DNA from: Hasllibacter sp. MH4015
Lineage (GTDB): Bacteria; Pseudomonadota; Alphaproteobacteria; Rhodobacterales; Rhodobacteraceae
Length of the DNA: 64,000 nucleotides
NCBI RefSeq assembly: GCF_020177575.1
Contig: NZ_JAHTBK010000001.1
Span: 2,992,001-3,056,000 of the forward strand
Reading direction: 5' to 3'
The translations under genes and the position numbers were made by a program. This document shows, piece by piece, positions 1 to 64,000 of this stretch. The notes under the pieces are model-generated. The model saw only the letters and a list, made by a program, of their open reading frames with translations. It made no database searches and had not been told where the DNA came from. The stretch's first letter is position 1, and the number at the start of each line of letters is the position of its first letter.

Positions 1-239
1 AACATGCCGGCATTCATTGCGATGCCAAGGCGCGCGCCCTGGGGCAGTTCATTCTCGACGCGGCTGAATGTGCCGTAAACCTCGCCCGCATCGTTGCGCA
101 GGAACAGACGGACATTGGCCTGTGTAAGGTCGACCTCGCAGGCGGTAAACTCGGCGCCATCGAACAGCACGGTTTCGCATTGTGCGTCGCCCATCGTGGG
201 GGCCATCATCGCGCCCAGGATGGTGAGCAGACGGATCAT
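1..239 (-). CDS. Phosphodiester glycosidase family protein (DUF2233-like), 3' end outside window
   Basis: Only the first 79 codons are in the window. The start ATG (237-239) overlaps the rbfA stop as ATGA, so the gene is translationally coupled behind rbfA. The visible protein begins with a short hydrophobic leader ([19 protein letters not shown]), probably a signal peptide with a weak hydrophobic core. It continues through an N-terminal domain ending in GIAMNAGM, which resembles the conserved asparagine-glycine motif of the NAGPA/YigE phosphodiester glycosidase fold. These enzymes cleave sugar-phosphodiester bonds in the periplasm or exterior. The catalytic half is outside the window, so the assignment rests on the N-terminal motif only. 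Confidence 0.65.
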
Positions 240-655
240 TCCTGGTCCTCCCGCCGGTCCACCGCTTCCACGTCGCGGCGCACTTCGGCGCGGGACAGCA
301 TTTCGCGGGTCTCATCCATCCGGTCGAACGTCTCGTCGATGACGAAGCGCAGGTCAGGGGCGTATTTCAGGGTCAGGTCCTTGCCAAGCGCGCGGCGCAA
401 CTCGCCCTTGTTGCGTTTGAGCGCGTCGATGGCCGCATCGCGGTCCCCGCCGCCGAGCGGCATGACGTAGACGGTCGCGATCTTCAGATCGGGACTCGTG
501 CGCACCTCGGCCACGGTGATCGACATCCCGTTGAGCGCGGGATCATGCACCTCGCCCCGCGACAGCACGCTCGACAGCGTGCGCCGGATCAATTCCCCGA
601 CCCGCAACTGTCGCTGCGAGGGTCCGGGGCCGTCGTGATGTGAATTGCGTGCCAT
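236..655 (-). CDS. rbfA: 30S ribosome-binding factor RbfA
   Basis: 139 aa, close to the usual length of alphaproteobacterial RbfA. This KH-like factor binds the 30S subunit near helix 1 of 16S rRNA and is needed for late small-subunit maturation and cold adaptation. Family hallmarks are [14 protein letters not shown] near residues 16-30, the strand [13 protein letters not shown], and the C-terminal block [14 protein letters not shown]. An open frame runs further upstream into dapB, but the ATG at 653-655 gives the family N-terminus (MARNSHH). It is divergent from dapB with a 112-nt intergenic region, and its stop overlaps the start of the next gene by 4 nt. Confidence 0.95.
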
Positions 656-767
656 GGCTCTTTCCTCAGGCCCCAGAGGTAGGCCATGCGCGCCCATCCC
701 GCAAGCTGGCGCTTCCTTGTTCGGCGCGGTTCCGTTACGACCTGTCGCAGCGAGGACGGAGGTGAAG

Positions 768-1577
768 ATGAGCAATGTGGGCATAGCCGTGATGGGCGCA
801 TCGGGCCGGATGGGCCGGATGCTGACTGAGACGATCAATGCCTCCGACAAGGCGCATCTCGTGGCTGTCACCGAACGGCCCGACCATGATTGGATCGGGT
901 CCGACCTGGGTGAGGTTCTGGGCGGCGTCGCGTCGGGCGTGCCGGTCCTGGGCGACCCGCTGGAGGCCATTGTGAAGGCCCAGGCGGTCATCGACTTCAC
1001 CTCTCCAGCCGCCACAATCGCTCACGCGAAATTGACGGCGCAGGCGCGGGCCGTCCACGTGATCGGCACGACCGGCATGTCCGACGACGATATCGCGGCG
1101 CTCGATACCTGCGCGCGCCACGCCACCATCGTTCGGGCCGGCAACATGAGCCTTGGGGTCAACCTGCTCGTGCGGCTGGCGCAGGAGGTCGCCGCCGCGC
1201 TTGATGACGATTTCGACGTGGAGATCGTGGAGGCCCATCACCGCCACAAGGTCGACGCCCCATCGGGGACCGCCCTGATGCTGGGGGAGGCTGTTGCACA
1301 AGGGCGCGGCGTCGATCTGGGCGACGTCTCCGACCGGGGGCGCGACGGCATCACCGGCGCGCGGGAGCGGGGGCATATCGGCTTTTCCTCGATCCGGGGC
1401 GGCGACGTGGTGGGCGAACATGACGTGATTTTCGCCGCCGAAGGAGAGCGGATCGTGCTGCGCCATCTGGCGACCGATCGGGCGATCTTTTCGCGCGGCG
1501 CGCTGAAGGCCGCACTTTGGGGACAGGGTAAGCCGCCGGGCCATTACTCCATGATGTCGGTGCTTGGTCTGGCTTGA
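768..1577 (+). CDS. dapB: 4-hydroxy-tetrahydrodipicolinate reductase DapB
   Basis: 269 aa. Cytoplasmic NAD(P)H-dependent reductase of the lysine/diaminopimelate pathway, which supplies meso-DAP for peptidoglycan. The N-terminal Rossmann motif [16 protein letters not shown], the catalytic stretch [15 protein letters not shown] with its general-acid His pair and the Lys-Asp-Ala-Pro-Ser-Gly-Thr loop, and the C-terminal [13 protein letters not shown] all fit DapB. The ATG at 768 follows an AGGA/GGAGG-like ribosome site (755-763). Upstream in-frame codons lack family similarity and would intrude on the rbfA promoter region. It has its own promoter region opposite rbfA. Confidence 0.96.
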
Positions 1578-1633
1578 AGCACGGGGGCACTGGCCTAACT
1601 TCTGGCGCGACCCAAACGGATCAGGAGCGCCCG

Positions 1634-1993
1634 ATGAAATCCCACCTCACCGCCCTTACCGCACTTGTCGTGAGCTTCGCACCCCTTCCCGCAATGGCAG
1701 ATCTTGAGCGTATCACCGACCGCGGCGCGTTCCTGTCTGCCGTCGAGGGCCGCGAATTGAGCCGCCTTGGCGTCAGCCTGCGTGTCTCACCGAACGGAAC
1801 CATCGCCGGACGTGCCCTGGGGCGCGACGTGACCGGGACGTGGTCGTGGGAGAACGGGATGTTCTGCCGGACGCTGGATGCGGGCGACCGCCAATTCGGG
1901 CGCAATTGCCAAGTGGTCAGCGTGGATGGCGGCAATATCCGGTTCCATGCCGATCAGGGCACCGGCGACATCGCGGATTTCCGGATCAGGTAA
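1634..1993 (+). CDS. Small secreted protein of unknown function
   Basis: 119 aa. The start at ATG 1634 is chosen because CAGGAG (1622-1627) precedes it and because it yields a clean signal peptide (MKSHLTALTALVVSFAPLPAMA) cleaved after about residue 22. The mature protein of about 97 residues is rich in beta strands and carries two cysteines, in GMFCRTL and RNCQVV, that could form a disulfide. It looks like a single small periplasmic domain ending in DFRIR. I do not recognise a named family. It lies 56 nt after dapB in the same orientation and may share its transcript, but nothing in the sequence links it to lysine synthesis. Confidence 0.75.
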   Translation: MKSHLTALTALVVSFAPLPAMADLERITDRGAFLSAVEGRELSRLGVSLRVSPNGTIAGRALGRDVTGTWSWENGMFCRTLDAGDRQFGRNCQVVSVDGGNIRFHADQGTGDIADFRIR

Positions 1994-2005
1994 GGGCGCG
2001 CGCCG

Positions 2006-2188
2006 TCAAAAATCGATGGCGATCCCCTTCCGCTCCCAATCGCCATAGCGCACGGGCTCCGGCCCGTCGCGACCGCCAAGCTCCGCCGGCAAGTCCAATT
2101 CCCGCGCTTTCTTGCGACGCGCTTCCGCCTCGGCCAGGGCGCGTTGCGCCTCGGGCGGCAGGTCGTCTGGCTTATCAGTCTCGGTCAT
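2006..2188 (-). CDS. DUF1674 protein (SDHAF4-like succinate dehydrogenase assembly factor)
   Basis: 60 aa. The C-terminal block, GGRDGPEPVRYGDWERKGIAIDF, ends in the signature (GDWE.KGIA.DF) of DUF1674, the family of mitochondrial SDHAF4. SDHAF4 binds the flavinated SdhA subunit and protects it before complex II assembly. The N-terminal half is charged and probably disordered (PPEAQRALAEAEARRKKA). The start is taken at ATG 2186-2188 (MTETDKPDD); the longer in-frame extension would overlap the rsmB promoter. It is divergent from rsmB. A role in succinate dehydrogenase maturation here is inferred from the eukaryotic family member. Confidence 0.82.
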   Translation of the reverse strand: MTETDKPDDLPPEAQRALAEAEARRKKARELDLPAELGGRDGPEPVRYGDWERKGIAIDF

Positions 2189-2276
2189 CGTCCGCGCACT
2201 CCGCTTGTGCCTCTCTTCCTCCTGATATACGCGCCGAAGCCTGTCGAACAACCTTTCGGACAAGGATCCGTCTTAC

Positions 2277-3509
2277 ATGCAGGCCCGCGAAGCTGCCCTC
2301 GTCCTTCTTGACGCCGTTCTGCGCGAGCGCCGGATGCTGGCCCATGTCAACGTCCCCGCCGAAGGGGCGGAGGCGGCGCGCGCAAGCCGTCTGGCGGCCA
2401 GCGTCCTGCGCAATCTGGCGGCGACCGATGCATTGCTGAAACGCTATGTCACGCGCAAGCCGCAGATCGCCGTGCAGAACCTCCTGCGCCTCGGAACCGT
2501 TGAATTGCTGGTGAACGGGGAGGAGGCGCACGGTGTGACCGACGCGATGGTGGGCCTGGCAAAGGCGAGCAACCGCACGCGCAAGGCCTCGGGCATGATT
2601 AACGCCGTCTTGCGCAAGGTGGCCACCGAAGGCCCCGCGATCTGGGCAGAACTTCCGCCGCAACGCCTGCCGCCTTGGGTCGACAAGGCGCTACGCAAAC
2701 GCATCGGTGCGGATGGCATTCGCGCGATCGAGGCGGCCCACGCCAAGGCGCCCCCCCTCGACATCACACCGCGCGCAGAGGGGTTGGACCTGCCGGGCGC
2801 TGAGCGTCTGCCCACCGGCTCGCTCCGGTTCCACAAACCCACGCAGGTCACGGCCCTGCCCGGCTACGCGGACGGCGCGTTCTGGGTTCAGGATGCCGCC
2901 GCCGCCCTGCCCGCGCGCCTGTTGGGAAACGTGGCGGGCAAGCGCGTGCTGGATCTGTGCGCGGCCCCCGGTGGCAAAACGATGCAACTGGCCGCGATGG
3001 GGGCGCAGGTCACGGCGCTTGATCTGTCGGAGGATCGGATGGCCCGCGTTGCGGAAAATCTCGCGCGCACGGGCCTGAATGTCACACTGGTAACACAAGA
3101 CGCATTCGAGCATTCGGAGACCTACGATGCGATCCTTCTCGATGCGCCCTGCACCGCCACCGGCACGATGCGTCGCCACCCTGACCTGCCCTTCGTGAAG
3201 TCGGGAAAGGATGTGGAGCCGCTGACCAAATTGCAGATGCGGCTGCTCGACCACGCACTCGGCCTGCTGAACCCCGGCGGCACACTGGTCTATTGCACCT
3301 GTTCGCTTCTGCCGGTGGAGGGCGAATTTCAGATCACCGCCGCGCTCAAGCGCCATGGTGATCTGCGCGTGATCCCGGCCGATCCGGCCACGCTGGGAGG
3401 TGAGCCGGATTGGGCGAGCGCGGAGGGCGGATTGCGTCTCCATCCCGGTCTCTGGCCCGATCTCGGCGGAATGGACGGCTTCTACATGGCCGCGCTGACC
3501 CGTCCGTGA
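2277..3509 (+). CDS. rsmB: 16S rRNA (cytosine-C5)-methyltransferase RsmB-like
   Basis: 410 aa. SAM-dependent RNA m5C methyltransferase of the RsmB/NOP2 family, expected to methylate C967 of 16S rRNA. Residues 1-130 form a NusB-like RNA-binding domain. The C-terminal Rossmann-fold domain carries the SAM motif LDLCAAPGGKT, motif IV DAPCTATGTMRRHPD (product-release Cys) and motif VI YCTCSLLPVEGE (nucleophilic Cys). AAGGA at about 2261 precedes the ATG. RsmB and a related alphaproteobacterial paralogue can be confused, so the precise target cytosine is inferred. It is followed after 75 nt by a heparinase-like gene and then purH, all on the plus strand. Confidence 0.9.
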   Translation: MQAREAALVLLDAVLRERRMLAHVNVPAEGAEAARASRLAASVLRNLAATDALLKRYVTRKPQIAVQNLLRLGTVELLVNGEEAHGVTDAMVGLAKASNRTRKASGMINAVLRKVATEGPAIWAELPPQRLPPWVDKALRKRIGADGIRAIEAAHAKAPPLDITPRAEGLDLPGAERLPTGSLRFHKPTQVTALPGYADGAFWVQDAAAALPARLLGNVAGKRVLDLCAAPGGKTMQLAAMGAQVTALDLSEDRMARVAENLARTGLNVTLVTQDAFEHSETYDAILLDAPCTATGTMRRHPDLPFVKSGKDVEPLTKLQMRLLDHALGLLNPGGTLVYCTCSLLPVEGEFQITAALKRHGDLRVIPADPATLGGEPDWASAEGGLRLHPGLWPDLGGMDGFYMAALTRP

Positions 3510-3584
3510 CAGGGACGCGCACAATTCGTATCGTCCGCCCACATCCCGACCGCCCCTGACCCCAAAGGCCTCTCCCCCGCGCCC

Positions 3585-5324
3585 ATGTCCGACATCGACT
3601 TGTCCTCCCCCGGCGGCCCGCGCCTGCAACCGCACCGTCGGTCCGCGTCGCGCCTTGCCATCCTGGCGGCGGGATGGGGGCCGAAAATGCAGGGGTTCCG
3701 CTGGCAACCCGAGCCGCGTTTCCCGGGCTCCGCCGTGCGGGGGCGGCAACTTCTGGCGGGCAATTTCCGGCTTGGCGGCGCGTTGGTGGAGGCGCACGGC
3801 AAAAGCCCGTGGGATATCACGCCGCCCACGGACGCGTTCGCGCAGGCGCTTCACGGGTTTGACTGGATCGACGATCTGGCCGCCATCCCCGGCGGACTGG
3901 GGCGCGCCACGGCGCAGGCGTGGCTGGCCGATTGGATCACACGCTACGGGCGTGGCAAGGGCGTCGGGTGGAGCCCCGATTTGACAGGGCGGCGGCAAAT
4001 CCGCTGGATCAGCCAGGTCCTGTTCCTGATGAACGGCCAGGACCCCGCCCAGACCCGCGCGTTCGAGGCCTGCCTGTCACGGCAGGCCAATTACATCGCG
4101 AAAAGGTGGGACCGAAGCTCCGTCGGATTGCCCCGGTTCGAGGCGCTGACGGGCCTTGTCTACTCCGCATGTTCCCTGATCGGGATGGAGACGCATCTGG
4201 GCCCGGCGCTTGGCAATCTTGCCCGCGAATGCGCCACGCAGATCGACAGCCATGGCGGCATCCCCACCCGCAACCCCGAAGAATTGCTGGAGGTTTTTGT
4301 CCTGCTCACCTGGGTGGCGCAGATCCTGCAAGAGACGGGCAAGCGCCCCGACCCGGCCATCGATACCGCGATCCTGCGCATCGCGCCCACGCTCCGCGCC
4401 CTGCGCCACGCCGATGGATCGCTGGTGCGCGCCCATGGTGGCGGCCGGGGTGCGCCCGGGCGGCTGATCGGCGCGCTGGTGCAATCGGGCGTGCGCCCGT
4501 CGCGGATCAAGGGCTTGGCGATGGGCTTTGCGCGGTTGGCCGCGGGGCGGGTGACGGTGATCGCCGATGCCGCCCCGCCGCAGATGGGATCGGCCAGCGC
4601 GCACGCCGGAACGCTGGGGTTCGAGATGACGTCGGCCAACCATCCGCTGATCGTGCATGCAGGCTCCGGCACAGCCTTCGGCCCCGATTGGCGGCGGGCG
4701 GGCCGCGCCACGGTCAGCCATTCCACGGTGTCGCTTGCGGGCTATTCCTCCTCCCGTTTCGCGGAGAAGGCGATCCAGGCCGCGCCCGACCTGCAAGGCT
4801 TTGCAGAAGGCCCCACCGACGTCTCGATCCAGAATTCCGAGATTGCGGGCGGCGAGGGCATCATCATCAGCCACGATGGCTGGCGGCGCACCCATGGCCT
4901 TGTCCATTTGCGCGCCCTGACCCTTGAGGATAACGGCAATTTGCTGCGCGGGGATGACGGGTTGGCCGCACTCGACGGCAATGACCGCACGCGGTTCGAG
5001 ACGGTCAATCGCGCCCTGCCCTACGATGTCGGCCTGCAATTCGCCGTGCGCTTCCACCTGCATCCCGATGTCATCGCAGAGGTCGATATGGGTGGGGCCG
5101 CGATCTCCCTCACCCTGCCGAATGAGGAGACCTGGGTGTTTCGCCACGGCAGCGAGGCGGAGGTGGAAATTCGCGCATCGGTCTATTTCGACGCGGGCCG
5201 CCTGAAACCGCGCGCGACAAAACAGATCGTTTTATCCAGCCGCGTGAGGGGGTATGGCGCGGCGGTAAGCTGGTCCATCGCACGTCCATCGGCGCTCTTG
5301 TCCGGCTCTGACCTGCCCCTGTGA
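3585..5324 (+). CDS. Heparinase II/III family protein
   Basis: 579 aa. The N-terminal half is an alpha/alpha-toroid-like helical region (for example NGQDPAQTRAFEACLSRQ). The C-terminal half, from about residue 340, is a beta-rich heparinase II/III-like domain with SHSTVSLAGYSSSRF and HDGWRRTHGLVHLR, matching the family pattern in which a conserved His/Tyr region builds the active-site groove. Proteins of this size are common between rsmB and purH in Rhodobacterales. No signal peptide is visible, so the protein may be cytoplasmic, which is odd for a polysaccharide lyase. The real substrate is unknown and no sulfatase or glycosidase neighbours are present. No obvious Shine-Dalgarno precedes the ATG. 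Confidence 0.8.
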   Translation: MSDIDLSSPGGPRLQPHRRSASRLAILAAGWGPKMQGFRWQPEPRFPGSAVRGRQLLAGNFRLGGALVEAHGKSPWDITPPTDAFAQALHGFDWIDDLAAIPGGLGRATAQAWLADWITRYGRGKGVGWSPDLTGRRQIRWISQVLFLMNGQDPAQTRAFEACLSRQANYIAKRWDRSSVGLPRFEALTGLVYSACSLIGMETHLGPALGNLARECATQIDSHGGIPTRNPEELLEVFVLLTWVAQILQETGKRPDPAIDTAILRIAPTLRALRHADGSLVRAHGGGRGAPGRLIGALVQSGVRPSRIKGLAMGFARLAAGRVTVIADAAPPQMGSASAHAGTLGFEMTSANHPLIVHAGSGTAFGPDWRRAGRATVSHSTVSLAGYSSSRFAEKAIQAAPDLQGFAEGPTDVSIQNSEIAGGEGIIISHDGWRRTHGLVHLRALTLEDNGNLLRGDDGLAALDGNDRTRFETVNRALPYDVGLQFAVRFHLHPDVIAEVDMGGAAISLTLPNEETWVFRHGSEAEVEIRASVYFDAGRLKPRATKQIVLSSRVRGYGAAVSWSIARPSALLSGSDLPL

Positions 5325-5363
5325 TTCTCATCGGGGCGCTGCCTGATAGGATGCTCCGCCAAG

Positions 5364-6956
5364 ATGACCCCCGAAACGCCCACGCCACTGACCCGCGCGC
5401 TTCTGTCCGTCTCCGACAAGACCGGCCTTCTGGATTTCGCCAAGGCGCTGGCCGCAAAGGGGGTGGAGCTTCTGTCGACCGGCGGCACGGCCAAGGCGCT
5501 GCGCGATGCCGGGCTGGAGGTCGGGGATGTGTCCGAGGTCACGGGATTTCCGGAAATGATGGATGGCCGCGTCAAGACCCTGCATCCGATGATCCATGGC
5601 GGGCTTCTGGCGCTTCGCGACAATCCCGACCACGTGGCCGCGATGGAGGCGCACGGGATCGGCGCCATCGACCTGCTGGTCGTGAACCTTTACCCGTTCG
5701 AGGAAACGGTGGCGGCGGGCGCGGATTACGACACGTGCATCGAGAACATCGACATCGGCGGCCCGGCCATGATCCGCGCGGCGGCCAAGAACCACGGGGC
5801 TGTCACGGTCCTGACCGATGCATCGCAATATGACGGACTTCTGGACCAGCTAGACGCAAAAGACGGCACAACCTTCTCGTTCCGGCAACGCATGGCGCAG
5901 GCCGCCTATGCCCGAACGGCGGCCTATGATGCGGCGGTGTCGTCTTGGATGGCCGGCGCGGCCGGGATCGAGACGCCGCCTTACCGCGCCTTTGCCGGAA
6001 CTCTCGCGCAGGAAATGCGCTATGGCGAAAACCCGCATCAGAAGGCGGCGTTTTATCTTGATGGATCGAACCGCCCCGGCGTGGCCACGGCGACGCAGCA
6101 TCAGGGCAAGGCGCTCAGCTACAATAATATCAATGACACCGATGCGGCGTTCGAACTGGTGGCGGAGTTTCCGCCGTCGGACGGGCCTGCCGTGGCAATC
6201 ATCAAACACGCCAATCCCTGCGGCGTGGCGCGGGGCGAAACGATGGTGGAGGCTTACAAAGCCGCCTTCGATTGTGACCGCACCTCTGCCTTCGGGGGGA
6301 TCGTGGCCCTGAACCGGACGCTTGACGCCGAAACCGCCGAGCAGATCGTCCAGATTTTCACCGAGGTCGTGATCGCCCCCGATGCCGACGAGGACGCCAA
6401 GGCGATATTCGCGGCCAAGAAGAACTTGCGCCTGCTGACCACAGGTGGCCTGCCGAACCCGAAAACCCCCGTGACGTCCTTCAAACAGGTGGCCGGTGGG
6501 CTTCTTGTACAGGACAAGGATACGGGCCGCGTGGAACCCGACGCCCTGCGCGTCGTCACCAAACGCTCCCCCACGGCGCAGGAAATGTTGGATCTCCGCT
6601 TCGCCTGGACCGTTGCCAAGCACGTGAAATCCAACGCCATCATCTACGCCAAGAATGCCGCGACCGTGGGCATCGGTGCCGGTCAGATGAGCCGGGTCGA
6701 CAGTTCCACCATCGCGGCGCTGAAGGCCGGGCGCATGGGCCAGGAACTTGGGCTGGGGGAGACGCCGGCCAAAGGCTCCGTCGTGGCGTCCGATGCGTTC
6801 TTCCCGTTCGCAGATGGCCTTCTGGCGGCGGCAGAGGCCGGGGCAACCGCAGTGATCCAGCCCGGCGGGTCGATGCGGGACGAGGATGTGATCGCCGCCG
6901 CGGACGAGGCTGGCCTCGCCATGGTCTTCACCGGCATGCGCCACTTCCGGCATTGA
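5364..6956 (+). CDS. purH: Bifunctional AICAR transformylase/IMP cyclohydrolase PurH
   Basis: 530 aa. Performs the last two steps of de novo IMP synthesis. Residues 10-150 are the MGS-like IMP cyclohydrolase domain ([38 protein letters not shown]). Residues 155-530 are the AICAR transformylase domain, with the catalytic KHANPCGVA motif and the C-terminal [15 protein letters not shown]. Length and domain order are standard. It starts 39 nt after the heparinase-like gene and is followed 11 nt later by a small secreted protein gene, suggesting a shared transcript. Confidence 0.97.
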
Positions 6957-6967
6957 GGGGATCTGAC

Positions 6968-7312
6968 ATGCACCGTTCCGTTTCCATTGCATTCGCAGCC
7001 CTGATCGCCGCGTCGCCCGTGTTCGCAGATGGCGCCGAAGCCGTTGCCGGCCTTGAAGAGGTTGCGCGCGCAACCTGTGGCCACTCCGCCACGACAATGG
7101 ATCCGCAGGGCCTGGCCGCAGCACTTGACGGCGTTGTGGGCGACGCGATGGGGTTCCGGAACGCGGAGTCGATCATTGGTATGATCTATGACGGCGACCC
7201 GCGCGCGGGCGCCCGCATGTGGGCCTCGACGACGACGGCGCGCGGCGGCTGTCCAACATTGATCCGCATCCTCAGCCAGCCTGCCGAAGCCACCATTGCC
7301 GAGGTGCAATAG
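6968..7312 (+). CDS. Small secreted protein of unknown function
   Basis: 114 aa. ATG 6968 is preferred over a TTG overlapping the purH stop because GAGGGG (6955-6960) sits at the right distance. The N-terminus is a typical signal peptide ([20 protein letters not shown], cleavage near residue 20). The mature part of about 94 residues has two cysteines (ATCGHS and GGCPTLI), likely a disulfide in the periplasm. No recognised domain. It lies directly behind purH and 49 nt before lspA, so it probably rides on a purH transcript. Function unknown. Confidence 0.7.
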
Positions 7313-7361
7313 GCGCGTTCCGGCCCTACCTTAGGCAACAAAGATCTGCGAAAGGCTCCCC

Positions 7362-7835
7362 ATGCGGCTTTTCTACCTCAGCGCGATAATCTGGTTCGCC
7401 CTTGATCAGGGGTCGAAATACGGCGTGCTGTACGGCCTCAACCTGCTGGAGCGCCTGCATATCGAGGTGATCCCGGGAATGCTGAACTTCCACCTCGGCT
7501 GGAACACGGGCATCAATTTCGGCCTTTTCGGCGGCGGGCCGGAGGTGATGCGCTGGATATTGGTGGGGCTCGCGGCGATCATCGTGGGCTGGCTCTGGTA
7601 TTGGGCGCGCACGGGGCTGACCCGGCCCATCGCGCTTGTATGCGCAGGCGCGGTGATCGGCGGTGCGCTTGGCAATTCGCTCGACCGGATCATCCACGGC
7701 GCAGTGATCGACTTCCTGAACGTGTCGTGTTGCGGAATAAACAACCCCTTCGCCTTCAACGTCGCGGATATCGGCATTTTCGCGGGCGCCATCGGATTGG
7801 TGATCTTTGCCGATTCCCACAAAGAACCGGCCTGA
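7362..7835 (+). CDS. lspA: Lipoprotein signal peptidase LspA
   Basis: 157 aa. Inner-membrane aspartyl protease (signal peptidase II) that cleaves the signal peptide of diacylglyceryl-modified prolipoproteins. Four hydrophobic segments are visible (about 3-16, 65-83, 89-106, 131-151). Conserved blocks are ALDQGSK (13-19), NTGINFGLF (48-56), GNSLDRIIHGAVIDFLN with the first catalytic Asp at 117, and FAFNVADIG with the second at 136. It precedes the gene for a lipoprotein (7897-8397), which would be one of its substrates. Confidence 0.96.
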   Translation: MRLFYLSAIIWFALDQGSKYGVLYGLNLLERLHIEVIPGMLNFHLGWNTGINFGLFGGGPEVMRWILVGLAAIIVGWLWYWARTGLTRPIALVCAGAVIGGALGNSLDRIIHGAVIDFLNVSCCGINNPFAFNVADIGIFAGAIGLVIFADSHKEPA

Positions 7836-7896
7836 TACCCCGTGACGGGCGGATTAGGATGCGGTAGACCCAACTCGCAAGGAAAGGTCTTGGCCC

Positions 7897-8397
7897 ATGC
7901 GCGTGACAATTTTGGTTCTGGTGGCGGCAGTTTTCGGCCTCTCGGCATGTTCGAACGGCGTGCCGACCCTGATGAATCTGCGGAACACGGAATCCGGCCC
8001 CGACGAATTCGCGATTGTCCCCACGCGGGAGCTTGAGCTTCCCGCCACGCGGGAGCTTCCGGCACCGACACCGGGCGGCTTCAACCGCGCCGATCCCACG
8101 CCCGAAGCGGACGCGATCGCGGCCCTCGGCGGGGACGTGAACCGGGCCTCGGGGGCCACGTCGGGCCTGATCAACTACACATCCCGTCTTGGGGTTGCCG
8201 CCGATATCCGCTCCACCCTGGCGTCCGAGGATCTCGAGTTCCGGCGCAATAACGATGGCCGCCTTCTGGAACGGGTATTCGGCAACAACGTCTATTTTCG
8301 TGCCTATCGCGCCCAGTCGCTGGACCGGTACGCGGAATTGCAGCGTCTGCGCGCCGCCGGTATCCGCACCCCCTCCGCACCGCCGCCCGGCCTCTAG
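7897..8397 (+). CDS. DUF3035 (BamF-type) outer-membrane lipoprotein
   Basis: 166 aa. A type II signal peptide ends in the lipobox LSAC (Cys at residue 18), so the protein is lipidated; no Asp follows the Cys, which fits outer-membrane sorting. The mature part begins with PTLMNLRNTESGPDEFAIVP, the hallmark of DUF3035. Members in alphaproteobacteria have been reported as BamF, an accessory lipoprotein of the beta-barrel assembly machine. The C-terminal helix (ARASSYRAQSLDRYAELQRL-like region, YRAQSLDRYAELQRLRAAG) is charged. It lies 61 nt after lspA and 122 nt before the M16 peptidase pair. BamF assignment follows the family and was not tested here. Confidence 0.78.
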   Translation: MRVTILVLVAAVFGLSACSNGVPTLMNLRNTESGPDEFAIVPTRELELPATRELPAPTPGGFNRADPTPEADAIAALGGDVNRASGATSGLINYTSRLGVAADIRSTLASEDLEFRRNNDGRLLERVFGNNVYFRAYRAQSLDRYAELQRLRAAGIRTPSAPPPGL

Positions 8398-8519
8398 GTG
8401 CGCGCCCGCCATTGCGGGTTTCCCGACCTTCACCCCCGTAACGTCTGCGTCATGGCTGTTGATGCCTGTCGCGATGGGCATACATTCTGCGCAACCGAAA
8501 TTTCCCCCGGAGAGATTCC

Positions 8520-9908
8520 ATGATCCGACGCTTCGGCCTGGCGCTCAGCCTTGCCACCGCCCCCCTCGCCGCCCAGGCCGCCGGGGAGGTGACGGAATTC
8601 ACGCTCGATAACGGGATGCAGGTCGTCGTGATCGAGGATCATCGCAGCCCCGCCGTCACCCACATGGTTTGGTATCGCGCAGGCTCCGCCGATGAGATGC
8701 CGGGCCAGTCAGGGGTCGCCCACTTCCTCGAACACCTGATGTTCAAGGCCACCGAAGAGATGGAGAGCGGGGAATTCAGCGAGGTGGTGGAGGCCAATGG
8801 CGGCTCCGACAATGCGTTCACCTCGTGGGACTATACCGCCTATCACCAGCGCATCGCCGCCGACCGTCTTGGCCTGATGATGCAGATGGAAGCCGACCGG
8901 ATGCGCAACCTCGTCATCACCGAGGCAGAGGTTGAGACGGAGCGCCAGGTGATCCTTGAGGAACGCGCGCAGCGCACCGACAGCTCCGCCGGGGCGCTTT
9001 TCAACGAACAGATGGCGGCGACGATTTACCTCAACCATCCCTATGGCCGCCCCATCATCGGCTGGCGGCACGAGATGGAGGAGTTGGACCTGCAGGACGC
9101 GCTGGATTGGTACAACACCCATTACTATCCCAACAACGCCGTGCTGATCGTGGCCGGGGACGCCACCCCCGAGGAGGTGCGCGCGCTGGCGGAGGAACAT
9201 TACGGACCGATCCCTGCCAATCCCGATCTGCCCTCGACCGAGGCCCGCATCCGCCCGTCCGAGCCGCCCCATATCGCGGACCGACGGGTGATCTACGAGG
9301 ACCCGCGCGTGGCCAACCCGTACGTGTCGATCAATTTCCTCGCGCCCGAACGCAACAGCGGCGATCAGGAGGATGCGGCGGCGCTCACGCTCCTGCGCGA
9401 GGTGCTTGGCGGGTCCGGTTTCACGTCCGTCCTGCCACGCGAATTGCAGTTGGAAGACGAACGCTCCCTCTTCGCCGGGGCCTATTACAACGGCATGGAC
9501 CTGGACCCGCGCACCTTCACACTCGTCAACATGCCGCTTCCCGGCACCTCGCTGGAACAGGCGGAGGCTGATCTGCTGGCCGAAATCGACGAATTCCTGG
9601 AGGAAGGCATCGACCCCGAACAATTCGCCCGCATCCAGTTCCAGATCGAAGCGGCCCGCATCTACGAACAAGATGACGCCGCAGGGGTCGCCCGGACCTA
9701 CGGCGCGGCCCTGACCTCGGGCCTGACGGTGGAAGACGTACAGGCCTGGCCCGACATCCTGGCCAACACGACGATCGAGGATGTGATGGAGGCCGCGCGC
9801 ACAGTGTTTTCGCAAGAAGCGACAGTGACCGGCTACCTGATGCGCCCCACCCCGCCCGCTGAAGACTCAGACGACACCGCCGCGGCGGATGAGGAGATGT
9901 CCCAATGA
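8520..9908 (+). CDS. Periplasmic M16 (insulinase/pitrilysin family) zinc peptidase
   Basis: 462 aa with an N-terminal signal peptide (MIRRFGLALSLATAPLAAQA). The inverted zinc motif HxxEH is present as HFLEH (His68, Glu71, His72), with the downstream glutamate expected in the ETERQVILEERAQR segment, so this is the catalytically competent subunit. Two M16 domains follow each other, about 28-175 and 195-400. It overlaps the next gene by 4 nt (ATGA), and the partner lacks the zinc motif. This is the usual active/inactive M16 pair that forms a clamshell heterodimer degrading peptides in the periplasm. The substrate is unknown. Confidence 0.93.
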   Translation: MIRRFGLALSLATAPLAAQAAGEVTEFTLDNGMQVVVIEDHRSPAVTHMVWYRAGSADEMPGQSGVAHFLEHLMFKATEEMESGEFSEVVEANGGSDNAFTSWDYTAYHQRIAADRLGLMMQMEADRMRNLVITEAEVETERQVILEERAQRTDSSAGALFNEQMAATIYLNHPYGRPIIGWRHEMEELDLQDALDWYNTHYYPNNAVLIVAGDATPEEVRALAEEHYGPIPANPDLPSTEARIRPSEPPHIADRRVIYEDPRVANPYVSINFLAPERNSGDQEDAAALTLLREVLGGSGFTSVLPRELQLEDERSLFAGAYYNGMDLDPRTFTLVNMPLPGTSLEQAEADLLAEIDEFLEEGIDPEQFARIQFQIEAARIYEQDDAAGVARTYGAALTSGLTVEDVQAWPDILANTTIEDVMEAARTVFSQEATVTGYLMRPTPPAEDSDDTAAADEEMSQ

Positions 9909-11224
9909 TCGTTGCCCGCATCCTTGCCCCGCTTGCCACAATCGCGGCCCTCACCTTCCCGGCGCAGGCTCAGGTGGAAATCCAGGAAGTCACGTCACCG
10001 GGCGGCATCGACGCCTGGCTCGTGCAGGACAATTCCATCCCCTTCCTCGCCATCGAAATGTGGTTCGGCGGCGGTGCCTCGCTGGACAGCGCAGAAACCG
10101 CGGGGGCGACCAACCTGATGATGGGTCTGCTGGAGGAAGGCTCCGGCGATCTGGACGAGACGGAGTTCGCGACGGCCCTTGAGGGCCTGGCCGCATCGTT
10201 CGATTTCGACACCTATCGCGACGAGGTTGTGGTGTCGGCGACGATCCTGACCCAGAACCGGGACGAGGTGCTGGCGCTTCTCCGGCAGGCGCTGGTCGAG
10301 CCGACCTTCTCCGAATCCGCCTTCGCCCGGGTGCAGCAGCAGGTCGTGTCGTCGCTGGAATATGACGGCAACGATCCCGACCGGCTGGCCGGATGGGCGT
10401 TCAACGAAATGGCCTATGGCGATCACCCCTATGCGGTCCCGTCCGATGGCACGCTGGACAGCGTGGCCGCCTTGACCCGCGATGACATGGTGGCCGCGCA
10501 CCGTGCCGCCCTGGTGCGGGATCGCGTATCGGTCGGCGTCGCCGGTGACATCACGCCCGAGGAACTTGGGCCGTTGCTCGACGCGCTTCTGGGCGATTTG
10601 CCGCTGTCCGAAAGCCCCCTGCCCGGTCCGGCGGAGGTCGCGCTGGAGGCCGGAGTGACCGTCATCGACTTCGCCACGCCGCAATCCTCGGTCTATTTCG
10701 GCCATACCGGCATTGCGCGCGATGATCCGGATTTCTTTCCGGCCTTCGTACTCAACCAGGTTTTGGGGGCCGGTGGCTATCGCTCCCGCCTGATGCGCGA
10801 AGTGCGGGAGGAGCGCGGGCTGACCTACGGCGTCAGCACATGGCTCAGCCTCAATCGCGGCGCGCCGATGATCCAGGGCGGCTTCTCCTCCTCCAACGCT
10901 TTGGTGGCCGAGGCGGTCGACGTGATCCGCTCCGAATGGGCCCTGATGGCGGAGGAAGGGATTTCGGAGGAGGAGCTTGCCGCCGCGCAGCGCTACCTCA
11001 CCGGGGCCTATCCCCTACGGTTCGACGGCAACGGGCAGATCGCGGGCATCCTCGCGGCGATGCAATCCGACGACATGCCGGTGGATTACATCAACACCCG
11101 CAATGACAACGTCATGGCCGTCACGGTGGACGACATCGCCCGCGTGGCAGAACGGTTGATCGACCCCGACAGCCTTCGGTTCGTCGTTGTGGGTCAGCCC
11201 GAAGGCTTCGACGCGGCCAATTGA
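9905..11224 (+). CDS. M16 family peptidase-like protein, non-catalytic partner
   Basis: 439 aa, signal peptide [22 protein letters not shown]. It has the two-domain M16 fold, but the HxxEH zinc motif is absent: the corresponding region reads [11 protein letters not shown]. The C-terminal domain retains the conserved [17 protein letters not shown] block, which in M16 enzymes contributes the Arg-Tyr pair that binds the substrate C-terminus. It therefore likely contributes substrate-binding residues to the catalytic subunit encoded just upstream, with which it shares a 4-nt overlap. A terminator-like hairpin follows directly. Confidence 0.9.
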
Positions 11225-11232
11225 TCCCGGAC

Positions 11233-11260
11233 ACGGCGCGCCCTTGCGGTGCGCCGTTTT
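11233..11260 (+). terminator. Rho-independent terminator after the M16 pair
   Basis: A 7-bp stem (11233-11239 pairing with 11251-11257, ACGGCGC/GCGCCGT) is followed by a short T run. It starts 9 nt after the stop of the second M16 gene and ends about 60 nt before mutL. Confidence 0.6.
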
Positions 11261-11322
11261 CCTGTGGAGAGCGGCGCGGAATCGGTTCCCCTCCACCCGG
11301 TGGTCATGCTAAACCTTGGGTC

Positions 11323-13167
11323 ATGCCCGCGACCAACCCCAATATAGGCGCAGATGTGCGCCCGGTGATCCGTCAATTGGACGAGGTCGCGATCAATCGC
11401 ATCGCGGCGGGGGAGGTCGTGGAACGCCCGGCCTCCGCCGTGAAGGAGCTGGTGGAAAACGCCGTCGACGCGGACGCGCGCCGTGTGGTGATAGAGGTCG
11501 CCCATGGCGGCAAGACCCTGATCCGCGTCACCGATGACGGTGTCGGGATGGAGGCGGCGGACCTGCCCCTGGCCCTCAGCCGCCACGCGACATCCAAGAT
11601 CGACGGCACCGACCTGCTCAACATCCGGTCTTTCGGCTTCCGGGGCGAGGCGCTGCCCTCGCTTGGCGCGGTCGGGCGGCTGACCATCACCTCGCGGGCG
11701 GGCGGCGACGCGCACCGGATCCGCGTGACCGGCGGCCAGGATAGCGCCGTGAAACCCGCCGCGCTGAACCGCGGCACGATGGTGGAACTGCGCGATCTGT
11801 TCTTCGCTACGCCGGCGCGCCTGAAATTCCTGCGCAGCGACCGGGCGGAGATGCAGGCGATCACGGATGTGGTCAAGCGGCTCGCCATGGCCGAACCGGC
11901 GGTGGGCTTCACCCTGAAGGATGTCACCGACGGGGAACGCGTGGTGTTCCGCGCCGATCCGGAAACGGGTGACCTCTTCGACGCTTTGCGCGGGCGCCTG
12001 ACGACGATCCTTGGCCGCGACTTTACCGAGAATGCGCTGGCCATTGACGCCGAACGCGAGGGGCTGCGCCTGACCGGCTATGCCGCCTTGCCCACCTATT
12101 CCCGTGGCTCCGCCGTCGCACAATTCCTGTTCGTGAACGGGCGGCCGGTGCGCGACAAACTTCTGATCGGGGCGTTGCGCGGCGCCTATATGGACGTGCT
12201 TAGCCGGGACCGGCACCCGGCGGCGGCCCTGTTCATTGATTGTCCGCCGGAACGGGTGGACGTGAACGTGCATCCCGCGAAGTCGGAGGTGCGGTTTCGT
12301 GAACCGGGCCTGGCGCGCGGCCTAATCGTCAGCGCCCTGCGCCACGCTTTGGCGGAGGCCGGGCACCGTGCCTCCTCGACCGTCGCTGACGCGACGTTGC
12401 AGGCTTTCTCAACCGCTCCTCGGGGCGCTCTGGGCGAGCCCCCCTCCTCGCAGCCGACCTTCTCCGGCGCACCGCGGGTGTATCAGATGGATCGCCCGGC
12501 GCAGGGTCGGATGGGTGGCTTCGCGGAGGCCACACCGGATTGGGGCAATGCCCCGTCCGCACGGGTCGATGAGCAGTTTATCGAAAGCGACGGCCCCCTC
12601 GGTGCCGCCCGCGCGCAGGTCCATGAGAATTACATCATCGCGCAGACCCCGAAGGGAATTGTTCTGGTCGACCAACACGCGGCCCACGAACGGCTGGTCT
12701 ATGAGCGGCTCAAGGCTCAGATGGCGGAACACGGCGTCGCGCGGCAGGCGCTCCTGATCCCCGAGATCGTGACCCTTGGCGCGGATGCCGATCGCCTGCT
12801 CGACCACGCGGCGGAACTGGAACGCTTCGGCCTGCTGATCGAAGCCTTCGGCCCCGGCACCATAGCCGTGCGTGAAACCCCAGCCATCCTGGGGGAGATC
12901 AACGCGGAGGCGCTTCTGCGCGACGTGCTGGATGAACTGGACGATCTGGGCGACAGCCAGACCTTGCAGGCGCGGGTTGAAGCGGTGCTCAGCCGCGTGG
13001 CCTGCCATGGCTCCATCCGGTCGGGCCGCCAGATGCGCGCCGATGAGATGAACGCGCTCCTGCGCGAGATGGAGGCGACACCGCTCAGCGGCCAGTGCAA
13101 CCATGGGCGACCGACCTATGTGGAACTGAAACTCAGCGACATCGAACGCCTGTTCGGGCGGACCTGA
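11323..13167 (+). CDS. mutL: DNA mismatch repair protein MutL
   Basis: 614 aa. GHKL-family ATPase that couples MutS mismatch recognition to downstream excision. ATPase motifs are all present: ELVENAVDA (motif I), VTDDGVGM (motif II), RHATSKI, and [11 protein letters not shown] (motif III). The C-terminal dimerisation domain runs from about residue 425. It contains the [15 protein letters not shown] and [11 protein letters not shown] segments, the latter being the conserved CPHGRP-like zinc/endonuclease motif region. The start is set at ATG 11323 (MPATNPN); the longer frame would run through the terminator hairpin. Overlapping promoter for mutL-rmuC not identified. Confidence 0.96.
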
Positions 13168-13170
13168 GCC

Positions 13171-14658
13171 ATGGAAAACGCACCCCTTTTCGATTTCCTC
13201 GAAAACGTCGCCGCACGCCTGCGCGACAGCAGCCCCTTCGGGCCGGAGGTCGATCCGCTGCCCGCCTATTTCCTGCTGGTCCTGTTCGCGGCGCTGGCCC
13301 TTTTCGCGGCGTGGATCGTCCGGGGCGCGCGCCTGCGCCGGGCGGAACGGGACCTTGCAGGCGTCGAGGATTTGCGCCGCCACATCGCCGCGATGGAAGC
13401 GCGCACGGAACGCCTGACGGAACTGGAACAGGCCGTCAGTGACGTGCGGGAGGAACGCGACAGCCTGCTTGGTGCCTTGAACGCGGCGGAGGCCAAGCTG
13501 GAGACGGTGAATGCCACCCACGAGGCGCGGCTGGAGGAATTGCGCGGCCTCAACGACGCGCTGCAAAGCCGCTTCAAGAACCTCGCCGGCGAAGTTTTGG
13601 AAGGGAATTCAAAGGCCTTCCTCGACCGCGTGACGGAACGCTTCGCCACCCATTCGGAGACGGCAAAGGCCGAACTTGAAGCGCGGCAGAAGGCCATCGA
13701 CGGCATGGTCAAACCGCTCAACGAGAAACTCGGCGCCTTCGACACGGTTCTGCGCGAGATGGAGAAGACCCGCACCGACGCCTATTCCGCCATCCGCACC
13801 CAGGTGGATGAATTGAAGCTGGGGCAAAAGGATCTTACCGGCGAAACGCGCAAGCTGGTCCAGGCCCTCCGCGCGCCCAAAACGCGGGGCCGTTGGGGGG
13901 AAATGCAGCTGCGCCAGGTCTGCGAAATGGCCGGCATGTCGGAACATGTCGATTTCGACACGGAAGTCAGCCACCAGACCGATGGCGGCCTGCAACGCCC
14001 CGATGCCATCGTGCGGATGCCGGGCGGACGGTCGCTGGTGATCGACGCAAAGACCTCGCTCGACGGCTACCTCGATGCGCTGGAGGCTGAAACGCCGGAG
14101 GCCCGCGACATCGCCATCACTCGCCACGCACGGCAGGTCGCCGACCACGTGCGCGCGCTGTCGTCCAAGCGTTACCATGACCTGTTGCAGAACACGCCCG
14201 ATTTCGTCGTCATGTTCATCCCCGGCGACGTGTTCCTCTCCGCCGCTGTCGAGGCCGATCCCGGCCTGATCGAACGCGCGATGGAGGCCCGCGTGGTCAT
14301 CGCGACGCCCTCCACCTTGATCGCGTTGCTGCGCACCATTGCCTTCGGGTGGCAGCAGGAGGCGATTGCGGAAAACGCCATTACCATCCACCGCGAAGCG
14401 AAGGAGCTTTACGGGCGCTTGGCGACCTTCGCGGGCAATCTGCAAAAGGTCGGCACGGCGCTGAACCGCTCCGTCGACAGTTACAACAAGGCGATGGGGT
14501 CACTGGAGGCGCGCGTGTTGCCGTCGGCCCGGAAGCTGGAGGCGATGCAGGTGGTGCAGGAGGCGTCCGACGAACTGAAAGACGCGCCAAGGGTGGAGGC
14601 GGTGCCACGCACGCTCACCGCGCCGGAACTCACCGTGGTGAACGGCGACGAGGATTAA
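13171..14658 (+). CDS. rmuC: DNA recombination protein RmuC
   Basis: 495 aa. An N-terminal transmembrane helix (about 31-50, PAYFLLVLFAALALFAAWIV) is followed by a coiled coil (about 60-150) and the RmuC domain from about 190. This carries GRWGEMQLRQVCEMAGM, RPDAIVRMPGGRSLVIDAK and TPSTLIALLRTIAFGWQQE. RmuC is a putative nuclease of the PD-(D/E)xK fold that limits inverted-repeat-mediated recombination; the VIDAK strand fits the nuclease core. It starts 3 nt after mutL, so both repair genes are one transcript. Its stop overlaps the convergent msrC-like gene by 4 nt. Confidence 0.93.
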   Translation: MENAPLFDFLENVAARLRDSSPFGPEVDPLPAYFLLVLFAALALFAAWIVRGARLRRAERDLAGVEDLRRHIAAMEARTERLTELEQAVSDVREERDSLLGALNAAEAKLETVNATHEARLEELRGLNDALQSRFKNLAGEVLEGNSKAFLDRVTERFATHSETAKAELEARQKAIDGMVKPLNEKLGAFDTVLREMEKTRTDAYSAIRTQVDELKLGQKDLTGETRKLVQALRAPKTRGRWGEMQLRQVCEMAGMSEHVDFDTEVSHQTDGGLQRPDAIVRMPGGRSLVIDAKTSLDGYLDALEAETPEARDIAITRHARQVADHVRALSSKRYHDLLQNTPDFVVMFIPGDVFLSAAVEADPGLIERAMEARVVIATPSTLIALLRTIAFGWQQEAIAENAITIHREAKELYGRLATFAGNLQKVGTALNRSVDSYNKAMGSLEARVLPSARKLEAMQVVQEASDELKDAPRVEAVPRTLTAPELTVVNGDED

Positions 14659-15104
14659 CGCGCGAAGGTCGCCGCAAGGATCGCTTGCAGGGCCGCCGCG
14701 TCGTCTTCCGTAAACGCATCGGGCTGGTCGCTGTCGATGTCGAGCACGGCGATGACCTCCCCCGCCGCATTCCGCACCGGCAGCACGATTTCCGACCGCG
14801 TGGACGACGCGCAGGCGATGTGGCCCGGAAACGCACCCACGTCCGGCACCAATTGCACCTCCCCCGTCCGTGCGGCAGCCCCGCAGACGCCGCGCTCGAA
14901 CGGGATCACCAGACAGCCATGGCCGCCCTGATAGGGGCCGATCTTGAGCAGACCGGGTTCCGTCACACGGTAGAAGCCCGTCCAGTCGAAGCGGTCGTCG
15001 GCATGGTGCAGTTCGCACGCGATCGTGGCCATCAGGGCGACCGTGTCGGTTTCGCCTTCGGTCAGCGATGCGATGGTCTTGGAGAGCGCGTCATAGTCAG
15101 CCAT
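14655..15104 (-). CDS. msrC: GAF-domain free methionine-(R)-sulfoxide reductase (fRMsr)
   Basis: 149 aa, a single GAF domain. All three redox cysteines expected from fRMsr enzymes are present, in HGCLVIP, RGVCGAA and GHIACASS, together with the motif GPYQG and SEIVLPVR. The enzyme reduces free Met-R-sulfoxide with thioredoxin as electron source. ATG 15102-15104 is used here. A GTG at 15117-15119 would add five residues and overlap the upstream thiolase stop, so the start is uncertain. It lies downstream of the thiolase gene on the same strand and converges with rmuC. Confidence 0.86.
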   Translation of the reverse strand: MADYDALSKTIASLTEGETDTVALMATIACELHHADDRFDWTGFYRVTEPGLLKIGPYQGGHGCLVIPFERGVCGAAARTGEVQLVPDVGAFPGHIACASSTRSEIVLPVRNAAGEVIAVLDIDSDQPDAFTEDDAAALQAILAATFAR

Positions 15105-15111
15105 GGCGGGG

Positions 15112-16284
15112 TCAGTCACGCTCGATCGCGATAGCCGTGCCCTCGCCGCCCCCGATGCAGATTGCCGCCACGCCGCGCTTGAGATTGCGCGCCTCCAGCG
15201 CGTGTAGCAGCGTCACGATGATCCGCGCACCGGACGCGCCGATAGGATGGCCAAGCGCGCAGGCCCCGCCGTTCACGTTCATCTTCTCGCGCGGGATGTT
15301 CATCTCGTGCATGAAGGCCATGGGAACGACAGCAAAGGCCTCGTTCACCTCCCACAGATCGACGTCATCCACGCTCCAGCCAAGGCGGTCGAGCAATTTG
15401 CGCGCCGCGGGCACGGGGGCGGTGGGGAACAACGCAGGCGCGTGGGCGTGGGAGGCATGGCCGAGGATGCGCGCGCGCACATTCAGGCCCTGGGCTTCGG
15501 CCATATCGGCGCGCGCCAGAACGAGGGCTGCGGCCCCGTCCGAAATCGACGAAGAATTGGCCGCCGTGACCGTCCCGCCCTCCCGGAATGCGGGCTTGAG
15601 CTGCGGGATCTTGTCGGGCCGCGCTTTGCCGGGCTGCTCGTCTGTCGTGACCTGCACCTCCCCCTTGCGGGTCTTCACGGTGATCGGAGCGACCTCATCG
15701 GCAAACGCGCCGGACTGGATCGCGGAGAGCGCGTTTTCCAGTGACCCCAGTGCGTATGCGTCCTGCGCCTCGCGGGTGAACTGAAACGCCTCTGCGCAAT
15801 CCTCCGCAAAAGTGCCCATCAGGCGGCCCTTGTCGTAGGCGTCTTCCAACCCGTCCAGGAACATGTGATCGAGCGTTTTCTGGTGCCCGATCCGCGCGCC
15901 GCCCCGCATAGACGGCATCAGGTAGGGCGCGTTGGTCATCGATTCCATGCCGCCCGCGACGATCACATCCGCCTGCCCCAACGCCAAAGCATCATGGGCC
16001 ATCATCGCGGCTTTCATGCCCGAGCCGCACATCTTGTTGAGCGTGGTGGCCGGTACGCTCTCGTCCAGACCCGCATGGAACCCGGCCTGTCGCGCGGGCG
16101 CCTGCCCCTGACCGGCGGGCAGAACGCAGCCCATCAGCACCTCGTCGGCTGTTGCCGCGCCTGCGCCATCAAGTGCCGCGCGGATCGCGGCCCCGCCCAA
16201 TTCAGCCGCCGTCACGGGTGACAGCGCCCCCTGAAATCCGCCCATCGGCGTGCGCGCCGCGCCGGTAATGACAACTTGATCCAT
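15112..16284 (-). CDS. Acetyl-CoA C-acyltransferase (thiolase)
   Basis: 390 aa, the standard thiolase length. It carries the nucleophilic cysteine in NKMCGSGMKA (around residue 89), the His in ACALGHPIGASGAR, and the C-terminal acid/base Cys in CIGGGEGTA. It catalyses thiolytic cleavage or Claisen condensation of acyl-CoAs; sequence does not separate biosynthetic acetoacetyl-CoA thiolase from a degradative acyltransferase. The start ATG (16282-16284) follows GGGAGGGA on the minus strand. It is divergent from the STAS gene, and the msrC-like gene follows on the same transcript. No beta-oxidation partners are adjacent. Confidence 0.93.
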   Translation of the reverse strand: MDQVVITGAARTPMGGFQGALSPVTAAELGGAAIRAALDGAGAATADEVLMGCVLPAGQGQAPARQAGFHAGLDESVPATTLNKMCGSGMKAAMMAHDALALGQADVIVAGGMESMTNAPYLMPSMRGGARIGHQKTLDHMFLDGLEDAYDKGRLMGTFAEDCAEAFQFTREAQDAYALGSLENALSAIQSGAFADEVAPITVKTRKGEVQVTTDEQPGKARPDKIPQLKPAFREGGTVTAANSSSISDGAAALVLARADMAEAQGLNVRARILGHASHAHAPALFPTAPVPAARKLLDRLGWSVDDVDLWEVNEAFAVVPMAFMHEMNIPREKMNVNGGACALGHPIGASGARIIVTLLHALEARNLKRGVAAICIGGGEGTAIAIERD

Positions 16285-16372
16285 CTGCCGATCCCTCCCG
16301 ATCCGGTTGCAAACGAAATTGTAAGGAATGGTCCCTACCGTCCAATGAAACTGGTCTGCAAAGGAACACAGG

Positions 16373-16720
16373 ATGGACTTGTCGTACACACCGCATGGCA
16401 CCTTTGGCGTGGTCTATGTGGCCGATACCCGCCTGGACGCAAGTATTGCGATCCAATTCAAGGAAGCGTTTCGCACGGCAACGGCGGATGGGGGGGATGT
16501 GATCCTGGATCTCAGCGCCGTGGAATTCCTCGATTCCAGCGGCCTTGGCGCGATCGTTGCGGTCTACAAGGGCCTGGGTGAAGGGCGGCACATGGCGCTC
16601 GCAGGCCTGCAACCCCCGGTGGAGAAGGTGATGACGCTCACGCGGATGAATTCGGTCTTCGCGATCTTCCCCACCCTTGCCCATGCCGTTGCCGCGGCCA
16701 GTCAGACGGCGGCCGAGTAA
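16373..16720 (+). CDS. STAS-domain anti-sigma factor antagonist
   Basis: 115 aa, one STAS domain. The phosphorylatable serine lies in FLDSSGLGAIVA (about residues 55-66), the SpoIIAA/RsbV signature. These proteins bind a cognate serine kinase/anti-sigma factor when dephosphorylated. ACAGGA precedes the ATG. The gene ends 6 nt before a gene for an HATPase of the RsbW type, a typical partner-switch pair. The cognate phosphatase and the target (a sigma factor or another effector) are not encoded in the window. Alphaproteobacterial STAS/HATPase pairs often control targets other than sigma-B-type factors. Confidence 0.9.
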   Translation: MDLSYTPHGTFGVVYVADTRLDASIAIQFKEAFRTATADGGDVILDLSAVEFLDSSGLGAIVAVYKGLGEGRHMALAGLQPPVEKVMTLTRMNSVFAIFPTLAHAVAAASQTAAE

Positions 16721-16726
16721 ACGGAC

Positions 16727-17188
16727 GTGTCGGGGGCAGGCACCGATCCATCGCATGACGTGCACGCGCGGGTTCTGGAGCGGGCCTTCGGGTCGAGCCC
16801 GGACAATGTCCGCATTGCCCTGAACGACATGAAACAGGCCATGGCGCGGCACGGCACGCCCGCGCCCCTTGCCGATGCCGCGCAGATCATCCTTGGCGAA
16901 GTGCTCAACAACGTGGTCGAACATGCCTACGGGTTCGAGGATGGGCATCCCGTCCGCCTCGCCATCGACCACCGTCCGGACGGCCTGTGGTGTGTCATCA
17001 CCGATCAGGGGCGTGTCATGCCGAACGGCGCGCCACCGGCGGGCATCATGCCGCAAGTTGCAGGCACCCCGCGCGATGATCTTCCCGAAGGCGGCTTCGG
17101 ATGGGCCATGGTCCGCGAAATGACCGACGGCATCCGTTACACGCGCGCAGACGGGGAAAACCGGCTGGAATTTCTGATTCCCGCCTGA
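16727..17188 (+). CDS. RsbW/SpoIIAB-type serine kinase (anti-sigma ATPase)
   Basis: 153 aa. HATPase_c fold of GHKL type: N box EVLNNVVEHAY, a G1 region VITDQGR, and G2 block EGGFGWAMVREM. Such proteins phosphorylate the STAS partner on serine, and sequester a target protein. It starts at GTG 16727, 6 nt after the STAS gene, so both are co-translated. No transmembrane segment, so the protein is cytosolic. What it sequesters cannot be told from the window. It is followed by 455 nt without a supported gene. Confidence 0.88.
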   Translation: MSGAGTDPSHDVHARVLERAFGSSPDNVRIALNDMKQAMARHGTPAPLADAAQIILGEVLNNVVEHAYGFEDGHPVRLAIDHRPDGLWCVITDQGRVMPNGAPPAGIMPQVAGTPRDDLPEGGFGWAMVREMTDGIRYTRADGENRLEFLIPA

Positions 17189-17643
17189 CCGGGGCACTTG
17201 CCCACGACATGACGCATTAAGCCGTGTCGCCAACGCGTGCGACCCGTCCAAGCGCGGCCGGTCTTTCGCACCGCTGCCTTCCCCAACCGTCTGGTCCGGT
17301 GTGAAAACCTCTTTCCTGCCAACGACCTAGCCCAGTCTGCCGTATCGCGACCACCCAGCCGTTCCTAGTCCACCACAGTCCCGGTCCCGGCCGTCCGCCC
17401 CCTGTGACCCAAGCGAATTGACACAGGATTGCCGCAATTCCTCCCCATCGCCGCCGCCTTGAAACGCGACAAGAGCCCTGTAGCTGCAGAGGCTTCCCTC
17501 GGCGTCGCGTGTCAAAGCCCCCACCCAGTGCGCGATGTCGAGGTCCTCTGCGGCGACACTCCCCCTCCCGAAATATCACTGCGCCCCTTGTCCGCACGCG
17601 GCGTCCCTCTAGGCTCTGCCTCCTGACGGGATGGAGGGGCAGG
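17189..17643. other. 455-nt gap without a supported gene
   Basis: Between the RsbW-like gene and ggt. Open frames here on both strands show arginine/proline-rich composition typical of non-coding high-GC DNA, and none has a good ribosome site plus a recognisable domain. An isolated TTGACA (17418-17423) has no convincing -10 partner. No terminator with a T run is visible. The ggt promoter presumably lies in its 3' half. Confidence 0.5.
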
Positions 17644-19212
17644 ATGCGCGATTTTCAGAAACCGGGACGGTCCGCCGTTTACGCCGATCAGGGCATGTGC
17701 GCGACCTCGCACCCCCTCGCGGCAGAGGCCGCCATCACCCTCCTCCGGCAGGGTGGCTCCGCCGTCGATGCCGCCATCGGCGCGGCGATCCTTCTGGGGA
17801 TGTGTGAGCCGCAGAGCACCGGGATCGGCGGCGACATGTTCGCCCTTGTCGCTCAACCCGACGGGGAAATCCTTGGCCTCAACGCGTCCGGTCGCGCGCC
17901 CGCGGGGTTGGATGCCGATGCGATCCGCGCCGGGCACGAGACGATGCCACTCTACGATGTCTCTGCCGTGACGATCCCCGGCGCCATTGACGGGTTCTGC
18001 AAACTCCACGCCGATCACGGGCGTCTTCCGCTCGACCAGGTGCTGGCCCCCGCGATCCACTATGCCGAAGCCGGTGTGCCGGTCGCCCCCCGCGTTGCCC
18101 ACGATTACGCCTCGTCTTCGCATGTCCTGTCAGGCAGGGCGCGCGATTACTTCCTGCATGACGACGCCCCGCTTTCCGTCGGCGCGCGCTTCACCGCCCC
18201 GGGTCAGGCGGAGGTTTTGCGCCACGTCGCCGCCCAAGGCCGGGCGGGGTTCTATGAAGGTGACGTAGCCCAGGACATGGTCGACAGCCTGCAAGCCCTT
18301 GGCGGCACCCACACACTGGAGGATTTCGCAAAAACCGCCTGCACCTACGTCACTCCCCTGCGCGGCACCTACCGCGATGCGGAATTGATCGAGCTTCCGC
18401 CCAACGGCCAGGGTGCGACGGCGATGCTGATCCTCAACATGCTGGAGACGATGACGCCCGAGGCCGACCCCGTCGGCGTGCAGCGTCTGCATCTGGAGGC
18501 GGAAGCGACCAAGCTCGGCTACGACGCCCGCGACCGGTTCCTGGCCGATCCCGATCACGCCACCCGGCTGGACCACATGGTGTCAAAGGACACCGCCAAG
18601 GCGCTGGCGGGCCTGATCGACGCCGACACGGCTCTGCCCGATCCCCGCGCGGCGACCGACAATATCCACAAGGACACGGTCTATATCACCGTCGTGGACA
18701 AGGATCGGCAGGCGGTCAGCCTGATCTACTCGATCTTCCATTCCTTCGGTTCGGGCTTCGCCTCCGACAGGTTCGGCATCCTGTTCCAGAACCGCGGCGC
18801 TGGCTTCACGCTGGAGAAGGGGCACCCGAACGAGGCTGGCCCCGGCAAACGTCCGTTGCACACGATTATCCCCGGCATGCTCAAACTTGGCGATGGGTCA
18901 CTGATGCCCTTTGGCGTCATGGGTGGCTCTTTCCAATCCACCGGCCACGCACGGTTCGTGTCCAACGTGGTCGATTACGGAATGGACCCGCAGGCCGCCA
19001 TCGACGCACCGCGCGCCTTTGCGGAAGCCGGGAAATTGAAGGTCGAACGCGGATATGGCGCGGAGGTGCGCGCGGCGCTGGAGGCCAAGGGCCACACGCT
19101 CATGGAAGATTTCCCGCCCATCGGCGGCGCGCAGGCGATCCGCATACGGCCCGATGGCGTGCTCGAAGGCGGCTCCGACCCGCGCAAGGACGGCATCGCA
19201 CTCGGCTACTGA
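17644..19212 (+). CDS. ggt: Gamma-glutamyltransferase (glutathione hydrolase) family
   Basis: 522 aa. Ntn-hydrolase that self-cleaves and transfers or hydrolyses gamma-glutamyl groups, classically from glutathione. The large-subunit signature GGSAVDAAIGAAILLGMCEPQSTGIGG is present in pieces (SAVDAAIGAAI; STGIGGD). The autocatalytic threonine aligns with Thr345 in the segment HKDTVYITVVDK. The more common TTHxSVVD motif reads TVYITVVD here, so the residue after the nucleophile is Val instead of Thr. GMLKLGDG and GVMGGSFQ follow in the small subunit. No signal peptide is evident after ATG 17644 (preceded by AGGGGCAGG), so the protein seems cytoplasmic. Acylase or gamma-glutamyl-related roles other than glutathione turnover remain possible. 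Confidence 0.9.
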   Translation: MRDFQKPGRSAVYADQGMCATSHPLAAEAAITLLRQGGSAVDAAIGAAILLGMCEPQSTGIGGDMFALVAQPDGEILGLNASGRAPAGLDADAIRAGHETMPLYDVSAVTIPGAIDGFCKLHADHGRLPLDQVLAPAIHYAEAGVPVAPRVAHDYASSSHVLSGRARDYFLHDDAPLSVGARFTAPGQAEVLRHVAAQGRAGFYEGDVAQDMVDSLQALGGTHTLEDFAKTACTYVTPLRGTYRDAELIELPPNGQGATAMLILNMLETMTPEADPVGVQRLHLEAEATKLGYDARDRFLADPDHATRLDHMVSKDTAKALAGLIDADTALPDPRAATDNIHKDTVYITVVDKDRQAVSLIYSIFHSFGSGFASDRFGILFQNRGAGFTLEKGHPNEAGPGKRPLHTIIPGMLKLGDGSLMPFGVMGGSFQSTGHARFVSNVVDYGMDPQAAIDAPRAFAEAGKLKVERGYGAEVRAALEAKGHTLMEDFPPIGGAQAIRIRPDGVLEGGSDPRKDGIALGY

Positions 19213-19220
19213 TTGCGGGC

Positions 19221-21491
19221 CTAGTTGTTGCGGGGCCCGAATATGTCGTTCAGCACGTTGTTGATCGCGTTGCCGATATTGCCCTGACCCTGCGCATTGC
19301 CAATCGGAACGACCGTGCCGCGCGGGGTCACGGGGCCCGTCACCGTGCCGTCCGGCCCGATCACGAGGCCATTGCCGTTGAGCGGTTGTTCCGGCTGTCT
19401 CGCCTCCGCAATCGGGTCGATCATCGGCAGGGGGCGGGCCGGAAGCCCGGCATGGACCCCCTCCATCGCCTGTCGCCAGATTTCTGCCGGAAGGCCGCCC
19501 CCGGTCACGCCGGACAGGGGCCGGTTGTCGTCGTAACCCATCCAGACGCCCGCGACGTAATCCGCGGTGAACCCCACGAACCACGCATCGCGTGCAGAAT
19601 TTGTCGTGCCGGTCTTGCCCGCCACGGGCCGATCCGCCAGTGCCGCGCGTGTGCCCGACCCGTTGGTGACAACCTGCGTCATCATGTAGATCAACTGCTG
19701 CGCGGAAAATTCCGAGATCACGCGTTCCCGAATACCCGTGCTCTGTTCGAACATCGGCGCATCTTCCCCCAGTAGCCGCAATTCCGTCAGGCCGTAGGGC
19801 CGCACGGCGGAGCCACCGTTGAGGATGCCGGAATAGGCGCCCGTCATCTCGATCAGGGTGGATTCCGACGCGCCAAGGGCCAAAGCCGGGCCAAGGGCGA
19901 GGTCGGATTCGATGCCGAATTCGCTGGCCACGGTCCGCACCAGATCGCGCCCGACCTCTTCGGACAAACGCACGGCGGCGGTGTTGAGCGAGCGGCGCAG
20001 CGCATCGGTCAGCGTCACCTGCCCATAGAATTCGCCGGTATAGTTTTCCGGGCTGTAGGGGCCGGAGCCGGGGACGTTGATCGTCAGCGGCGCGTCGAGG
20101 ATCAGGTCATCGAACCGCCACCCCAGGTCAAGCGCGGTTGCGTAGACGAAGGGTTTGAAAGCGGAACCCGTCTGTCTGAGCGCCTGCGTGGCACGGTTGA
20201 ACAGACCCCCGCCCGCAAGGTCGCGGCCACCCACCATCGCGCGCACGGCCCCGTCGGCGCTCATCACGACGATGGCGGCCTGCGCTTCCGATCCGGCACG
20301 GACCTGGTTGGCGAAGACATTGGCGATCGCCGCCTCCGCCGCTGCCTGGATGTCCGGGTCGAAGGTGGTGCGGATAATCACGTCCTCCGTCGTCTCACCG
20401 GTCAGGAAATCGGGGCCGACCTGCATGATCCAATCGGCGAAGTAGCCGCCGGTATCCTGGTTGGCCGCATCCGACAGGGTGGCCGGATTGGCGCGGGCGC
20501 GGTCGGCGGCGTCGGCGCTCAGGTATCCCTGCTCTTCCATCAGGTTGAGGACAACGTTGGCCCGTTCCTGCGCCCGTTCCAGATCGCGCGTGGGCGCGTA
20601 ATAGGAGGGTGCAACCAGAAGGCCCGCCAGCATCGCGGATTGCTGGGGGTTCACCTCTGCCGCAGACGTGCTGAAATAGCGTTGCGCCGCCGCCTCGAAC
20701 CCGCGAGAGCCTGCGCCCAGATAGGCGCGGTTCAGATAGACGCTCAGGATTTCCGCCTTGGAATAGCGCAGCTCCATCGCGAAGCTGAACGGCACTTCCT
20801 GGATTTTCCGCCAGATCGTCGTGCGGCGGCAATCGGCCTCGTATTCCGCCTCACTCTCCCATTCCTCGGGGTCGAAGCCGACGCCAAGGCATAGGATCTT
20901 CGCGACCTGTTGGGTAATGGTGGACCCGCCATGGCCCGAGAGCGGCCCGCGCCCCTCGCGCAGGTTGATGCGGATGGCACTCGCGATGCCGCGCGGGGAC
21001 ACGCCCAGATGCCGCCAGAACCGGCGGTCCTCGGTGGCGACAACGGCGTTGACCAGATGCGGAGAGGTGGCAGCGGCGTCGATCGCCCCGCCGAACTGCT
21101 CCCCACGCCAGGCGAAGACCTCCCCGTGGCGGTCCAGCATCGTCACGGACCCACGCTGGCGAGCGTCCAGAAGATCGTCCAGATCGGGCAGCTGCGCGTA
21201 GTAATAGCCGGTCGCCAGCGCCAGGATCAGCGTCACAACCACGGCCCCGCGCCAGATGACGCCCCAGATCAGCCGAAAGACGAAGCGGATCACACGCGCG
21301 AAAAAGCCGAGGATGCCGCCGCGCTGCGGTGGCTTGCGCCGGGGCGACTTGCGGCGCGGGCGCCGGTTCCCGCCGTTGCCGCCGCCGCTTCCGCTGCCAC
21401 CGCCGCTTTTGCGTGCGGGCTTGCGGGTGGAGCTTGCATTGGCCCGGCGATCCGCCACCAGCCTGCGTCTGCCATTTCCAGAAGGGCTCAT
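19221..21491 (-). CDS. Class A penicillin-binding protein (PBP1A family)
   Basis: 756 aa. Bifunctional peptidoglycan synthase. A basic, Gly/Ser-rich cytoplasmic tail (about 1-55) precedes one membrane anchor (about 60-90, ending in ALATGYYYAQLPDL). The glycosyltransferase (GT51) domain has ATEDRRFWRHLG with the catalytic Glu, and GGSTITQQVAK. The transpeptidase domain has the serine motif GSAFKPF (SxxK), SLN and KTGTT. The C-terminus (after about 700) is a Pro/Asn-rich tail ending in NIGNAINNVLNDIFGPRNN. ATG 21489-21491 is used; an earlier ATG adds 16 residues. It converges with ggt, 8 nt apart. Confidence 0.94.
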   Translation of the reverse strand: MSPSGNGRRRLVADRRANASSTRKPARKSGGGSGSGGGNGGNRRPRRKSPRRKPPQRGGILGFFARVIRFVFRLIWGVIWRGAVVVTLILALATGYYYAQLPDLDDLLDARQRGSVTMLDRHGEVFAWRGEQFGGAIDAAATSPHLVNAVVATEDRRFWRHLGVSPRGIASAIRINLREGRGPLSGHGGSTITQQVAKILCLGVGFDPEEWESEAEYEADCRRTTIWRKIQEVPFSFAMELRYSKAEILSVYLNRAYLGAGSRGFEAAAQRYFSTSAAEVNPQQSAMLAGLLVAPSYYAPTRDLERAQERANVVLNLMEEQGYLSADAADRARANPATLSDAANQDTGGYFADWIMQVGPDFLTGETTEDVIIRTTFDPDIQAAAEAAIANVFANQVRAGSEAQAAIVVMSADGAVRAMVGGRDLAGGGLFNRATQALRQTGSAFKPFVYATALDLGWRFDDLILDAPLTINVPGSGPYSPENYTGEFYGQVTLTDALRRSLNTAAVRLSEEVGRDLVRTVASEFGIESDLALGPALALGASESTLIEMTGAYSGILNGGSAVRPYGLTELRLLGEDAPMFEQSTGIRERVISEFSAQQLIYMMTQVVTNGSGTRAALADRPVAGKTGTTNSARDAWFVGFTADYVAGVWMGYDDNRPLSGVTGGGLPAEIWRQAMEGVHAGLPARPLPMIDPIAEARQPEQPLNGNGLVIGPDGTVTGPVTPRGTVVPIGNAQGQGNIGNAINNVLNDIFGPRNN

Positions 21492-21819
21492 CTCATCTTG
21501 CCTCGTATCGGGGGCCGTTGCGGCAAATGCCGGAGCCATCCTCGTTGGGCGTCAAGATAAGCGCATTCGAGTCGCTTGTGGAGGGGGCATGGCGCGCCGC
21601 CCCGTGATGCTTTCGCACAAAATTGAGGCAAAGACGCGAAAATGCGCAAAAAATTTGCAAATGCTTCGCTGCACGGCAGCAAATCTGCACCCGCTCCGTT
21701 GCCTCACCCCCAAGCCCGGCCTGTCTTTACCCCCACAACGCGCCTGCACGTGCCGCCAATTCGGGGGCGGTGCGTGCCGGTCACAGGGGACAGTCAACAA
21801 CCGTAAGGGGTGTAGAGAC
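21492..21819 (+). promoter_or_regulatory. 328-nt glnK-amtB upstream region with AT-rich palindrome
   Basis: The region between the divergent PBP and glnK genes is clearly AT-richer than its surroundings around 21615-21675. It holds a 13-nt inverted repeat GCAAA-AAA-TTTGC at 21646-21658. A TGCAC-containing stretch follows (about 21671-21690). In proteobacteria glnK-amtB promoters are normally NtrC-activated, so this is where NtrC sites would be expected, but no clear sigma-54 element or NtrC consensus could be read. Confidence 0.4.
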
Positions 21820-22158
21820 GTGAAACTCATCATTGCAGCAATCAAACCGTTCAAGCTGGAGGAGGTGCGCGAGGCGCTCACCACCATCGGCGTGCGCGGC
21901 ATGATGGTGACGGAGATCAAGGGCTTCGGCTCCCAATCCGGTCACACGGAGATCTATCGCGGTGCGGAATACGCCGTGAATTTCGTGCCGAAGGTGAAGC
22001 TGGAAATCGTCGTGGCCGCGTCCATGGCCGACCAGGTGGTCGAAACGATCCAGTCCACGGCCAAGACCGACAAGATCGGCGACGGCAAGATTTTCGTTCT
22101 CGACGTGCAAAGCGCGGTTCGCGTGCGCACCGGCGAAACCAACGACGACGCGCTGTGA
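21820..22158 (+). CDS. glnK: Nitrogen regulatory PII protein GlnK
   Basis: 112 aa, the canonical PII length. Trimeric sensor of 2-oxoglutarate/ATP and, through uridylylation, glutamine. The GTG start at 21820 gives KLIIAAIKPFKLEEV; AAGGGG lies at 21805-21810. The T-loop GFGSQSGHTEIYRGAEY places the modified tyrosine at residue 51, and the B-loop region TDKIGDGKIFV is intact. Being directly upstream of amtB (40 nt), it is the GlnK type, which binds AmtB through the T-loop and closes the channel when nitrogen is plentiful. Confidence 0.96.
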   Translation: MKLIIAAIKPFKLEEVREALTTIGVRGMMVTEIKGFGSQSGHTEIYRGAEYAVNFVPKVKLEIVVAASMADQVVETIQSTAKTDKIGDGKIFVLDVQSAVRVRTGETNDDAL

Positions 22159-22198
22159 TCGTGCCCGCGTCCCTGCAACTCAAAGGTATGAGAGACAG

Positions 22199-23593
22199 AT
22201 GAAAACCAAGTATCTCCTTCCCGTCGCTGCCGTGGCCCTTGCCGCGCTGCCGTCGATGGGCCTCGCGCAGGAGGGTGGCGAAGCTGCGCCGCACACCTCC
22301 TACATCTTCACCACGCTGCTGTTTCTGATCGGCGGCTTCCTCGTGTTCTGGATGGCGGCGGGCTTTGCGATGCTCGAAGCGGGCCTCGTGCGGTCCAAGA
22401 ACGTCACCATGCAGCTGACCAAGAATATCGCGCTCTTCTCCATCGCCGCGATCATGTATTGGCTGGTCGGCTACAACATCATGTACCCGTTGGGGGAAAT
22501 GAGCTTTGCCGCCGGTGAGGTCGACACCAGCCTCATCAACTGGACGATCTATTCGCTGTCCGAAGGCGATGACGGCACAGTCAACGTGATCGGCTATCTC
22601 GGCGCGTTCGGCCAAGCCGTGTTGCAGCCCGTGGGCACCACCGATGTCGATCTGTCCTACGCCTCCGACGGGTCGGACTTCTTCTTCCAGCTGATGTTCT
22701 GCGCCACCACGGCGTCCATCGTGTCCGGCACCCTGGCCGAGCGCATCAAGCTCTGGCCCTTCCTGATCTTCGTGATCGTGCTGACCGGCTTCATCTACCC
22801 GATCGAGGCGTCCTGGCAGTGGGGCGGCGGCTGGTTGTCGGCGGCAGGCTTCTCCGACTTCGCAGGCTCCACCCTGGTTCACGCCGCCGGTGGCTTCGCC
22901 GCGCTGGCCGGTGCCATCGTGCTGGGTCCGCGTCTGGGCAAGTACAAGGACGGTCGCGTCAATCCGATGCCCGGCTCCAACCTGCCGCTGGCTACGCTCG
23001 GTACGTTCATCCTGTGGCTGGGTTGGTTCGGCTTCAACGGCGGCTCGCAGCTGGCGATGGGGACGATCAACGACGTCACCGATGTCAGCCGGATCTTCGC
23101 GAACACCAACATGGCTGCCGCTGCCGGTGCCGTGGCCGCGCTGATCCTGACGCAGGTGATGTACGGCAAGTCGGACCTGACCATGATCCTCAACGGCGCA
23201 TTGGCGGGCCTCGTGTCCATCACGGCCGAGCCGCTGGCACCCACGCTGTTCGGGTCGCTCTGGATCGGGGCCGTGGGTGGTATCATCGTCGTCGTGACGG
23301 TTCCGCTGCTCGACAAGCTCAAGATCGACGATGTGGTCGGTGCCATCCCGGTCCACCTGATCGCCGGTGTCTGGGGCACGATCGCGGTCGTCTTCTACAA
23401 TGGCGACGCCTCGCTTGGCGCACAGCTTCTGGGGATCGCGGCCATCGGTGCCTTCGTCTTCGTCTCCTCGCTGATCGTGTGGTTCATCCTGAAATTGACC
23501 ATCGGCATCCGCGTGGGCGAGGAGGAAGAGATCACCGGCCTCGACGTTTCCGAACTGGGTATGGAAGCCTATCCGGAATTCTCCAAGGGCTGA
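22199..23593 (+). CDS. amtB: Ammonium transporter AmtB
   Basis: 464 aa. Starts with a cleavable signal peptide (MKTKYLLPVAAVALAALPSMGLAQ), then 11 membrane helices. It imports ammonium via the twin-histidine pore: the two histidines are expected in HAAGG and VHLIAGVWG, both present. The Amt signature FAGSTLVHAAGGFAALAGA is seen split across residues about 221-239. The C-terminal tail (EEEEITGLDVSELGMEAYPEF) is the cytoplasmic region that interacts with GlnK. It is cotranscribed with glnK and ends at a strong terminator. Confidence 0.97.
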   Translation: MKTKYLLPVAAVALAALPSMGLAQEGGEAAPHTSYIFTTLLFLIGGFLVFWMAAGFAMLEAGLVRSKNVTMQLTKNIALFSIAAIMYWLVGYNIMYPLGEMSFAAGEVDTSLINWTIYSLSEGDDGTVNVIGYLGAFGQAVLQPVGTTDVDLSYASDGSDFFFQLMFCATTASIVSGTLAERIKLWPFLIFVIVLTGFIYPIEASWQWGGGWLSAAGFSDFAGSTLVHAAGGFAALAGAIVLGPRLGKYKDGRVNPMPGSNLPLATLGTFILWLGWFGFNGGSQLAMGTINDVTDVSRIFANTNMAAAAGAVAALILTQVMYGKSDLTMILNGALAGLVSITAEPLAPTLFGSLWIGAVGGIIVVVTVPLLDKLKIDDVVGAIPVHLIAGVWGTIAVVFYNGDASLGAQLLGIAAIGAFVFVSSLIVWFILKLTIGIRVGEEEEITGLDVSELGMEAYPEFSKG

Positions 23594-23617
23594 TCCCTCC
23601 ACCGACCCTGAAAACGG

Positions 23618-23650
23618 AAAGAGCGCCCATGATCGGGCGCTCTTTTTTTT
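23618..23650 (+). terminator. Strong Rho-independent terminator after amtB
   Basis: Stem GAGCGCCC (23621-23628) pairs with GGGCGCTC (23635-23642), extended by AAA/TTT, followed by eight T residues. It lies 24 nt after the amtB stop and separates glnK-amtB from the convergent senC gene. Confidence 0.92.
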
Positions 23651-23684
23651 GGTGCCACACGCGTCCGCGAACGGCGCGGCGGTG

Positions 23685-24317
23685 TCAGCTCGCCGCGTCT
23701 ATGAAACACGCGGTCCGGGATGCCATTTCCTGCGGGCTCGTCTCCCTCGGGAAGAACTCCACGAAGCCGATCCCGGGCATCATCAGGTAGGTGAACGCCG
23801 TGTGGTCGACAAGGTAGTAAGGGTCCGTCCCGTCCGCATGGCTCTGGTAATACACGCGGTAGGCATCGGCGGCGGCATCGGTCTGCGCCTGCGTGCCGGT
23901 CAGGCCGAGCATCCGTTCATGCACGTTGTCGGTGAATGCGGCCAGAACCTCCGGCGTGTCGCGCGCCGGATCGACGGTGATGAAGATCGGCTGCACATCG
24001 CGCCCCACCTCGTCCAGCAGGTCCACCGCCTCCGCGTTGCGCACGGTATCAAGCGGGCAGACGTCGGGGCAAAACGTGTATCCGAAGTAGACGAGCGTCG
24101 GCTCGGTGATGACCTCGGCATCCGTCACCTCCTCCCCGGTTTCCGTCACGAGGGTGAAGGGCCCGCCGATACTGCCCGCGCCGCCGGCCACGACGCCTTC
24201 GCGGCATTGTCCGAACGGATCGTCATTCGACCCGCCCCACAGGATCGCGACGCCCGTGCCGACCACCAGGACGGAGATCAGCCCGACGGAGGCCAGCGCA
24301 TAGGTTCGTGTGGTCAT
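23685..24317 (-). CDS. senC: SCO1/SenC/PrrC copper chaperone-like protein
   Basis: 210 aa. A single N-terminal membrane anchor (about 7-28) leads to a periplasmic thioredoxin-like domain. The SCO copper site is complete: CPDVC (Cys83, Cys87) and His172 in YYLVDHTAF. SCO proteins deliver copper to the CuA or CuB site of cytochrome c oxidase. In Rhodobacter, senC/prrC is encoded divergently from regB/prrB and ahead of regA/prrA. Here it is divergent from regB, but regA lies 12 kb away. Promoters of senC and regB overlap in 24360-24388. Confidence 0.93.
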   Translation of the reverse strand: MTTRTYALASVGLISVLVVGTGVAILWGGSNDDPFGQCREGVVAGGAGSIGGPFTLVTETGEEVTDAEVITEPTLVYFGYTFCPDVCPLDTVRNAEAVDLLDEVGRDVQPIFITVDPARDTPEVLAAFTDNVHERMLGLTGTQAQTDAAADAYRVYYQSHADGTDPYYLVDHTAFTYLMMPGIGFVEFFPRETSPQEMASRTACFIDAAS

Positions 24318-24359
24318 TGGACGGGTCCCCTTCGAGACAGGAATGGCGTGCTAAGTCCG

Positions 24360-24388
24360 TTGAATAGACATTCCACCCGCCCTATCAA
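24360..24388. promoter_or_regulatory. Candidate overlapping divergent promoters for regB (+) and senC (-)
   Basis: Plus strand: TTGAAT (24360-24365), 17 nt, TATCAA (24383-24388). Minus strand: TTGATA (24388-24383), 16 nt, TATTCA (24366-24361). Both orientations read as sigma-70-like from the same 29 bp, so the two transcripts would compete for polymerase. Confidence 0.42.
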
Positions 24389-24401
24389 TTCACGACCTCG
24401 T

Positions 24402-24414
24402 TCCTGTGACAGGA
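24402..24414. promoter_or_regulatory. 13-bp palindrome before regB
   Basis: TCCTGT-G-ACAGGA is a perfect inverted repeat located 13-25 nt ahead of the regB start codon and downstream of its candidate promoter. A half-match ACAGGA recurs near 24337-24342. It could be an operator or an mRNA hairpin covering the regB ribosome site (CAGGA). Confidence 0.35.
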
Positions 24415-24426
24415 TGCCCCGCACCC

Positions 24427-25842
24427 ATGGCCGCCCCCGATTTCGCCGCCGATCCCGCGCTCGCCCTCGTCCGACAGGACAGCCGCGTGGACTGGGTCCG
24501 CCTGCGCACGCTTCTGGTGCTGCGCTGGCTCGCGATCGGCGGACAGACGCTCGCGGTGGTGGTGGCCGCTTTCTACATGGGGCTTCAGGTGCAGATCGGC
24601 CTGTGCTTCCTCGCCATCGGGGCGTCCGTCGTCTCCAACCTCGTGGCGATGTCGATCTTTCCCGAAAACCAGCGCCTCAGCGACCGGGACGCGATGCTGA
24701 CGCTCCTGTTCGACCTGTCGCAACTGGCCTTCCTGCTGTTCCTGACCGGGGGGCTGAACAACCCGTTCTCCTTGCTGATCCTCGCGCCCGTGACGATTTC
24801 CGCAACCGCGCTGACCCTGCGCTCCACCATGATCCTGGGGCTTCTGGCGGTGTTCCTGATATCGTGCCTGGCCCTGTGGCACTTGCCGCTGACCACCCTG
24901 TCGGGGGAGGTCCTGCAACTGCCCGGTCTGTTCATCTTCGGCTTCTGGTTCGCCATCGTCATCGGCATCTTCTTCCTGTCGGCCTACGCCCGCCGCATCG
25001 CATCGGAAACCCACCGGATGTCCCAGGCCCTGCTGGCGACGCAGATGGCGCTGGCGCGGGAACAGAAACTGACCGATCTGGGTGGTGTGGTCGCCGCCGC
25101 CGCGCACGAATTGGGCACGCCCTTGGCGACGATCAAGCTCGTCTCGACCGAGCTGCTGGAGGAGTTGGGCGATCACCCCGAACTGGCCGAGGATGCGGCC
25201 CTTATCCGCGATCAGGCGGATCGCTGCCGCGACATCCTGCAATCCATGGGCCGCGCCGGAAAGGACGACCTGCACCTGCGCCGCGCGCCGTTTTCCACCG
25301 TGGTCGAAGAAGCGGCGGAGCCCCATGCCGACCGCGGCATCGCGCTGGTCTATGATTTCCGCGCCGCGCCAGGGGGAGGTGACGCGCCGCAGCCGCAGAT
25401 CTGGCGCAAACCCGAAGTGATCCATGGCCTGCGCAACCTCGTGCAGAACGCCGTGGACTTCGCCGACCAACAGGTGCGGATCGAAGGGGTCTGGGACGAC
25501 ACCATGGTCCGCCTGCGCATCATCGACGACGGGACAGGCTTTCCGCCCGATCTGCTGGGGCGTCTGGGCGATCCGTTCCTGCGACGCCGCAACCGCACGA
25601 CCCACGATGTGCGCCCGGGATACGAGGGGATGGGCCTTGGCCTGTTCATCGCCAAGACGCTTCTCGAACGCTCCGGTGCGCGGGTGGCCTTCATGAACGC
25701 CGCCGATCCATTTCTCACCGTGGAGGATCGCAAGGGGCTGAGCGGGGCGCTTGTCGAAGTGGTCTGGCCGAGCGAGGCTTTGGTGGACGCCACCGGCCCG
25801 ACCTCGCAGCCATTGGGCGAGAATCAACTGATAATCGACTGA
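24427..25842 (+). CDS. regB: Redox sensor histidine kinase RegB/PrrB
   Basis: 471 aa from ATG 24427; a GTG at 24406 would add seven residues. Six membrane helices lie in residues 25-186. The quinone-sensing loop GGLNNPF is present (108-114). The H-box is AAAHELGTPLATIK with His227, and the redox-active cysteine is Cys267 in ADRCRDIL, exactly 40 residues downstream, as with His225 and Cys265 of the Rhodobacter capsulatus protein. N box GLRNLVQNAVDFA and G boxes DDGTGF and GMGLGLFIAK complete the kinase. RegB phosphorylates RegA when electron carriers are reduced or oxygen is low, governing respiration, carbon and nitrogen fixation and, in phototrophs, photosynthesis genes. Confidence 0.95.
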   Translation: MAAPDFAADPALALVRQDSRVDWVRLRTLLVLRWLAIGGQTLAVVVAAFYMGLQVQIGLCFLAIGASVVSNLVAMSIFPENQRLSDRDAMLTLLFDLSQLAFLLFLTGGLNNPFSLLILAPVTISATALTLRSTMILGLLAVFLISCLALWHLPLTTLSGEVLQLPGLFIFGFWFAIVIGIFFLSAYARRIASETHRMSQALLATQMALAREQKLTDLGGVVAAAAHELGTPLATIKLVSTELLEELGDHPELAEDAALIRDQADRCRDILQSMGRAGKDDLHLRRAPFSTVVEEAAEPHADRGIALVYDFRAAPGGGDAPQPQIWRKPEVIHGLRNLVQNAVDFADQQVRIEGVWDDTMVRLRIIDDGTGFPPDLLGRLGDPFLRRRNRTTHDVRPGYEGMGLGLFIAKTLLERSGARVAFMNAADPFLTVEDRKGLSGALVEVVWPSEALVDATGPTSQPLGENQLIID

Positions 25843-25854
25843 TTTTCCACGTAT

Positions 25855-25873
25855 TGTTTCCATATTGGAAACA
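25855..25873 (+). repeat. Inverted repeat between regB and the PAS gene
   Basis: TGTTTCCA-TAT-TGGAAACA, an 8-bp perfect stem with a 3-nt loop, 12 nt after the regB stop. No T run follows within ten bases, so it may be an operator or RNA-processing hairpin instead of a simple terminator. Confidence 0.45.
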
Positions 25874-25898
25874 CGGTGCCGCAAGTCTTCACGCTTCG

Positions 25899-25913
25899 TT
25901 AACCGCCCGTTAA
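25899..25913 (+). promoter_or_regulatory. Candidate CtrA-binding box TTAA-N7-TTAA
   Basis: TTAACCGCCCGTTAACC contains two TTAA half-sites separated by exactly 7 nt, matching the established CtrA consensus TTAA-N7-TTAA(C). It lies 12 nt before the first possible ATG of the PAS-domain gene. Binding is inferred from sequence only. Confidence 0.5.
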
Positions 25914-25925
25914 CCGTTTTTTCCC

Positions 25926-27608
25926 ATGATCCTGCGGGGGATTTCGAAGGGACGGGGCCGTATCTTGGCAAATGCAACCACAGTGATGTACCTCGCGATC
26001 AGCCTCGTCACTGCCATCGGTGCGGTGTTGCTCAGTTCCCGTGTGTTGTTCATGCGCTCCGGTCGCGGGCGGCTCGCGGCGGCGGCGGGGCCGGTGGGCG
26101 GCTCCGACATCCTGCGCTGTTACCGGTTCCGCGAAGATTACCTGATTTCCGACCTCGACGCCGATGATGCCTTTCTGGATGCCAGTGTCGACCGTACCGT
26201 CGCCTTCGCGCGGCTTTCCGCGGCGCTCGGCCCGCTTTCGCCCGATTTCGGTCCCCACCTCGCGGCCTTGCGCGACCGGGGGGAGGCGTTCTTGCTTGAC
26301 GGGCGTATCGGAACCGATCCCGTCACGATCTCCGGCCGGGTGGAGGAGGACAGCACCCTTGTCCTGTCCGTGGGCCCGTCGGCGGAGCGGAACGGACGGC
26401 AAACCGTGGAAAGCGCCGCACTCGACGCGCTCCAGGGCGAATTGTCGGACCTGCGCGCCGCGCTCGATGCCGGGTCGGTCCCGATGTGGCGGGTGGATGA
26501 GGGTGGGCAGGTCGTCTGGGCCAACACGCCCTATTTCGACCTGGTCGAACGCCTGCGCGGCGGTGACGCGCCCGGCTGGCCGCTTCCCCGCATCTTCGCC
26601 GATCAGCTTGAACCGGCCCCCAATGACGGCACCAGCCGCCGCTGCCACCTCAACCTGCCCGACCGGGATGAGGCCAGCTGGTTCGAGGTTGCCTGCGACC
26701 GGATGCCGGGCGGCTCCGTCCTTTACACGGCGCAACCCGCCGACCGCGTGATCCGGGCAGAGACGACGCTGCGGGAATTCCTCCAGACCACGACCAAGAC
26801 CTTTGCGGCTTTGCCCATCGGCCTTGCCGTGTTCGACCGCAAACGCCAGTTGGTGACGTTCAATCCGGCCCTCAACGCGCTGACCCAGGCGGGGGTCGAG
26901 TTCCTGTCCTCCCGCCCCGATTTGCGCGCGTTCCTGGATCAACTCCGCGAGAAGGGCCGTATTCCGGAGCCGCGCGATTACCGGTCCTGGCGGGATGAGA
27001 TTGCGCGGCTGGAGGAAGGCGCGGAAAACGGCACCTACCAGGAAATGTGGGAATTGCCCGAAGGCGCGACATTCCGCGTGATCGGGCGGCCCCATCCCGA
27101 CGGCGCGATCGCCTTCATGATCGAGGATATCAGCGCCGAGGTCTCCCTCACCCGGCAATTCCGGGCCGATCTGGATATGTACCAAGCGGTGCTCGATGCC
27201 TCGCCCAGCGCGATTGCCGTATTCGACCATGACGGCGGGATGATCCATTCCAACCAAGGCTATGACGACCTCTGGGGGCGCGACACCGCGCGCGTCGGCG
27301 GCCTGCCCCACCTGAGCGAGGCGGTGAGCCTCTGGTCGACCCGGTGCAAGCCCTCCCCCGTCTGGGCGGAGCTTCGGCAATTCGTCTGTCACGAGGTTCC
27401 GCGCGATCCGAATGTCGCACAGGTCGAAACCGTCGATGGCATACGGCTGGCCGTCCGGATGGCACCTGCCCGTGGCCGCGCCACGGTGGTGCACTTCATT
27501 CCCCTTGATGCGCACCTGCACAATCCGCTGGCCGAATTGTCCCTTAAGCCGCCGGTCGTGATCGACGCGGGCGCGGCGCAACCACTTGGGGCGGCGCGCA
27601 CCGCCTGA
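25926..27608 (+). CDS. Membrane-anchored PAS-domain protein without kinase domain
   Basis: 560 aa. One N-terminal hydrophobic segment (about 18-42, TTVMYLAISLVTAIGAVLLSS) anchors it. At least two PAS domains are visible: about 286-415 (LPIGLAVFDRKRQLVTFNPA ... FMIEDISAEV) and about 418-520 (DASPSAIAVFDHDGGMIHSN). A weaker PAS-like unit lies around 175-280 (DAGSVPMWRVDEGGQVVWAN). No histidine-kinase, GGDEF or EAL motif follows; the protein stops about 25 residues after the last domain. Possible roles are a sensor scaffold or degenerate kinase. A TTAA-N7-TTAA box sits right at its start, which leaves the start codon uncertain: ATG 25986 is an alternative. It lies between regB and tsaE, 45 nt before the latter. 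Confidence 0.82.
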   Translation: MILRGISKGRGRILANATTVMYLAISLVTAIGAVLLSSRVLFMRSGRGRLAAAAGPVGGSDILRCYRFREDYLISDLDADDAFLDASVDRTVAFARLSAALGPLSPDFGPHLAALRDRGEAFLLDGRIGTDPVTISGRVEEDSTLVLSVGPSAERNGRQTVESAALDALQGELSDLRAALDAGSVPMWRVDEGGQVVWANTPYFDLVERLRGGDAPGWPLPRIFADQLEPAPNDGTSRRCHLNLPDRDEASWFEVACDRMPGGSVLYTAQPADRVIRAETTLREFLQTTTKTFAALPIGLAVFDRKRQLVTFNPALNALTQAGVEFLSSRPDLRAFLDQLREKGRIPEPRDYRSWRDEIARLEEGAENGTYQEMWELPEGATFRVIGRPHPDGAIAFMIEDISAEVSLTRQFRADLDMYQAVLDASPSAIAVFDHDGGMIHSNQGYDDLWGRDTARVGGLPHLSEAVSLWSTRCKPSPVWAELRQFVCHEVPRDPNVAQVETVDGIRLAVRMAPARGRATVVHFIPLDAHLHNPLAELSLKPPVVIDAGAAQPLGAARTA

Positions 27609-27653
27609 GCGTGCCTTGCGACCGGCGCGGGGATCGCTAGACTCCGCACCACC

Positions 27654-28175
27654 ATGTCCGCGTCCACCCCCCTGCCCCTGCCCGACGACGATGCCCCGGC
27701 CCTGCCAGACTGGCCGGAACGGGCCAGTGTCGTGCTGCGGGACGAGGGCGCAACCGACGCACTGGCCACCCGGTTGGCCAAGGCGCTGTCACCCGGCCAG
27801 ACGCTCCTGCTGTCCGGCCATCTTGGTGCCGGGAAGACCCATCTGGCGCGCGCAATGATCCGGGCTCGCCTTGGCCTGCCCGACACGCCCGTTCCCAGCC
27901 CGACCTTCACGCTGGTCCAGACCTACACCGCACCGGATGCGGAGATCTGGCATGCCGACCTCTACCGGCTCGGTGATCCCGGCGAATTGACGGAGCTGGG
28001 GCTGGAGGAGGCGATGGGCCACGCCATCTGCCTGATCGAGTGGCCCGACCGCCTTGCCCCCGATTGGCCGCAAGACGCCGCGATGCTGCACCTGCACCGC
28101 CAATTCGATGAAACGCGCATCGCGCGCCTTTTGTCCCCCGCCGACACGCCCCTCGCGCAGGCCATCGCCGAATGA
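27654..28175 (+). CDS. tsaE: tRNA t6A biosynthesis ATPase TsaE
   Basis: 173 aa. P-loop protein with Walker A GHLGAGKTHLAR (about 56-67) and the family motifs SPTFTLVQTY, HADLYRL and LIEWPDRL. TsaE works with TsaB, TsaC and TsaD to install N6-threonylcarbamoyl on A37 of ANN-decoding tRNAs; its ATPase resets the TsaBD complex. tsaD is also in the window (49276-50340). It is first in a run of five genes whose stops and starts overlap by 4 nt or more, with amgK next, an order seen in other proteobacteria. Confidence 0.94.
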   Translation: MSASTPLPLPDDDAPALPDWPERASVVLRDEGATDALATRLAKALSPGQTLLLSGHLGAGKTHLARAMIRARLGLPDTPVPSPTFTLVQTYTAPDAEIWHADLYRLGDPGELTELGLEEAMGHAICLIEWPDRLAPDWPQDAAMLHLHRQFDETRIARLLSPADTPLAQAIAE

Positions 28176-29101
28176 CGGTAGCGGCATTTCTGGACGCGGC
28201 CGGGTGGGGCGAGGCGCAGGCACGTCCCCTCGCCGCCGATGCGTCCGCACGGACATATTCCCGGCTGAGCAAGGCGGGCGAAACAGCGGTCTTGATGGAT
28301 GCGCCGGTCGATACGGCCCAGGACCGCGCCAGCTTCGCCGCGTTTCGCACCATCGGCGCGCACCTTCGCGGCCTTGGCCTGTCGGCCCCCCGAGAATATG
28401 CGGCGGACGCGGAGAATGGCCTGATCCTGATGGAGGATCTGGGCGACCTGACCCTGTCGCACCTTCTGGCCACCGACGCCGACCGCGCGCGCCTTGCCTA
28501 TGGTGTGACCGTGGACATGCTGCCGATTCTCAAGGCATTGCCGCCCCCCGGCCTGTCCGCGCCCGATGCGCGCGCCATGGCTGCGATGGCGCGGATCACC
28601 TTCGACCGGCTGCACGCAAGCGACGCCTTGCGCGACGGGCTTCTGACGGCGCTGGCCGACGCACTGGCCACCCATGCCCATGGCCCGCCGATCCTGTCCT
28701 TGCGCGACGTGCATGGCGACAACCTTCTATGGTTGGCAGACCGCACCGGACCCGCCCGCATCGGCCTTCTGGATTTCCAGGACGCGGTGCTGCTGCCGGA
28801 CGGGTATGACCTCGCCTCGCTGCTCGACGATCCGCGCCGCGTTGTGCCGGAGGATTGGCGGCGCAATCTTATAGAACAATTAGGGCACGATCCCCGCCGC
28901 ATCGACATCCTGTCGCTTGCCCGCAACCTGCGCATCCTCGGGATCTTCCGCCGTCTCTCGACCGAGCTTGGCAAGCCCCAATACGCCGCGTTCCTGCCAC
29001 GCACCCGCACGTTGATCGCCCGCGCGGCGGAGCCGTTTCCGACGATCGCACCGTCGGTCGCCGACCTGTTGGACCGGACCAAAGACTGGACCGCCACATG
29101 A
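28172..29101 (+). CDS. amgK: Aminoglycoside-phosphotransferase-fold sugar kinase, AmgK type
   Basis: 309 aa. The APH-like kinase fold shows the catalytic loop RDVHGDNLLW and the metal-binding LLDFQDAVL. AmgK phosphorylates the anomeric carbon of N-acetylmuramic acid (and GlcNAc) during cell-wall recycling. The partner MurU-type uridylyltransferase gene follows with a 4-nt overlap, and this context supports the specific name over a generic phosphotransferase. The pair bypasses de novo UDP-MurNAc synthesis and is linked to intrinsic fosfomycin tolerance in Pseudomonas and Caulobacter relatives. It overlaps tsaE by 4 nt. The substrate is inferred from family and pairing. Confidence 0.85.
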   Translation: MTVAAFLDAAGWGEAQARPLAADASARTYSRLSKAGETAVLMDAPVDTAQDRASFAAFRTIGAHLRGLGLSAPREYAADAENGLILMEDLGDLTLSHLLATDADRARLAYGVTVDMLPILKALPPPGLSAPDARAMAAMARITFDRLHASDALRDGLLTALADALATHAHGPPILSLRDVHGDNLLWLADRTGPARIGLLDFQDAVLLPDGYDLASLLDDPRRVVPEDWRRNLIEQLGHDPRRIDILSLARNLRILGIFRRLSTELGKPQYAAFLPRTRTLIARAAEPFPTIAPSVADLLDRTKDWTAT

Positions 29102-29787
29102 CCCTGCCCTGCCTGATCCTTGCCGCCGGGTTCGGCACACGCATGGGCGCGTTGACGGCGGAACGTCCGAAACCGCTGATCGAAGTGGCGGGGCGCACCC
29201 TGCTGGACCACGCCCTCGCGCAGGCGGAGGCCGTTTGTTCACCCGTTGCGGTGAACGCCCATTACCGGGCCGACCAGATCACCACCCACCTTGCCGGACG
29301 CGACGTGCGGGTGATGGTGGAGGCACCGGACATTCTGGACTCCGGCGGCGCGGTGAAACGCGCGGCCAGCGTGTTCGGCGGCGTCCCTATGGCCACGCTC
29401 AACGCCGACACTGTCTGGCGCGGGGGGAAACCGCTGGCGCAACTTTCGGATGCTTTCGATCCCGGCCGCATGGATGCGCTCCTCCTGCTCATTCCGCGCG
29501 ACCGCGCCACAGGACGGATCGGCGGCGGTGATTTCGCGATGGACGCGCAAGGTCGCCTGACGTTCGACAAATCCGCCGACAGCCTTGTCTATACCGGCGC
29601 GCAGATTCTGAACCCCGCCCGCGCCCTGGCCGAGTCGCGGGATATATTCAGCCTGCGCGATATCTGGGCCGCGATGCAGGCGGAGGGGCGGTTGTTCGGC
29701 CTGCTCTATCCCGGCCAATGGGCCGATGTGGGCCACCCCGATGGGATCGCTGCCGCCGAGAAGATGCTGGGGGATGGCGATGTTTGA
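29098..29787 (+). CDS. murU: N-acetylmuramate-1-phosphate uridylyltransferase, MurU type
   Basis: 229 aa. Rossmann-like nucleotidyltransferase with the activating loop LAAGFGTRMGALT and the conserved RPKPLIEVAGRTLLDHAL, plus NADTVW for the metal-binding Asp. MurU makes UDP-MurNAc from MurNAc-1-phosphate and UTP. ATG 29098 overlaps the amgK stop. The ending GQWADVGHPDGIAAAE fits the family. The 3' end overlaps addB by 8 nt, so expression of cell-wall recycling and recombination genes is coupled. Confidence 0.86.
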   Translation: MTLPCLILAAGFGTRMGALTAERPKPLIEVAGRTLLDHALAQAEAVCSPVAVNAHYRADQITTHLAGRDVRVMVEAPDILDSGGAVKRAASVFGGVPMATLNADTVWRGGKPLAQLSDAFDPGRMDALLLLIPRDRATGRIGGGDFAMDAQGRLTFDKSADSLVYTGAQILNPARALAESRDIFSLRDIWAAMQAEGRLFGLLYPGQWADVGHPDGIAAAEKMLGDGDV

Positions 29788-32740
29788 GACCCTGCCCACG
29801 CCACATGTCTTTGCCACGCCCCTCGGCGTCGATTTCTGCGCCGCCCTGATCGACGGGCTGGACGCGCAGTTGAACGGCCAGCCGCCCCACGCCCTAGCGC
29901 GGGTGGAGGTGCATGTGGCCAACGCGCGGATGCAGCGCCGCCTGCAAACGCTCTACGCGCAACGCGGCCCCGGCCTTTTGCCGCGCATCCGCCCGATCCT
30001 GTCGCTGTCGGAAACCGCTGATCTGGACGGCGTGCCGCCGGCCATGACGCCGCTCGCCCTGCGCTTCCAATTGGCGCAACTGATCGCCAAGCTGATCGAC
30101 GCCAATCCCGATCTCGCCCCCCGCGCGGCGCTTTATGACCTGTCCGACAGCCTTGCCGATTTCATGGGCGAGATGGTGGAGGAAGGCGTTCCCCCGCAGG
30201 AGATTGCGGCGCTCGACATGGGCGATCATTCCGATCACTGGACCCGTGCGCGCGATTTCCTTGGCATTGCCCACGACCTGATCACTGGCGATTTCCGCCC
30301 GATCCCGGAGGCGCGACAGGCGCAGGTGGTCGATGCCCTGATCGCGGAGTGGCGGCATAATCCGCCCGACCATCCCGTGATCGTCGCAGGCTCCACCGGA
30401 TCGCGCCGCGCGACCTTTCGGTTGATGGAGGCGGTGGCGGCCCTGCCGCAAGGCGCGGTGATCCTGCCGGGGATCGACCGGGACATGCCGCGCGCGCTGT
30501 GGCAGGGCCTGCTTGACGGGCGGCGCGACGGCCTGGCGGGGGAGGATCATCCGCAATTCCGCCTTGCCCGCCTGCTCGACACGATGGGTATGGACCCGGA
30601 TCAGGTGCCGCTTTGGGGCGATCGGCAACCGGCCAATCCCGCGCGCAACCGCGTCGTCTCCCTCGCGCTGCGACCCGCGCCAGTGACGGATCAATGGCGC
30701 AAGGAGGGGCCGAAGCTGCAGGATGTCGCGGGCGCGATGGCGGGCATCACGTTGGTGGAGGCTCCCAATCCGCAGATGGAGGCGACGACCATCGCGCTGC
30801 GCCTGCGCCGGGCGGTGGAGGACGGGCAGCGCGCGGCCCTTGTCACGCCCGACCGGCGCTTGGCGCGCAAGGTCACGGCACAACTGGATCGCTGGCGCAT
30901 CGTGCCCGATGACAGTGCCGGGCAGGTCCTGTCACAAACCGCGCCGGGCCGGTTCATGGCGCAGGTGGCCGAAGCCATGACGGGGCCGGTGACGGCGGAA
31001 GGGCTCGTGGCGCTCCTGAAACATCCGCTCTGCCACACCGGCGCGGATCGCAGCGCGCATATTCTGCGGACCCGCGATCTGGAATTGCAGCTTCTGCGCC
31101 GCGGCCTCGCCTTTCCCAATCGTGCGGCACTTGTGGACTGGGCGGAAAAGGCCAATGGCGATCCCGGGCGCCTCGCCTGGGTGGATTGGCTGTCGGACAC
31201 GCTTTTCGTAAACCCCGCCACGGCACCGCGCCCCATGCCCGACCGCGTCGCGGCCCATATCGCACGGGCAGAGGCTCTGGCCGCAGGGACCGGGACGGAC
31301 GGCAGCGGGGAGCTGTATGACAAGGATTCGGGCAAGGCGATGCTGCGCCTGCTGGACGAATTGCGGGCCGATGCGCCGTCCGGCGGGGCAATGTCCGCGC
31401 GCGATTACGCGGATTTCTTCCAATCGCTGGCCGCCGACCGCGAGGTTCGTTTCGCCCTGCGCCCCCATGCCGACATCCTGATCTGGGGCACGCAGGAGGC
31501 GCGCGTTCAGGGCGCGGATTTGACGATCCTTGCGGGCCTGAACGAGGGGACATGGCCGCAAGCGGCGGAGGCTGATCCATGGCTGAACCGGCCCCTGCGC
31601 GCTGAGGTCGGTTTGCGCCTGCCGGACCGGGTGATCGGATTGAGCGCCCATGATTTCCAGCAGGGCATCGCGGCGGGCGAGGTCTGGCTCTGCCGGGCCA
31701 AGCGCGATGACGAGACCGATACCGTCCCCTCCCGCTGGCTGAACCGCCTGACGAACCTTCTGGGCGGCGCGAGCGCACACGCGGCGCAGGCGCTGGACAA
31801 CATGCGCGACCGGGGCGCCGACTGGGTGCGCATGGCGCAGGCGCTGACACAACCCGCCCCGGACAAGCGCATCGCCCCCGCCCCGCGCCCTGCCCCGGCG
31901 CCGCAGAACGCCCCCCGGCTGACCCGCCTGTCGGTGACGGAGATCGAGCGGCTGATCCGCGACCCCTACGCGATCTACGCGCGCCATATGCTGCGCCTGT
32001 CCGCGCTCGACCCGCTGCGCACCGCGCCAGATGCTCGGCTGCGCGGCAACGTGATCCACGACGTGTTGGATGCCTTCGTCGACCAAACCCGCGGCGGCCT
32101 GCCCGAAGCGGCCGACCACCTGTTCCTCGCCGTGGCCGACGCCACCTTGCAAGACGCCGCGCCGTGGCCCGCCGCGCGGCGGTTCTGGCGGCAACGGCTG
32201 GTCGGTGTGATGCCCTGGTATCTGGCGCAAGAGGCTGAATTGCGCGCCCTGGCCGCGCCGTGGCTGTTGGAGCGGAAGGAGCGTTGGGATGTGCCGGGCC
32301 TCGATCTGGAATTGACCGGCAAGGTAGACCGGATCGACAAACTGCCCGACGGGCGGGTGGCGATTTACGATTACAAGACCGGCAAGGTGCCGACCGATGG
32401 CGAGGCCAAGCATTTCAACAAACAATTGCTGCTGGAAGCGCTGATGGCGCGTGGGGGCGCATTCGCGGACCGCGCGCTGGAGGTCGCGCGGCTTGCCTAT
32501 ATCGGCCTCGGCACCAATCCGGATATCCGTGACGAGCCCGTCGATGCCGCCGCGATCGAGGAGGTCGCGAATGGCCTCGTCACGCTGATTACCCATTACC
32601 GCCAGCGTTTGGTCGGCTTCCCCTCGCGCCGGGCGGTGACGGACACGCGGTTCGATGGCGATTTCGATCACCTCGCGCGGCTTGGCGAGTGGGATGAAAC
32701 GGACGACCCCGTCGTGATTCCCGTGGGGACGCGCCCATGA
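29780..32740 (+). CDS. addB: Double-strand break repair protein AddB (alphaproteobacterial type)
   Basis: 986 aa. Subunit of the AddAB helicase-nuclease that resects double-strand ends and loads RecA. The N-terminal helicase-like part lacks a classic Walker A motif, as usual for alphaproteobacterial AddB. The C-terminal PD-(D/E)xK nuclease domain (from about 720) carries GKVDRIDKLPDGRVAIYDYKTGK, that is the D...D-Y-K active-site pattern. The start at ATG 29780 is chosen for the GGGGGA site six bases upstream; ATG 29774 is an alternative. The stop overlaps addA as ATGA. Confidence 0.92.
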   Translation: MFETLPTPHVFATPLGVDFCAALIDGLDAQLNGQPPHALARVEVHVANARMQRRLQTLYAQRGPGLLPRIRPILSLSETADLDGVPPAMTPLALRFQLAQLIAKLIDANPDLAPRAALYDLSDSLADFMGEMVEEGVPPQEIAALDMGDHSDHWTRARDFLGIAHDLITGDFRPIPEARQAQVVDALIAEWRHNPPDHPVIVAGSTGSRRATFRLMEAVAALPQGAVILPGIDRDMPRALWQGLLDGRRDGLAGEDHPQFRLARLLDTMGMDPDQVPLWGDRQPANPARNRVVSLALRPAPVTDQWRKEGPKLQDVAGAMAGITLVEAPNPQMEATTIALRLRRAVEDGQRAALVTPDRRLARKVTAQLDRWRIVPDDSAGQVLSQTAPGRFMAQVAEAMTGPVTAEGLVALLKHPLCHTGADRSAHILRTRDLELQLLRRGLAFPNRAALVDWAEKANGDPGRLAWVDWLSDTLFVNPATAPRPMPDRVAAHIARAEALAAGTGTDGSGELYDKDSGKAMLRLLDELRADAPSGGAMSARDYADFFQSLAADREVRFALRPHADILIWGTQEARVQGADLTILAGLNEGTWPQAAEADPWLNRPLRAEVGLRLPDRVIGLSAHDFQQGIAAGEVWLCRAKRDDETDTVPSRWLNRLTNLLGGASAHAAQALDNMRDRGADWVRMAQALTQPAPDKRIAPAPRPAPAPQNAPRLTRLSVTEIERLIRDPYAIYARHMLRLSALDPLRTAPDARLRGNVIHDVLDAFVDQTRGGLPEAADHLFLAVADATLQDAAPWPAARRFWRQRLVGVMPWYLAQEAELRALAAPWLLERKERWDVPGLDLELTGKVDRIDKLPDGRVAIYDYKTGKVPTDGEAKHFNKQLLLEALMARGGAFADRALEVARLAYIGLGTNPDIRDEPVDAAAIEEVANGLVTLITHYRQRLVGFPSRRAVTDTRFDGDFDHLARLGEWDETDDPVVIPVGTRP

Positions 32741-35700
32741 TCGACGACGCCACCCTCGCCCAGAATCGCGCCGCCGATCCCGGCACCTCCACCTGGCTGG
32801 GGGCCAATGCGGGCTCCGGCAAGACGCGGGTTCTGACCGACCGGGTGGCGCGCCTTTTGCTCGACGGGGTGCGGCCCGAACGCATCCTGTGCCTGACCTA
32901 CACCAAGGCCGCCGCGATGGAGATGCAGAACCGCCTGTTCTCCCGCCTGGGCGCGTGGGCGATGAAGGACGACGGCGATCTGCGGCGCACCCTGACGGAG
33001 ATCGGGGTGCCGGACGGCCGCCTGTCCGACGATCTTCTGAACCAGGCCCGCACGCTGTTCGCCCGCGCAATCGAGGCGCCGGGGGGCCTCAAGATCCAGA
33101 CCATCCATTCCTTCTGCTCCTCCGTCCTGCGGCGGTTCCCGCTGGAGGCGCGTGTCAGCCCCGCCGTCACGGAAATCGACGAGCGCGTACAGACGCGGCT
33201 TCTGACCGACCTTCTGGACGACATGGCCGAGACGGAAGAGGGGCGCGATGCCATCGACCTGGTCGCACCTTACCTGTCCAGCGATGACAGCGCCGTGGCG
33301 CTCGCCCGCGCGGTGGCGGGACAGGCAGAGGCGCTGACACCGCCGCAGGATTGGACGGCGATCTGCGGCGCGCTTGGCATCGACCCGGACCTGACGGAGC
33401 ACGACATCCTCGCGACTGTCTTCACGGGCGGAGAGGCCGATCTGGCGCAGATCATCCGCACCCATCTTGATCCCGACACCAAGACCCATGTGAGCTTTGG
33501 CCGGGCGCTTGAGCGCATCGACTGGGCCGCCCCCACGCTCGACATGCTCAGCACGTTGGAGCGGCTCTTCCTCTATCAATCCGGCGCGAAGGAACACCAG
33601 CCCCGGATCGACGCCATCGCCAATGCCGGCGTGCGCAAAGCCATCGGCGACGCGATGGAGGCGGTGAACGATTTCGCACAACGCATCGCGGAGGCCCGCC
33701 CCCTGCGCACCGGGCTTCTGACCGCGCGAAGGACCCACGCGCTCCATGGCTTTGCCGCCAGCTTCCTGCCCGCCTACGCCAGCGCCAAGGAGGCGCGGGG
33801 ATGGCTCGACTTCGACGACCTGATCGACAAGACCCGCCACCTTCTGTCCGACCCGCGCGTGGCGCAATGGGTTCTGTTCCGCCTCGACGGTGGGATCGAC
33901 CACATTCTTGTAGATGAAGCGCAGGACACCTCGCCCCGCCAATGGGAGATCGTGAAGCAACTGGCCGAGGATTTCGCGGCGGGTGAAGGCGCGCGGGCAG
34001 ATGTGCAGCGGACGATTTTCGTGGTCGGCGACAAGAAGCAGTCGATCTATTCCTTCCAGGGCGCGGACCCGGCGGAATTCGACCGGATGCGCGCCCATTT
34101 CCGCGACCGGCTAGGGGCCATCGGCGCGCCGTTCGACCCCGACGCCGCGCTTGTCCATTCCTTCCGGTCCGCGCCGCCGATACTTGAGCTGGTGGATGCC
34201 GTGGCACGTGGCCTTGGCGCGCCGGGTCTGGGTGACAACGTCGAACATCGGGCGTTTTTCGGCACCAAGCCCGGGCGCGTGGACCTCTGGCCGCACATCC
34301 CCGCCACGAAAAGCGCCGAGAAACCGGCCTGGGACGACCCGCAGGATATCGTGTCGGAGGATCATCACCGTGCCGTCCTCGCCAAGGAATTGGCATTGCA
34401 GATCAAGGAGATGGTGGACAACCCGGTGGAGATCGAGGTCGACGGCAAACGTCGCGCGATGCGGGCGGGCGATATCCTGATCCTCGTCCGGTCTCGCTCA
34501 CCGCTGTTTCACAAGATCATTGCGGAGTTGAAGGCGAAGGATTTGCCGGTGGCGGGCGTGGACCGCTCGCAACTGACCTCTCCGCTGGCGGTCAAGGACC
34601 TGCTGGCTCTCTGCCGGTTCCTTGCGACGCAGGAAGATGACCTGTCGCTGGCCTCCATCCTGCGCTCGCCACTCTGCGGGCTGGACGAGGCGCAGCTTTA
34701 CGATCTGGCCCATAACAGGCGGGACGGGGCGTATCTTTGGCCCGCCCTCGTCGACCGCGCCGATGAGTTTCCGCAGGTCCATGGGATGCTGAAGGACCTT
34801 CGGGACCAGGCCGACTTCCTGCGCCCCTACGATCTTCTGGAACGTGCGCTGACCCGCCACGATGGCCGCCGCCGCCTGATCGCCCGCCTGGGCCCGGAGG
34901 CGGAGGATGCCATCGACGCGATGCTGGCGCAGGCCCTGTCCTATGAGGCGAGCGAGGTGCCGTCGCTCACCGGGTTTGTGGGCTGGCTGGAATCGGGCGA
35001 CGTGCAGGTCAAACGCGATCTCAGCCAGGCGGAGGGGCAGATCCGGGTGATGACGGTCCACGGTGCCAAGGGCCTTGAAGCGCCGGTGGTGATCCTGCCT
35101 GATTGTGCGCAGCCGTCTGGGCGCGCCCCGAATGTGAAGCTGCTTCACGCCGAGAATGGCCCGCTCCTGTGGTCGCCCCAAAAAGGGGACGCGGCCGATA
35201 TCGCCCGCGCGGCGGACGAGGCCCGAAAGGCGCGGGAGGTGGAAGAGGCGAACCGGCTTCTCTACGTCGCGCTGACCCGGGCGGAATCGTGGCTCATCAT
35301 CGCGGCGTCAGGTGGGTTGGGGGACGACAAGAAACCCGCATCGTCCTGGTACAAGGTCGTCGATGCGGCCCTGGAAGAGATGGCGACCGAACCGCTTGGA
35401 ATCGGCGGGATCGAGGGCACCGGAAAGCGCGTGCAGAGCGGCGACTGGCCCCATGCGCCCGCGGATCAATCCGACGGGGCGCAGGCGGTCGATCTGCCCC
35501 ATTGGGCGTCGCAAATCGTCCCTTCCCCCAAGAAAGACAAACCGGCGCGGACGCCGTCGGATCTGGGCGGGGCCAAGGCGCTGCCCGGTGCGGGGGATGA
35601 AACCGCCATCGCCATGCGCCGGGGCAGTATCGTGCATCTGCTGCTGGAGCATCTGCCGCGCCTGCCGGAACCCGCATGGCCCGCCGCCGCGCCGGGCATC

Positions 35701-36123
35701 GCTGCGCTCCACGCCGCCGATGTGGGCGAGGGGGAGCTGGCCGCCCATCTGGAGGAAGCGGCGCGGGTTCTGACCGACCCGGCCCTTGCCCCGATCTTCG
35801 CGCGCGATTCTCTGGCGGAGGTGGAGATCACCGGCCACTCCGACACGTTGGGGGCGGAGATGTTCGGGATCATCGACCGGCTGATCATCACGGACGACAC
35901 CGTGCGCGCCGTCGATTTCAAGACCAACACGACATTTCCGACACGGCCCGAGGAAACTCCCGAAAGCCTTCTGCGGCAGATGGGGGCCTATGCGGAGCTT
36001 CTCAAACCCATCTATCCAAACCATAAAATCGAAGTGGCGATCCTGTGGTCGCGCGCCCCGTCGCTCATGGTGCTACCACACGATCTCGTGTCTGCGGCCT
36101 TGCAACGCGCAAGGGGTGCTTGA
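32737..36123 (+). CDS. addA: Double-strand break repair helicase-nuclease AddA
   Basis: 1128 aa. UvrD-type superfamily 1 helicase: motif [17 protein letters not shown] (about 27-42), Ia [13 protein letters not shown], motif [15 protein letters not shown], motif [19 protein letters not shown], motif [15 protein letters not shown], and motif [11 protein letters not shown]. The C-terminal nuclease domain has [19 protein letters not shown] and AVDFKTNT. Together with AddB it is the recBCD-equivalent of this organism. It begins inside the addB stop and is followed after 59 nt by trxA. Confidence 0.96.
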
Positions 36124-36182
36124 CGCACCGGGGGGCGGTCCATAGGTTCAGTCTTCGAAATTCATTCCGCCAGGAGGGCATT

Positions 36183-36503
36183 ATGGCCACCAAAGCTGTC
36201 ACCGACGCCGATTTTGACGCCCAGGTCAAACAATCCGACATCCCCGTTGTCGTCGATTTCTGGGCCGAATGGTGTGGCCCGTGCAAACAGATCGGCCCGG
36301 CCCTGGAAGAGCTGTCGGACGAATACGATGGCCGCGTGAAGATCGTGAAGGTCAATGTGGACGAGAACCCCAACGCCCCGATGCAACTGGGCGTGCGCGG
36401 CATTCCAGCGCTTTTCATGTTCAAGGACGGCGAAGTGATCTCCAACAAGGTCGGCGCGGCACCGAAGGCGGCCTTGCAGAAATGGATCGACGAGGCCGTC
36501 TGA
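36183..36503 (+). CDS. trxA: Thioredoxin 1
   Basis: 106 aa. Thioredoxin fold with active site WCGPC at residues 30-34, the conserved Asp in VVDFWAEW and the cis-proline in RGIPALFMF. Reduces cytoplasmic protein disulfides; would also supply the fRMsr enzyme encoded at 14655-15104. AGGAGG precedes ATG 36183 by a few bases. It may be cotranscribed with addA, but the strong expression expected of trxA suggests its own promoter. A strong terminator follows. Confidence 0.96.
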
Positions 36504-36525
36504 ATCCGGCACGGATCGACCCCCG

Positions 36526-36549
36526 AAAGGCGCCTAAGGGCGCCTTTTT
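36526..36549 (+). terminator. Strong Rho-independent terminator after trxA
   Basis: AAAGGCGCC (36526-36534), 4-nt loop, GGCGCCTTT (36539-36547), then more T residues. Begins 22 nt after the trxA stop. Confidence 0.92.
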
Positions 36550-36584
36550 CTTTGGAATTCCCGAACCTTTTCATCCGCGACAAA

Positions 36585-36612
36585 TTGACCAAAAGTCATT
36601 CCTTCCTATACC
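36585..36612 (+). promoter_or_regulatory. Candidate sigma-70-type promoter of regA
   Basis: TTGACC (36585-36590), 16-nt spacer, TATACC (36607-36612), 31 nt ahead of the regA start. The region is AT-richer than its surroundings and follows the trxA terminator, so regA is transcribed on its own. Confidence 0.55.
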
Positions 36613-36643
36613 TTAGAGCGTAGGGAAACGAGGAGACGACCGG

Positions 36644-37204
36644 ATGGCCACGAACGATCGCACCTTGCGAGACATCGGCGCGGACAAATCACTGCTGCTG
36701 GTGGATGATGACGAACCGTTCCTGCGCCGCTTGGAACGCGCCATGGAAAAGCGTGGCTTCGAGGTGGAGGCCGCGTCATCGGTCGCGGCGGGATCCGCCA
36801 TCGCCATCGCACGGCCGCCCGCCTATGCGGTCGTCGATCTGCGGCTGGAGGATGGCAACGGCCTCGACGTCGTGGAAACCCTGCGCGAGAAGCGCCCAGA
36901 CAGCCGGATTGTCGTACTGACCGGGTATGGCGCGATCGCCACGGCGGTGGCAGCGGTGAAGATGGGGGCCACCGATTACCTGTCCAAACCTGCCGACGCC
37001 AATGACATCACCTCCGCCCTGCTTGCGGGCGAGGAGGAGATGCCGCCACCCCCCGAAAACCCGATGAGCGCCGATCGCGTGCGGTGGGAGCATATTCAGC
37101 GGGTCTACGAGCTGTGCGACCGCAACGTCTCCGAAACCGCGCGGCGGCTGAACATGCATCGCCGGACGCTGCAACGCATCCTCGCCAAACGCTCGCCCAG
37201 GTGA
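36644..37204 (+). CDS. regA: Redox response regulator RegA/PrrA/ActR
   Basis: 186 aa. The receiver domain (about 16-130) has acidic DDDE at 21-24, phosphoacceptor Asp65 in VVDLRLEDGNG, and Lys in YLSKPAD. A four-proline hinge (EEEMPPPPENP) leads to a Fis-type HTH (about 150-186): ERVYELCDRNVSETARRLNMHRRTLQRILAKR-like, ending SETARRLNMHRRTLQRILA. This is the near-invariant DNA-binding end of the RegA family. It responds to RegB (24427-25842). In Rhodobacter the gene follows senC; here it is separated from senC/regB by the PAS-tsaE-amgK-murU-addBA-trxA block. Confidence 0.96.
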   Translation: MATNDRTLRDIGADKSLLLVDDDEPFLRRLERAMEKRGFEVEAASSVAAGSAIAIARPPAYAVVDLRLEDGNGLDVVETLREKRPDSRIVVLTGYGAIATAVAAVKMGATDYLSKPADANDITSALLAGEEEMPPPPENPMSADRVRWEHIQRVYELCDRNVSETARRLNMHRRTLQRILAKRSPR

Positions 37205-37575
37205 GGGCGCTTCTTGCCCTTCCGCTGGTCATTGCAGGCTGCGTCGGTGGGCAGGGCGCGCCGGACGCGCCCCGTGGCCCCGTGGTTCCGATCCTGTTCG
37301 ATGGCGGCGGGATCGAGGCGGTCGGCACCGGGCAACGCATTGATTTCGGACGCGATCAGGCCGGGGTGATCCAGACCATGACGCGCCTGCAAGGGGGTGC
37401 GCCGACTCTCCTGCCGTGTGATGTGGCCGCCCTAACCGCCGCGCGTTGGCCTGGCGGACCGCTTCTGGTGTTCCGCAACGGCGCATTTGCCGGCTGGTCC
37501 ATCCCGGATGCCGCGCAATCGGCCAATGGGCAAAGCAGATTTGGGCAGACCTGCGCGCCATTGGCGATCAATTAG
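37201..37575 (+). CDS. Small lipoprotein of unknown function
   Basis: 124 aa. GTG 37201 overlaps the regA stop (GTGA), so it is translated from the regA transcript. The N-terminus VRALLALPLVIAGCVGG is a lipoprotein signal with lipobox IAGC (Cys at about 14). The mature part carries two further cysteines (LLPCDVAALTA and GQTCAPLAI). No recognised domain. The coupling to regA suggests a role in redox or envelope homeostasis but nothing more can be said. Its stop overlaps the convergent DUF2007-like gene by 4 nt. Confidence 0.72.
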   Translation: MRALLALPLVIAGCVGGQGAPDAPRGPVVPILFDGGGIEAVGTGQRIDFGRDQAGVIQTMTRLQGGAPTLLPCDVAALTAARWPGGPLLVFRNGAFAGWSIPDAAQSANGQSRFGQTCAPLAIN

Positions 37576-37976
37576 CCCCGCCGCCGGTCCTTTCGCTTGT
37601 CGACCGACAGGCCCCTGAGCGGCGAGGACACGCCCGCAAGAAGAAATCCCAGCAAGTTGCCAAGCCACCCGCGTTTGCGCGTCGGCGCCGCCTCAGGCGT
37701 GTCATCCTCGTCGTCCCACATGCCGTCAGGCGCATGGTTGATGACCGTGCCGTTCGCGATGGCCTGCAGAAGCGCCTTCGCCTCCTCCGCATCGGCGTCG
37801 GGGACCAGAACCTCCATCGGGCCGAGGGCCAAGCTGGCATAGGGGATCGTCTCGGACGTCTGCATTCCGGGTGTGATGACCGTGAAACCCGCCCCCTCCA
37901 GCGCCGTCTTGGCCATGCGGATTTCGGTGGGCTCGAATGACGCCGCAACGCGGGTGAACCCCTTGAACCGAGACAT
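37572..37976 (-). CDS. DUF2007-like putative signal-transducing protein
   Basis: 134 aa from ATG 37974-37976 (MSRFKGFTRV). Residues 5-75 resemble the DUF2007 fold: VAASFEPTEIRMAKTALEGAGFTVI and LGPMEVLVPDADAEEAKALLQ, with the typical beta-alpha-beta pattern. The C-terminus is charged with a short hydrophobic stretch (GWLGNLLGFLLAGVSSPL, about 106-123) that may be an amphipathic or membrane-contacting helix. Function unknown. It lies downstream of and in the same orientation as the LysR gene (21 nt gap), so the two may be one operon. Confidence 0.72.
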   Translation of the reverse strand: MSRFKGFTRVAASFEPTEIRMAKTALEGAGFTVITPGMQTSETIPYASLALGPMEVLVPDADAEEAKALLQAIANGTVINHAPDGMWDDEDDTPEAAPTRKRGWLGNLLGFLLAGVSSPLRGLSVDKRKDRRRG

Positions 37977-37997
37977 CTTTGGGCTCACTTTCCGCCG

Positions 37998-38903
37998 TCA
38001 GGCCGTTCCAACGATGCACTTCGCATCGCTTTTCAGCCAAGTCACGAAGGTCTGCGCCCGGCGGCTGAGCGGGCCGGGCAGATGCAGCAGGTGATAGGCC
38101 ATCACACTGTCCTGCTCCTGCGCCAGAACTTCAAGCCGCCCATCGGCGATATCGGTTTCCACCAGTGCGAGAGGTTGCGCCGACACGCCCGCCCCCGCAC
38201 GACACGCGGGCAGGATCAGGTTGTTGGACGCAAGCTCCGTCGCGCGGAGCGCATCGCGGTCGATGCCAAGGCGCGTCAGGCGCTTGTTGAACTCGCTGTG
38301 TGACGTGTCGAGCAGCCACGGCAGCGTCGCCACCCACGCCCATGCCTCCTGCGTCGTGGGATCAACGGGCCGGGGGGTGAAGCGGCCCGGCTGGCCGACC
38401 ACGACCATGGTGGCCTGTGTCAGGACATGCCCCTCCAGCCCCGGCCACGGACCCGCGCCATGGCGGATCGCGAGGTCGATCCCATCGCGGCGGAGGTCCA
38501 CCATGTCCTGGGATGTCTGCACGCTGAGCGGGATATCGGGATGGGCGGACCAGAAGGCGGCCAAGCACGGCATCAGCCAGTTCTCGGCGAAACTGGGCGT
38601 GGTGGTTAGCGTGACGGGTCGATCCTCCCGCCCCTGTTTGAGCGCCCGGACCCCCACCGCGATTTCCGCGAACCCGTTGCCCAGGTCGCGGGCCAGCTCC
38701 GCCCCGGCCCGGGTCGGCACCATGCCCCGCCCGGACCGGCGCAGGAGCGGTTGGCCGAATTCCCCCTCCAACGCGCGCACATGGGCCGCGATGGCGGCAT
38801 GGGTGACGTTGAGCGTGCGCGCAGCCTCCGACAGGGAGCCGAGCCTTGCGGCGGCCTCAAACGCGCGGAGCGCCGAGAGGGAGGGGATGTCGCGCCAGTC
38901 CAT
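37998..38903 (-). CDS. LysR-family transcriptional regulator (GcvA-like)
   Basis: 301 aa. The N-terminal winged HTH is LSALRAFEAAARLGSLSEAARTLNVTHAAIAAHVRALE; the helix starts within residues 8-45 (shown in parts: LSALRAFEAAARL; SEAARTLNVTHAAIAAHV). The C-terminal periplasmic-binding-like effector domain spans about 92-295, with TPSFAENWLMPCL and DGIDLAIRHGAGPWPGLE, as in the GcvA/AmpR group. The effector is unknown. It is divergent from a 53-aa ORF at 38998, across 94 nt; LysR regulators often control such a neighbour. Confidence 0.93.
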   Translation of the reverse strand: MDWRDIPSLSALRAFEAAARLGSLSEAARTLNVTHAAIAAHVRALEGEFGQPLLRRSGRGMVPTRAGAELARDLGNGFAEIAVGVRALKQGREDRPVTLTTTPSFAENWLMPCLAAFWSAHPDIPLSVQTSQDMVDLRRDGIDLAIRHGAGPWPGLEGHVLTQATMVVVGQPGRFTPRPVDPTTQEAWAWVATLPWLLDTSHSEFNKRLTRLGIDRDALRATELASNNLILPACRAGAGVSAQPLALVETDIADGRLEVLAQEQDSVMAYHLLHLPGPLSRRAQTFVTWLKSDAKCIVGTA

Positions 38904-38997
38904 ATGTCACCTTGGCTTACATGTTGCCAGTATTGCGGATTCGGCACGGGACGCGCAAGGGCGTAGATATGTCCCATCACAGATGATGGAGACGAAG

Positions 38998-39159
38998 ATG
39001 TTCAATATCCTTGCAAGAACCCTGCGCACGGCAACCCGTACAGGCAGAGACTGGAACGCGCCGGCCCGCTGGGTTGACCACGATCCCCGCACCCGCGCCC
39101 AGAAGGAACGCGACGCCGCCGAGCGTCGGCGAATGCTGCGCCTGACGGGGCTGATGTAA
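38998..39159 (+). CDS. Small basic protein (53 aa) of unknown function
   Basis: 53 aa, rich in Arg (about one quarter). Sequence begins MFNILARTLRTATRTGRDW and ends RRRMLRLTGLM. GGAG (38988-38991) sits at a good distance from ATG 38998. Codon usage and the ribosome site favour a real gene. It could be an amphipathic cytoplasmic protein; the shape recalls small DUF1127-like arginine-rich proteins, but the DUF1127 motif is not evident. Divergent from the LysR gene, hence a plausible LysR target. Not coupled to the convergent GNAT gene that ends 7 nt later. Confidence 0.55.
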   Translation: MFNILARTLRTATRTGRDWNAPARWVDHDPRTRAQKERDAAERRRMLRLTGLM

Positions 39160-39165
39160 TTCTGG

Positions 39166-39651
39166 CTAACGAAGATCGAGGCGCTTGAGAACCTTGTCGA
39201 CGATCGTGCCGTCGGCCATCTCATAGCCCTCGATCCGGCCATAATCCTCGAACCCGCGGGATTGGTAATACGCCAGCCCACTTTCGTTATCGGCGCGGAT
39301 ATTGGCGTTGATCCAGCCATAGCCGAGATCCCTGGCCACCGCGCGTGTCGCCTCGAACAATTTCGACCCGATCCCGAGCCCCTGTTTGCCGGGCTTGGCG
39401 AAGGTGGCGATTTCCGCGGCCTCCGGCGGCAGGTAGTCGCCCCCCGGCGCGATGTATTGGAAGCCCAGGATCTCCCCTTCCTCCGTTTCTGCCACGTGCC
39501 AAGCCCCGTTCGGGCGGTCCATCCAAGCCAGGATGTCGTCGCGCGTGATCGTCCCGGTCAGCGCCGTGGTGCCGCCGATGGCGATGATCTCGTTCAGCAG
39601 GGCCGCGACTTCACCGGCGTCCAAGGCGTGGGCGGGTCGAACCTTTATCAT
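39166..39651 (-). CDS. GNAT family N-acetyltransferase
   Basis: 161 aa. The GNAT fold is clear: the acetyl-CoA loop GKQGLGIGSKLFEATRAVA (Q/RxxGxG/A as KQGLGIG), ending NESGLAYYQSRGFEDYG. Length and the opening MIKVRPAHALDAGEVAALLNEII fit phosphinothricin-type acetyltransferases, but the substrate cannot be assigned. Its start overlaps the stop of the HD-domain gene (4 nt), so the two are one operon. Confidence 0.9.
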   Translation of the reverse strand: MIKVRPAHALDAGEVAALLNEIIAIGGTTALTGTITRDDILAWMDRPNGAWHVAETEEGEILGFQYIAPGGDYLPPEAAEIATFAKPGKQGLGIGSKLFEATRAVARDLGYGWINANIRADNESGLAYYQSRGFEDYGRIEGYEMADGTIVDKVLKRLDLR

Positions 39652-40235
39652 AGGGCCTCCAGAAGTGCGGCGTGGCGGGCGGTGAAATCGGCCCGGACCT
39701 GCGCAGGCGGGCGGAGGTGCAGGGTGAGCCCGTCGGTCATGGCGGGGTCGGGTTTGCCGAAAAAGCGGTCCGCCTCACTTTGAGTGAAACCGGCCAGCTG
39801 CGTCGCCTCCAACCACGCGGAGATCTTGTCGGCCCGCTTGATCGTGGCCTTGACGGTCTTGGGCAGCGCGGCGGGCAGTCCGAAGCGCAGGTGGATTGCG
39901 GCGGCCAGCCTGTCATCGAGCGCGCCATAGCCCGGCCCAACCGCAGCCTTCACGGGAGAAATCATGTCCCCGATCACATATTCCGGCGCATCGTGAAGCA
40001 GCGCGGCCAGCCGCCATTTCACCGGCGCATTGGGCGCGAGGCGGGCGTGGATATCGGTGACGAGGATCGAATGCTCCGCCACCGAATAGGCATAATCGCC
40101 CTTGGTCTGCCCGTTCCAGCGCGCTACGAAGGCCAGGCCATGGGCGATGTCGTCAATCTCAATATCCATGGGCGTGGGATCCAGCAGGTCGAGCCTGCGC
40201 CCCGATAACATCCTTTGCCAAGCCCGCGCCGCCAT
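39648..40235 (-). CDS. HD-domain hydrolase (YfbR/5'-deoxynucleotidase-like)
   Basis: 195 aa from ATG 40233-40235. The metal-binding HD signature is AEHSILVTDIHARL followed by LAALLHDAPEYVIGDMISPVK, with His-Asp and downstream Asp residues as in YfbR-type dNMP phosphatases. Helical throughout, cytoplasmic. Substrate inferred from family; nucleotides are most likely. It is coupled with the GNAT gene and divergent from a secreted-protein gene at 40444. Confidence 0.85.
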   Translation of the reverse strand: MAARAWQRMLSGRRLDLLDPTPMDIEIDDIAHGLAFVARWNGQTKGDYAYSVAEHSILVTDIHARLAPNAPVKWRLAALLHDAPEYVIGDMISPVKAAVGPGYGALDDRLAAAIHLRFGLPAALPKTVKATIKRADKISAWLEATQLAGFTQSEADRFFGKPDPAMTDGLTLHLRPPAQVRADFTARHAALLEAL

Positions 40236-40443
40236 CGGCCCCTCCTGTTCGCACGGACAATCAATGCCGTGGGAGGGGGAGCGCCGCAAGCGGGGTCAGG
40301 ATTCCCTGACTACCGCAGGTCCCGCCCATGCCGTAATCTCGAACCTATTAGACCTTCGGGTTCGGGGGCATTTCTCATCGCTCCGGCCCGCATCGCCCCG
40401 TATTTTCGGGGCGCCCCATTCCCCAAACTCCGCGAGGTCCGCC

Positions 40444-41496
40444 ATGCCACGCACCATCCCCCTTGCGGTTTTCACCGCATCCTGCCTGTTCGCCCAAACC
40501 CTCGCGCCCGCACCGGCGCGCGCCGATGGCCCGGATTGCACCGACGATATCTGTGCGCGTTGGGCCGAACCCACCGGCACGGTGTGCCGCATCGCCGGAA
40601 CCAGCGCAATCAACGGCGGCAACCGCCTCGAAGGGCAGTTCCGGATAACGCGGGATCTCCTGGATATCGGAACGACCTTCGACCGGGAACGGCCCGATGG
40701 CTGTTTCATCGCAAGCCGTCCCTACGCGCTTCAGGGCTTCGTGCTGTTCATGGGAAACCATTCGGTGGACCGGCTGCGGGTGGAACAAAGCCCTGGCCAA
40801 TATGTGGGCGCGATCCGTGACGGCGATGGGCGCGATCTGGCCTCGGGCGTGATCTGGGCGACGCCGCTGCCCCGGACCACGCCCATCCGCATCGCGGAAT
40901 TCGACAATTGCGCCTTTTCCTGCCGCTTCGATCTGTCCAGCGCGTCAGACGGCCCGCTGCCGCAGGGCACGCCGGTGATCCTGGGGTTCAACCTGAACCG
41001 GGATGGCGGCGATGGCGGGCATCTGCGCGAGATGATGATCGATGTCGGCCCGGGCCCGACGCTTGAGGTGCGCTATGGTGAGCCCGACTGGAGCTTTTCC
41101 GGCCGCGTGCAGATCGGCTGGATCGACGAGACGATCCTTGCGGCCGCGGACCAGGAGGTGTCCTTCGACTATCGCGGGCATGATGGTGAGGAGCGGCCGA
41201 CACCACCGGGCCGCATCCATCCCGACCTTCTGGCGCAGGCCGCATTCCCGCAATTCGACCATGCCCTTCAGGCATTCCACATGCGGTTCGGCAATGGCGG
41301 CCATTTCCTGGGCTATATCGGGATCGAACGCGACGGCGACGTTTACGAGGCCTGGGCGCAGGACCAGCAGCCCGAGGCCGACTTTCGCTATCCGGACGAC
41401 CCGTTCACGATGTCCATTCGCTACGCCTCGATCCTGCCCTATACCGAGGCAATCGAAGGCCCGATTGACTTCGGACCGATCATGATCGTGGAGTGA
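40444..41496 (+). CDS. Secreted protein of unknown function (350 aa)
   Basis: 350 aa. Signal peptide MPRTIPLAVFTASCLFAQTLAPAPARA, cleaved at about residue 27. The N-terminal part holds cysteines DCTDDICARW, VCRIAG and GCFIAS; the middle reads EFDNCAFSCRFDLS. The beta-rich C-terminal half resembles a single sandwich domain ending PIDFGPIMIVE. No recognised family. An inverted repeat CGCCCCG...CGGGGCG (40394-40413) lies in its leader 31 nt before the ATG, and a second short hairpin GTCAGG-ATTC-CCTGAC (40295-40310) further up. No partner genes. Confidence 0.75.
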   Translation: MPRTIPLAVFTASCLFAQTLAPAPARADGPDCTDDICARWAEPTGTVCRIAGTSAINGGNRLEGQFRITRDLLDIGTTFDRERPDGCFIASRPYALQGFVLFMGNHSVDRLRVEQSPGQYVGAIRDGDGRDLASGVIWATPLPRTTPIRIAEFDNCAFSCRFDLSSASDGPLPQGTPVILGFNLNRDGGDGGHLREMMIDVGPGPTLEVRYGEPDWSFSGRVQIGWIDETILAAADQEVSFDYRGHDGEERPTPPGRIHPDLLAQAAFPQFDHALQAFHMRFGNGGHFLGYIGIERDGDVYEAWAQDQQPEADFRYPDDPFTMSIRYASILPYTEAIEGPIDFGPIMIVE

Positions 41497-41580
41497 TCCT
41501 TCCGGAAAACCTTTAGGAGAACCGCCGCTGTTCAGGTTAGTCTGGCGGTGCGACCTTGATTTGAACGGAGGCATTTAAGC

Positions 41581-41718
41581 ATGGGTAAAGATGGAAAAGG
41601 TGGCGGCGACGGCCCACCTCAGACCCCCACGACCACACCACCGCCGGGCGCGGGCGGACCGAAGGGGCCGAACACCCAAACCGGCCCGGACAGTGGCAAA
41701 GGCTCTGGCGGAAAATAA
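41581..41718 (+). CDS. Pro/Gly/Thr-rich 45-residue peptide
   Basis: 45 aa, opening MGKDGKGGGDGPPQTPTTT and closing GPDSGKGSGGK. Composition is almost entirely Gly, Pro, Thr, Lys, Asp and Ser, with no hydrophobic segment. It therefore looks disordered and cytoplasmic. The gene is compact: a near-consensus ribosome site GGAGG (41566-41570) sits 10 nt before the ATG, a leader hairpin lies upstream, and a strong terminator follows 26 nt after the stop. This arrangement argues for real, possibly high, expression. Function unknown. Confidence 0.62.
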   Translation: MGKDGKGGGDGPPQTPTTTPPPGAGGPKGPNTQTGPDSGKGSGGK

Positions 41719-41743
41719 GCCCCCGGGCATGACCTGAAATTTG

Positions 41744-41776
41744 ACGAGGCGTTCCTGCCGGGGCGCCTCGTTTTTT
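41744..41776 (+). terminator. Strong Rho-independent terminator after the 45-residue peptide gene
   Basis: ACGAGGCG (41744-41751) pairs with CGCCTCGT (41764-41771), followed by a run of T residues. It separates the small gene from ahcY. Confidence 0.9.
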
Positions 41777-41806
41777 CGTTTTGACGATTGGTTCGGGAAG
41801 GTCGCA

Positions 41807-41835
41807 TTGCCCGGAACGGACCTGCCTGCTATGGC
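41807..41835 (+). promoter_or_regulatory. Candidate ahcY promoter
   Basis: TTGCCC (41807-41812), 17-nt spacer, TATGGC (41830-41835), 42 nt before the ahcY start. The leader is too short for a SAH riboswitch. Confidence 0.4.
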
Positions 41836-41876
41836 ACCGCCAACACTGATCTGGATGCGCCCGAGGAGGCAGGAAT

Positions 41877-43262
41877 ATGGACGACTATATCGTCAAGGAT
41901 ATCGCGCTGGCGGAGTTCGGCCGCAAGGAGCTGGACATCGCCGAGACGGAGATGCCGGGCCTGATGGCGCTGCGCGAGGAATACGGGACGGAGAAGCCGT
42001 TGAAGGGCGCGCGGATCGTGGGTTCGCTTCACATGACGATCCAGACGGCGGTTTTGATCGAGACGCTGGTGGATTTGGGTGCGGATGTCCGGTGGGCGTC
42101 TTGCAACATCTTCTCTACCCAGGATCACGCGGCGGCCGCGATTGCCAAGGCGGGCGTGCCGGTTTTCGCGATCAAGGGGCAGAGCCTGGAGGAGCATTGG
42201 GATTACCTCGACCGGTCGTTCATGTTCCCCGACGGGCCGAACCTGATCCTTGACGATGGCGGCGACGCGACGCTCTACATTCTGTTCGGCGCGCGGATGG
42301 AAGCGGGCGAGGACGTGATTGCCGTGCCGACCTCGGAAGAGGAAGAGGTCATCAAGGCGCAGATCAAGAAACGCATGGAAGCCAGCCCCGGCTGGTTCAC
42401 CAAGATGCGCGATCAGATCAAGGGCGTGTCGGAGGAGACGACGACCGGCGTGCATCGTCTGTATGACCTGCAAAAGAATGGCCAGCTGCCCTTCCCCGCG
42501 ATCAACGTGAACGACTCCGTGACCAAGTCGAAGTTCGACAACAAGTACGGCTGCAAGGAGTCGCTGGTCGACGGCATCCGCCGCGCCACAGACACGATGA
42601 TGGCGGGCAAGGTTGCCGTCGTCATGGGGTATGGCGATGTGGGCAAGGGCTCCGCCGCGTCGCTGGCCGGTGCGGGTGCGCGCGTGAAGGTGACCGAGGC
42701 CGATCCGATCTGCGCGCTTCAGGCCGCGATGGACGGGTTCGAGGTTGTGTTGCTGGAGGATGTGGTGGCTGACGCGGACATCTTCATCACCACCACCGGC
42801 AACAAGGACGTCATCCGCATCGAGCACATGCGCGAGATGAAGGACATGGCGATTGTCGGCAACATTGGCCACTTCGACAACGAGATCCAGGTCGCCGCCC
42901 TGAAGAACCACAAGTGGACCAACATCAAGGAACAGGTGGACATGATCGAGATGCCCTCGGGCAATCGTCTGATCCTGCTGTCTGAGGGCCGTCTGCTAAA
43001 CCTCGGCAATGCCACCGGCCATCCCTCTTTCGTGATGTCGGCGTCCTTCACCAACCAGGTGCTGGCACAGATGGAGTTGTGGATGCGCGGGGATGAATAC
43101 GAAAACAAGGTCTACATCCTGCCCAAGAAGCTCGACGAGAAGGTCGCGCGCCTGCATCTGGCGAAGATCGGCGTGAAGCTGACACAACTGGACAAGGAAC
43201 AGGCCGATTACATCGGTGTGCCCCAGGACGGGCCGTTCAAGCCGGAGCACTACCGCTACTGA
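41877..43262 (+). CDS. ahcY: Adenosylhomocysteinase (SAH hydrolase)
   Basis: 461 aa. NAD-dependent reversible hydrolysis of S-adenosylhomocysteine to homocysteine and adenosine; clears the by-product of SAM methylation. NAD motif [10 protein letters not shown] (about 249-258), [10 protein letters not shown], and the N-terminal [13 protein letters not shown] are typical. The roughly 40-residue insertion [19 protein letters not shown] found in alphaproteobacterial and plant-type enzymes is present (from about 142). Flanked by terminators on both sides, so it is monocistronic. CGAGGAGG lies just ahead of the ATG. Confidence 0.97.
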
Positions 43263-43286
43263 GCGGAGTAGGCGATTCAAGGCGAT

Positions 43287-43321
43287 GGGGCGGCTTTCTG
43301 AGCGGGAAGCCGCCCCTTTCT
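43287..43321 (+). terminator. Strong Rho-independent terminator after ahcY
   Basis: GGGGCGGCTT (43287-43296) pairs with AAGCCGCCCC (43307-43316), then TTT. Located 24 nt after the ahcY stop. Confidence 0.9.
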
Positions 43322-43341
43322 GTTTGCAGGTGAAAGCATCG

Positions 43342-43367
43342 GGAACCGGGCCGTGTTCTGGCGCGTT
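43342..43367 (+). promoter_or_regulatory. Candidate EcfG-type (general stress) promoter 1
   Basis: GGAAC (43342-43346), 17-nt spacer, CGTT (43364-43367), matching the alphaproteobacterial EcfG consensus GGAAC-N16-17-cGTT. About 137 nt upstream of the PRC-barrel gene. Confidence 0.55.
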
Positions 43368-43425
43368 CTATTTTCTTACGCGCTCCGCAACTATTTGATT
43401 ATTTGGCATTTTTTGATGTTTGGCG

Positions 43426-43450
43426 GGAACCGGGCCTGTCCGTGCGGGTT
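43426..43450 (+). promoter_or_regulatory. Candidate EcfG-type (general stress) promoter 2
   Basis: GGAAC (43426-43430), 16-nt spacer, GGTT (43447-43450), about 55 nt upstream of the PRC-barrel gene. It shares a 13-nt identical stretch CGGGAACCGGGCC (43424-43436) with the first site (43340-43352), giving a tandem pair 84 nt apart. Confidence 0.5.
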
Positions 43451-43504
43451 GGAAGGGCACACGCCGAGCATATTGGCGACCCCACACAGTCACAGGAGAT
43501 ATCC

Positions 43505-44092
43505 ATGACCTTCAAGACCACATTGCTGAGCACCGTTGCCGCCCTGACCCTCGCCGCACCGGCCATCGCCGACAACCACTCCGTCGCGGCGGATGCCGAA
43601 ACGGATGTCGAGGTCGAAACCCCGGTTGTCGACGCCGAAGCGGACGTCGATGCAGAGGCCGACGCCGATATGGACACCGATATGGACGCGGACGCCGAGG
43701 CGGAAGCCGACGCGGAAGGTGAAACGGAACTCGCCACCGAAGCGCTGGTCACGGACCGCGACGTGCGCGACACCTCTGCCTTCGCAGGCATGAGCGTCGA
43801 GAACATCGTCGGCATGGACGTGCATTCCACCGCCGGTGAGGAAGAAACCGATGTGGGCGAGATCGACTACGTGATCGCAGCCGACGAAGGCTACGAGGCC
43901 GTGATCGGCATCGGCGGTATCCTCGGTCTGGGCGAATACACCGTGGCCCTGCCCCTGGGCGCCTTCTCCATCGACGCGGAGAACGAGAACCGCCTGATCC
44001 TCGATGGCTTTACCCTTGAGGAGTTGGAAGCCATGCCCGAGATCGACGAGAGCGAGCTGGAAGCTCTGCCCGGCGAATACGTGATCGGGTAA
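43505..44092 (+). CDS. Secreted PRC-barrel protein with acidic repeat
   Basis: 195 aa. Signal peptide MTFKTTLLSTVAALTLAAPAIA (cleavage near 22). Residues about 30-79 are an acidic low-complexity segment alternating Asp/Glu with Ala, Val and Met (DVDAEADADMDTDMDADA). A PRC-barrel-like domain follows (about 98-172: ENIVGMDVHSTAGEEETDVGEIDYVI and ALPLGAFSIDAENENRLIL). CACAGGAGA precedes the ATG. PRC-barrel periplasmic proteins are frequent in alphaproteobacterial stress regulons, which fits the two EcfG-like promoters upstream. Possible metal or cation buffering by the acidic segment is speculation. Confidence 0.83.
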   Translation: MTFKTTLLSTVAALTLAAPAIADNHSVAADAETDVEVETPVVDAEADVDAEADADMDTDMDADAEAEADAEGETELATEALVTDRDVRDTSAFAGMSVENIVGMDVHSTAGEEETDVGEIDYVIAADEGYEAVIGIGGILGLGEYTVALPLGAFSIDAENENRLILDGFTLEELEAMPEIDESELEALPGEYVIG

Positions 44093-44112
44093 GCGACGCT
44101 TACGCCAAATCG

Positions 44113-44146
44113 CGGCCCGGATGTTTCGCGGCATCCGGGCCGTTTT
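44113..44146 (+). terminator. Strong Rho-independent terminator after the PRC-barrel gene
   Basis: An 11-bp stem, CGGCCCGGATG (44113-44123) with CATCCGGGCCG (44132-44142), then TTTT. Begins 20 nt after the stop. Confidence 0.93.
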
Positions 44147-44599
44147 CGTGTGTAAGGCATGGGAATCGTGCGCCGCCGTGTGCGCACGTGGTCGGAGCCT
44201 GCAATCGGCCCGACCAGGACCGACCCCTGCATCCCTGCATCCTCGATTGGTGATTTCCGTAAAGGAGACGCGGCGCCGCGTCGTGCGGCGATCGCTGATG
44301 CGCCGGGTTCACCCCGACACACCCGGAAAAGTGCGCGTATCCGAGCCTGACATCCTGCACCCGATATTCCCTGTTCGGGAGGGGGTGGTCTTGGGACCTC
44401 TGGCAGAGATCGTCATCGTCTACATGCTGACCGGGTGTTAGGCGGCCCGCACGGGTTAACCGCCTGAACGTATCCTATGGCAGGGTTTCGAAATCCCTAA
44501 CGGAATCGAGAAAATGCGACCAACGGTACGTCGATTTTGCGACAGACGGGCGGTGCGGCGGCCTGAGAGGCTCAGCCACCGGGACAGGGAGGATATCCG
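44147..44599. other. 453-nt gap without a supported gene, upstream of the PhyH gene
   Basis: Short frames here are arginine/proline rich without ribosome sites or domains. An imperfect palindrome GGGTTTCGAAATCCC lies at 44483-44497, about 100 nt before the PhyH gene, and a single TTAACC (44456-44461) lies near it. Either could belong to the oxygenase operon's control region. GGGAGG (44587-44592) is the ribosome site of the PhyH gene. Confidence 0.45.
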
Positions 44600-45460
44600 A
44601 TGGCTGGATTGGATCAGGCGCAAATCGCGAGATACAGGGCCGACGGGGTACTGCACCCGGTGCCTGTGATGGACGGAGCGGCGGCGCTGGACCTCAGGCA
44701 GCGTGTCGAGGCGCTGGAGGCCCAACACAGGCACGGCGCGGGCGGGCGCGACCTGACGCAGTATTTCCGGGTGAATGGACAACTCGTGATCCCGCTTCTG
44801 GCCGAAATCGCGCGTCTTCCTGCGATCCTCGACAAAGTTGAGACGATCCTGGGGCCGGATCTGCTCGTCTGGTCGGTGGAGTTGTTCATCAAGGAACCGG
44901 GCGACGGCACCATCGTATCGTGGCACCAGGACCTGACCTACTGGGGGATGGGCGAGACCGACGAGGAAGTGACGGCGTGGCTTGCGCTGAGCGACGTGTC
45001 GGTGGACGCCGGGTGTATGCGTTTCATTCCGGGCAGCCATGTGGGCGGACTTGTCCCCCATGGCGACACCTTCGATGCGGCCAACCTGCTGAGCCGCGGG
45101 CAGGAGATCGGAGGCGTGGATGAGACGATGGCGATACCGGGGCCGTTGAAACCGGGAGAGATGTCGCTGCATCACGGGCGGTGTTTCCACGCCTCGGCGC
45201 CCAACCGATCCGACGACCGGCGCATCGGATGCGCGATCCGCTACGTGACGCCGGAGGTGCGGCTGGGGTTGAACCGCGACTACGCGATGCTGGTGCGCGG
45301 GCAGGATCAGGCGCAAGGATGGATCAACGTCGCGGGCCCACGCGGTTTGTTCGACGTTCGCGACCTGGCGCTTTACGAGGAGGTTCTGGCGGCGCAAGCG
45401 GCAACGCTCGCCGCGGGGGCGGAGGGGAACGTGGCGATGTATCAGGGGACCAATCCATGA
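44600..45460 (+). CDS. PhyH-family Fe(II)/2-oxoglutarate dioxygenase
   Basis: 286 aa, phytanoyl-CoA dioxygenase (PhyH) superfamily. The iron ligands are the facial triad H-x-D...H: His109 and Asp111 in SWHQDLTYW and His197 in GRCFHASAPN. A 2-oxoglutarate-binding Arg is expected at DRRIGCAIRY (around 208). It hydroxylates an unknown substrate. The gene overlaps the next, which encodes an HD-domain di-iron-type protein, by 4 nt. That pairing is the layout of PhnY-PhnZ and TmpA-TmpB, which oxidise 2-aminoethyl- or trimethylaminoethyl-phosphonate, but no phosphonate transporter or other phn gene is near. GGGAGG precedes the ATG. Confidence 0.9.
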   Translation: MAGLDQAQIARYRADGVLHPVPVMDGAAALDLRQRVEALEAQHRHGAGGRDLTQYFRVNGQLVIPLLAEIARLPAILDKVETILGPDLLVWSVELFIKEPGDGTIVSWHQDLTYWGMGETDEEVTAWLALSDVSVDAGCMRFIPGSHVGGLVPHGDTFDAANLLSRGQEIGGVDETMAIPGPLKPGEMSLHHGRCFHASAPNRSDDRRIGCAIRYVTPEVRLGLNRDYAMLVRGQDQAQGWINVAGPRGLFDVRDLALYEEVLAAQAATLAAGAEGNVAMYQGTNP

Positions 45461-46059
45461 GCGATACGATCAAATTCACCCAGATGAAGGACGGCACGCG
45501 CGAGGAATACGAGCTTCTGGAGCGCCTGGAAAAACCGTTTCTGGCCCTTACGGCCGACCGCGTGCTTGAGGAGTTGCGTCGGCAGGAGCATATCTCGCTG
45601 GAAGGATACCGGATCACGCGGATGGAACATGCCCTGCAATCGGCCACCCGGGCGGAGCGGGATGGCGCCGATATCGACTGGATCGTCGGCGCCCTTCTGC
45701 ACGATATCGGCGATGGCCTCGCGCCGCAGAACCACGACCGCATGTCGGCCGAGGTCATCCGACCCTTCGTGCGCTGGGACGTGGCGTGGGTGGTGGAGCA
45801 TCACGGGATTTTCCAGATGCTTTATTACGCGCATCACTACAATTGGGACCGCAATGCGCGTGACCGGTTCAGGGATCATCCCTGCTTCGACAGCTGCGCG
45901 ACATTTTGCGAGCGGTGGGATCAATCCAGCTTCGATCCCGATTACGATAGCCAGCCGCTCGCCCATTTCGAGCCGATGCTGCGCCGCGTGTTCGCGCGGA
46001 AGGCCCACGCGCCTGACGTCGTGCGGGAAGGCGAAATCTCGCCGCTTGTTGCAGCATAG
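45457..46059 (+). CDS. HD-domain protein, candidate mixed-valence di-iron oxygenase
   Basis: 200 aa. Metal-binding residues of the HD superfamily are arranged as MEH (His58), LLHD (His82-Asp83), QNHD (His93), VEHH (His115/116), a YAHHYNW stretch and a C-terminal Asp in ERWDQ (155). More ligands are available than a simple phosphohydrolase needs, as in PhnZ/MIOX-type di-iron oxygenases. The short length and all-helical fold match PhnZ (about 190 aa). Translationally coupled to the upstream PhyH dioxygenase, it presumably cleaves the hydroxylated product of that enzyme. The alternative is a plain HD phosphohydrolase; substrate unknown. Confidence 0.82.
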   Translation: MSDTIKFTQMKDGTREEYELLERLEKPFLALTADRVLEELRRQEHISLEGYRITRMEHALQSATRAERDGADIDWIVGALLHDIGDGLAPQNHDRMSAEVIRPFVRWDVAWVVEHHGIFQMLYYAHHYNWDRNARDRFRDHPCFDSCATFCERWDQSSFDPDYDSQPLAHFEPMLRRVFARKAHAPDVVREGEISPLVAA

Positions 46060-46085
46060 GCGCAGGGGAGCGCCGGGTTCTTTTT
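46059..46085 (+). terminator. Possible terminator after the HD gene
   Basis: GGCGC (46059-46063) pairs with GCGCC (46070-46074) with a 6-nt loop, then GGG and a T-rich stretch (46078-46085). The stem begins inside the stop codon. Confidence 0.4.
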
Positions 46086-46201
46086 CCCTGCAACTTTTCC
46101 TTTCACCATTCCGGGGGGCGCGGTTAACGTGCGCGGCAGGCTGGGGCGGCCATCGCCCCGGTGAGACATGACCGGGACCAACAATTGGGGGGATAGTACC
46201 T

Positions 46202-46543
46202 ATGGGAAAACGTGACGACCTGATCGCGCAATATGCCGATGATCTGCGCAACAAGTGCGGGATGGAGCCCGATATGGCTCTGCTGACGAAAGTGACGATC
46301 GGCTGCGGCCCGTCCATCTACGATTCCGACGCCTCCACCGTGGCGGCGAGCCAGCCGGGGGAGCTGGAGACGGTAAAGAACAATTTCCTGGTGAAGAAAC
46401 TGGGCCTGCCCGATGGTCCGAACCTGATGGAAGCGATCAATTCCGTGATCGAGACCTATGGCAAATCCGAGCGCAACAAGTACCGCGCCGTTGTCTATTA
46501 CATGCTGACCAAGCATTTCGGTAAGGAGAGCGTCTACGGCTGA
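46202..46543 (+). CDS. DUF2853 family protein
   Basis: 113 aa. The pattern GKRDDLIAQYADDLRNKCGMEPDMALLTKVT, IGCGPSIYDSDASTVAASQPGELETV and YGKSERNKYRAVVYYMLTKHF marks DUF2853, small alpha-helical cytosolic proteins of unknown function common in alphaproteobacteria. One conserved stretch is KNNFLVKKLGL (about 62-72). GGGGGGATAG precedes the ATG. Followed by a terminator, so transcribed alone. Nothing more can be inferred. Confidence 0.88.
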   Translation: MGKRDDLIAQYADDLRNKCGMEPDMALLTKVTIGCGPSIYDSDASTVAASQPGELETVKNNFLVKKLGLPDGPNLMEAINSVIETYGKSERNKYRAVVYYMLTKHFGKESVYG

Positions 46544-46562
46544 GCCGGGCGCAATCGGAGAC

Positions 46563-46596
46563 AAGGGCCTGCCCGAGATCCGGGCGGGCCTTTTTC
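46563..46596 (+). terminator. Rho-independent terminator after the DUF2853 gene
   Basis: GGCCTGCCCG (46566-46575) pairs with CGGGCGGGCC (46581-46590) with one G-T wobble, then TTTTT. Starts about 20 nt after the stop. Confidence 0.85.
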
Positions 46597-46613
46597 ATTT
46601 CGGGGGGCAAGAC

Positions 46614-46928
46614 GTGCTGGAACTGAGACCGAATTGCGAATGGTGCGACCGCGATCTGCCGCCTGACACGGCGGAGGCACGGATCTGTTCGTATGAATGC
46701 ACCTATTGCGCGGATTGCGTGCGGAATGTGCTGCACGATGTCTGCCCGACCTGCGGTGGCGGGTTTCAACCCCGTCCGATCCGGCCCAGACATGCGCATC
46801 GTGAGGGGAAGACCCTGGGCCTTGGGCACCAGCCCGCCAGCACCACACGGGTGCATTCCAAATGGACGCGGGCGCAGGTCGACGAGATGGTGGACAAGTT
46901 GAAGGCTGTCCCGCCGGAGGAGCGATAG
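46614..46928 (+). CDS. DUF1272 zinc-binding protein
   Basis: 104 aa from GTG 46614 (GGGGGG at 46602-46607). The first 55 residues hold the cysteine pattern of DUF1272: CEWCDRDLP, ICSYECTYCADC and VCPTCGGGF, enough for two zinc sites. The C-terminal half is basic and probably flexible (PRPIRPRHAHREGK). A helix at about 85-104, TRAQVDEMVDKLKAVPPEE, closes the protein. Likely a small zinc-ribbon cytosolic protein; partner unknown. It begins just past a terminator that serves DUF2853, so it needs its own promoter in a very short space or read-through. Confidence 0.85.
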   Translation: MLELRPNCEWCDRDLPPDTAEARICSYECTYCADCVRNVLHDVCPTCGGGFQPRPIRPRHAHREGKTLGLGHQPASTTRVHSKWTRAQVDEMVDKLKAVPPEER

Positions 46929-47057
46929 AGATTAGCTCAAATACGGCAGGTATTTCATTTGCTCAACGCACTCCGCCTGACCTAAAGACAATTCGTCCGG
47001 CCAGCACGGCGGACCCGAATTCAGTTACACGAGCGGAGCGAGGCCGCGCGTGGGTGG

Positions 47058-47094
47058 ATGGGGGGTCCTGAGGGGTCGGGGCCCCCCATTTTTG
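47058..47094 (+). terminator. Rho-independent terminator between DUF1272 and DM13 genes
   Basis: ATGGGGGG (47058-47065) pairs with CCCCCCAT (47082-47089), followed by TTTT. The 130 nt between the DUF1272 stop and this hairpin is AT-richer than the surroundings and holds no supported frame. Confidence 0.8.
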
Positions 47095-47199
47095 TTGGAC
47101 GTCTTGCCAAGATCACGATGCTGTCCCGTGAACGTGAATAGCTATTTCAACGCGCGGGGCGCTAATCTGCCGGTGGACAGTAAATCTCGGAGACCCCCC

Positions 47200-47628
47200 A
47201 TGCGCTATCTTCCCGCTCTCGCCCTTTGCGTGGGCCTTGCCGGACTTGGGAATGTGATCCCGCCCGCCGAAGCCCAGACCACCGCGACCGCCATCGCCTC
47301 GGGCGCATTCCAGGATGCCGACCGCCGCCACCAGGGCGCAGGCCGCGCGACGCTGGCACAGACGGGCGATGGGCGCACGGTGCTGCAATTCAGCGATTTC
47401 GAAGTGACGCCGGGGCCCGATCTGGAAGTCTGGCTGGTTGCAGACGACGCGCCGGGGACCAGTGCCGCGGTTCTGGCAAGCGACTGGGTTTCCCTGGGGC
47501 CGCTGCAATCGCCCAATGGCACGCAGATGTATGAGATCCCGGCAGATGTCGACGTTTCGGATTACGGCAGCGTTGTGATCTGGTGCGAGGATTTCAGCGT
47601 GTTGTTCGCGGTCGCCTCGTTCGACTGA
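47200..47628 (+). CDS. Secreted DM13-domain protein
   Basis: 142 aa. A signal peptide (MRYLPALALCVGLAGLGNVIPPAEA, cleavage near 25) precedes a DM13 domain: SGAFQDADRRHQGAGRATLAQ, FSDFEVTPGPDLEVWLVAD, and SDYGSVVIWCEDFSVLFAVASF with the conserved Trp-Cys pair. DM13 is a beta-sandwich domain proposed to bind a redox cofactor or metal through a conserved cysteine. Proteins of this type are usually surface-exposed or periplasmic. ATG 47200 is preceded by GGAGA (47189-47193). Convergent with the EVE-domain gene; a palindrome lies between them. Confidence 0.85.
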   Translation: MRYLPALALCVGLAGLGNVIPPAEAQTTATAIASGAFQDADRRHQGAGRATLAQTGDGRTVLQFSDFEVTPGPDLEVWLVADDAPGTSAAVLASDWVSLGPLQSPNGTQMYEIPADVDVSDYGSVVIWCEDFSVLFAVASFD

Positions 47629-47640
47629 CGGGGCCGCGCG

Positions 47641-47668
47641 GCGTGGCGGGGCCAATCCCGCCCTACGC
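47641..47668. repeat. REP-like palindrome between convergent DM13 and EVE genes
   Basis: GGCGGG-GCCAAT-CCCGCC (47645-47662), extended by GCGT/ACGC arms (47641-47644 and 47665-47668) with a 2-nt bulge. It resembles the short GTAGGGCGGGxxTxATCCCGCC palindromes often dispersed between convergent genes in Rhodobacteraceae. It overlaps the EVE stop and may serve as a two-way transcript end, though no T run follows. Confidence 0.4.
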
Positions 47669-48076
47669 GCCGCCCATTTCGCAGATGATCTTCCACTCCG
47701 CCTGCGTCACCGGCTGCACGGAGAGGCGGGAGTTCTTCACAAGCACCATCTCGGCCAGATCCTCCCGCGCCTTGATCTGGTCCAGCGTGACGGGATCGGG
47801 CAGGGGTTTGACCGCCTTGATGTCCACACATTCCCACCGCTCATCATCGGTGGTGCTGTCGGGATGGGCCGCGGCGCAGACCTCCACGATCCCGACCACG
47901 GCTTTTTCGGTTTGTGAATGGTAGAAGAAACCGCGATCACCCACCGCCATCTCGCGCATGAAATTGCGGGCCTGGTAATTGCGCACGCCGTCCCATTCCT
48001 CCCCCGCGTCACCTTTGGCGACCTGGTCATCCCAGCTCCAGACGGAGGGTTCGGATTTGAATAACCAATAGGCCAT
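47663..48076 (-). CDS. EVE-domain protein (thymocyte nuclear protein 1-like)
   Basis: 137 aa. The EVE (PUA-like) domain shows MAYWLFKSEPSVWSWDDQVAKG, WDGVRNYQARNFMREMAVGD, GFFYHSQTEKAVVGIVEV and RLSVQPVTQAEW. EVE domains bind modified bases, such as 5-hydroxymethylcytosine-type DNA in eukaryotes, and bacterial members often occur with modification or defence genes. Here the partners are housekeeping genes, so a quality-control role on nucleic acids is likelier. It ends a minus-strand run tsaD-gpsA-yciI-EVE, overlapping yciI by 4 nt. Confidence 0.92.
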   Translation of the reverse strand: MAYWLFKSEPSVWSWDDQVAKGDAGEEWDGVRNYQARNFMREMAVGDRGFFYHSQTEKAVVGIVEVCAAAHPDSTTDDERWECVDIKAVKPLPDPVTLDQIKAREDLAEMVLVKNSRLSVQPVTQAEWKIICEMGGA

Positions 48077-48348
48077 CAGCCGATCACCTTCTTCCATTGC
48101 TCGATCCGCACCTTCTCGAACAGGCCCGCCTTGGCGTAGGGGTCGTTGTCGGCGAAATCGTAGGCATCCTGCATCGTGTCGACTTCGAGGATCAGGAGCG
48201 AGCCGCACATCTCGCCTCCGTCGTTCAGGAACGGACCGGCCATGACCAACTTGCCGCTGGACTGCCCATAGGCAAGGTGCGCGTCCCGGTTGTCGAGCCG
48301 GGTCTGGAGATGTCCGGGTTTGTCGGTGGCAATGATGGCGACGAGCAT
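48076..48348 (-). CDS. YciI-family protein
   Basis: 90 aa. The YCII fold (ferredoxin-like) shows LVAIIATDKPGHLQTRLDNRDAHLAY, the His in HLAY, and DNDPYAKAGLFEKVRIEQW. Proteins of this family are small dimers that may act as enzymes or sensors (the histidine-aspartate pair is proposed to be catalytic). Starts 4 nt after gpsA ends and overlaps the EVE gene by ATGA. Function unknown; often found between gpsA and EVE genes. Confidence 0.9.
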   Translation of the reverse strand: MLVAIIATDKPGHLQTRLDNRDAHLAYGQSSGKLVMAGPFLNDGGEMCGSLLILEVDTMQDAYDFADNDPYAKAGLFEKVRIEQWKKVIG

Positions 48349-48352
48349 GGGC

Positions 48353-49279
48353 TTATTCCTTCCTGAGGGGGCGAGAAAGAAGGTGGTCGAGAGCGCCCTG
48401 AATGTCGAGCGTGCCATCGGCCAGCGCCGCGACGGTGTCGGCAATCGGCGTATCGGCGCGGGCGGCGGCCAGTTGGCGCGCGGTGTGCAGGCCTTCGACG
48501 GTGGTGCCTTCGGGCAAGCTCTCTCCGGTGGCGAGGGCATGGCCGAAGCGGAAATTGCGCGATTGGGTGGAGCCACAGGTCAGGATCAGGTCGCCGAGGC
48601 CCGAGAGGCCCGTGAGTGTCTTGGGATTTGCCCCCCGCGATGTGGCATAGCGCGTCATCTCCGCAAATCCGCGCGCGATGAGGGCGGCACGGGCGGATTC
48701 GCCGAGGCCGGCCCCGATCAGGGCCCCGGCGGCGATGGCGATGACGTTCTTAAGCGCGCCGCCAAGCTCCGCGCCGATCACGTCCGTCGTGCGATAGAGC
48801 CGCAGGTTCGGGGTGCTGAGCGTGTCTTGCAGCGCCGTCCCCTCCCCCTCATTCGCGCAGGCGATCGTGAGCGCGGTGGGCAGGCCCCGGGCGAGGTCGG
48901 CGGCGAAGCTGGGACCGGTGAGTTGCGCGACGATGGGCGTGGCAGACGAAAGCAGCGTCGTGGGGCCATGGCCGCTTGCCCGGTCGATCCCCTTGGAACA
49001 GGACACGCCGATCCGGGCGGTGATCGGGTTGGCGGAGAGAAATGCGGACAGCGTTTGCGTGGGCAGCGCGAAGAGGGCGATTTCAGAGGTGCAATCGGCC
49101 AGATCGCCCGTCGGACGAACAGAGTCCGGAAGTGGCAGACCCTGCAGGCGTGGGCTTTCGCGGGCCTCGATCAACGGCGCGGCATTACGCGCCCAGAGCG
49201 TCACGTCATGGCCCGCGCGGCCATAGGCGATGGCCAGCCCGGTCCCGAAGGCCCCTGCCCCGATGATGTCCAGCTTCAT
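48353..49279 (-). CDS. gpsA: Glycerol-3-phosphate dehydrogenase [NAD(P)+] GpsA
   Basis: 308 aa. Makes sn-glycerol-3-phosphate from dihydroxyacetone phosphate for phospholipid synthesis. N-terminal Rossmann motif [11 protein letters not shown], conserved [24 protein letters not shown], the catalytic Lys region [15 protein letters not shown], and [12 protein letters not shown] are present. Length is slightly short of the usual 325-340 aa, trimmed at the C-terminus. The start overlaps the tsaD stop as ATGA, and yciI follows after 4 nt. Confidence 0.96.
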
Positions 49280-50340
49280 GCCTTGGCCCCTTTCTTGCCG
49301 GACCCGATCATCGGCGCGGCATCTGCATCAAGCGGCCAGCGCGGACGGGCGGCAAGGGTCATGTCGTCGGAGCGCCCCCCCTCGAAGGCGAGCATCCCGG
49401 CATAGGCGATCATGGCGGCATTGTCGGTGCAAAGCGCGAGCGGCGGCGCGGCGAAGGGCAGATCGGTGACGGATTGAAGGCGCGCGCGCAGGGTCCGGTT
49501 CGCGGCCACGCCACCCGCCACGGCGAAGGCGGTGACGTCAGATACGGCAAGGGCGCGGCGCGATTTCTCGGCCAGGACGTCGGCGACCGCCTTTTGAAAC
49601 CCGGCGCAGAGGTCGGCGCGGTCCTGCTCCGCCAGCCCGCCCTGATCCGCGATCAGCCCGTCGCGCACCCGAAGCACGGCGGTTTTCAGACCGGAAAAGC
49701 TGAGGTCACATCCCGGGCGGTCCAGAAGCGGGCGGGGCAGCTGGAATCTTTTGGCATCGCCGTCCCGCGCGGCCTGTTCCACCGAAGGCCCGCCGGGTTG
49801 CGGCAGGCCAAGCAGGCGGGCGACCTTGTCAAACGCCTCTCCCGGCGCATCGTCGATGGTGCCGCCAAGGCGGACAAACGCCTCCACCCCGTCGACGCGC
49901 AGGAACTGGCAATGCCCGCCGGAGACCAGAAGCAGCAGGTAGGGAAAGGACAGATCGTCGGTCAGGTGCGGGGTCAGGGCATGACCGGCCAGATGGTTCA
50001 CCCCGATCAGCGGTTTGCCGAGACCCATGGCCAGCCCCTTGGCGGCCATGACACCCGACAGAACGCCGCCGATGAGGCCCGGCCCGGCGGTAACGGCGAT
50101 GGCGTCGATTTCGGCCAGCGGCACCCCGGCTTCCGCCACGGCCTGTTCGACCACCACATCCAGCATCTCCGCATGGGCGCGGGCGGCAAGCTCGGGCACG
50201 ACGCCGCCAAAGGCCGCGTGCAGATCGGTTTGGGAGGAGACGGCGTTGGACAGGATCGCCACACGCGCGCCGTCCCGACGCAGGATCGCGGCGGCGGTGT
50301 CGTCGCAGGAGCTTTCGATGCCGAGGATCGTCAGGGACAT
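49276..50340 (-). CDS. tsaD: tRNA t6A transferase subunit TsaD
   Basis: 354 aa. Catalytic subunit of the t6A37 complex; transfers threonylcarbamoyl from TC-AMP to A37 of ANN-decoding tRNAs. ASKHA fold: [12 protein letters not shown], the metal-binding histidines in HAEMLDVV and [29 protein letters not shown] and [12 protein letters not shown]. Works with TsaE (27654-28175). ATG at 50338-50340 opens the minus-strand run tsaD-gpsA-yciI-EVE. It is divergent from hemD, with 52 nt between them. Confidence 0.97.
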
Positions 50341-50392
50341 GGGGAGGCTGTCGGTTTGCGTGGGCGTGGCCAGCGGGGTAACACTCCGCCTC

Positions 50393-51088
50393 ATGCCTGT
50401 CCATCCGACGCCCACGCTCCTCCTCACCCGTCCGCGCGCCTCGGCGGAGCGGTTCGCCGAAGGGATCGAGGGCGCGCAGATCGTGATCGCACCGCTGATG
50501 GAGATCGTGGGAACCGGGGCGGAGGTGCCGCTTGAGGGGGCAGCCGCGCTGATCCTGACCTCGGAAAGCGCGGTGCGCTTCTTGCCGAAATCTGACCTAC
50601 CCGCCTATTGCGTGGGCCCGCGCACGGCGAAGGCCGCGGAAGATGCGGGGTTTCGGGCCGAAATGCTGGGGCCCGACGCCGATGGGCTGGTCGCTGGCCT
50701 GATCGAACGCGCGCCCGGGGGCCTGCTCGTGCATTGCCACGGCACCCATACACGCGGGGATGTCGCCCGGCGGTTGACCCAAGGGGGGCTGACTGCGCAG
50801 GGCGTGGCGGTCTACGATCAGGTCGCCCGCCCGCCCGACGCCGCGTTTCGCGCGGCCATCATCGCACCGCAGCTGGTCATCCCCCTCTTCTCCCCCCGAT
50901 CGGCGGAGCTTTTCGTGGCGGCCGCGGGAACCCTTCGGCCCGACGCGCAGTTGATTACATTGAGCCAAGCCGTGACCGACACGCTTCCGTCCCAATGGCA
51001 ATCGCAGACACGCACCCTGCCGCACCCCTCGGGCGAGGAAATGCGCAGCGCGGTGCAGGCTGCGCTGTTGCGGCGGAATTCCCCCTAG
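50393..51088 (+). CDS. hemD: Uroporphyrinogen-III synthase HemD
   Basis: 231 aa. Cyclises hydroxymethylbilane to uroporphyrinogen III in tetrapyrrole synthesis. It matches HemD by [19 protein letters not shown] at the N-terminus, [26 protein letters not shown] and [14 protein letters not shown], typical of this low-identity family. It is first in hemD-mic60-hemY, an arrangement widely conserved in alphaproteobacteria. No strong ribosome site is seen before ATG 50393. Confidence 0.88.
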
Positions 51089-51188
51089 CGGCCAGCTTTG
51101 GGGCATGACAGTTTGAGCAGGGCTGACTCGGCCCCGGCGCGGGCGCGTCGGACAGGATGATTTGGACAGACAAGAGGGGCCTCCACCC

Positions 51189-52628
51189 ATGGCGAGAAAT
51201 TCGTCCACCCGTTCGGGAAGCCGCAAGACGCGCAACAAATCAACGGCTGACAGCGTGGCGGCGGAACCCGTCACCGACGCGGAAACGATTGCCGCGGACG
51301 CGCCCGGTGACCTGGGCGGCGATACGGTTCTGGTCGGGGATGAAAGCCTGGGCGAAGACGCCGTTGCCGCCGATCCCGACCCGGGAGAGCGTGTGACGAT
51401 CGAACCGGGTGACACAAGTTCTGCGCAGGGCGACAGTGATGATCCCGCTACCACGGAGATTGTGGACGAGACGGTCGCAGCCACCGAGCCGGAGGCCGAA
51501 GAGCGCCCCGAACCGGGCCCCGCGCCCGTCCCCGTCGCGCCGGCCCCCGTGGTCGAACGGCGCGGTCCGGGTATCGTGCCGCTGATCTTCGGCGGTGCCG
51601 TTGCCGCGATGCTTGGCTATGGCGCGGCCTACCTTGCGACCGGGACGGAGGAGACCACGCCCGACCCCGCACTGGCCGAGGCCCTGACGGCGATCGAGGC
51701 TCAGCAGGCCACGATCACGAGCCTTGAGGAGCAGATCGCAGCACTGGCCGCAGAGGAGCCGCCCGCCATCCCCGAAGTCGACCTGTCCGGTGTCGAGGAA
51801 AGCGTTGCCGCCGCCGCAGCAGACGCTGCCGCCGCGAACGAGACCGCGACCGCCGCGACCGCTGCCATCGAAGGTCTGACGGGCCGTGTGGCCGCGTTGG
51901 AGGATCGCCCGGTCTTCTCGGGCGAGGTGGACGAGGACAACGCGGCGATGGCCGCCGCCGTCGAGGCCCTTGAGGCCCGGTTGGGCGAGGAACGCGCCGC
52001 CGCCGCAGAAGTGATGGCCGAAGCCGAAGCCGCCCGCGAAGCGGCCGAGGCCGAAGTGCGCGCCGCCGCCGCCGAAGCGCAGGCCGCCGCCGAAGCGGCC
52101 CAGGCCGCCATCGTCGCGGCAGAGGCCCGCGCCGCAGAGACCGCCGCCGCTACCCAGGCCCAGGCGGCCCTGGCCCGGGTACGAATTGCAATGGCCTCGG
52201 GCGATCCGTTCGCCGACGCCCTGTCGGATCTGGGCGGCGACGTGCCCGAAGCGCTGTCCGCCGTGGCCGAGACAGGGGTGCCGACGCAGGAGGAATTGCA
52301 GGCCAGCTTCCCCGCCGCCGCCCGCGCCGCCCTTCCCATCGCGCTGCGCGAAACGGCGGGAGATTCGGCAGGCGACCGCGTGGGGGCATTCCTGATGGGG
52401 CAGCTTGGCGGGCGATCCGTTGAGCCGCGCGAAGGGGATGATCCCGACGCCGTGCTCAGCCGGGCCGAAGCCGCCGCTGCCGCCGGGGACCTGCAGACCG
52501 CCCTGGCCGAAATCGAGGCTCTGCCCGAAGGTGCGCAAGCCGCGTTCGCCGATTGGGTGCAGGCCGCCGAAACCCGGGCCGCCGCCGATGCGGCCCTGGC
52601 AGAGTATGCCGCCACGCTCGACAATTAA
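51189..52628 (+). CDS. Alphaproteobacterial Mic60/mitofilin-like inner-membrane protein
   Basis: 479 aa. N-terminal acidic disordered region (about 20-125), one membrane helix (about 129-151, GIVPLIFGGAVAAMLGYGAAYLATG), a long Ala/Glu-rich coiled coil (about 160-345), and a C-terminal mitofilin domain. The domain includes RIAMASGDPFADALSDL and FLMGQLGGRSVEPREGDDPDAVLSRAEAAAAAG. Bacterial Mic60 bends the inner membrane and contacts the outer membrane, and in phototrophs shapes intracytoplasmic membranes. Its place between hemD and hemY is the recognised alphaproteobacterial context. The name rests on architecture and context, since the coiled coil itself carries little family information. Confidence 0.85.
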   Translation: MARNSSTRSGSRKTRNKSTADSVAAEPVTDAETIAADAPGDLGGDTVLVGDESLGEDAVAADPDPGERVTIEPGDTSSAQGDSDDPATTEIVDETVAATEPEAEERPEPGPAPVPVAPAPVVERRGPGIVPLIFGGAVAAMLGYGAAYLATGTEETTPDPALAEALTAIEAQQATITSLEEQIAALAAEEPPAIPEVDLSGVEESVAAAAADAAAANETATAATAAIEGLTGRVAALEDRPVFSGEVDEDNAAMAAAVEALEARLGEERAAAAEVMAEAEAAREAAEAEVRAAAAEAQAAAEAAQAAIVAAEARAAETAAATQAQAALARVRIAMASGDPFADALSDLGGDVPEALSAVAETGVPTQEELQASFPAAARAALPIALRETAGDSAGDRVGAFLMGQLGGRSVEPREGDDPDAVLSRAEAAAAAGDLQTALAEIEALPEGAQAAFADWVQAAETRAAADAALAEYAATLDN

Positions 52629-52640
52629 GGAGAGCGCTTG

Positions 52641-54173
52641 ATGCTCTGGACCCTACTGAAAATCATCCTGTTCATCGCGATCGTCGTGGGCGCCGTATTC
52701 GGCCTGTCGATCCTGACGGAAATGGACAATCTCGGCGTCCTGATCGTCATGGGACGGGAGTTCGTTATTACGCCGCTGATCGCGGTCGTCGGCACGATTG
52801 TGCTGCTTCTTGTCGTGTGGCTTCTGTTCCGGATCGTCGGCCTTCTGGTCGCCACGCTGCGGTTCCTGAACGGCGATGAGACCGCGATGAGCCGCTATTT
52901 CGACCGCCGCTCGGAACGGAAGGGCTACGAGGCGCTTGGCGAGGGCATGATGGCGCTGGCCGCCGGTGAAGGGCGTCTTGCGATCCGCAAGGCGGAGCGG
53001 GCGGAGAAATACCTCAGCCGTCCCGAATTGACGAATCTGGTTGTGGCCCAGGGGGCCGAAATGGTGGGAGATCGGGCCCTGGCGACCGAGACGTTCAAGC
53101 AGTTGGTGACCGATGACCGCACGAAATTCGTGGGCGTGCGCGGCCTGATGAAGCAACGCCTTGATGCGGGCGATACCGAGACGGCGATGAAGCTGGCGGA
53201 AAAGGCGCTGGCCCTGCGTCCGAAGAATGCAGAGGTGCAGACGACGCTGATCGGGCTGCAATCCAAGCACGAGGATTGGGCGGGCGCCCGCGGAACGCTG
53301 GCCGCCGCATTGAAGGCCGGCAACTTGCCCCGCGACGTGCACAAGCGCCGCGATGCGGTCCTCGCACTGGCCCATGCGCGCGAAGCGATGGCAGAGGGTC
53401 AGGTCGCGGCCGCCACCCGCGATGTGGCGGAGGCCAATCGTCTTGCCCCCGGCCTCGTCCCCGCCGCCGTCATGGCCGCCCGTCTGGACGTTGAGGCGGG
53501 CCGGAAACGGCAAGCCGCCAAGGCGGTCCGCAAGGCCTGGGATCAGAACCCGCACCCCAACCTCGCCGCCGCGTTCGCCGCAATCGAGCCGGACGAGACG
53601 CCCGAACAGCGCCTGAAGCGGTTCCGCCCGCTGCTTGCGAAACATGCGGGCCATCCCGAGGTGCGCATGCTGGAGGCCGAGCTGCATATCGCGGCGGAGG
53701 ATTTCCCGGCGGCGCGCAAGGCCCTTGGCGATCTGGCCGAGGCGCATCCCACGGCCCGGTCCGTGACCCTGATGGCCGCGATCGAGCGCGGCGAAGGGGC
53801 GGAGGACCGCGTTGTACGGGGTTGGCTGGCCCGCGCCGTGACCGCATCGCGCGGCGATCAATGGGTGTGTTCGAATTGCGGCCATGTCCACGAGGATTGG
53901 GCCCCGATCTGCGCCAATTGCGAAACCTTCGACACGCTCGACTGGTCCGAAGTGCGCCAATCTCAGGCTGCCCTGGCGGGCCCCGCCCAGATGCTGCCCC
54001 TGATCGTCGGAGCGCTGGAGGACCAGAGTGAGCCGGAGCCCGAAGAGGCGGAAATCGTGGAGGTGACGGAAGCCGAGGACACACCCGCCGAGGTCGATCC
54101 CGATAGCCCCGCACCCGGTGCGGAGGCCGCCGCCCAACCGGAGCCGGAAGAACCCCGCGCCACGCAAAATTAG
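52641..54173 (+). CDS. hemY: HemY-like membrane protein with TPR-like repeats
   Basis: 510 aa from ATG 52641 (AAGGAG at 52627-52632). Two N-terminal membrane helices (about 5-25 and 42-65) form the HemY_N domain, followed by TPR-type helices (about 95-385; for example AMKLAEKALALRPKNAEVQTTLIGLQ). A C-terminal zinc ribbon-like cluster is visible: C410-x2-C413 and C424-x2-C427 in CSNCGHVHEDWAPICANC. The tail (440-510) is acidic. HemY of the alphaproteobacterial/hemX-Y operon type is not a known haem biosynthetic enzyme; it may organise the pathway in the membrane. Last gene of hemD-mic60-hemY. Confidence 0.88.
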   Translation: MLWTLLKIILFIAIVVGAVFGLSILTEMDNLGVLIVMGREFVITPLIAVVGTIVLLLVVWLLFRIVGLLVATLRFLNGDETAMSRYFDRRSERKGYEALGEGMMALAAGEGRLAIRKAERAEKYLSRPELTNLVVAQGAEMVGDRALATETFKQLVTDDRTKFVGVRGLMKQRLDAGDTETAMKLAEKALALRPKNAEVQTTLIGLQSKHEDWAGARGTLAAALKAGNLPRDVHKRRDAVLALAHAREAMAEGQVAAATRDVAEANRLAPGLVPAAVMAARLDVEAGRKRQAAKAVRKAWDQNPHPNLAAAFAAIEPDETPEQRLKRFRPLLAKHAGHPEVRMLEAELHIAAEDFPAARKALGDLAEAHPTARSVTLMAAIERGEGAEDRVVRGWLARAVTASRGDQWVCSNCGHVHEDWAPICANCETFDTLDWSEVRQSQAALAGPAQMLPLIVGALEDQSEPEPEEAEIVEVTEAEDTPAEVDPDSPAPGAEAAAQPEPEEPRATQN

Positions 54174-54217
54174 GTCTATCCAAACCCCGCACGGCTTGCT
54201 ATCAGCGCCGCGGTCAC

Positions 54218-54293
54218 GCCGCTGTAGCTCAGATGGTAGAGCACGTCATTCGTAATGATGGGGTCGGGGGTTCGAGTCCCTTCAGCGGCACCA
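54218..54293 (+). tRNA. tRNA-Thr (anticodon CGU)
   Basis: 76 nt with encoded CCA. Acceptor arms GCCGCTG (54218-54224) and CAGCGGC pair fully. The D-arm is GCTC-AGATGGTA-GAGC. The anticodon arm CGTCA-TTCGTAA-TGATG contains CGT at the anticodon position, so the tRNA reads ACG threonine codons. The T-arm GGGGG-TTCGAGT-CCCTT has two G-T wobbles. It is the only tRNA in the window and follows hemY by about 44 nt. Confidence 0.95.
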
Positions 54294-54385
54294 CTTCTTG
54301 TTTGGCCTACCGCCCTTCGGGCTACTTCAGGCCATGGTCTGGGTTTTAGGTTTCTCCTTCACCCGCACCACTTCCTATTTGACCT
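54288..54385 (+). repeat. Imperfect direct repeat of the tRNA-Thr 3' end (77-nt period)
   Basis: GCACCACTTCTTGTTTGGCCT (54288-54308, spanning the encoded CCA and flank) and GCACCACTTCCTATTTGACCT (54365-54385) agree at 18 of 21 positions. They lie 77 nt apart. The stretch before the second copy also resembles the end of the tRNA (TCTCCTTCACCC against TCCCTTCAGCGG). This could be a decayed tandem tRNA copy or an old att-type footprint. No integrase gene is near. Confidence 0.5.
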
Positions 54386-54651
54386 TCGTGAGCTGAGCAG
54401 CATTTCGGGTGCCTGTCGGAGATCGGTCGAACGCCGAAGCTGCGGCAGGCGGGGCTAAAGGTACTAGGCGGTCGTCCAAGGCCTCCCGAGCGGCCAATGC
54501 GATGTCCGGGTTTGAAAGTATGTTCCGCCGGTTTGGCCAGGTGATTACCTCCTTCCCGCCCCTCACCATTGAATTCGCGCGACAAGTTGGCACACAGAAG
54601 TGATCGGATACGCCTGTATTTCCCGGACCTCCCGCTATCTAATCCGTGCCT
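54294..54651. other. 358-nt gap between tRNA-Thr and the ABC cluster
   Basis: AT-richer than the surroundings. It holds the repeat of the tRNA end and a compact hairpin (54304-54333, core GCCC-TTC-GGGC). Two weak frames (54409-54603 plus; 54375-54593 minus) have no ribosome site or recognisable domain and look like remnants. No promoter could be fixed for the downstream cluster. Confidence 0.45.
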
Positions 54652-55263
54652 ATGGCGTCGCACTCGAACCAAACCGTCACAGTCAAGACAGGCCTGCGCC
54701 CGCTGGCGCTCACCGGAATCGTTGTGCTTTGCCTCGCCGCGGTGGCCTGGGCCGTGGTGTCGAACAGGTCGTCGACGCCCGAACCCTACGCGGTGTCCGG
54801 ATTCGACCCGATGACGGTCGATGACCTGACGGAGAATTTTTTCCTCGTCGCCCCGGAGATGCTGACGATTGTTTACCGCGCCTTCAACGAAACCGATGAG
54901 GGCGCGATCTACGACAGCCTGGCCCAGGTTGCGGCGGGTGACGCGCTGGAGGAGCTGTATCTCGAACGCGTGGGCGCGATGGCGGGCGGCGGGCTTGATC
55001 CCTCGGAAGAAGCGGATCAGGAAATCCACACGATGGAGATGATCCGCATTGACCAGGATCGTGACGGCGAGACGATCACCTGGACTTCGCGCTGGCGCGT
55101 TGTGGGTACGGTCGGTCATGCGACGCATATGCATGTACGCGGCAACACCTATGCCGCCGTGCTGACCATCGAGCCGGTCGAGGGGGCGTGGCGGATGACC
55201 GACTTCGACTTGACCGATGTGGACCGCTCCGAGGCAGGCGAAATGGTGGCCGCCGCCCCATGA
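54652..55263 (+). CDS. Membrane-anchored periplasmic protein with HxxHxH motif, first gene of metal ABC cluster
   Basis: 203 aa. An uncleaved N-terminal helix (about 18-38, RPLALTGIVVLCLAAVAWAVVS) anchors a periplasmic domain of about 165 residues. The motif VGHATHMHVRG provides three histidines within six residues, a possible metal site. The charged remainder is not recognisable. ATG 54652 is used; GTG 54646 is possible, and neither has a clear ribosome site. It overlaps the ABC ATPase gene by 4 nt, which ties it to the transporter. Confidence 0.78.
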   Translation: MASHSNQTVTVKTGLRPLALTGIVVLCLAAVAWAVVSNRSSTPEPYAVSGFDPMTVDDLTENFFLVAPEMLTIVYRAFNETDEGAIYDSLAQVAAGDALEELYLERVGAMAGGGLDPSEEADQEIHTMEMIRIDQDRDGETITWTSRWRVVGTVGHATHMHVRGNTYAAVLTIEPVEGAWRMTDFDLTDVDRSEAGEMVAAAP

Positions 55264-55934
55264 TGGAGCTTCGCGACATCGCCTTTTCCTATCCCGGCAG
55301 CGACTTTCGCCTCGCCGTTCCCGCGCTTGATCTGGCGGAGGGCGAACGGGTCGCGGTTGTCGGACCAAGCGGGACCGGCAAGACGACGCTTCTGAACCTG
55401 ATCGCGGGCATCGCCGTGCCCCAGGCGGGACGCATCACCATTGACGACGCGGTGATGACCGGCCTCTCGGACGGCGCACGACGAACGCTGCGCGCCGACA
55501 AGATCGGCTTTGTTTTTCAGGATTTTGCCCTGCTCGATTACCTGAGCGCGCGCGAGAACATCCTTTATCCGTTTCGCATCACAGGCGGCACACCGCTTGA
55601 TGCGGACGCCCGGTCACGCGCCGAGCGGTTGGCGGAGGCTTGCGGTCTGACGGGCAAGTTGGGGCGGCGACCCGGCGCGCTCAGCCAAGGGGAGCAACAG
55701 CGCGTGGCGCTGTGCCGGGCCTTGGTACGCCAGCCCAAACTGATCCTCGCGGATGAGGCGACAGGCAACCTCGACCCGGAAAACAAATCCGCGATCCTTG
55801 ATCTGCTGTTCTCCCGCACAAGGGAAGCCGGGGCATCGCTTCTGGCGGTTACGCACGACCACGATCTGCTGCCCCGCTTCGATCGGGTCATCGACTTTGC
55901 CGATTACCGGGTGGACGCGGGGGGTGCCGCATGA
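55260..55934 (+). CDS. ABC transporter ATP-binding protein (FtsE/LolD/MacB type)
   Basis: 224 aa. Walker A VGPSGTGKTTLLN (about 35-47), Q-loop FVFQDFALLDYLSARENI, ABC signature ALSQGEQQRVALCRALV, Walker B PKLILADEATGNLD and the H-loop VTHDHDLL are all present. The DEATGNLD form and the short length place it in the FtsE/LolD/MacB group that drives mechanotransmission through FtsX-type permeases. It is coupled by 4 nt to both neighbours. Confidence 0.93.
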   Translation: MMELRDIAFSYPGSDFRLAVPALDLAEGERVAVVGPSGTGKTTLLNLIAGIAVPQAGRITIDDAVMTGLSDGARRTLRADKIGFVFQDFALLDYLSARENILYPFRITGGTPLDADARSRAERLAEACGLTGKLGRRPGALSQGEQQRVALCRALVRQPKLILADEATGNLDPENKSAILDLLFSRTREAGASLLAVTHDHDLLPRFDRVIDFADYRVDAGGAA

Positions 55935-57088
55935 ACACGCTGTTCCTTGCCTTCGCCTATCTCCGCTATCATTGGCTGCGCTCGGCCATCTTGGTGCTGG
56001 TTGCGGCATTGATCCTGTCGGTTCCGCTCGTCAGTCAGGTTCTGTTGGACGGCGCGCGCACATCGCTGACCGACCGGGCGGAGGCGACACCGCTGGTGCT
56101 CGGCAATCGCGGCAGTCAGCTCGACCTGATTATGAACGCGCTCTATTTTTCGGACGACCGGGCGGAGCCGGTGACGATGGCCGCCACGGAAGAGGTCTGG
56201 GACAGCGCCATGGCCATTCCGATCCCCCTCAACACCGCGTTCGAGACCAACGGCGCGCGGATCGTCGGCACCAGCCTTGATTATTTCGAGTTTCGCGAAT
56301 TGACCGTGGCGCAGGGTCGCCAATTGGCGGTTTTGGGAGAGGCCGTTCTGGGTGCTGCCACCGCGGAACGCCTTGGCCTTGGCCCCGGGGATACCGTCGT
56401 CTCCGCGCCCCAGAACCTGTTCGATCTTGATGGCGTCTATCCGCTGGAGTTGAACATCGTGGGCGTGCTTGCCCCGACCGGCACACCAGACGATGAGGCG
56501 GTCTTTGTCGACATCGCGACGACCTGGGTGATCTCGGGCATCGGGCATGGGCATGAGGGCGTGGTGGCCGCAGATGCCGATACGGACGAAGTGGTCGCCA
56601 ATGCGTCCATCGTCGAGTTCAACCGCATCACGCCCGAGAACATCGACAGTTTCCATTTCCACGGCGACCCGGACACTTATCCCGTGTCCGGCATCCTGGT
56701 CGTGCCCGATGATGACCGCGCGGGCACGATCTTGCGGGGCCGATACCTGGACGCCGCTAATCCGTTGCAGATCGTTGTCCCGGCGGAGGTCGTGGGTGAA
56801 TTGGTGGAGCGCATTTTCCGCATCAAATCCCTGCTCGACGCGGTCACGCTGATCGTGGGTGCCGCGGCCTTTGCCGCCGTTGGACTCGCGGTCTTTCTGA
56901 GCTACCGTTTAAGGGCACGAGAAATGCAGACGGCGTTCAAACTGGGGGCACGCCCCGGGATGATCCTTCGCCTGCTGGCCTCGGAAACCGTGATTTTGCT
57001 GACATGCGCGGGGCTGATCGCCTTTCTCATCGTCGTGGCAGTGCAATCATCGGGCGATACAATCGTAGCGTGGCTTCTGGCCACCTGA
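55931..57088 (+). CDS. FtsX-family ABC permease with periplasmic histidine motifs
   Basis: 385 aa. One helix at about 17-38, a large periplasmic domain (about 40-298), then three helices or so (302-326, about 351-372 and a short end), the layout of MacB/LolC/FtsX permeases. The C-terminal FtsX motif is LRAREMQTAFKLGARPGMILRLL. The periplasmic domain contains GIGHGHEG (His206, His208) and SFHFHGD (His242, His244), unusual for lipoprotein-type permeases and suggestive of metal contact. It works with the ATPase before it. Together with the ZnuA-like binding protein it resembles the Vibrio Zrg and Pseudomonas PA4063-PA4066 zinc systems. Confidence 0.88.
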   Translation: MNTLFLAFAYLRYHWLRSAILVLVAALILSVPLVSQVLLDGARTSLTDRAEATPLVLGNRGSQLDLIMNALYFSDDRAEPVTMAATEEVWDSAMAIPIPLNTAFETNGARIVGTSLDYFEFRELTVAQGRQLAVLGEAVLGAATAERLGLGPGDTVVSAPQNLFDLDGVYPLELNIVGVLAPTGTPDDEAVFVDIATTWVISGIGHGHEGVVAADADTDEVVANASIVEFNRITPENIDSFHFHGDPDTYPVSGILVVPDDDRAGTILRGRYLDAANPLQIVVPAEVVGELVERIFRIKSLLDAVTLIVGAAAFAAVGLAVFLSYRLRAREMQTAFKLGARPGMILRLLASETVILLTCAGLIAFLIVVAVQSSGDTIVAWLLAT

Positions 57089-57126
57089 TGCGACCACAAC
57101 AGAACAGAACACGGGGAAAGACATCC

Positions 57127-57897
57127 ATGAAACTGACGCTTGCGACGATCCTGACGACCACAACGCTCACCGCCGGGGCGGCATTGGCCCATTACGGCAT
57201 GATCATCCCGTCCGATCCGATGGTCAGCCAGCAAGACGGGCGCTCGGTCAGTCTGAACGTGTCATTCTCGCACCCGTTCGAGCTGGACGGGATGGAGCTG
57301 GTCGCGCCGGTTGCCTTTTCCGTCACCCATGGGGGGGAGACCACCGACCTTCTGGACCAGTTGCAGCCTGCAACCCTGATGGAAGCTGCGGGGTACACGC
57401 TCGATTACGATCTGGAGCGGCCCGGCACCTACATCTTCGCGATGGAGCCCGAACCCTATTGGGAACCCGCCGAGGACAGCTACATCGTTCACTACACCAA
57501 GACATATGTCAGCGCCTATGGCGATGACGAGGGGTGGGACGCCCTTCTGGGTCTGCGCACGGAGATTGAACCACTGACCCGGCCCTTCGGGATCTGGGAA
57601 GGCAACGTCTTCCAGGGCCGCGTGCTGCTTGAAGGCGAACCGGTGCCCTTCGCGGAGGTCGAGGTCGAGTATTTCAACGAAGATGGCACCGCCACGTCGC
57701 CGTCGGACCTGATGATTACGCAGACCATCGTGGCCGATGCGGACGGCATCTTCAGCTATGTCACCCCGAGCGCCGGATGGTGGGGCTTTGCCGCGCTCAA
57801 CACCGCGCCCGAGACGCTTGCATTCGAAGGCGAGGAGAAGGCCGTCGAACTGGGCGCCGTGATCTGGGTCCACTTCGAGGCGTGGACCGGCCAATGA
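57127..57897 (+). CDS. DUF4198 (NikK-like) periplasmic protein
   Basis: 256 aa. Signal peptide MKLTLATILTTTTLTAGAALA ending at AHYG. The mature N-terminal His in AHYGMIIPSDP is typical of DUF4198, whose members serve as extra binding components for nickel or cobalt uptake (NikK). Two Ig-like beta domains: about 22-140 and 165-256, the second reading GRVLLEGEPVPFAEVEVEYFNEDG. Its free N-terminal histidine after cleavage could chelate metal. It overlaps the small NikL-like gene by 4 nt. No CbiM/NikM membrane component is present, so an ECF-type nickel transporter is not encoded here. Confidence 0.83.
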   Translation: MKLTLATILTTTTLTAGAALAHYGMIIPSDPMVSQQDGRSVSLNVSFSHPFELDGMELVAPVAFSVTHGGETTDLLDQLQPATLMEAAGYTLDYDLERPGTYIFAMEPEPYWEPAEDSYIVHYTKTYVSAYGDDEGWDALLGLRTEIEPLTRPFGIWEGNVFQGRVLLEGEPVPFAEVEVEYFNEDGTATSPSDLMITQTIVADADGIFSYVTPSAGWWGFAALNTAPETLAFEGEEKAVELGAVIWVHFEAWTGQ

Positions 57898-58232
57898 GGC
57901 ACCTGATCGGCATTGCGGCGGCGCTGGTCATAAGCACCAGCGCGGCCCTGGCGCACCAGCTGAACGTTTTCGCCTATGTCGAAGACGGCGTGGTGATCGT
58001 CGAAAGCCGGTTTTCCAACGGCAACCTTCCCCGATTGGGGGAGGTCAGCGTGCTTGACGGGCAGGGCGAGGCCCTGATGCTCCTGCCATTGACGGAGGAC
58101 GGCACGGCGCGCTTCCCGCTCGACCCGGCCCATGCCGAGACTGGCCTGCTGATCGAGGTCCGTACCGGAGAGGGCCATGACAATTACTGGATCCTGACGC
58201 CCGAGGATATCGCCAGAGGGTCGGGGAGTTGA
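57894..58232 (+). CDS. Small NikL-like periplasmic protein
   Basis: 112 aa. Signal peptide MRHLIGIAAALVISTSAALA ending before HQLNVFAY, giving a mature N-terminal His as in the preceding protein. The single beta domain DGVVIVESRFSNGNLPRLGEVSVLDGQGEALMLLPL resembles the NikL or carboxypeptidase-regulatory-like fold. It overlaps the DUF4198 gene by 4 nt and ends 4 nt before the binding-protein gene, so it is firmly inside the operon. Probably a periplasmic metal-handling accessory. Function inferred from the NikK-NikL pairing in nickel systems. Confidence 0.72.
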   Translation: MRHLIGIAAALVISTSAALAHQLNVFAYVEDGVVIVESRFSNGNLPRLGEVSVLDGQGEALMLLPLTEDGTARFPLDPAHAETGLLIEVRTGEGHDNYWILTPEDIARGSGS

Positions 58233-58236
58233 GACC

Positions 58237-59160
58237 ATGACACGTTCGGTTTTGACCCGGCGCGCCGTTGGGGGCCTGACCCTCGCCATGGCCGCGACTA
58301 TTATGGGCGGCCCCCTTGTCGCGCAGGACCGCTTGCAGGTTGCCGCTGTGAACTACCCCCTCGCCTATTTCGCGGAGCGACTGGCCGGGGACATGGCCGA
58401 TGTTCTGTTCAACGTGCCGGCGGATGTGGACCCGTCCTTCTGGCGACCGGGCATTGCCGACATCACCGCGATCCAGGGTGCCGATCTGATTGTGGTGAAC
58501 GGGGCGGGCTTCGCCGATTGGACGGCGCGCACCACTCTGCCGCGTTCGCGCACCGTATTGACGTCGGCCGGGTTCGACGACGCGTTCATCGCCACCGAGA
58601 CGATTACCCATTCCCACGGCGAAGGGGGGCAGCATTCCCATACCGGCGTGGCGAATTACCTCTGGCTCGATTTCGCGCAGGCGCGGTTGCAAGCGGAGGC
58701 AATCGCCGCAGCCCTGACGCGCCGTGCGCCCGATGCCAGCGCAGAGATCGCGGCCAATTTGCAAGCATTATCCACCGATCTTGACGGATTGGCGACCCGC
58801 GCGGCCGAGATTGGCGCGGCGGCGGATGGCGTGCCAATGATCGCCTCCCACCCCCGGTACCAGTACCTTGCCCGCGCCTACGGGTTCGACATCAGCGCCC
58901 TCGATTGGGATCCTCGCGGCCCCGTGTCCGAGGATCAATGGGCCGAGCTTGAGGCTATGCGCGAAACCCTTGAGGCCCGCGTATTCATCTGGGAAGCGGA
59001 GCCCGACGCCGCGGCCCTTGAGCGTATAGAGGACCTCGGCATGGTGAACGCGGTGTTCCCACCCCTCTCCAACCGTCCGGAGCAGGGCGATTTCCTGTCG
59101 GTGATGGCGGGTTCGCTGGATCGACTGGATCAGGCGGTTCAGGTGGCAAGCGGCTCATAG
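58237..59160 (+). CDS. ZnuA-like metal ABC substrate-binding protein with altered ligand residues
   Basis: 307 aa. Tat/Sec-like leader (MTRSVLTRRAVGGLTLAM) with a twin-arginine-like RR, cleaved near residue 30. The fold of cluster A-I metal-binding proteins is visible: VNYPLAYFAERLAGD, a histidine-rich loop THSHGEGGQHSHTG (His125, 127, 133, 135), and SHPRYQYLARAYGFD (His205). Two canonical ZnuA positions are changed: the PHxYEP site reads DPSFWRPG and the DPHIWLD site reads ANYLWLD. It is the last gene of the cluster. Metal specificity is open; Zn, Mn or another ion are possible. Confidence 0.88.
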   Translation: MTRSVLTRRAVGGLTLAMAATIMGGPLVAQDRLQVAAVNYPLAYFAERLAGDMADVLFNVPADVDPSFWRPGIADITAIQGADLIVVNGAGFADWTARTTLPRSRTVLTSAGFDDAFIATETITHSHGEGGQHSHTGVANYLWLDFAQARLQAEAIAAALTRRAPDASAEIAANLQALSTDLDGLATRAAEIGAAADGVPMIASHPRYQYLARAYGFDISALDWDPRGPVSEDQWAELEAMRETLEARVFIWEAEPDAAALERIEDLGMVNAVFPPLSNRPEQGDFLSVMAGSLDRLDQAVQVASGS

Positions 59161-59235
59161 CGGTACGACACCTTGCCTGATCGGCATGGGCTTGTCGCGC
59201 TCGGGCCGCAGGAGCCATGGCCGGTCGGCCCTGCC

Positions 59236-59263
59236 AACCGGCCCGGACGCTTCGACCGGTTTT
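59236..59263 (+). terminator. Weak terminator candidate after the metal ABC cluster
   Basis: AACCGG (59236-59241) pairs with CCGGTT (59256-59261), then TT. A second overlapping hairpin GGCCGGT/ACCGGCC (59219-59225, 59237-59243) competes. Located about 75 nt after the binding-protein gene. Confidence 0.35.
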
Positions 59264-59397
59264 GAATTTCGATGCAGCGGGCGCGAGCCGCAGTCCGGTC
59301 ATCCGATCACCGCGCACCAACGCACTAATCGCTTGAAAGGCCGGTGTCCCCGCCCCATCCTTGTGCTCTTTCCAACGTCCCGGTGGATTGGGGGAGG

Positions 59398-60051
59398 ATG
59401 CGTTTGGCCTATGCCGACGGACATATGAATGCGGATATGGGAGAGGCGTCCGACGTGGTCGGCTGCCCGGTCTGTGATGCGGTCTACCGCCTGCGGCCCG
59501 AATTGTCGCAACGGGCGACGCGATGCCCGCGATGCGGCTACCGGATCACGTTCGGCAAGACCGCAGCCCTTGCATGGCTGGTCAGCCTTTCGGCCACCAA
59601 TGTGGCGCTTCTGGCGATGGTCGTATTTCTGCCCTTTCTCGAATTGCGGGCGGGGCAATTCGACAACGCCGCCTCCGTCATCGATGTGGTGCTTGGCTTC
59701 AGCTCCGGCATCATGGTGCCGCTGGCGCTGGCGGTTCTGGCGTTTATCCTTCTCCTCCCTCTGAGCCGGTTTCTGCTGTTACTTTACGCTTTGGGGCCCA
59801 TTGCGTTGGGGCGACGCAACTTTCCCAATGCCGCGCGGGCGCTTCGATACGCGTTCGTGCTGAAACCCTGGGCCATGGCCGAGATTTTCATGGTGGGCGT
59901 CGCGGTGGCGCTGGTGAAGTTGGCGGATCTGGCGACGATCGCCATCGGACCCGCCTTCTGGATATTCGCGCTGATCGTCATTCTGAATGCCTACCAGGAC
60001 ACGCTGATGTGTCGACACACGCTTTGGACGGCCCTGACATGCAACGAGTGA
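59398..60051 (+). CDS. pqiA: PqiA-domain membrane protein, first half
   Basis: 217 aa from ATG 59398 with a strong site GGGGGAGG (59390-59396); a GTG at 59344 is less likely. The N-terminal zinc-ribbon CPVCDAVYRLRPELSQRATRCPRC (Cys pairs at about 23-26 and 43-46) is followed by four membrane helices (about 60-200). This is one PqiA domain; the E. coli protein has two in one chain. Part of PqiABC, an MCE-type lipid transport system spanning the envelope. It overlaps the second pqiA gene by 13 nt. Confidence 0.9.
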   Translation: MRLAYADGHMNADMGEASDVVGCPVCDAVYRLRPELSQRATRCPRCGYRITFGKTAALAWLVSLSATNVALLAMVVFLPFLELRAGQFDNAASVIDVVLGFSSGIMVPLALAVLAFILLLPLSRFLLLLYALGPIALGRRNFPNAARALRYAFVLKPWAMAEIFMVGVAVALVKLADLATIAIGPAFWIFALIVILNAYQDTLMCRHTLWTALTCNE

Positions 60052-60662
60052 TCACCGCCCGTGACAGTGGGCGTGTCGTGTGCCGCACATGCAGCCTTGT
60101 GGCCCCGGAGAACCAGGTGCGTTGCGCGCGGTGCAAGGAGCGCCTGAAAAGCCGCGATATGCAAAGCCTGCAAAAGGTCTGGGCGTGGCTGATCGTCGGG
60201 CTGATCGCCTATATCCCCGCCAACACCTATCCGATGCTCCTGACCACGCAAGGATTCCGCACGGAGGAGAGTACCATCATCGGCGGTGTCATCGACCTGT
60301 TCGACCACGGTGCCTATTCCGTCGCGGCCATCGTCTTCGTGGCGAGTATCGTGATCCCGGTGGGGAAATTCGTAGTCATCGGGTATCTGGCGATCCTTAC
60401 CGCACGCCGCCACCGGACCGACCCGCACCGGCTTTTGTACCTGCATGAGGTGGTGGAATTCATCGGGCGCTGGTCGATGATCGACGTCTTCGTCGTTGCC
60501 ATTCTGACGGCTTTGGTGCAATTCGACGTGCTTGCGACGATCAACCCCGGCATTGCGGCTGTCTGCTTCGCGCTCTCGGTTGTGTTCACGATGCTTGCGG
60601 CCCAAAGCTTCGACTCGAGGCAGATTTGGGATCGTCTGGAGGATGGCGCCAACCATGGCTGA
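60039..60662 (+). CDS. pqiA: PqiA-domain membrane protein, second half
   Basis: 207 aa. N-terminal cysteine ribbon CRTCSLVAPENQVRCARC (Cys at about 15, 18, 29, 32), then four helices. Conserved features include the NTYPMLLT loop at the end of the first helix and LHEVVEFIGRWSMIDVFVVA in the third. It matches the second PqiA repeat of E. coli PqiA, so pqiA is split in two here. Overlaps the first half by 13 nt and pqiB by 8 nt, so all three are one operon. Confidence 0.9.
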   Translation: MQRVITARDSGRVVCRTCSLVAPENQVRCARCKERLKSRDMQSLQKVWAWLIVGLIAYIPANTYPMLLTTQGFRTEESTIIGGVIDLFDHGAYSVAAIVFVASIVIPVGKFVVIGYLAILTARRHRTDPHRLLYLHEVVEFIGRWSMIDVFVVAILTALVQFDVLATINPGIAAVCFALSVVFTMLAAQSFDSRQIWDRLEDGANHG

Positions 60663-62733
60663 CAACGACATTCCGGAACTGGAAGTCAGCGCGAACGAGG
60701 GGCGTCGCATCTCCTGGGTTTGGGTGATGCCGCTGCTGGCTTTGGCCATCTCCGTCTTTGTCGTCGTGCAGACCTATCGCGGACAGGGTCCCATCATCAT
60801 CGTGACCTTGCCGTCCGCGTCGGGGATCGAGGCCGGGGAGACGCCGCTGCGCTTTCGCGATGTTCAGGTCGGGCTGGTCGAGGAGTTGGAGTTTTCAGAA
60901 GGTTTCGGCGCGGTGGAGGCGCATATCCGCCTCGACAGTACGGTCGCGCCTTACGTGGATGCCGACGCGGAGTTCTGGCTTGTGCAGCCGGAAGTTTCGG
61001 CGCGCGGGATCACGGGTCTGTCGACCGTTTTGTCCGGCGTCTATATCGAGGGTACGTGGGACGGCGAAATCGGCTTCGCCCGGGATCGGTTCGAGGCGCT
61101 GGAGGATACGCCCCTGTTCCTGCCGGGCGAGGCGGGGACGCAGATCGTTCTTCGGTCGCGCGATGGCGGGCAGCTCGCCGCCGGTGCGCCGGTTCTCTAT
61201 AACGGGATCGAGGTCGGTCGGCTCGGCGTGCCGGAATTGTCGGAGAATGGCACCGTCATCACCATGGATGCCTTCATCGAAGCCCCCCATGACGCGCGGC
61301 TGTCCACCAATACGCGGTTCTGGGATATCTCGGGCATTTCTGTCGATCTGAACACATCCGGCCTGTCGATCAATTTCGAAAGCCTCGCATCCCTCGTGGA
61401 GGGCGGTGTCGCTTTCGAGGACCTCGTGACCGGGGGCGAACCGATCGAGGAGGGCCACCTTTTCGAAGTTTACGGCAGCCGAAGCGCGGCGCAGCGCAGC
61501 GTTTTCGAGGCGCCGGTCAACCAGACCCTTGAGCTTGCCGTTCTGCTGCCTGCCGATGGCGTCCGCCTCGCATTGGGGGCGACGGTCCGATATGGCGGCG
61601 TCCGGGTCGGGGAGGTGACGAACATCATCGGCTTCACCGATCCCCGCGCCCCGGACGACGGTGTGCAGATCCTTGTCTCCTTCACGATCTCGCCCGCGCG
61701 GATCGGGATGCCTGACGACATCGCGACAATCGAGGAATTGCTGGACGTGCTTGGGCGTCGGGTGCGCAACGGGTTGCGGGTGCGGGTCGCGTCGGAAGGT
61801 TTGCTTGGCACGTCACTGATCCTTGAGATGTTCGAGGATGAGGATCCCGATGGCGAACAGCTTGTGACCGATCTGGTCGAGGCGCCGCTGATGCCCGGCG
61901 CACCGGCGAACGTGACCGAGGCCGCGGCGGATATCGACGCCATCGTGTCCCGCGTGGCGGCGTTGCCGATCGAGGACCTGATGAACGCCGCCATCGACAC
62001 GTTGAACGGGATCACGGCGCTGTCGACCGGCGAAGACATCCGCGCGCTGCCCGTGAACCTCAACGCGCTGGTCGAAGAAGCCCGGACGCTCGTGGCGGCC
62101 GAGGAGATACAAACCACGCTTGCGGATGTCGCCAGCGCAGCCGCCGCGCTTGAGGAATTGGTGGCGGGAATTTCGGACAGCGAGGGCGTGAGCACCGCGT
62201 TGACCGCGTTGGAAAGCAGCGACACGATCGTGGCGAACCTGCAGACCTTCACCGAGGGATTGCCCGATGTTCTGACATCCGTGGAGGAGTTGGTGGCACA
62301 ACTGGACGCCGCGCCGGTGACGTCGGCGGCCAGTTCCGCCGATCGGGTGCTGAGGCGGATCGAGACGATCCTGGCAGCCGAAGGGGCGGAGGGCTTGCCG
62401 GATTCGCTCAACGCGTCGCTGACGGAACTGGCCGCGGTGTTGAGTGCGCTGCGCGAAGGCGGGGCGGCGGAAAACCTGTCCGGCACGCTTGCCTCCGCCG
62501 ATTCCGCATTTTCGGCTTTTGAATCGGCGGCTGAGCAGGTGCCGGCCATCGTCACGCGGTTGAATGCGCTTGTGGGGTCGCTTCAGGGCCTGTCGAACGA
62601 TTATGATGACAATTCCACCGTCTACCGGGATCTCCGGGCCGCGATCTCGGACATTTCGCAGGCGGCAGACGCGTTCCGATCCCTTGCCCGGGCCATCGAA
62701 CGCAACCCGAACTCGCTGATTACAGGACGCTGA
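60655..62733 (+). CDS. pqiB: PqiB MCE-domain protein
   Basis: 692 aa. N-terminal anchor helix (about 19-41, VWVMPLLALAISVFVVVQTY), then three MCE domains in the periplasm (about 48-140, 160-275, 290-405), which stack into hexameric rings in MCE proteins. The remainder (about 440-692) is helical and rich in Ala, forming a needle-like extension. MCE motif examples are GIEAGETPLRFRDVQVGLVEEL and LGATVRYGGVRVGEVTNI. Together with PqiA and PqiC it probably moves lipids between membranes. pqiC follows after 1 nt. Confidence 0.93.
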   Translation: MADNDIPELEVSANEGRRISWVWVMPLLALAISVFVVVQTYRGQGPIIIVTLPSASGIEAGETPLRFRDVQVGLVEELEFSEGFGAVEAHIRLDSTVAPYVDADAEFWLVQPEVSARGITGLSTVLSGVYIEGTWDGEIGFARDRFEALEDTPLFLPGEAGTQIVLRSRDGGQLAAGAPVLYNGIEVGRLGVPELSENGTVITMDAFIEAPHDARLSTNTRFWDISGISVDLNTSGLSINFESLASLVEGGVAFEDLVTGGEPIEEGHLFEVYGSRSAAQRSVFEAPVNQTLELAVLLPADGVRLALGATVRYGGVRVGEVTNIIGFTDPRAPDDGVQILVSFTISPARIGMPDDIATIEELLDVLGRRVRNGLRVRVASEGLLGTSLILEMFEDEDPDGEQLVTDLVEAPLMPGAPANVTEAAADIDAIVSRVAALPIEDLMNAAIDTLNGITALSTGEDIRALPVNLNALVEEARTLVAAEEIQTTLADVASAAAALEELVAGISDSEGVSTALTALESSDTIVANLQTFTEGLPDVLTSVEELVAQLDAAPVTSAASSADRVLRRIETILAAEGAEGLPDSLNASLTELAAVLSALREGGAAENLSGTLASADSAFSAFESAAEQVPAIVTRLNALVGSLQGLSNDYDDNSTVYRDLRAAISDISQAADAFRSLARAIERNPNSLITGR

Positions 62734-62734
62734 A

Positions 62735-63289
62735 ATGAAACTTGCCCAGATCATGTTTGCCTTCGTCCTGTGTCTTGCCGGGTGTGGCGGCGAACCGGCC
62801 CGCCTGTCGATCGGTCCGACCACATCGGTGATGGAAACGCGTGTATCGGTCCGGTCGGTCGTGGTCGGCGACATCTCCCTGCCCGAATACGCCAATGCGT
62901 CCGAAGTGGTACGGGAGACGGAGGGCGGCCTTATCGAAACCGTGCCGGATCTGATCTGGGCCGATATTCCCGAAGACGCGATGGCCAATGCGGTGGTCCG
63001 CCACTTGTCGGACATCACGAACGTGCCCGTGGCGCGCGCGCCTTGGCCGCTCAGCTCCTTCCCCGATGCGGAATTGACGATCAGGGCGGAGCGGATGCTG
63101 TTGCGGGCCGACGGGCAATTGCACCTGACCGGGCAATTCGCGATCCGTCGCGATGATGGCTCCTGGGCGGAGCGTATCCGGGGCTTCAATCTCACCGTCC
63201 CGGTACTCGGCCCGGGCCTGCCCGACCTTGCGCAAGCCCATGCGGAGGCGTGGCGTCAATTGTCCGAACAGATCGCCGGGCAGCTTTAG
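62735..63289 (+). CDS. pqiC: PqiC-type MCE-associated lipoprotein
   Basis: 184 aa. Lipoprotein signal with lipobox LAGC (Cys17) in MKLAQIMFAFVLCLAGCGG. The mature domain resembles ABC-transport auxiliary lipoprotein PqiC: TRVSVRSVVVGDISLPEYA, LIWADIPEDAMANAVVRHLSD and RAERMLLRADGQLHLTGQFAI. It would bind the tip of the PqiB needle at the outer membrane. It begins 1 nt after the pqiB stop. Confidence 0.88.
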   Translation: MKLAQIMFAFVLCLAGCGGEPARLSIGPTTSVMETRVSVRSVVVGDISLPEYANASEVVRETEGGLIETVPDLIWADIPEDAMANAVVRHLSDITNVPVARAPWPLSSFPDAELTIRAERMLLRADGQLHLTGQFAIRRDDGSWAERIRGFNLTVPVLGPGLPDLAQAHAEAWRQLSEQIAGQL

Positions 63290-63324
63290 GCCGACACAGG
63301 CCTGACCGGAGGGATGCGGAGCCG

Positions 63325-64000
63325 ATGACGGGCCGAGAGCTACATTCCCATTGGCGCAACGCTTCCGGTATTGAGGGTGGCGATGGGCTGCATGATGCCC
63401 TTTTCCCCTATTGGAGCTTCACCAAGACGGCCATCGCTATCTGTGCCCTGAAGCTGGTGGAGCGGGGTATGCTGGCCCTTGATACGCCGCTTGACAGGCA
63501 GCCCTATACGTTGCGGCAATTGCTTCGGCACAGCGCGGGCCTTCCCGATTACGGGACGCTGACCGCCTATCACGAGGCGGTCACGCGCGGCGATACGCCC
63601 TGGTCACGCGAGGAGGTGCTGGACAAGGCGCTGACGCAAGGGATGCTGTTCTTGCCGGACGGCGGATGGGCCTATTCCAATATCGGCTACCTTTTGGTGC
63701 GTGGCATGATCGAGGATGCCACCGGTCAAGCGCTAGGCGCCGTCCTGCATGATCTGATCATCGAGCCGTTGGGATTGGAGAGTGTCGCGTTCTGGGACAA
63801 TCTTGAGCAATCCAAACAGCTCCATTGGGACGCCGCGCAACGGTATGACCCAAACTGGGTCTACCATGGCTGTCTGATCGGAACGGCATCGGATGCAGTA
63901 AGCCTGCTTGACGGATTGATCCACGGCGCGCTTCTGCCGCGGCCCCTATTGGACCAGATGCTGGATAAGCGCATACTTGGCGGGGCAATCGCCGGGCGAC
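63325..64000 (+). CDS. Beta-lactamase-family serine hydrolase, 3' end outside window
   Basis: 225 codons visible, no stop. Start ATG 63325. The catalytic Ser-x-x-Lys appears as SFTK in FPYWSFTKTAIAICALKLV and the second motif as YSN in GWAYSNIGYLL, the typical class C/PBP4-like beta-lactamase-fold order. The region HSAGLPDYGTL matches the conserved HTSGLPDY loop. No signal peptide is seen, so it may be a cytoplasmic esterase or peptidase instead of a beta-lactamase. The KTG-type third motif lies beyond the window. Confidence 0.85.
   Translation, partial: MTGRELHSHWRNASGIEGGDGLHDALFPYWSFTKTAIAICALKLVERGMLALDTPLDRQPYTLRQLLRHSAGLPDYGTLTAYHEAVTRGDTPWSREEVLDKALTQGMLFLPDGGWAYSNIGYLLVRGMIEDATGQALGAVLHDLIIEPLGLESVAFWDNLEQSKQLHWDAAQRYDPNWVYHGCLIGTASDAVSLLDGLIHGALLPRPLLDQMLDKRILGGAIAGR

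Follow-up and report, generated by a model that had tools for sequence, protein, structure and literature searches.

A pair of overlapping genes in the alphaproteobacterium Hasllibacter sp. MH4015, found in a stretch of 64,000 nucleotides that is referred to here as the window, encodes a PhyH-family oxygenase and an HD-domain protein (hereafter PhyH and HD), and raises the question of whether the two catalyze successive oxidations and, if so, of what compound. The first-pass annotation had likened them to the enzyme pairs that degrade organophosphonates, while suspecting that the substrate might not be a phosphonate. As described below, the pair can be read as a two-step oxidative module acting on a trimethylammonium or dimethylsulfonium ("onium") carboxylate, a proposal to which we give an even chance of being correct.

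The coupled genes and the hydroxylase

The open reading frames, their overlap, and the family assignments of the first-pass annotation agreed with the coordinates (Table 1) and with Pfam, and every residue it had listed was found in place. Its suggestion of translational coupling was also strengthened. The coupling is not a matter of chance: the overlap measures 4 or 1 bases at 25 of the 31 adjacent loci in one set of homologs. The HD gene occurs as a single copy in the source genome. The pair is surrounded in the window by AHCY and other genes that are either housekeeping or of unknown function, and therefore an attempt to deduce the substrate from these neighbors was uninformative. Another HD-domain open reading frame (39648-40289 on the minus strand, AEHS...LLHDAPEYVIGD) lies about 5 kb upstream; it resembles an ordinary YfbR-type HD phosphohydrolase and is unrelated to the pair.

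Table 1. Positions and supporting evidence of the coupled genes in the window
Feature	Position	Strand	Evidence
PhyH-family Fe(II)/2-oxoglutarate oxygenase, 286 aa	44600..45460	+	PF05721, AlphaFold, ligand conservation
HD-domain protein, 200 aa, probable mixed-valent di-iron oxygenase	45457..46059	+	PF01966, AlphaFold, Foldseek/VIA, ligand invariance
ATGA overlap of the PhyH and HD genes (translational coupling)	45457..45460	+	sequence; common to most paired orthologs

PhyH matched PF05721 with 108.9 bits (cut-off 22, E 5.6e-31) and carries the facial triad H109-x-D111...H197. In 43 homologs, H109, H197, and R208, the last of which is likely the 2-oxoglutarate-binding Arg, are invariant, and D111 is Asp in 42. 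The domain score and the triad thus mark PhyH as an Fe(II)/2-oxoglutarate hydroxylase, for which activity dependent on 2-oxoglutarate and O2 is predicted. The solved folds closest to its AlphaFold model (pLDDT 91) are those of ThoJ, SyrB2, SnoN, CytC3, and the proline hydroxylase H11, and the conserved motifs HQDLTYWGMGE and LLSRGQE are specific to PhyH.

Fold, metal ligands, and substrate residues of the HD protein

The HD protein matched PF01966 with 30.3 bits (E 5.4e-07). Its ligand set, H..HD..H..H..D, consists of H58, H82, D83, H93, H116, and D155, and is essentially invariant in 98 sequences from three subfamilies (about 60–86%, 51–60%, and 40–43% identical to the protein of the window, respectively) and in 39 more distant homologs belonging to other families and classes. 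A set of 46 closer homologs likewise keeps the six positions with next to no exception. The retention of the di-iron set in orthologs, which the first-pass annotation had proposed to check, favors an oxygenase. That annotation had given one ligand as 115/116: H116 belongs to the near-invariant set and H115 is not conserved, and a phosphodiesterase of the pattern H..HD..H..HH..D was rejected on this ground. The signature of the family can be written as LxGY(51)..R55..H58xxQ, HDIGD86, F119-Q120, and CxxxDQxxFDPxY. Invariant R55, F119, and R135 and the DQxxFDPxY motif are features of its own.

The AlphaFold model of the HD protein has a mean pLDDT of 94, and when it was searched against the PDB with Foldseek, PhnZ and TmpB were the sole matches below an E value of 1e-3. 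VIA-align 2 gave Z scores of 17.9 for PhnZ, 16.8 for TmpB, and 11.6 for MIOX, with 8.3 as the next best. The top three folds are therefore exactly the three HD oxygenases that had been characterized when the group was reviewed in 2020 (PMC8177086). In addition, a profile-profile comparison of the family with five TmpB-like proteins gave an E value of 2e-13 with the metal ligands aligned. Hence, HD is probably a di-iron HD oxygenase, with the cofactor and O2-dependent cleavage of a C-X bond suggested by the ligand set, the predicted fold, and the partnership with PhyH, and the coupling of a 2-oxoglutarate hydroxylase to an oxygenase-type HD protein that the first-pass annotation had recognized is borne out by the first two of these.

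It is also conceivable that HD is a metal-dependent phosphohydrolase, for example one acting on nucleotides in a house-cleaning role, and is coupled to PhyH by genome organization only. R55, which is situated three residues ahead of the first ligand His, is invariant in all the homologs, while TmpB has Met there, and an Arg at about this distance is a phosphatase trait; moreover, a six-ligand di-iron site exists in YqeK-type phosphatases as well (PMC8177086), and the HD gene often stands alone. The comparison with phosphohydrolases that the first-pass annotation had called for nevertheless favored an oxygenase on the basis of fold, with R55 as the caveat, because all HD hydrolases compared had Z scores of 8.3 or less (about 5.7–7 for YqeK, SAMHD1, PgpH, Rel, and PDEs, a list that is not exhaustive), as opposed to 11.6–17.9 for the three oxygenases. 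The H-x-x-Q sequence after the first ligand and the ligand spacing agree with those of TmpB, and hydroxylases of two unrelated 2-oxoglutarate-dependent families are repeatedly coupled to HD, as described in the next section. We therefore regard a phosphohydrolase as unlikely.

Similarity in fold does not place HD in the family of PhnZ or TmpB. The protein reached only 41 bits with TIGR03276 (cut-off 214.6), 35 bits with NF049941, the TmpB model (cut-off 300), and 27 bits with NF052439, the PhnZ1 model (cut-off 300), and its 14.6 bits with the MIOX model PF05153 were also below threshold (cut-off 25). By contrast, NF049941 gave 332–363 bits for three TmpB-like proteins of this bacterial family, so that the models are evidently able to recognize genuine members in it, and in a tree five TmpB-like proteins of that bacterial family formed a clade separate from the new HD family. 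The substrate residues of PhnZ, whose inspection had been suggested by the first-pass annotation, turned out not to be conserved. The YxxE loop is replaced by LxxY, with L48 and Y51 kept in 98–100% of the two subfamilies closest to the protein of the window and L/F..Y/F at this position family-wide, while Y30 and E33 are kept in all five TmpB controls. HDxGH is changed into HDIGD (D86) and the substrate Lys into Q120, both invariant or nearly so in the family, the corresponding residues of the TmpBs from this bacterial family being Y..E, HDIGH, and K. We take the last His of HDxGH to be a second-shell residue and the Lys to be a substrate residue, as in PhnZ. The glutamate of YxxE touches the amino group of the substrate in PhnZ and TmpB (PMC8177086). 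The replacement of these three elements leads us to expect a substrate different from those of PhnZ and TmpB.

These observations bear directly on the idea that PhyH and HD break down an organophosphonate as diverged counterparts of PhnY-PhnZ or TmpA-TmpB. PhnZ and TmpB are the solved structures closest to HD, PhyH weakly resembles the model for methylphosphonate hydroxylase (19.5 bits with a cut-off of 500), and TmpA-like proteins are partners of HD at other loci. However, HD does not come near the cut-off of any of the three HD models for phosphonate enzymes, its substrate residues are replaced, and the genes identified around HD and PhyH loci are those for carnitine, choline, and DMSP, with no phosphonate gene seen among them. 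The phosphonate assignment, which is very improbable, was rejected on these grounds, and the suspicion of a different substrate gained support from the residue replacements and the neighboring genes. The comparison with PhnZ and TmpB thus holds for the fold but not for the family, and HD is best read as a member of a new, widespread branch of HD oxygenases distinct from PhnZ, TmpB, and MIOX. A search of the literature for this family, for HD proteins in connection with carnitine, and for HD enzymes that carry out alpha-oxidation yielded nothing on the family, and none of the sources consulted records an activity for a member of it.

Distribution, pairing, and neighboring genes

With the family alignment as the query, members of the HD family were found in 109 of the 385 Alphaproteobacteria sampled (28%), and also in other Pseudomonadota. 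A scan of named genomes located them in many Pelagibacteraceae (SAR11), which are a very abundant ocean group, in a Puniceispirillum MAG, and in Mesorhizobium, Halomonas, Marinomonas, Alteromonas, Thiothrix, and others. Distant relatives were seen on seven viral contigs (L347-L353).

The association with PhyH was examined in 296 genomes of the bacterial family to which the source belongs, among which 98 were counted as HD-bearing after removal of genomes with only TmpB-like proteins or broken copies. PhyH is directly upstream of HD at about 39 of the approximately 100 HD loci, mostly with the same overlap, and remnants of PhyH, 34–37 residues long, lie just upstream of HD at others (L010/L037, L058). 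The PhyH-linked state requires at least 21 changes on the HD tree, five of which are forced by well-supported branches. A close PhyH, defined by an E value below 1e-40, was detected in 56 of the 296 genomes, comprising 53 with an intact HD, one with a broken HD, and two fragmented assemblies, and even where PhyH is not adjacent to an intact HD, 13 of 16 are in HD-bearing genomes. About 45 of the 98 HD-bearing genomes, on the other hand, have no close PhyH. The pair is therefore not obligatory, the coupling being conserved while about half of the carriers of HD lack a detectable close PhyH. PhyH almost never occurs without HD, and HD often does without PhyH, as would be expected if PhyH makes a substrate of HD that is available from other sources as well, and we infer that this is the case from these counts, which are uncorrected for phylogeny. 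In one case, L119 (G043) and L059, PhyH still occupies the place that is usual for subfamily 2 although its HD is gone, and a distant HD of subfamily 3 is found elsewhere in the same genome. The broken HD copies of L125 (G282) and L126 (G224) contain several in-frame stops.

Another hydroxylase takes the place of PhyH at 31 other loci, where a TmpA-like 2-oxoglutarate hydroxylase is encoded directly upstream of HD, mostly within 43 bases or overlapping. These partners scored 334–353 bits with NF049936, missing its cut-off of 400 but exceeding their scores with the gamma-butyrobetaine and trimethyllysine dioxygenase models; a search of the genome of the window, run without a positive control, gave no match to a TmpA-like protein. 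In Mesorhizobium and other Rhizobiales, HD is part of an operon in the order BKACE, HD, and carnitine 3-dehydrogenase, followed by genes for acyl-CoA dehydrogenase, CoA ligase, and a protein of about 260 residues. These operons encode no 2-oxoglutarate hydroxylase and thus lack the hydroxylation step. One subgroup of SAR11 has the TmpA-like hydroxylase and HD next to the gene for acetoacetate-CoA ligase and to divergent BKACE and carnitine dehydrogenase genes. On the plasmid pF045_1, a TauD/TmpA-like-HD pair is followed by genes for a choline-binding protein (OpuAC), choline dehydrogenase, and a betaine-aldehyde-type dehydrogenase. In a marine genus (g91, GC about 37%) from the bacterial family of the source, the pair is split over two DMSP loci: HD is directly downstream of the DMSP lyase gene dddP at nine of nine loci (L311-L315, L318, L319, L321, L322), and PhyH is directly downstream of dmdA, which encodes a DMSP demethylase scoring above cut-off, at six (L330-L332, L338, L341, L342). 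All five of these contexts concern trimethylammonium or dimethylsulfonium compounds, and the neighbors of the relatives therefore suggest that the pair probably belongs to an O2-dependent route for onium compounds, rather than to phosphonate breakdown, with hydroxylated quaternary-ammonium or sulfonium acids as the likely substrate class.

Some other arrangements were observed. The idea that the 837-aa class III CoA-transferase of the pF045_1 operon is a DddD found no support, its best NCBIfam matches being formyl-CoA and succinate-glutarate CoA-transferases. At L046, L050, and L221, HD is followed by a protein of the fatty-acid-hydroxylase (sterol desaturase) family, possibly a third kind of partner oxygenase. 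The region L209:517-4749 contains a PhyH-like gene, an SDR, a Rieske oxygenase (GbcA-like), and two tandem HD genes, the second of which has YxxE where the family has LxxY. In SAR11 with a GC content of about 28% (L181, L182, L246-L305), HD lies directly downstream of purF without a hydroxylase, often upstream of the genes for glutamate-cysteine ligase and glutathione synthase. At L064, L216, L224, and L226, most of which belong to a separate branch of the HD family, HD adjoins class II aldolase/adducin genes.

Co-occurrence points in the same direction as the neighborhoods, with the qualification that it is confounded by phylogeny and marine lifestyle: carnitine 3-dehydrogenase was found in 94 of the 98 HD-bearing genomes versus 124 of the 198 others, and DmdA above cut-off in 33 of 40 HD-bearing versus 9 of 40 HD-less genomes tested. 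The genome of the window encodes both (753.6 bits for carnitine 3-dehydrogenase and 680.2 bits for DmdA).

The carnitine genes also give rise to the main alternative to alpha-hydroxy onium acids as substrates, in which HD would act directly on carnitine (L or D) or on a different 3-hydroxy onium acid such as gonyol and cut it beside the hydroxyl group. A two-carbon acid would be formed together with glycine betaine (or DMSP), and PhyH and the TmpA-like hydroxylases would supply the 3-hydroxy acid. This alternative would account for the position of HD within carnitine-dehydrogenase/BKACE operons devoid of any 2-oxoglutarate hydroxylase, and the TmpA-like partners are related to gamma-butyrobetaine dioxygenase, the enzyme that makes carnitine. 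The near-universal presence of carnitine dehydrogenase in HD-bearing genomes fits as well, but the enzyme is also common in the HD-negative ones. Such a reaction would, moreover, be redundant with the carnitine dehydrogenase and BKACE of the same operon, and beta-hydroxy acid chemistry is without precedent among known HD oxygenases. We consider this alternative rather unlikely, if somewhat less so than a phosphohydrolase.

A candidate two-step module and its relation to known systems

In the two-step onium module that we propose, PhyH, as is typical of its family, would hydroxylate a small substrate at the expense of 2-oxoglutarate and O2 with Fe(II), and HD, with a di-iron center presumably built on its six conserved ligands, would bind the product through the new hydroxyl group and a neighboring anionic group and cleave with O2 the C-X bond beside the hydroxyl group, leaving a carboxylate. 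In PhnZ and TmpB, the carbon bearing the hydroxyl group is likewise turned into a carboxylate and the neighboring group leaves (PMC8177086). If the substrate is an onium carboxylate, the product would be a betaine or a DMSP-like acid. By analogy, X might itself be a carboxylate, so that R-CH(OH)-COO- + O2 gives R-COO- + CO2 + H2O, a suggestion that we make tentatively and with low confidence. Such alpha-oxidation, in which carboxylate replaces the phosphonate of the TmpA/TmpB reaction, could convert beta-alanine betaine into glycine betaine and CO2, or 2-hydroxy-4-dimethylsulfoniobutyrate (DMSHB) into DMSP and CO2. Where PhyH is absent, the hydroxylated substrate might be supplied by a TmpA-like hydroxylase or by carnitine metabolism, or might have an external source. 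The phosphatase-like R55, the uninformative neighbors in the window, and the frequent occurrence of HD without PhyH are points against the module, as are the BKACE/carnitine-dehydrogenase operons devoid of a hydroxylase and the confounding of the co-occurrence counts.

The enzyme class of HD is probably right and its substrate class fairly well delimited, while the reaction and the individual substrate are our proposals. Large marine fluxes of carbon, nitrogen, and sulfur run through carnitine, choline, and DMSP, the compounds to which the neighboring genes tie this widely distributed family, and the module, if right, would add an oxygenase route for onium osmolytes. The conversion of DMSHB into DMSP is known biochemically, the enzyme being unidentified in most DMSP producers, and Ruegeria pomeroyi DSS-3 is reported to lack DMSHB decarboxylase activity (PMC11306096). 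Which enzyme decarboxylates DMSHB in most of these producers, and how HD oxygenases switch substrates, would then become testable. A far-reaching extension, which we offer as speculation of low probability, is that the family provides marine bacteria, SAR11 among them, with a general O2-dependent oxygenase for hydroxylated onium acids, that some members perform the oxidative decarboxylation of DMSHB to DMSP or the cleavage of carnitine to betaine, and that PhyH and the TmpA-like hydroxylases are exchangeable first steps.

Among known systems, ThoJ, SyrB2, and SnoN represent the class whose PhyH fold is nearest to the hydroxylase of the window, which has the HxD...H triad of a hydroxylase; the substrates of that class are peptides and carrier-bound amino acids or polyketides, and PhyH differs from it in its own motifs and in its HD partner. 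MIOX has the HD oxygenase fold in common with HD, and a public record annotates one relative as "inositol oxygenase family protein," but the score below the PF05153 cut-off and the different neighbors set HD apart. The first-pass annotation had held that PhnY-PhnZ and TmpA-TmpB use exactly the same combination of enzymes. This is true of PhnY-PhnZ, in which an HD protein about 200 residues long, with the same fold and six ligands, likewise comes after a PhyH-type 2-oxoglutarate hydroxylase, although the identity of HD to PhnZ is only about 20–23% and neither the substrate residues nor a phosphonate gene context is shared. It does not hold for TmpA-TmpB, because TmpA is of the BBOX/TauD type and not a PhyH protein. 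TmpB nevertheless resembles HD in fold and ligands, a TmpA-like hydroxylase is the coupled partner of other proteins in the new family, and the class of onium substrates is likely common to the two.
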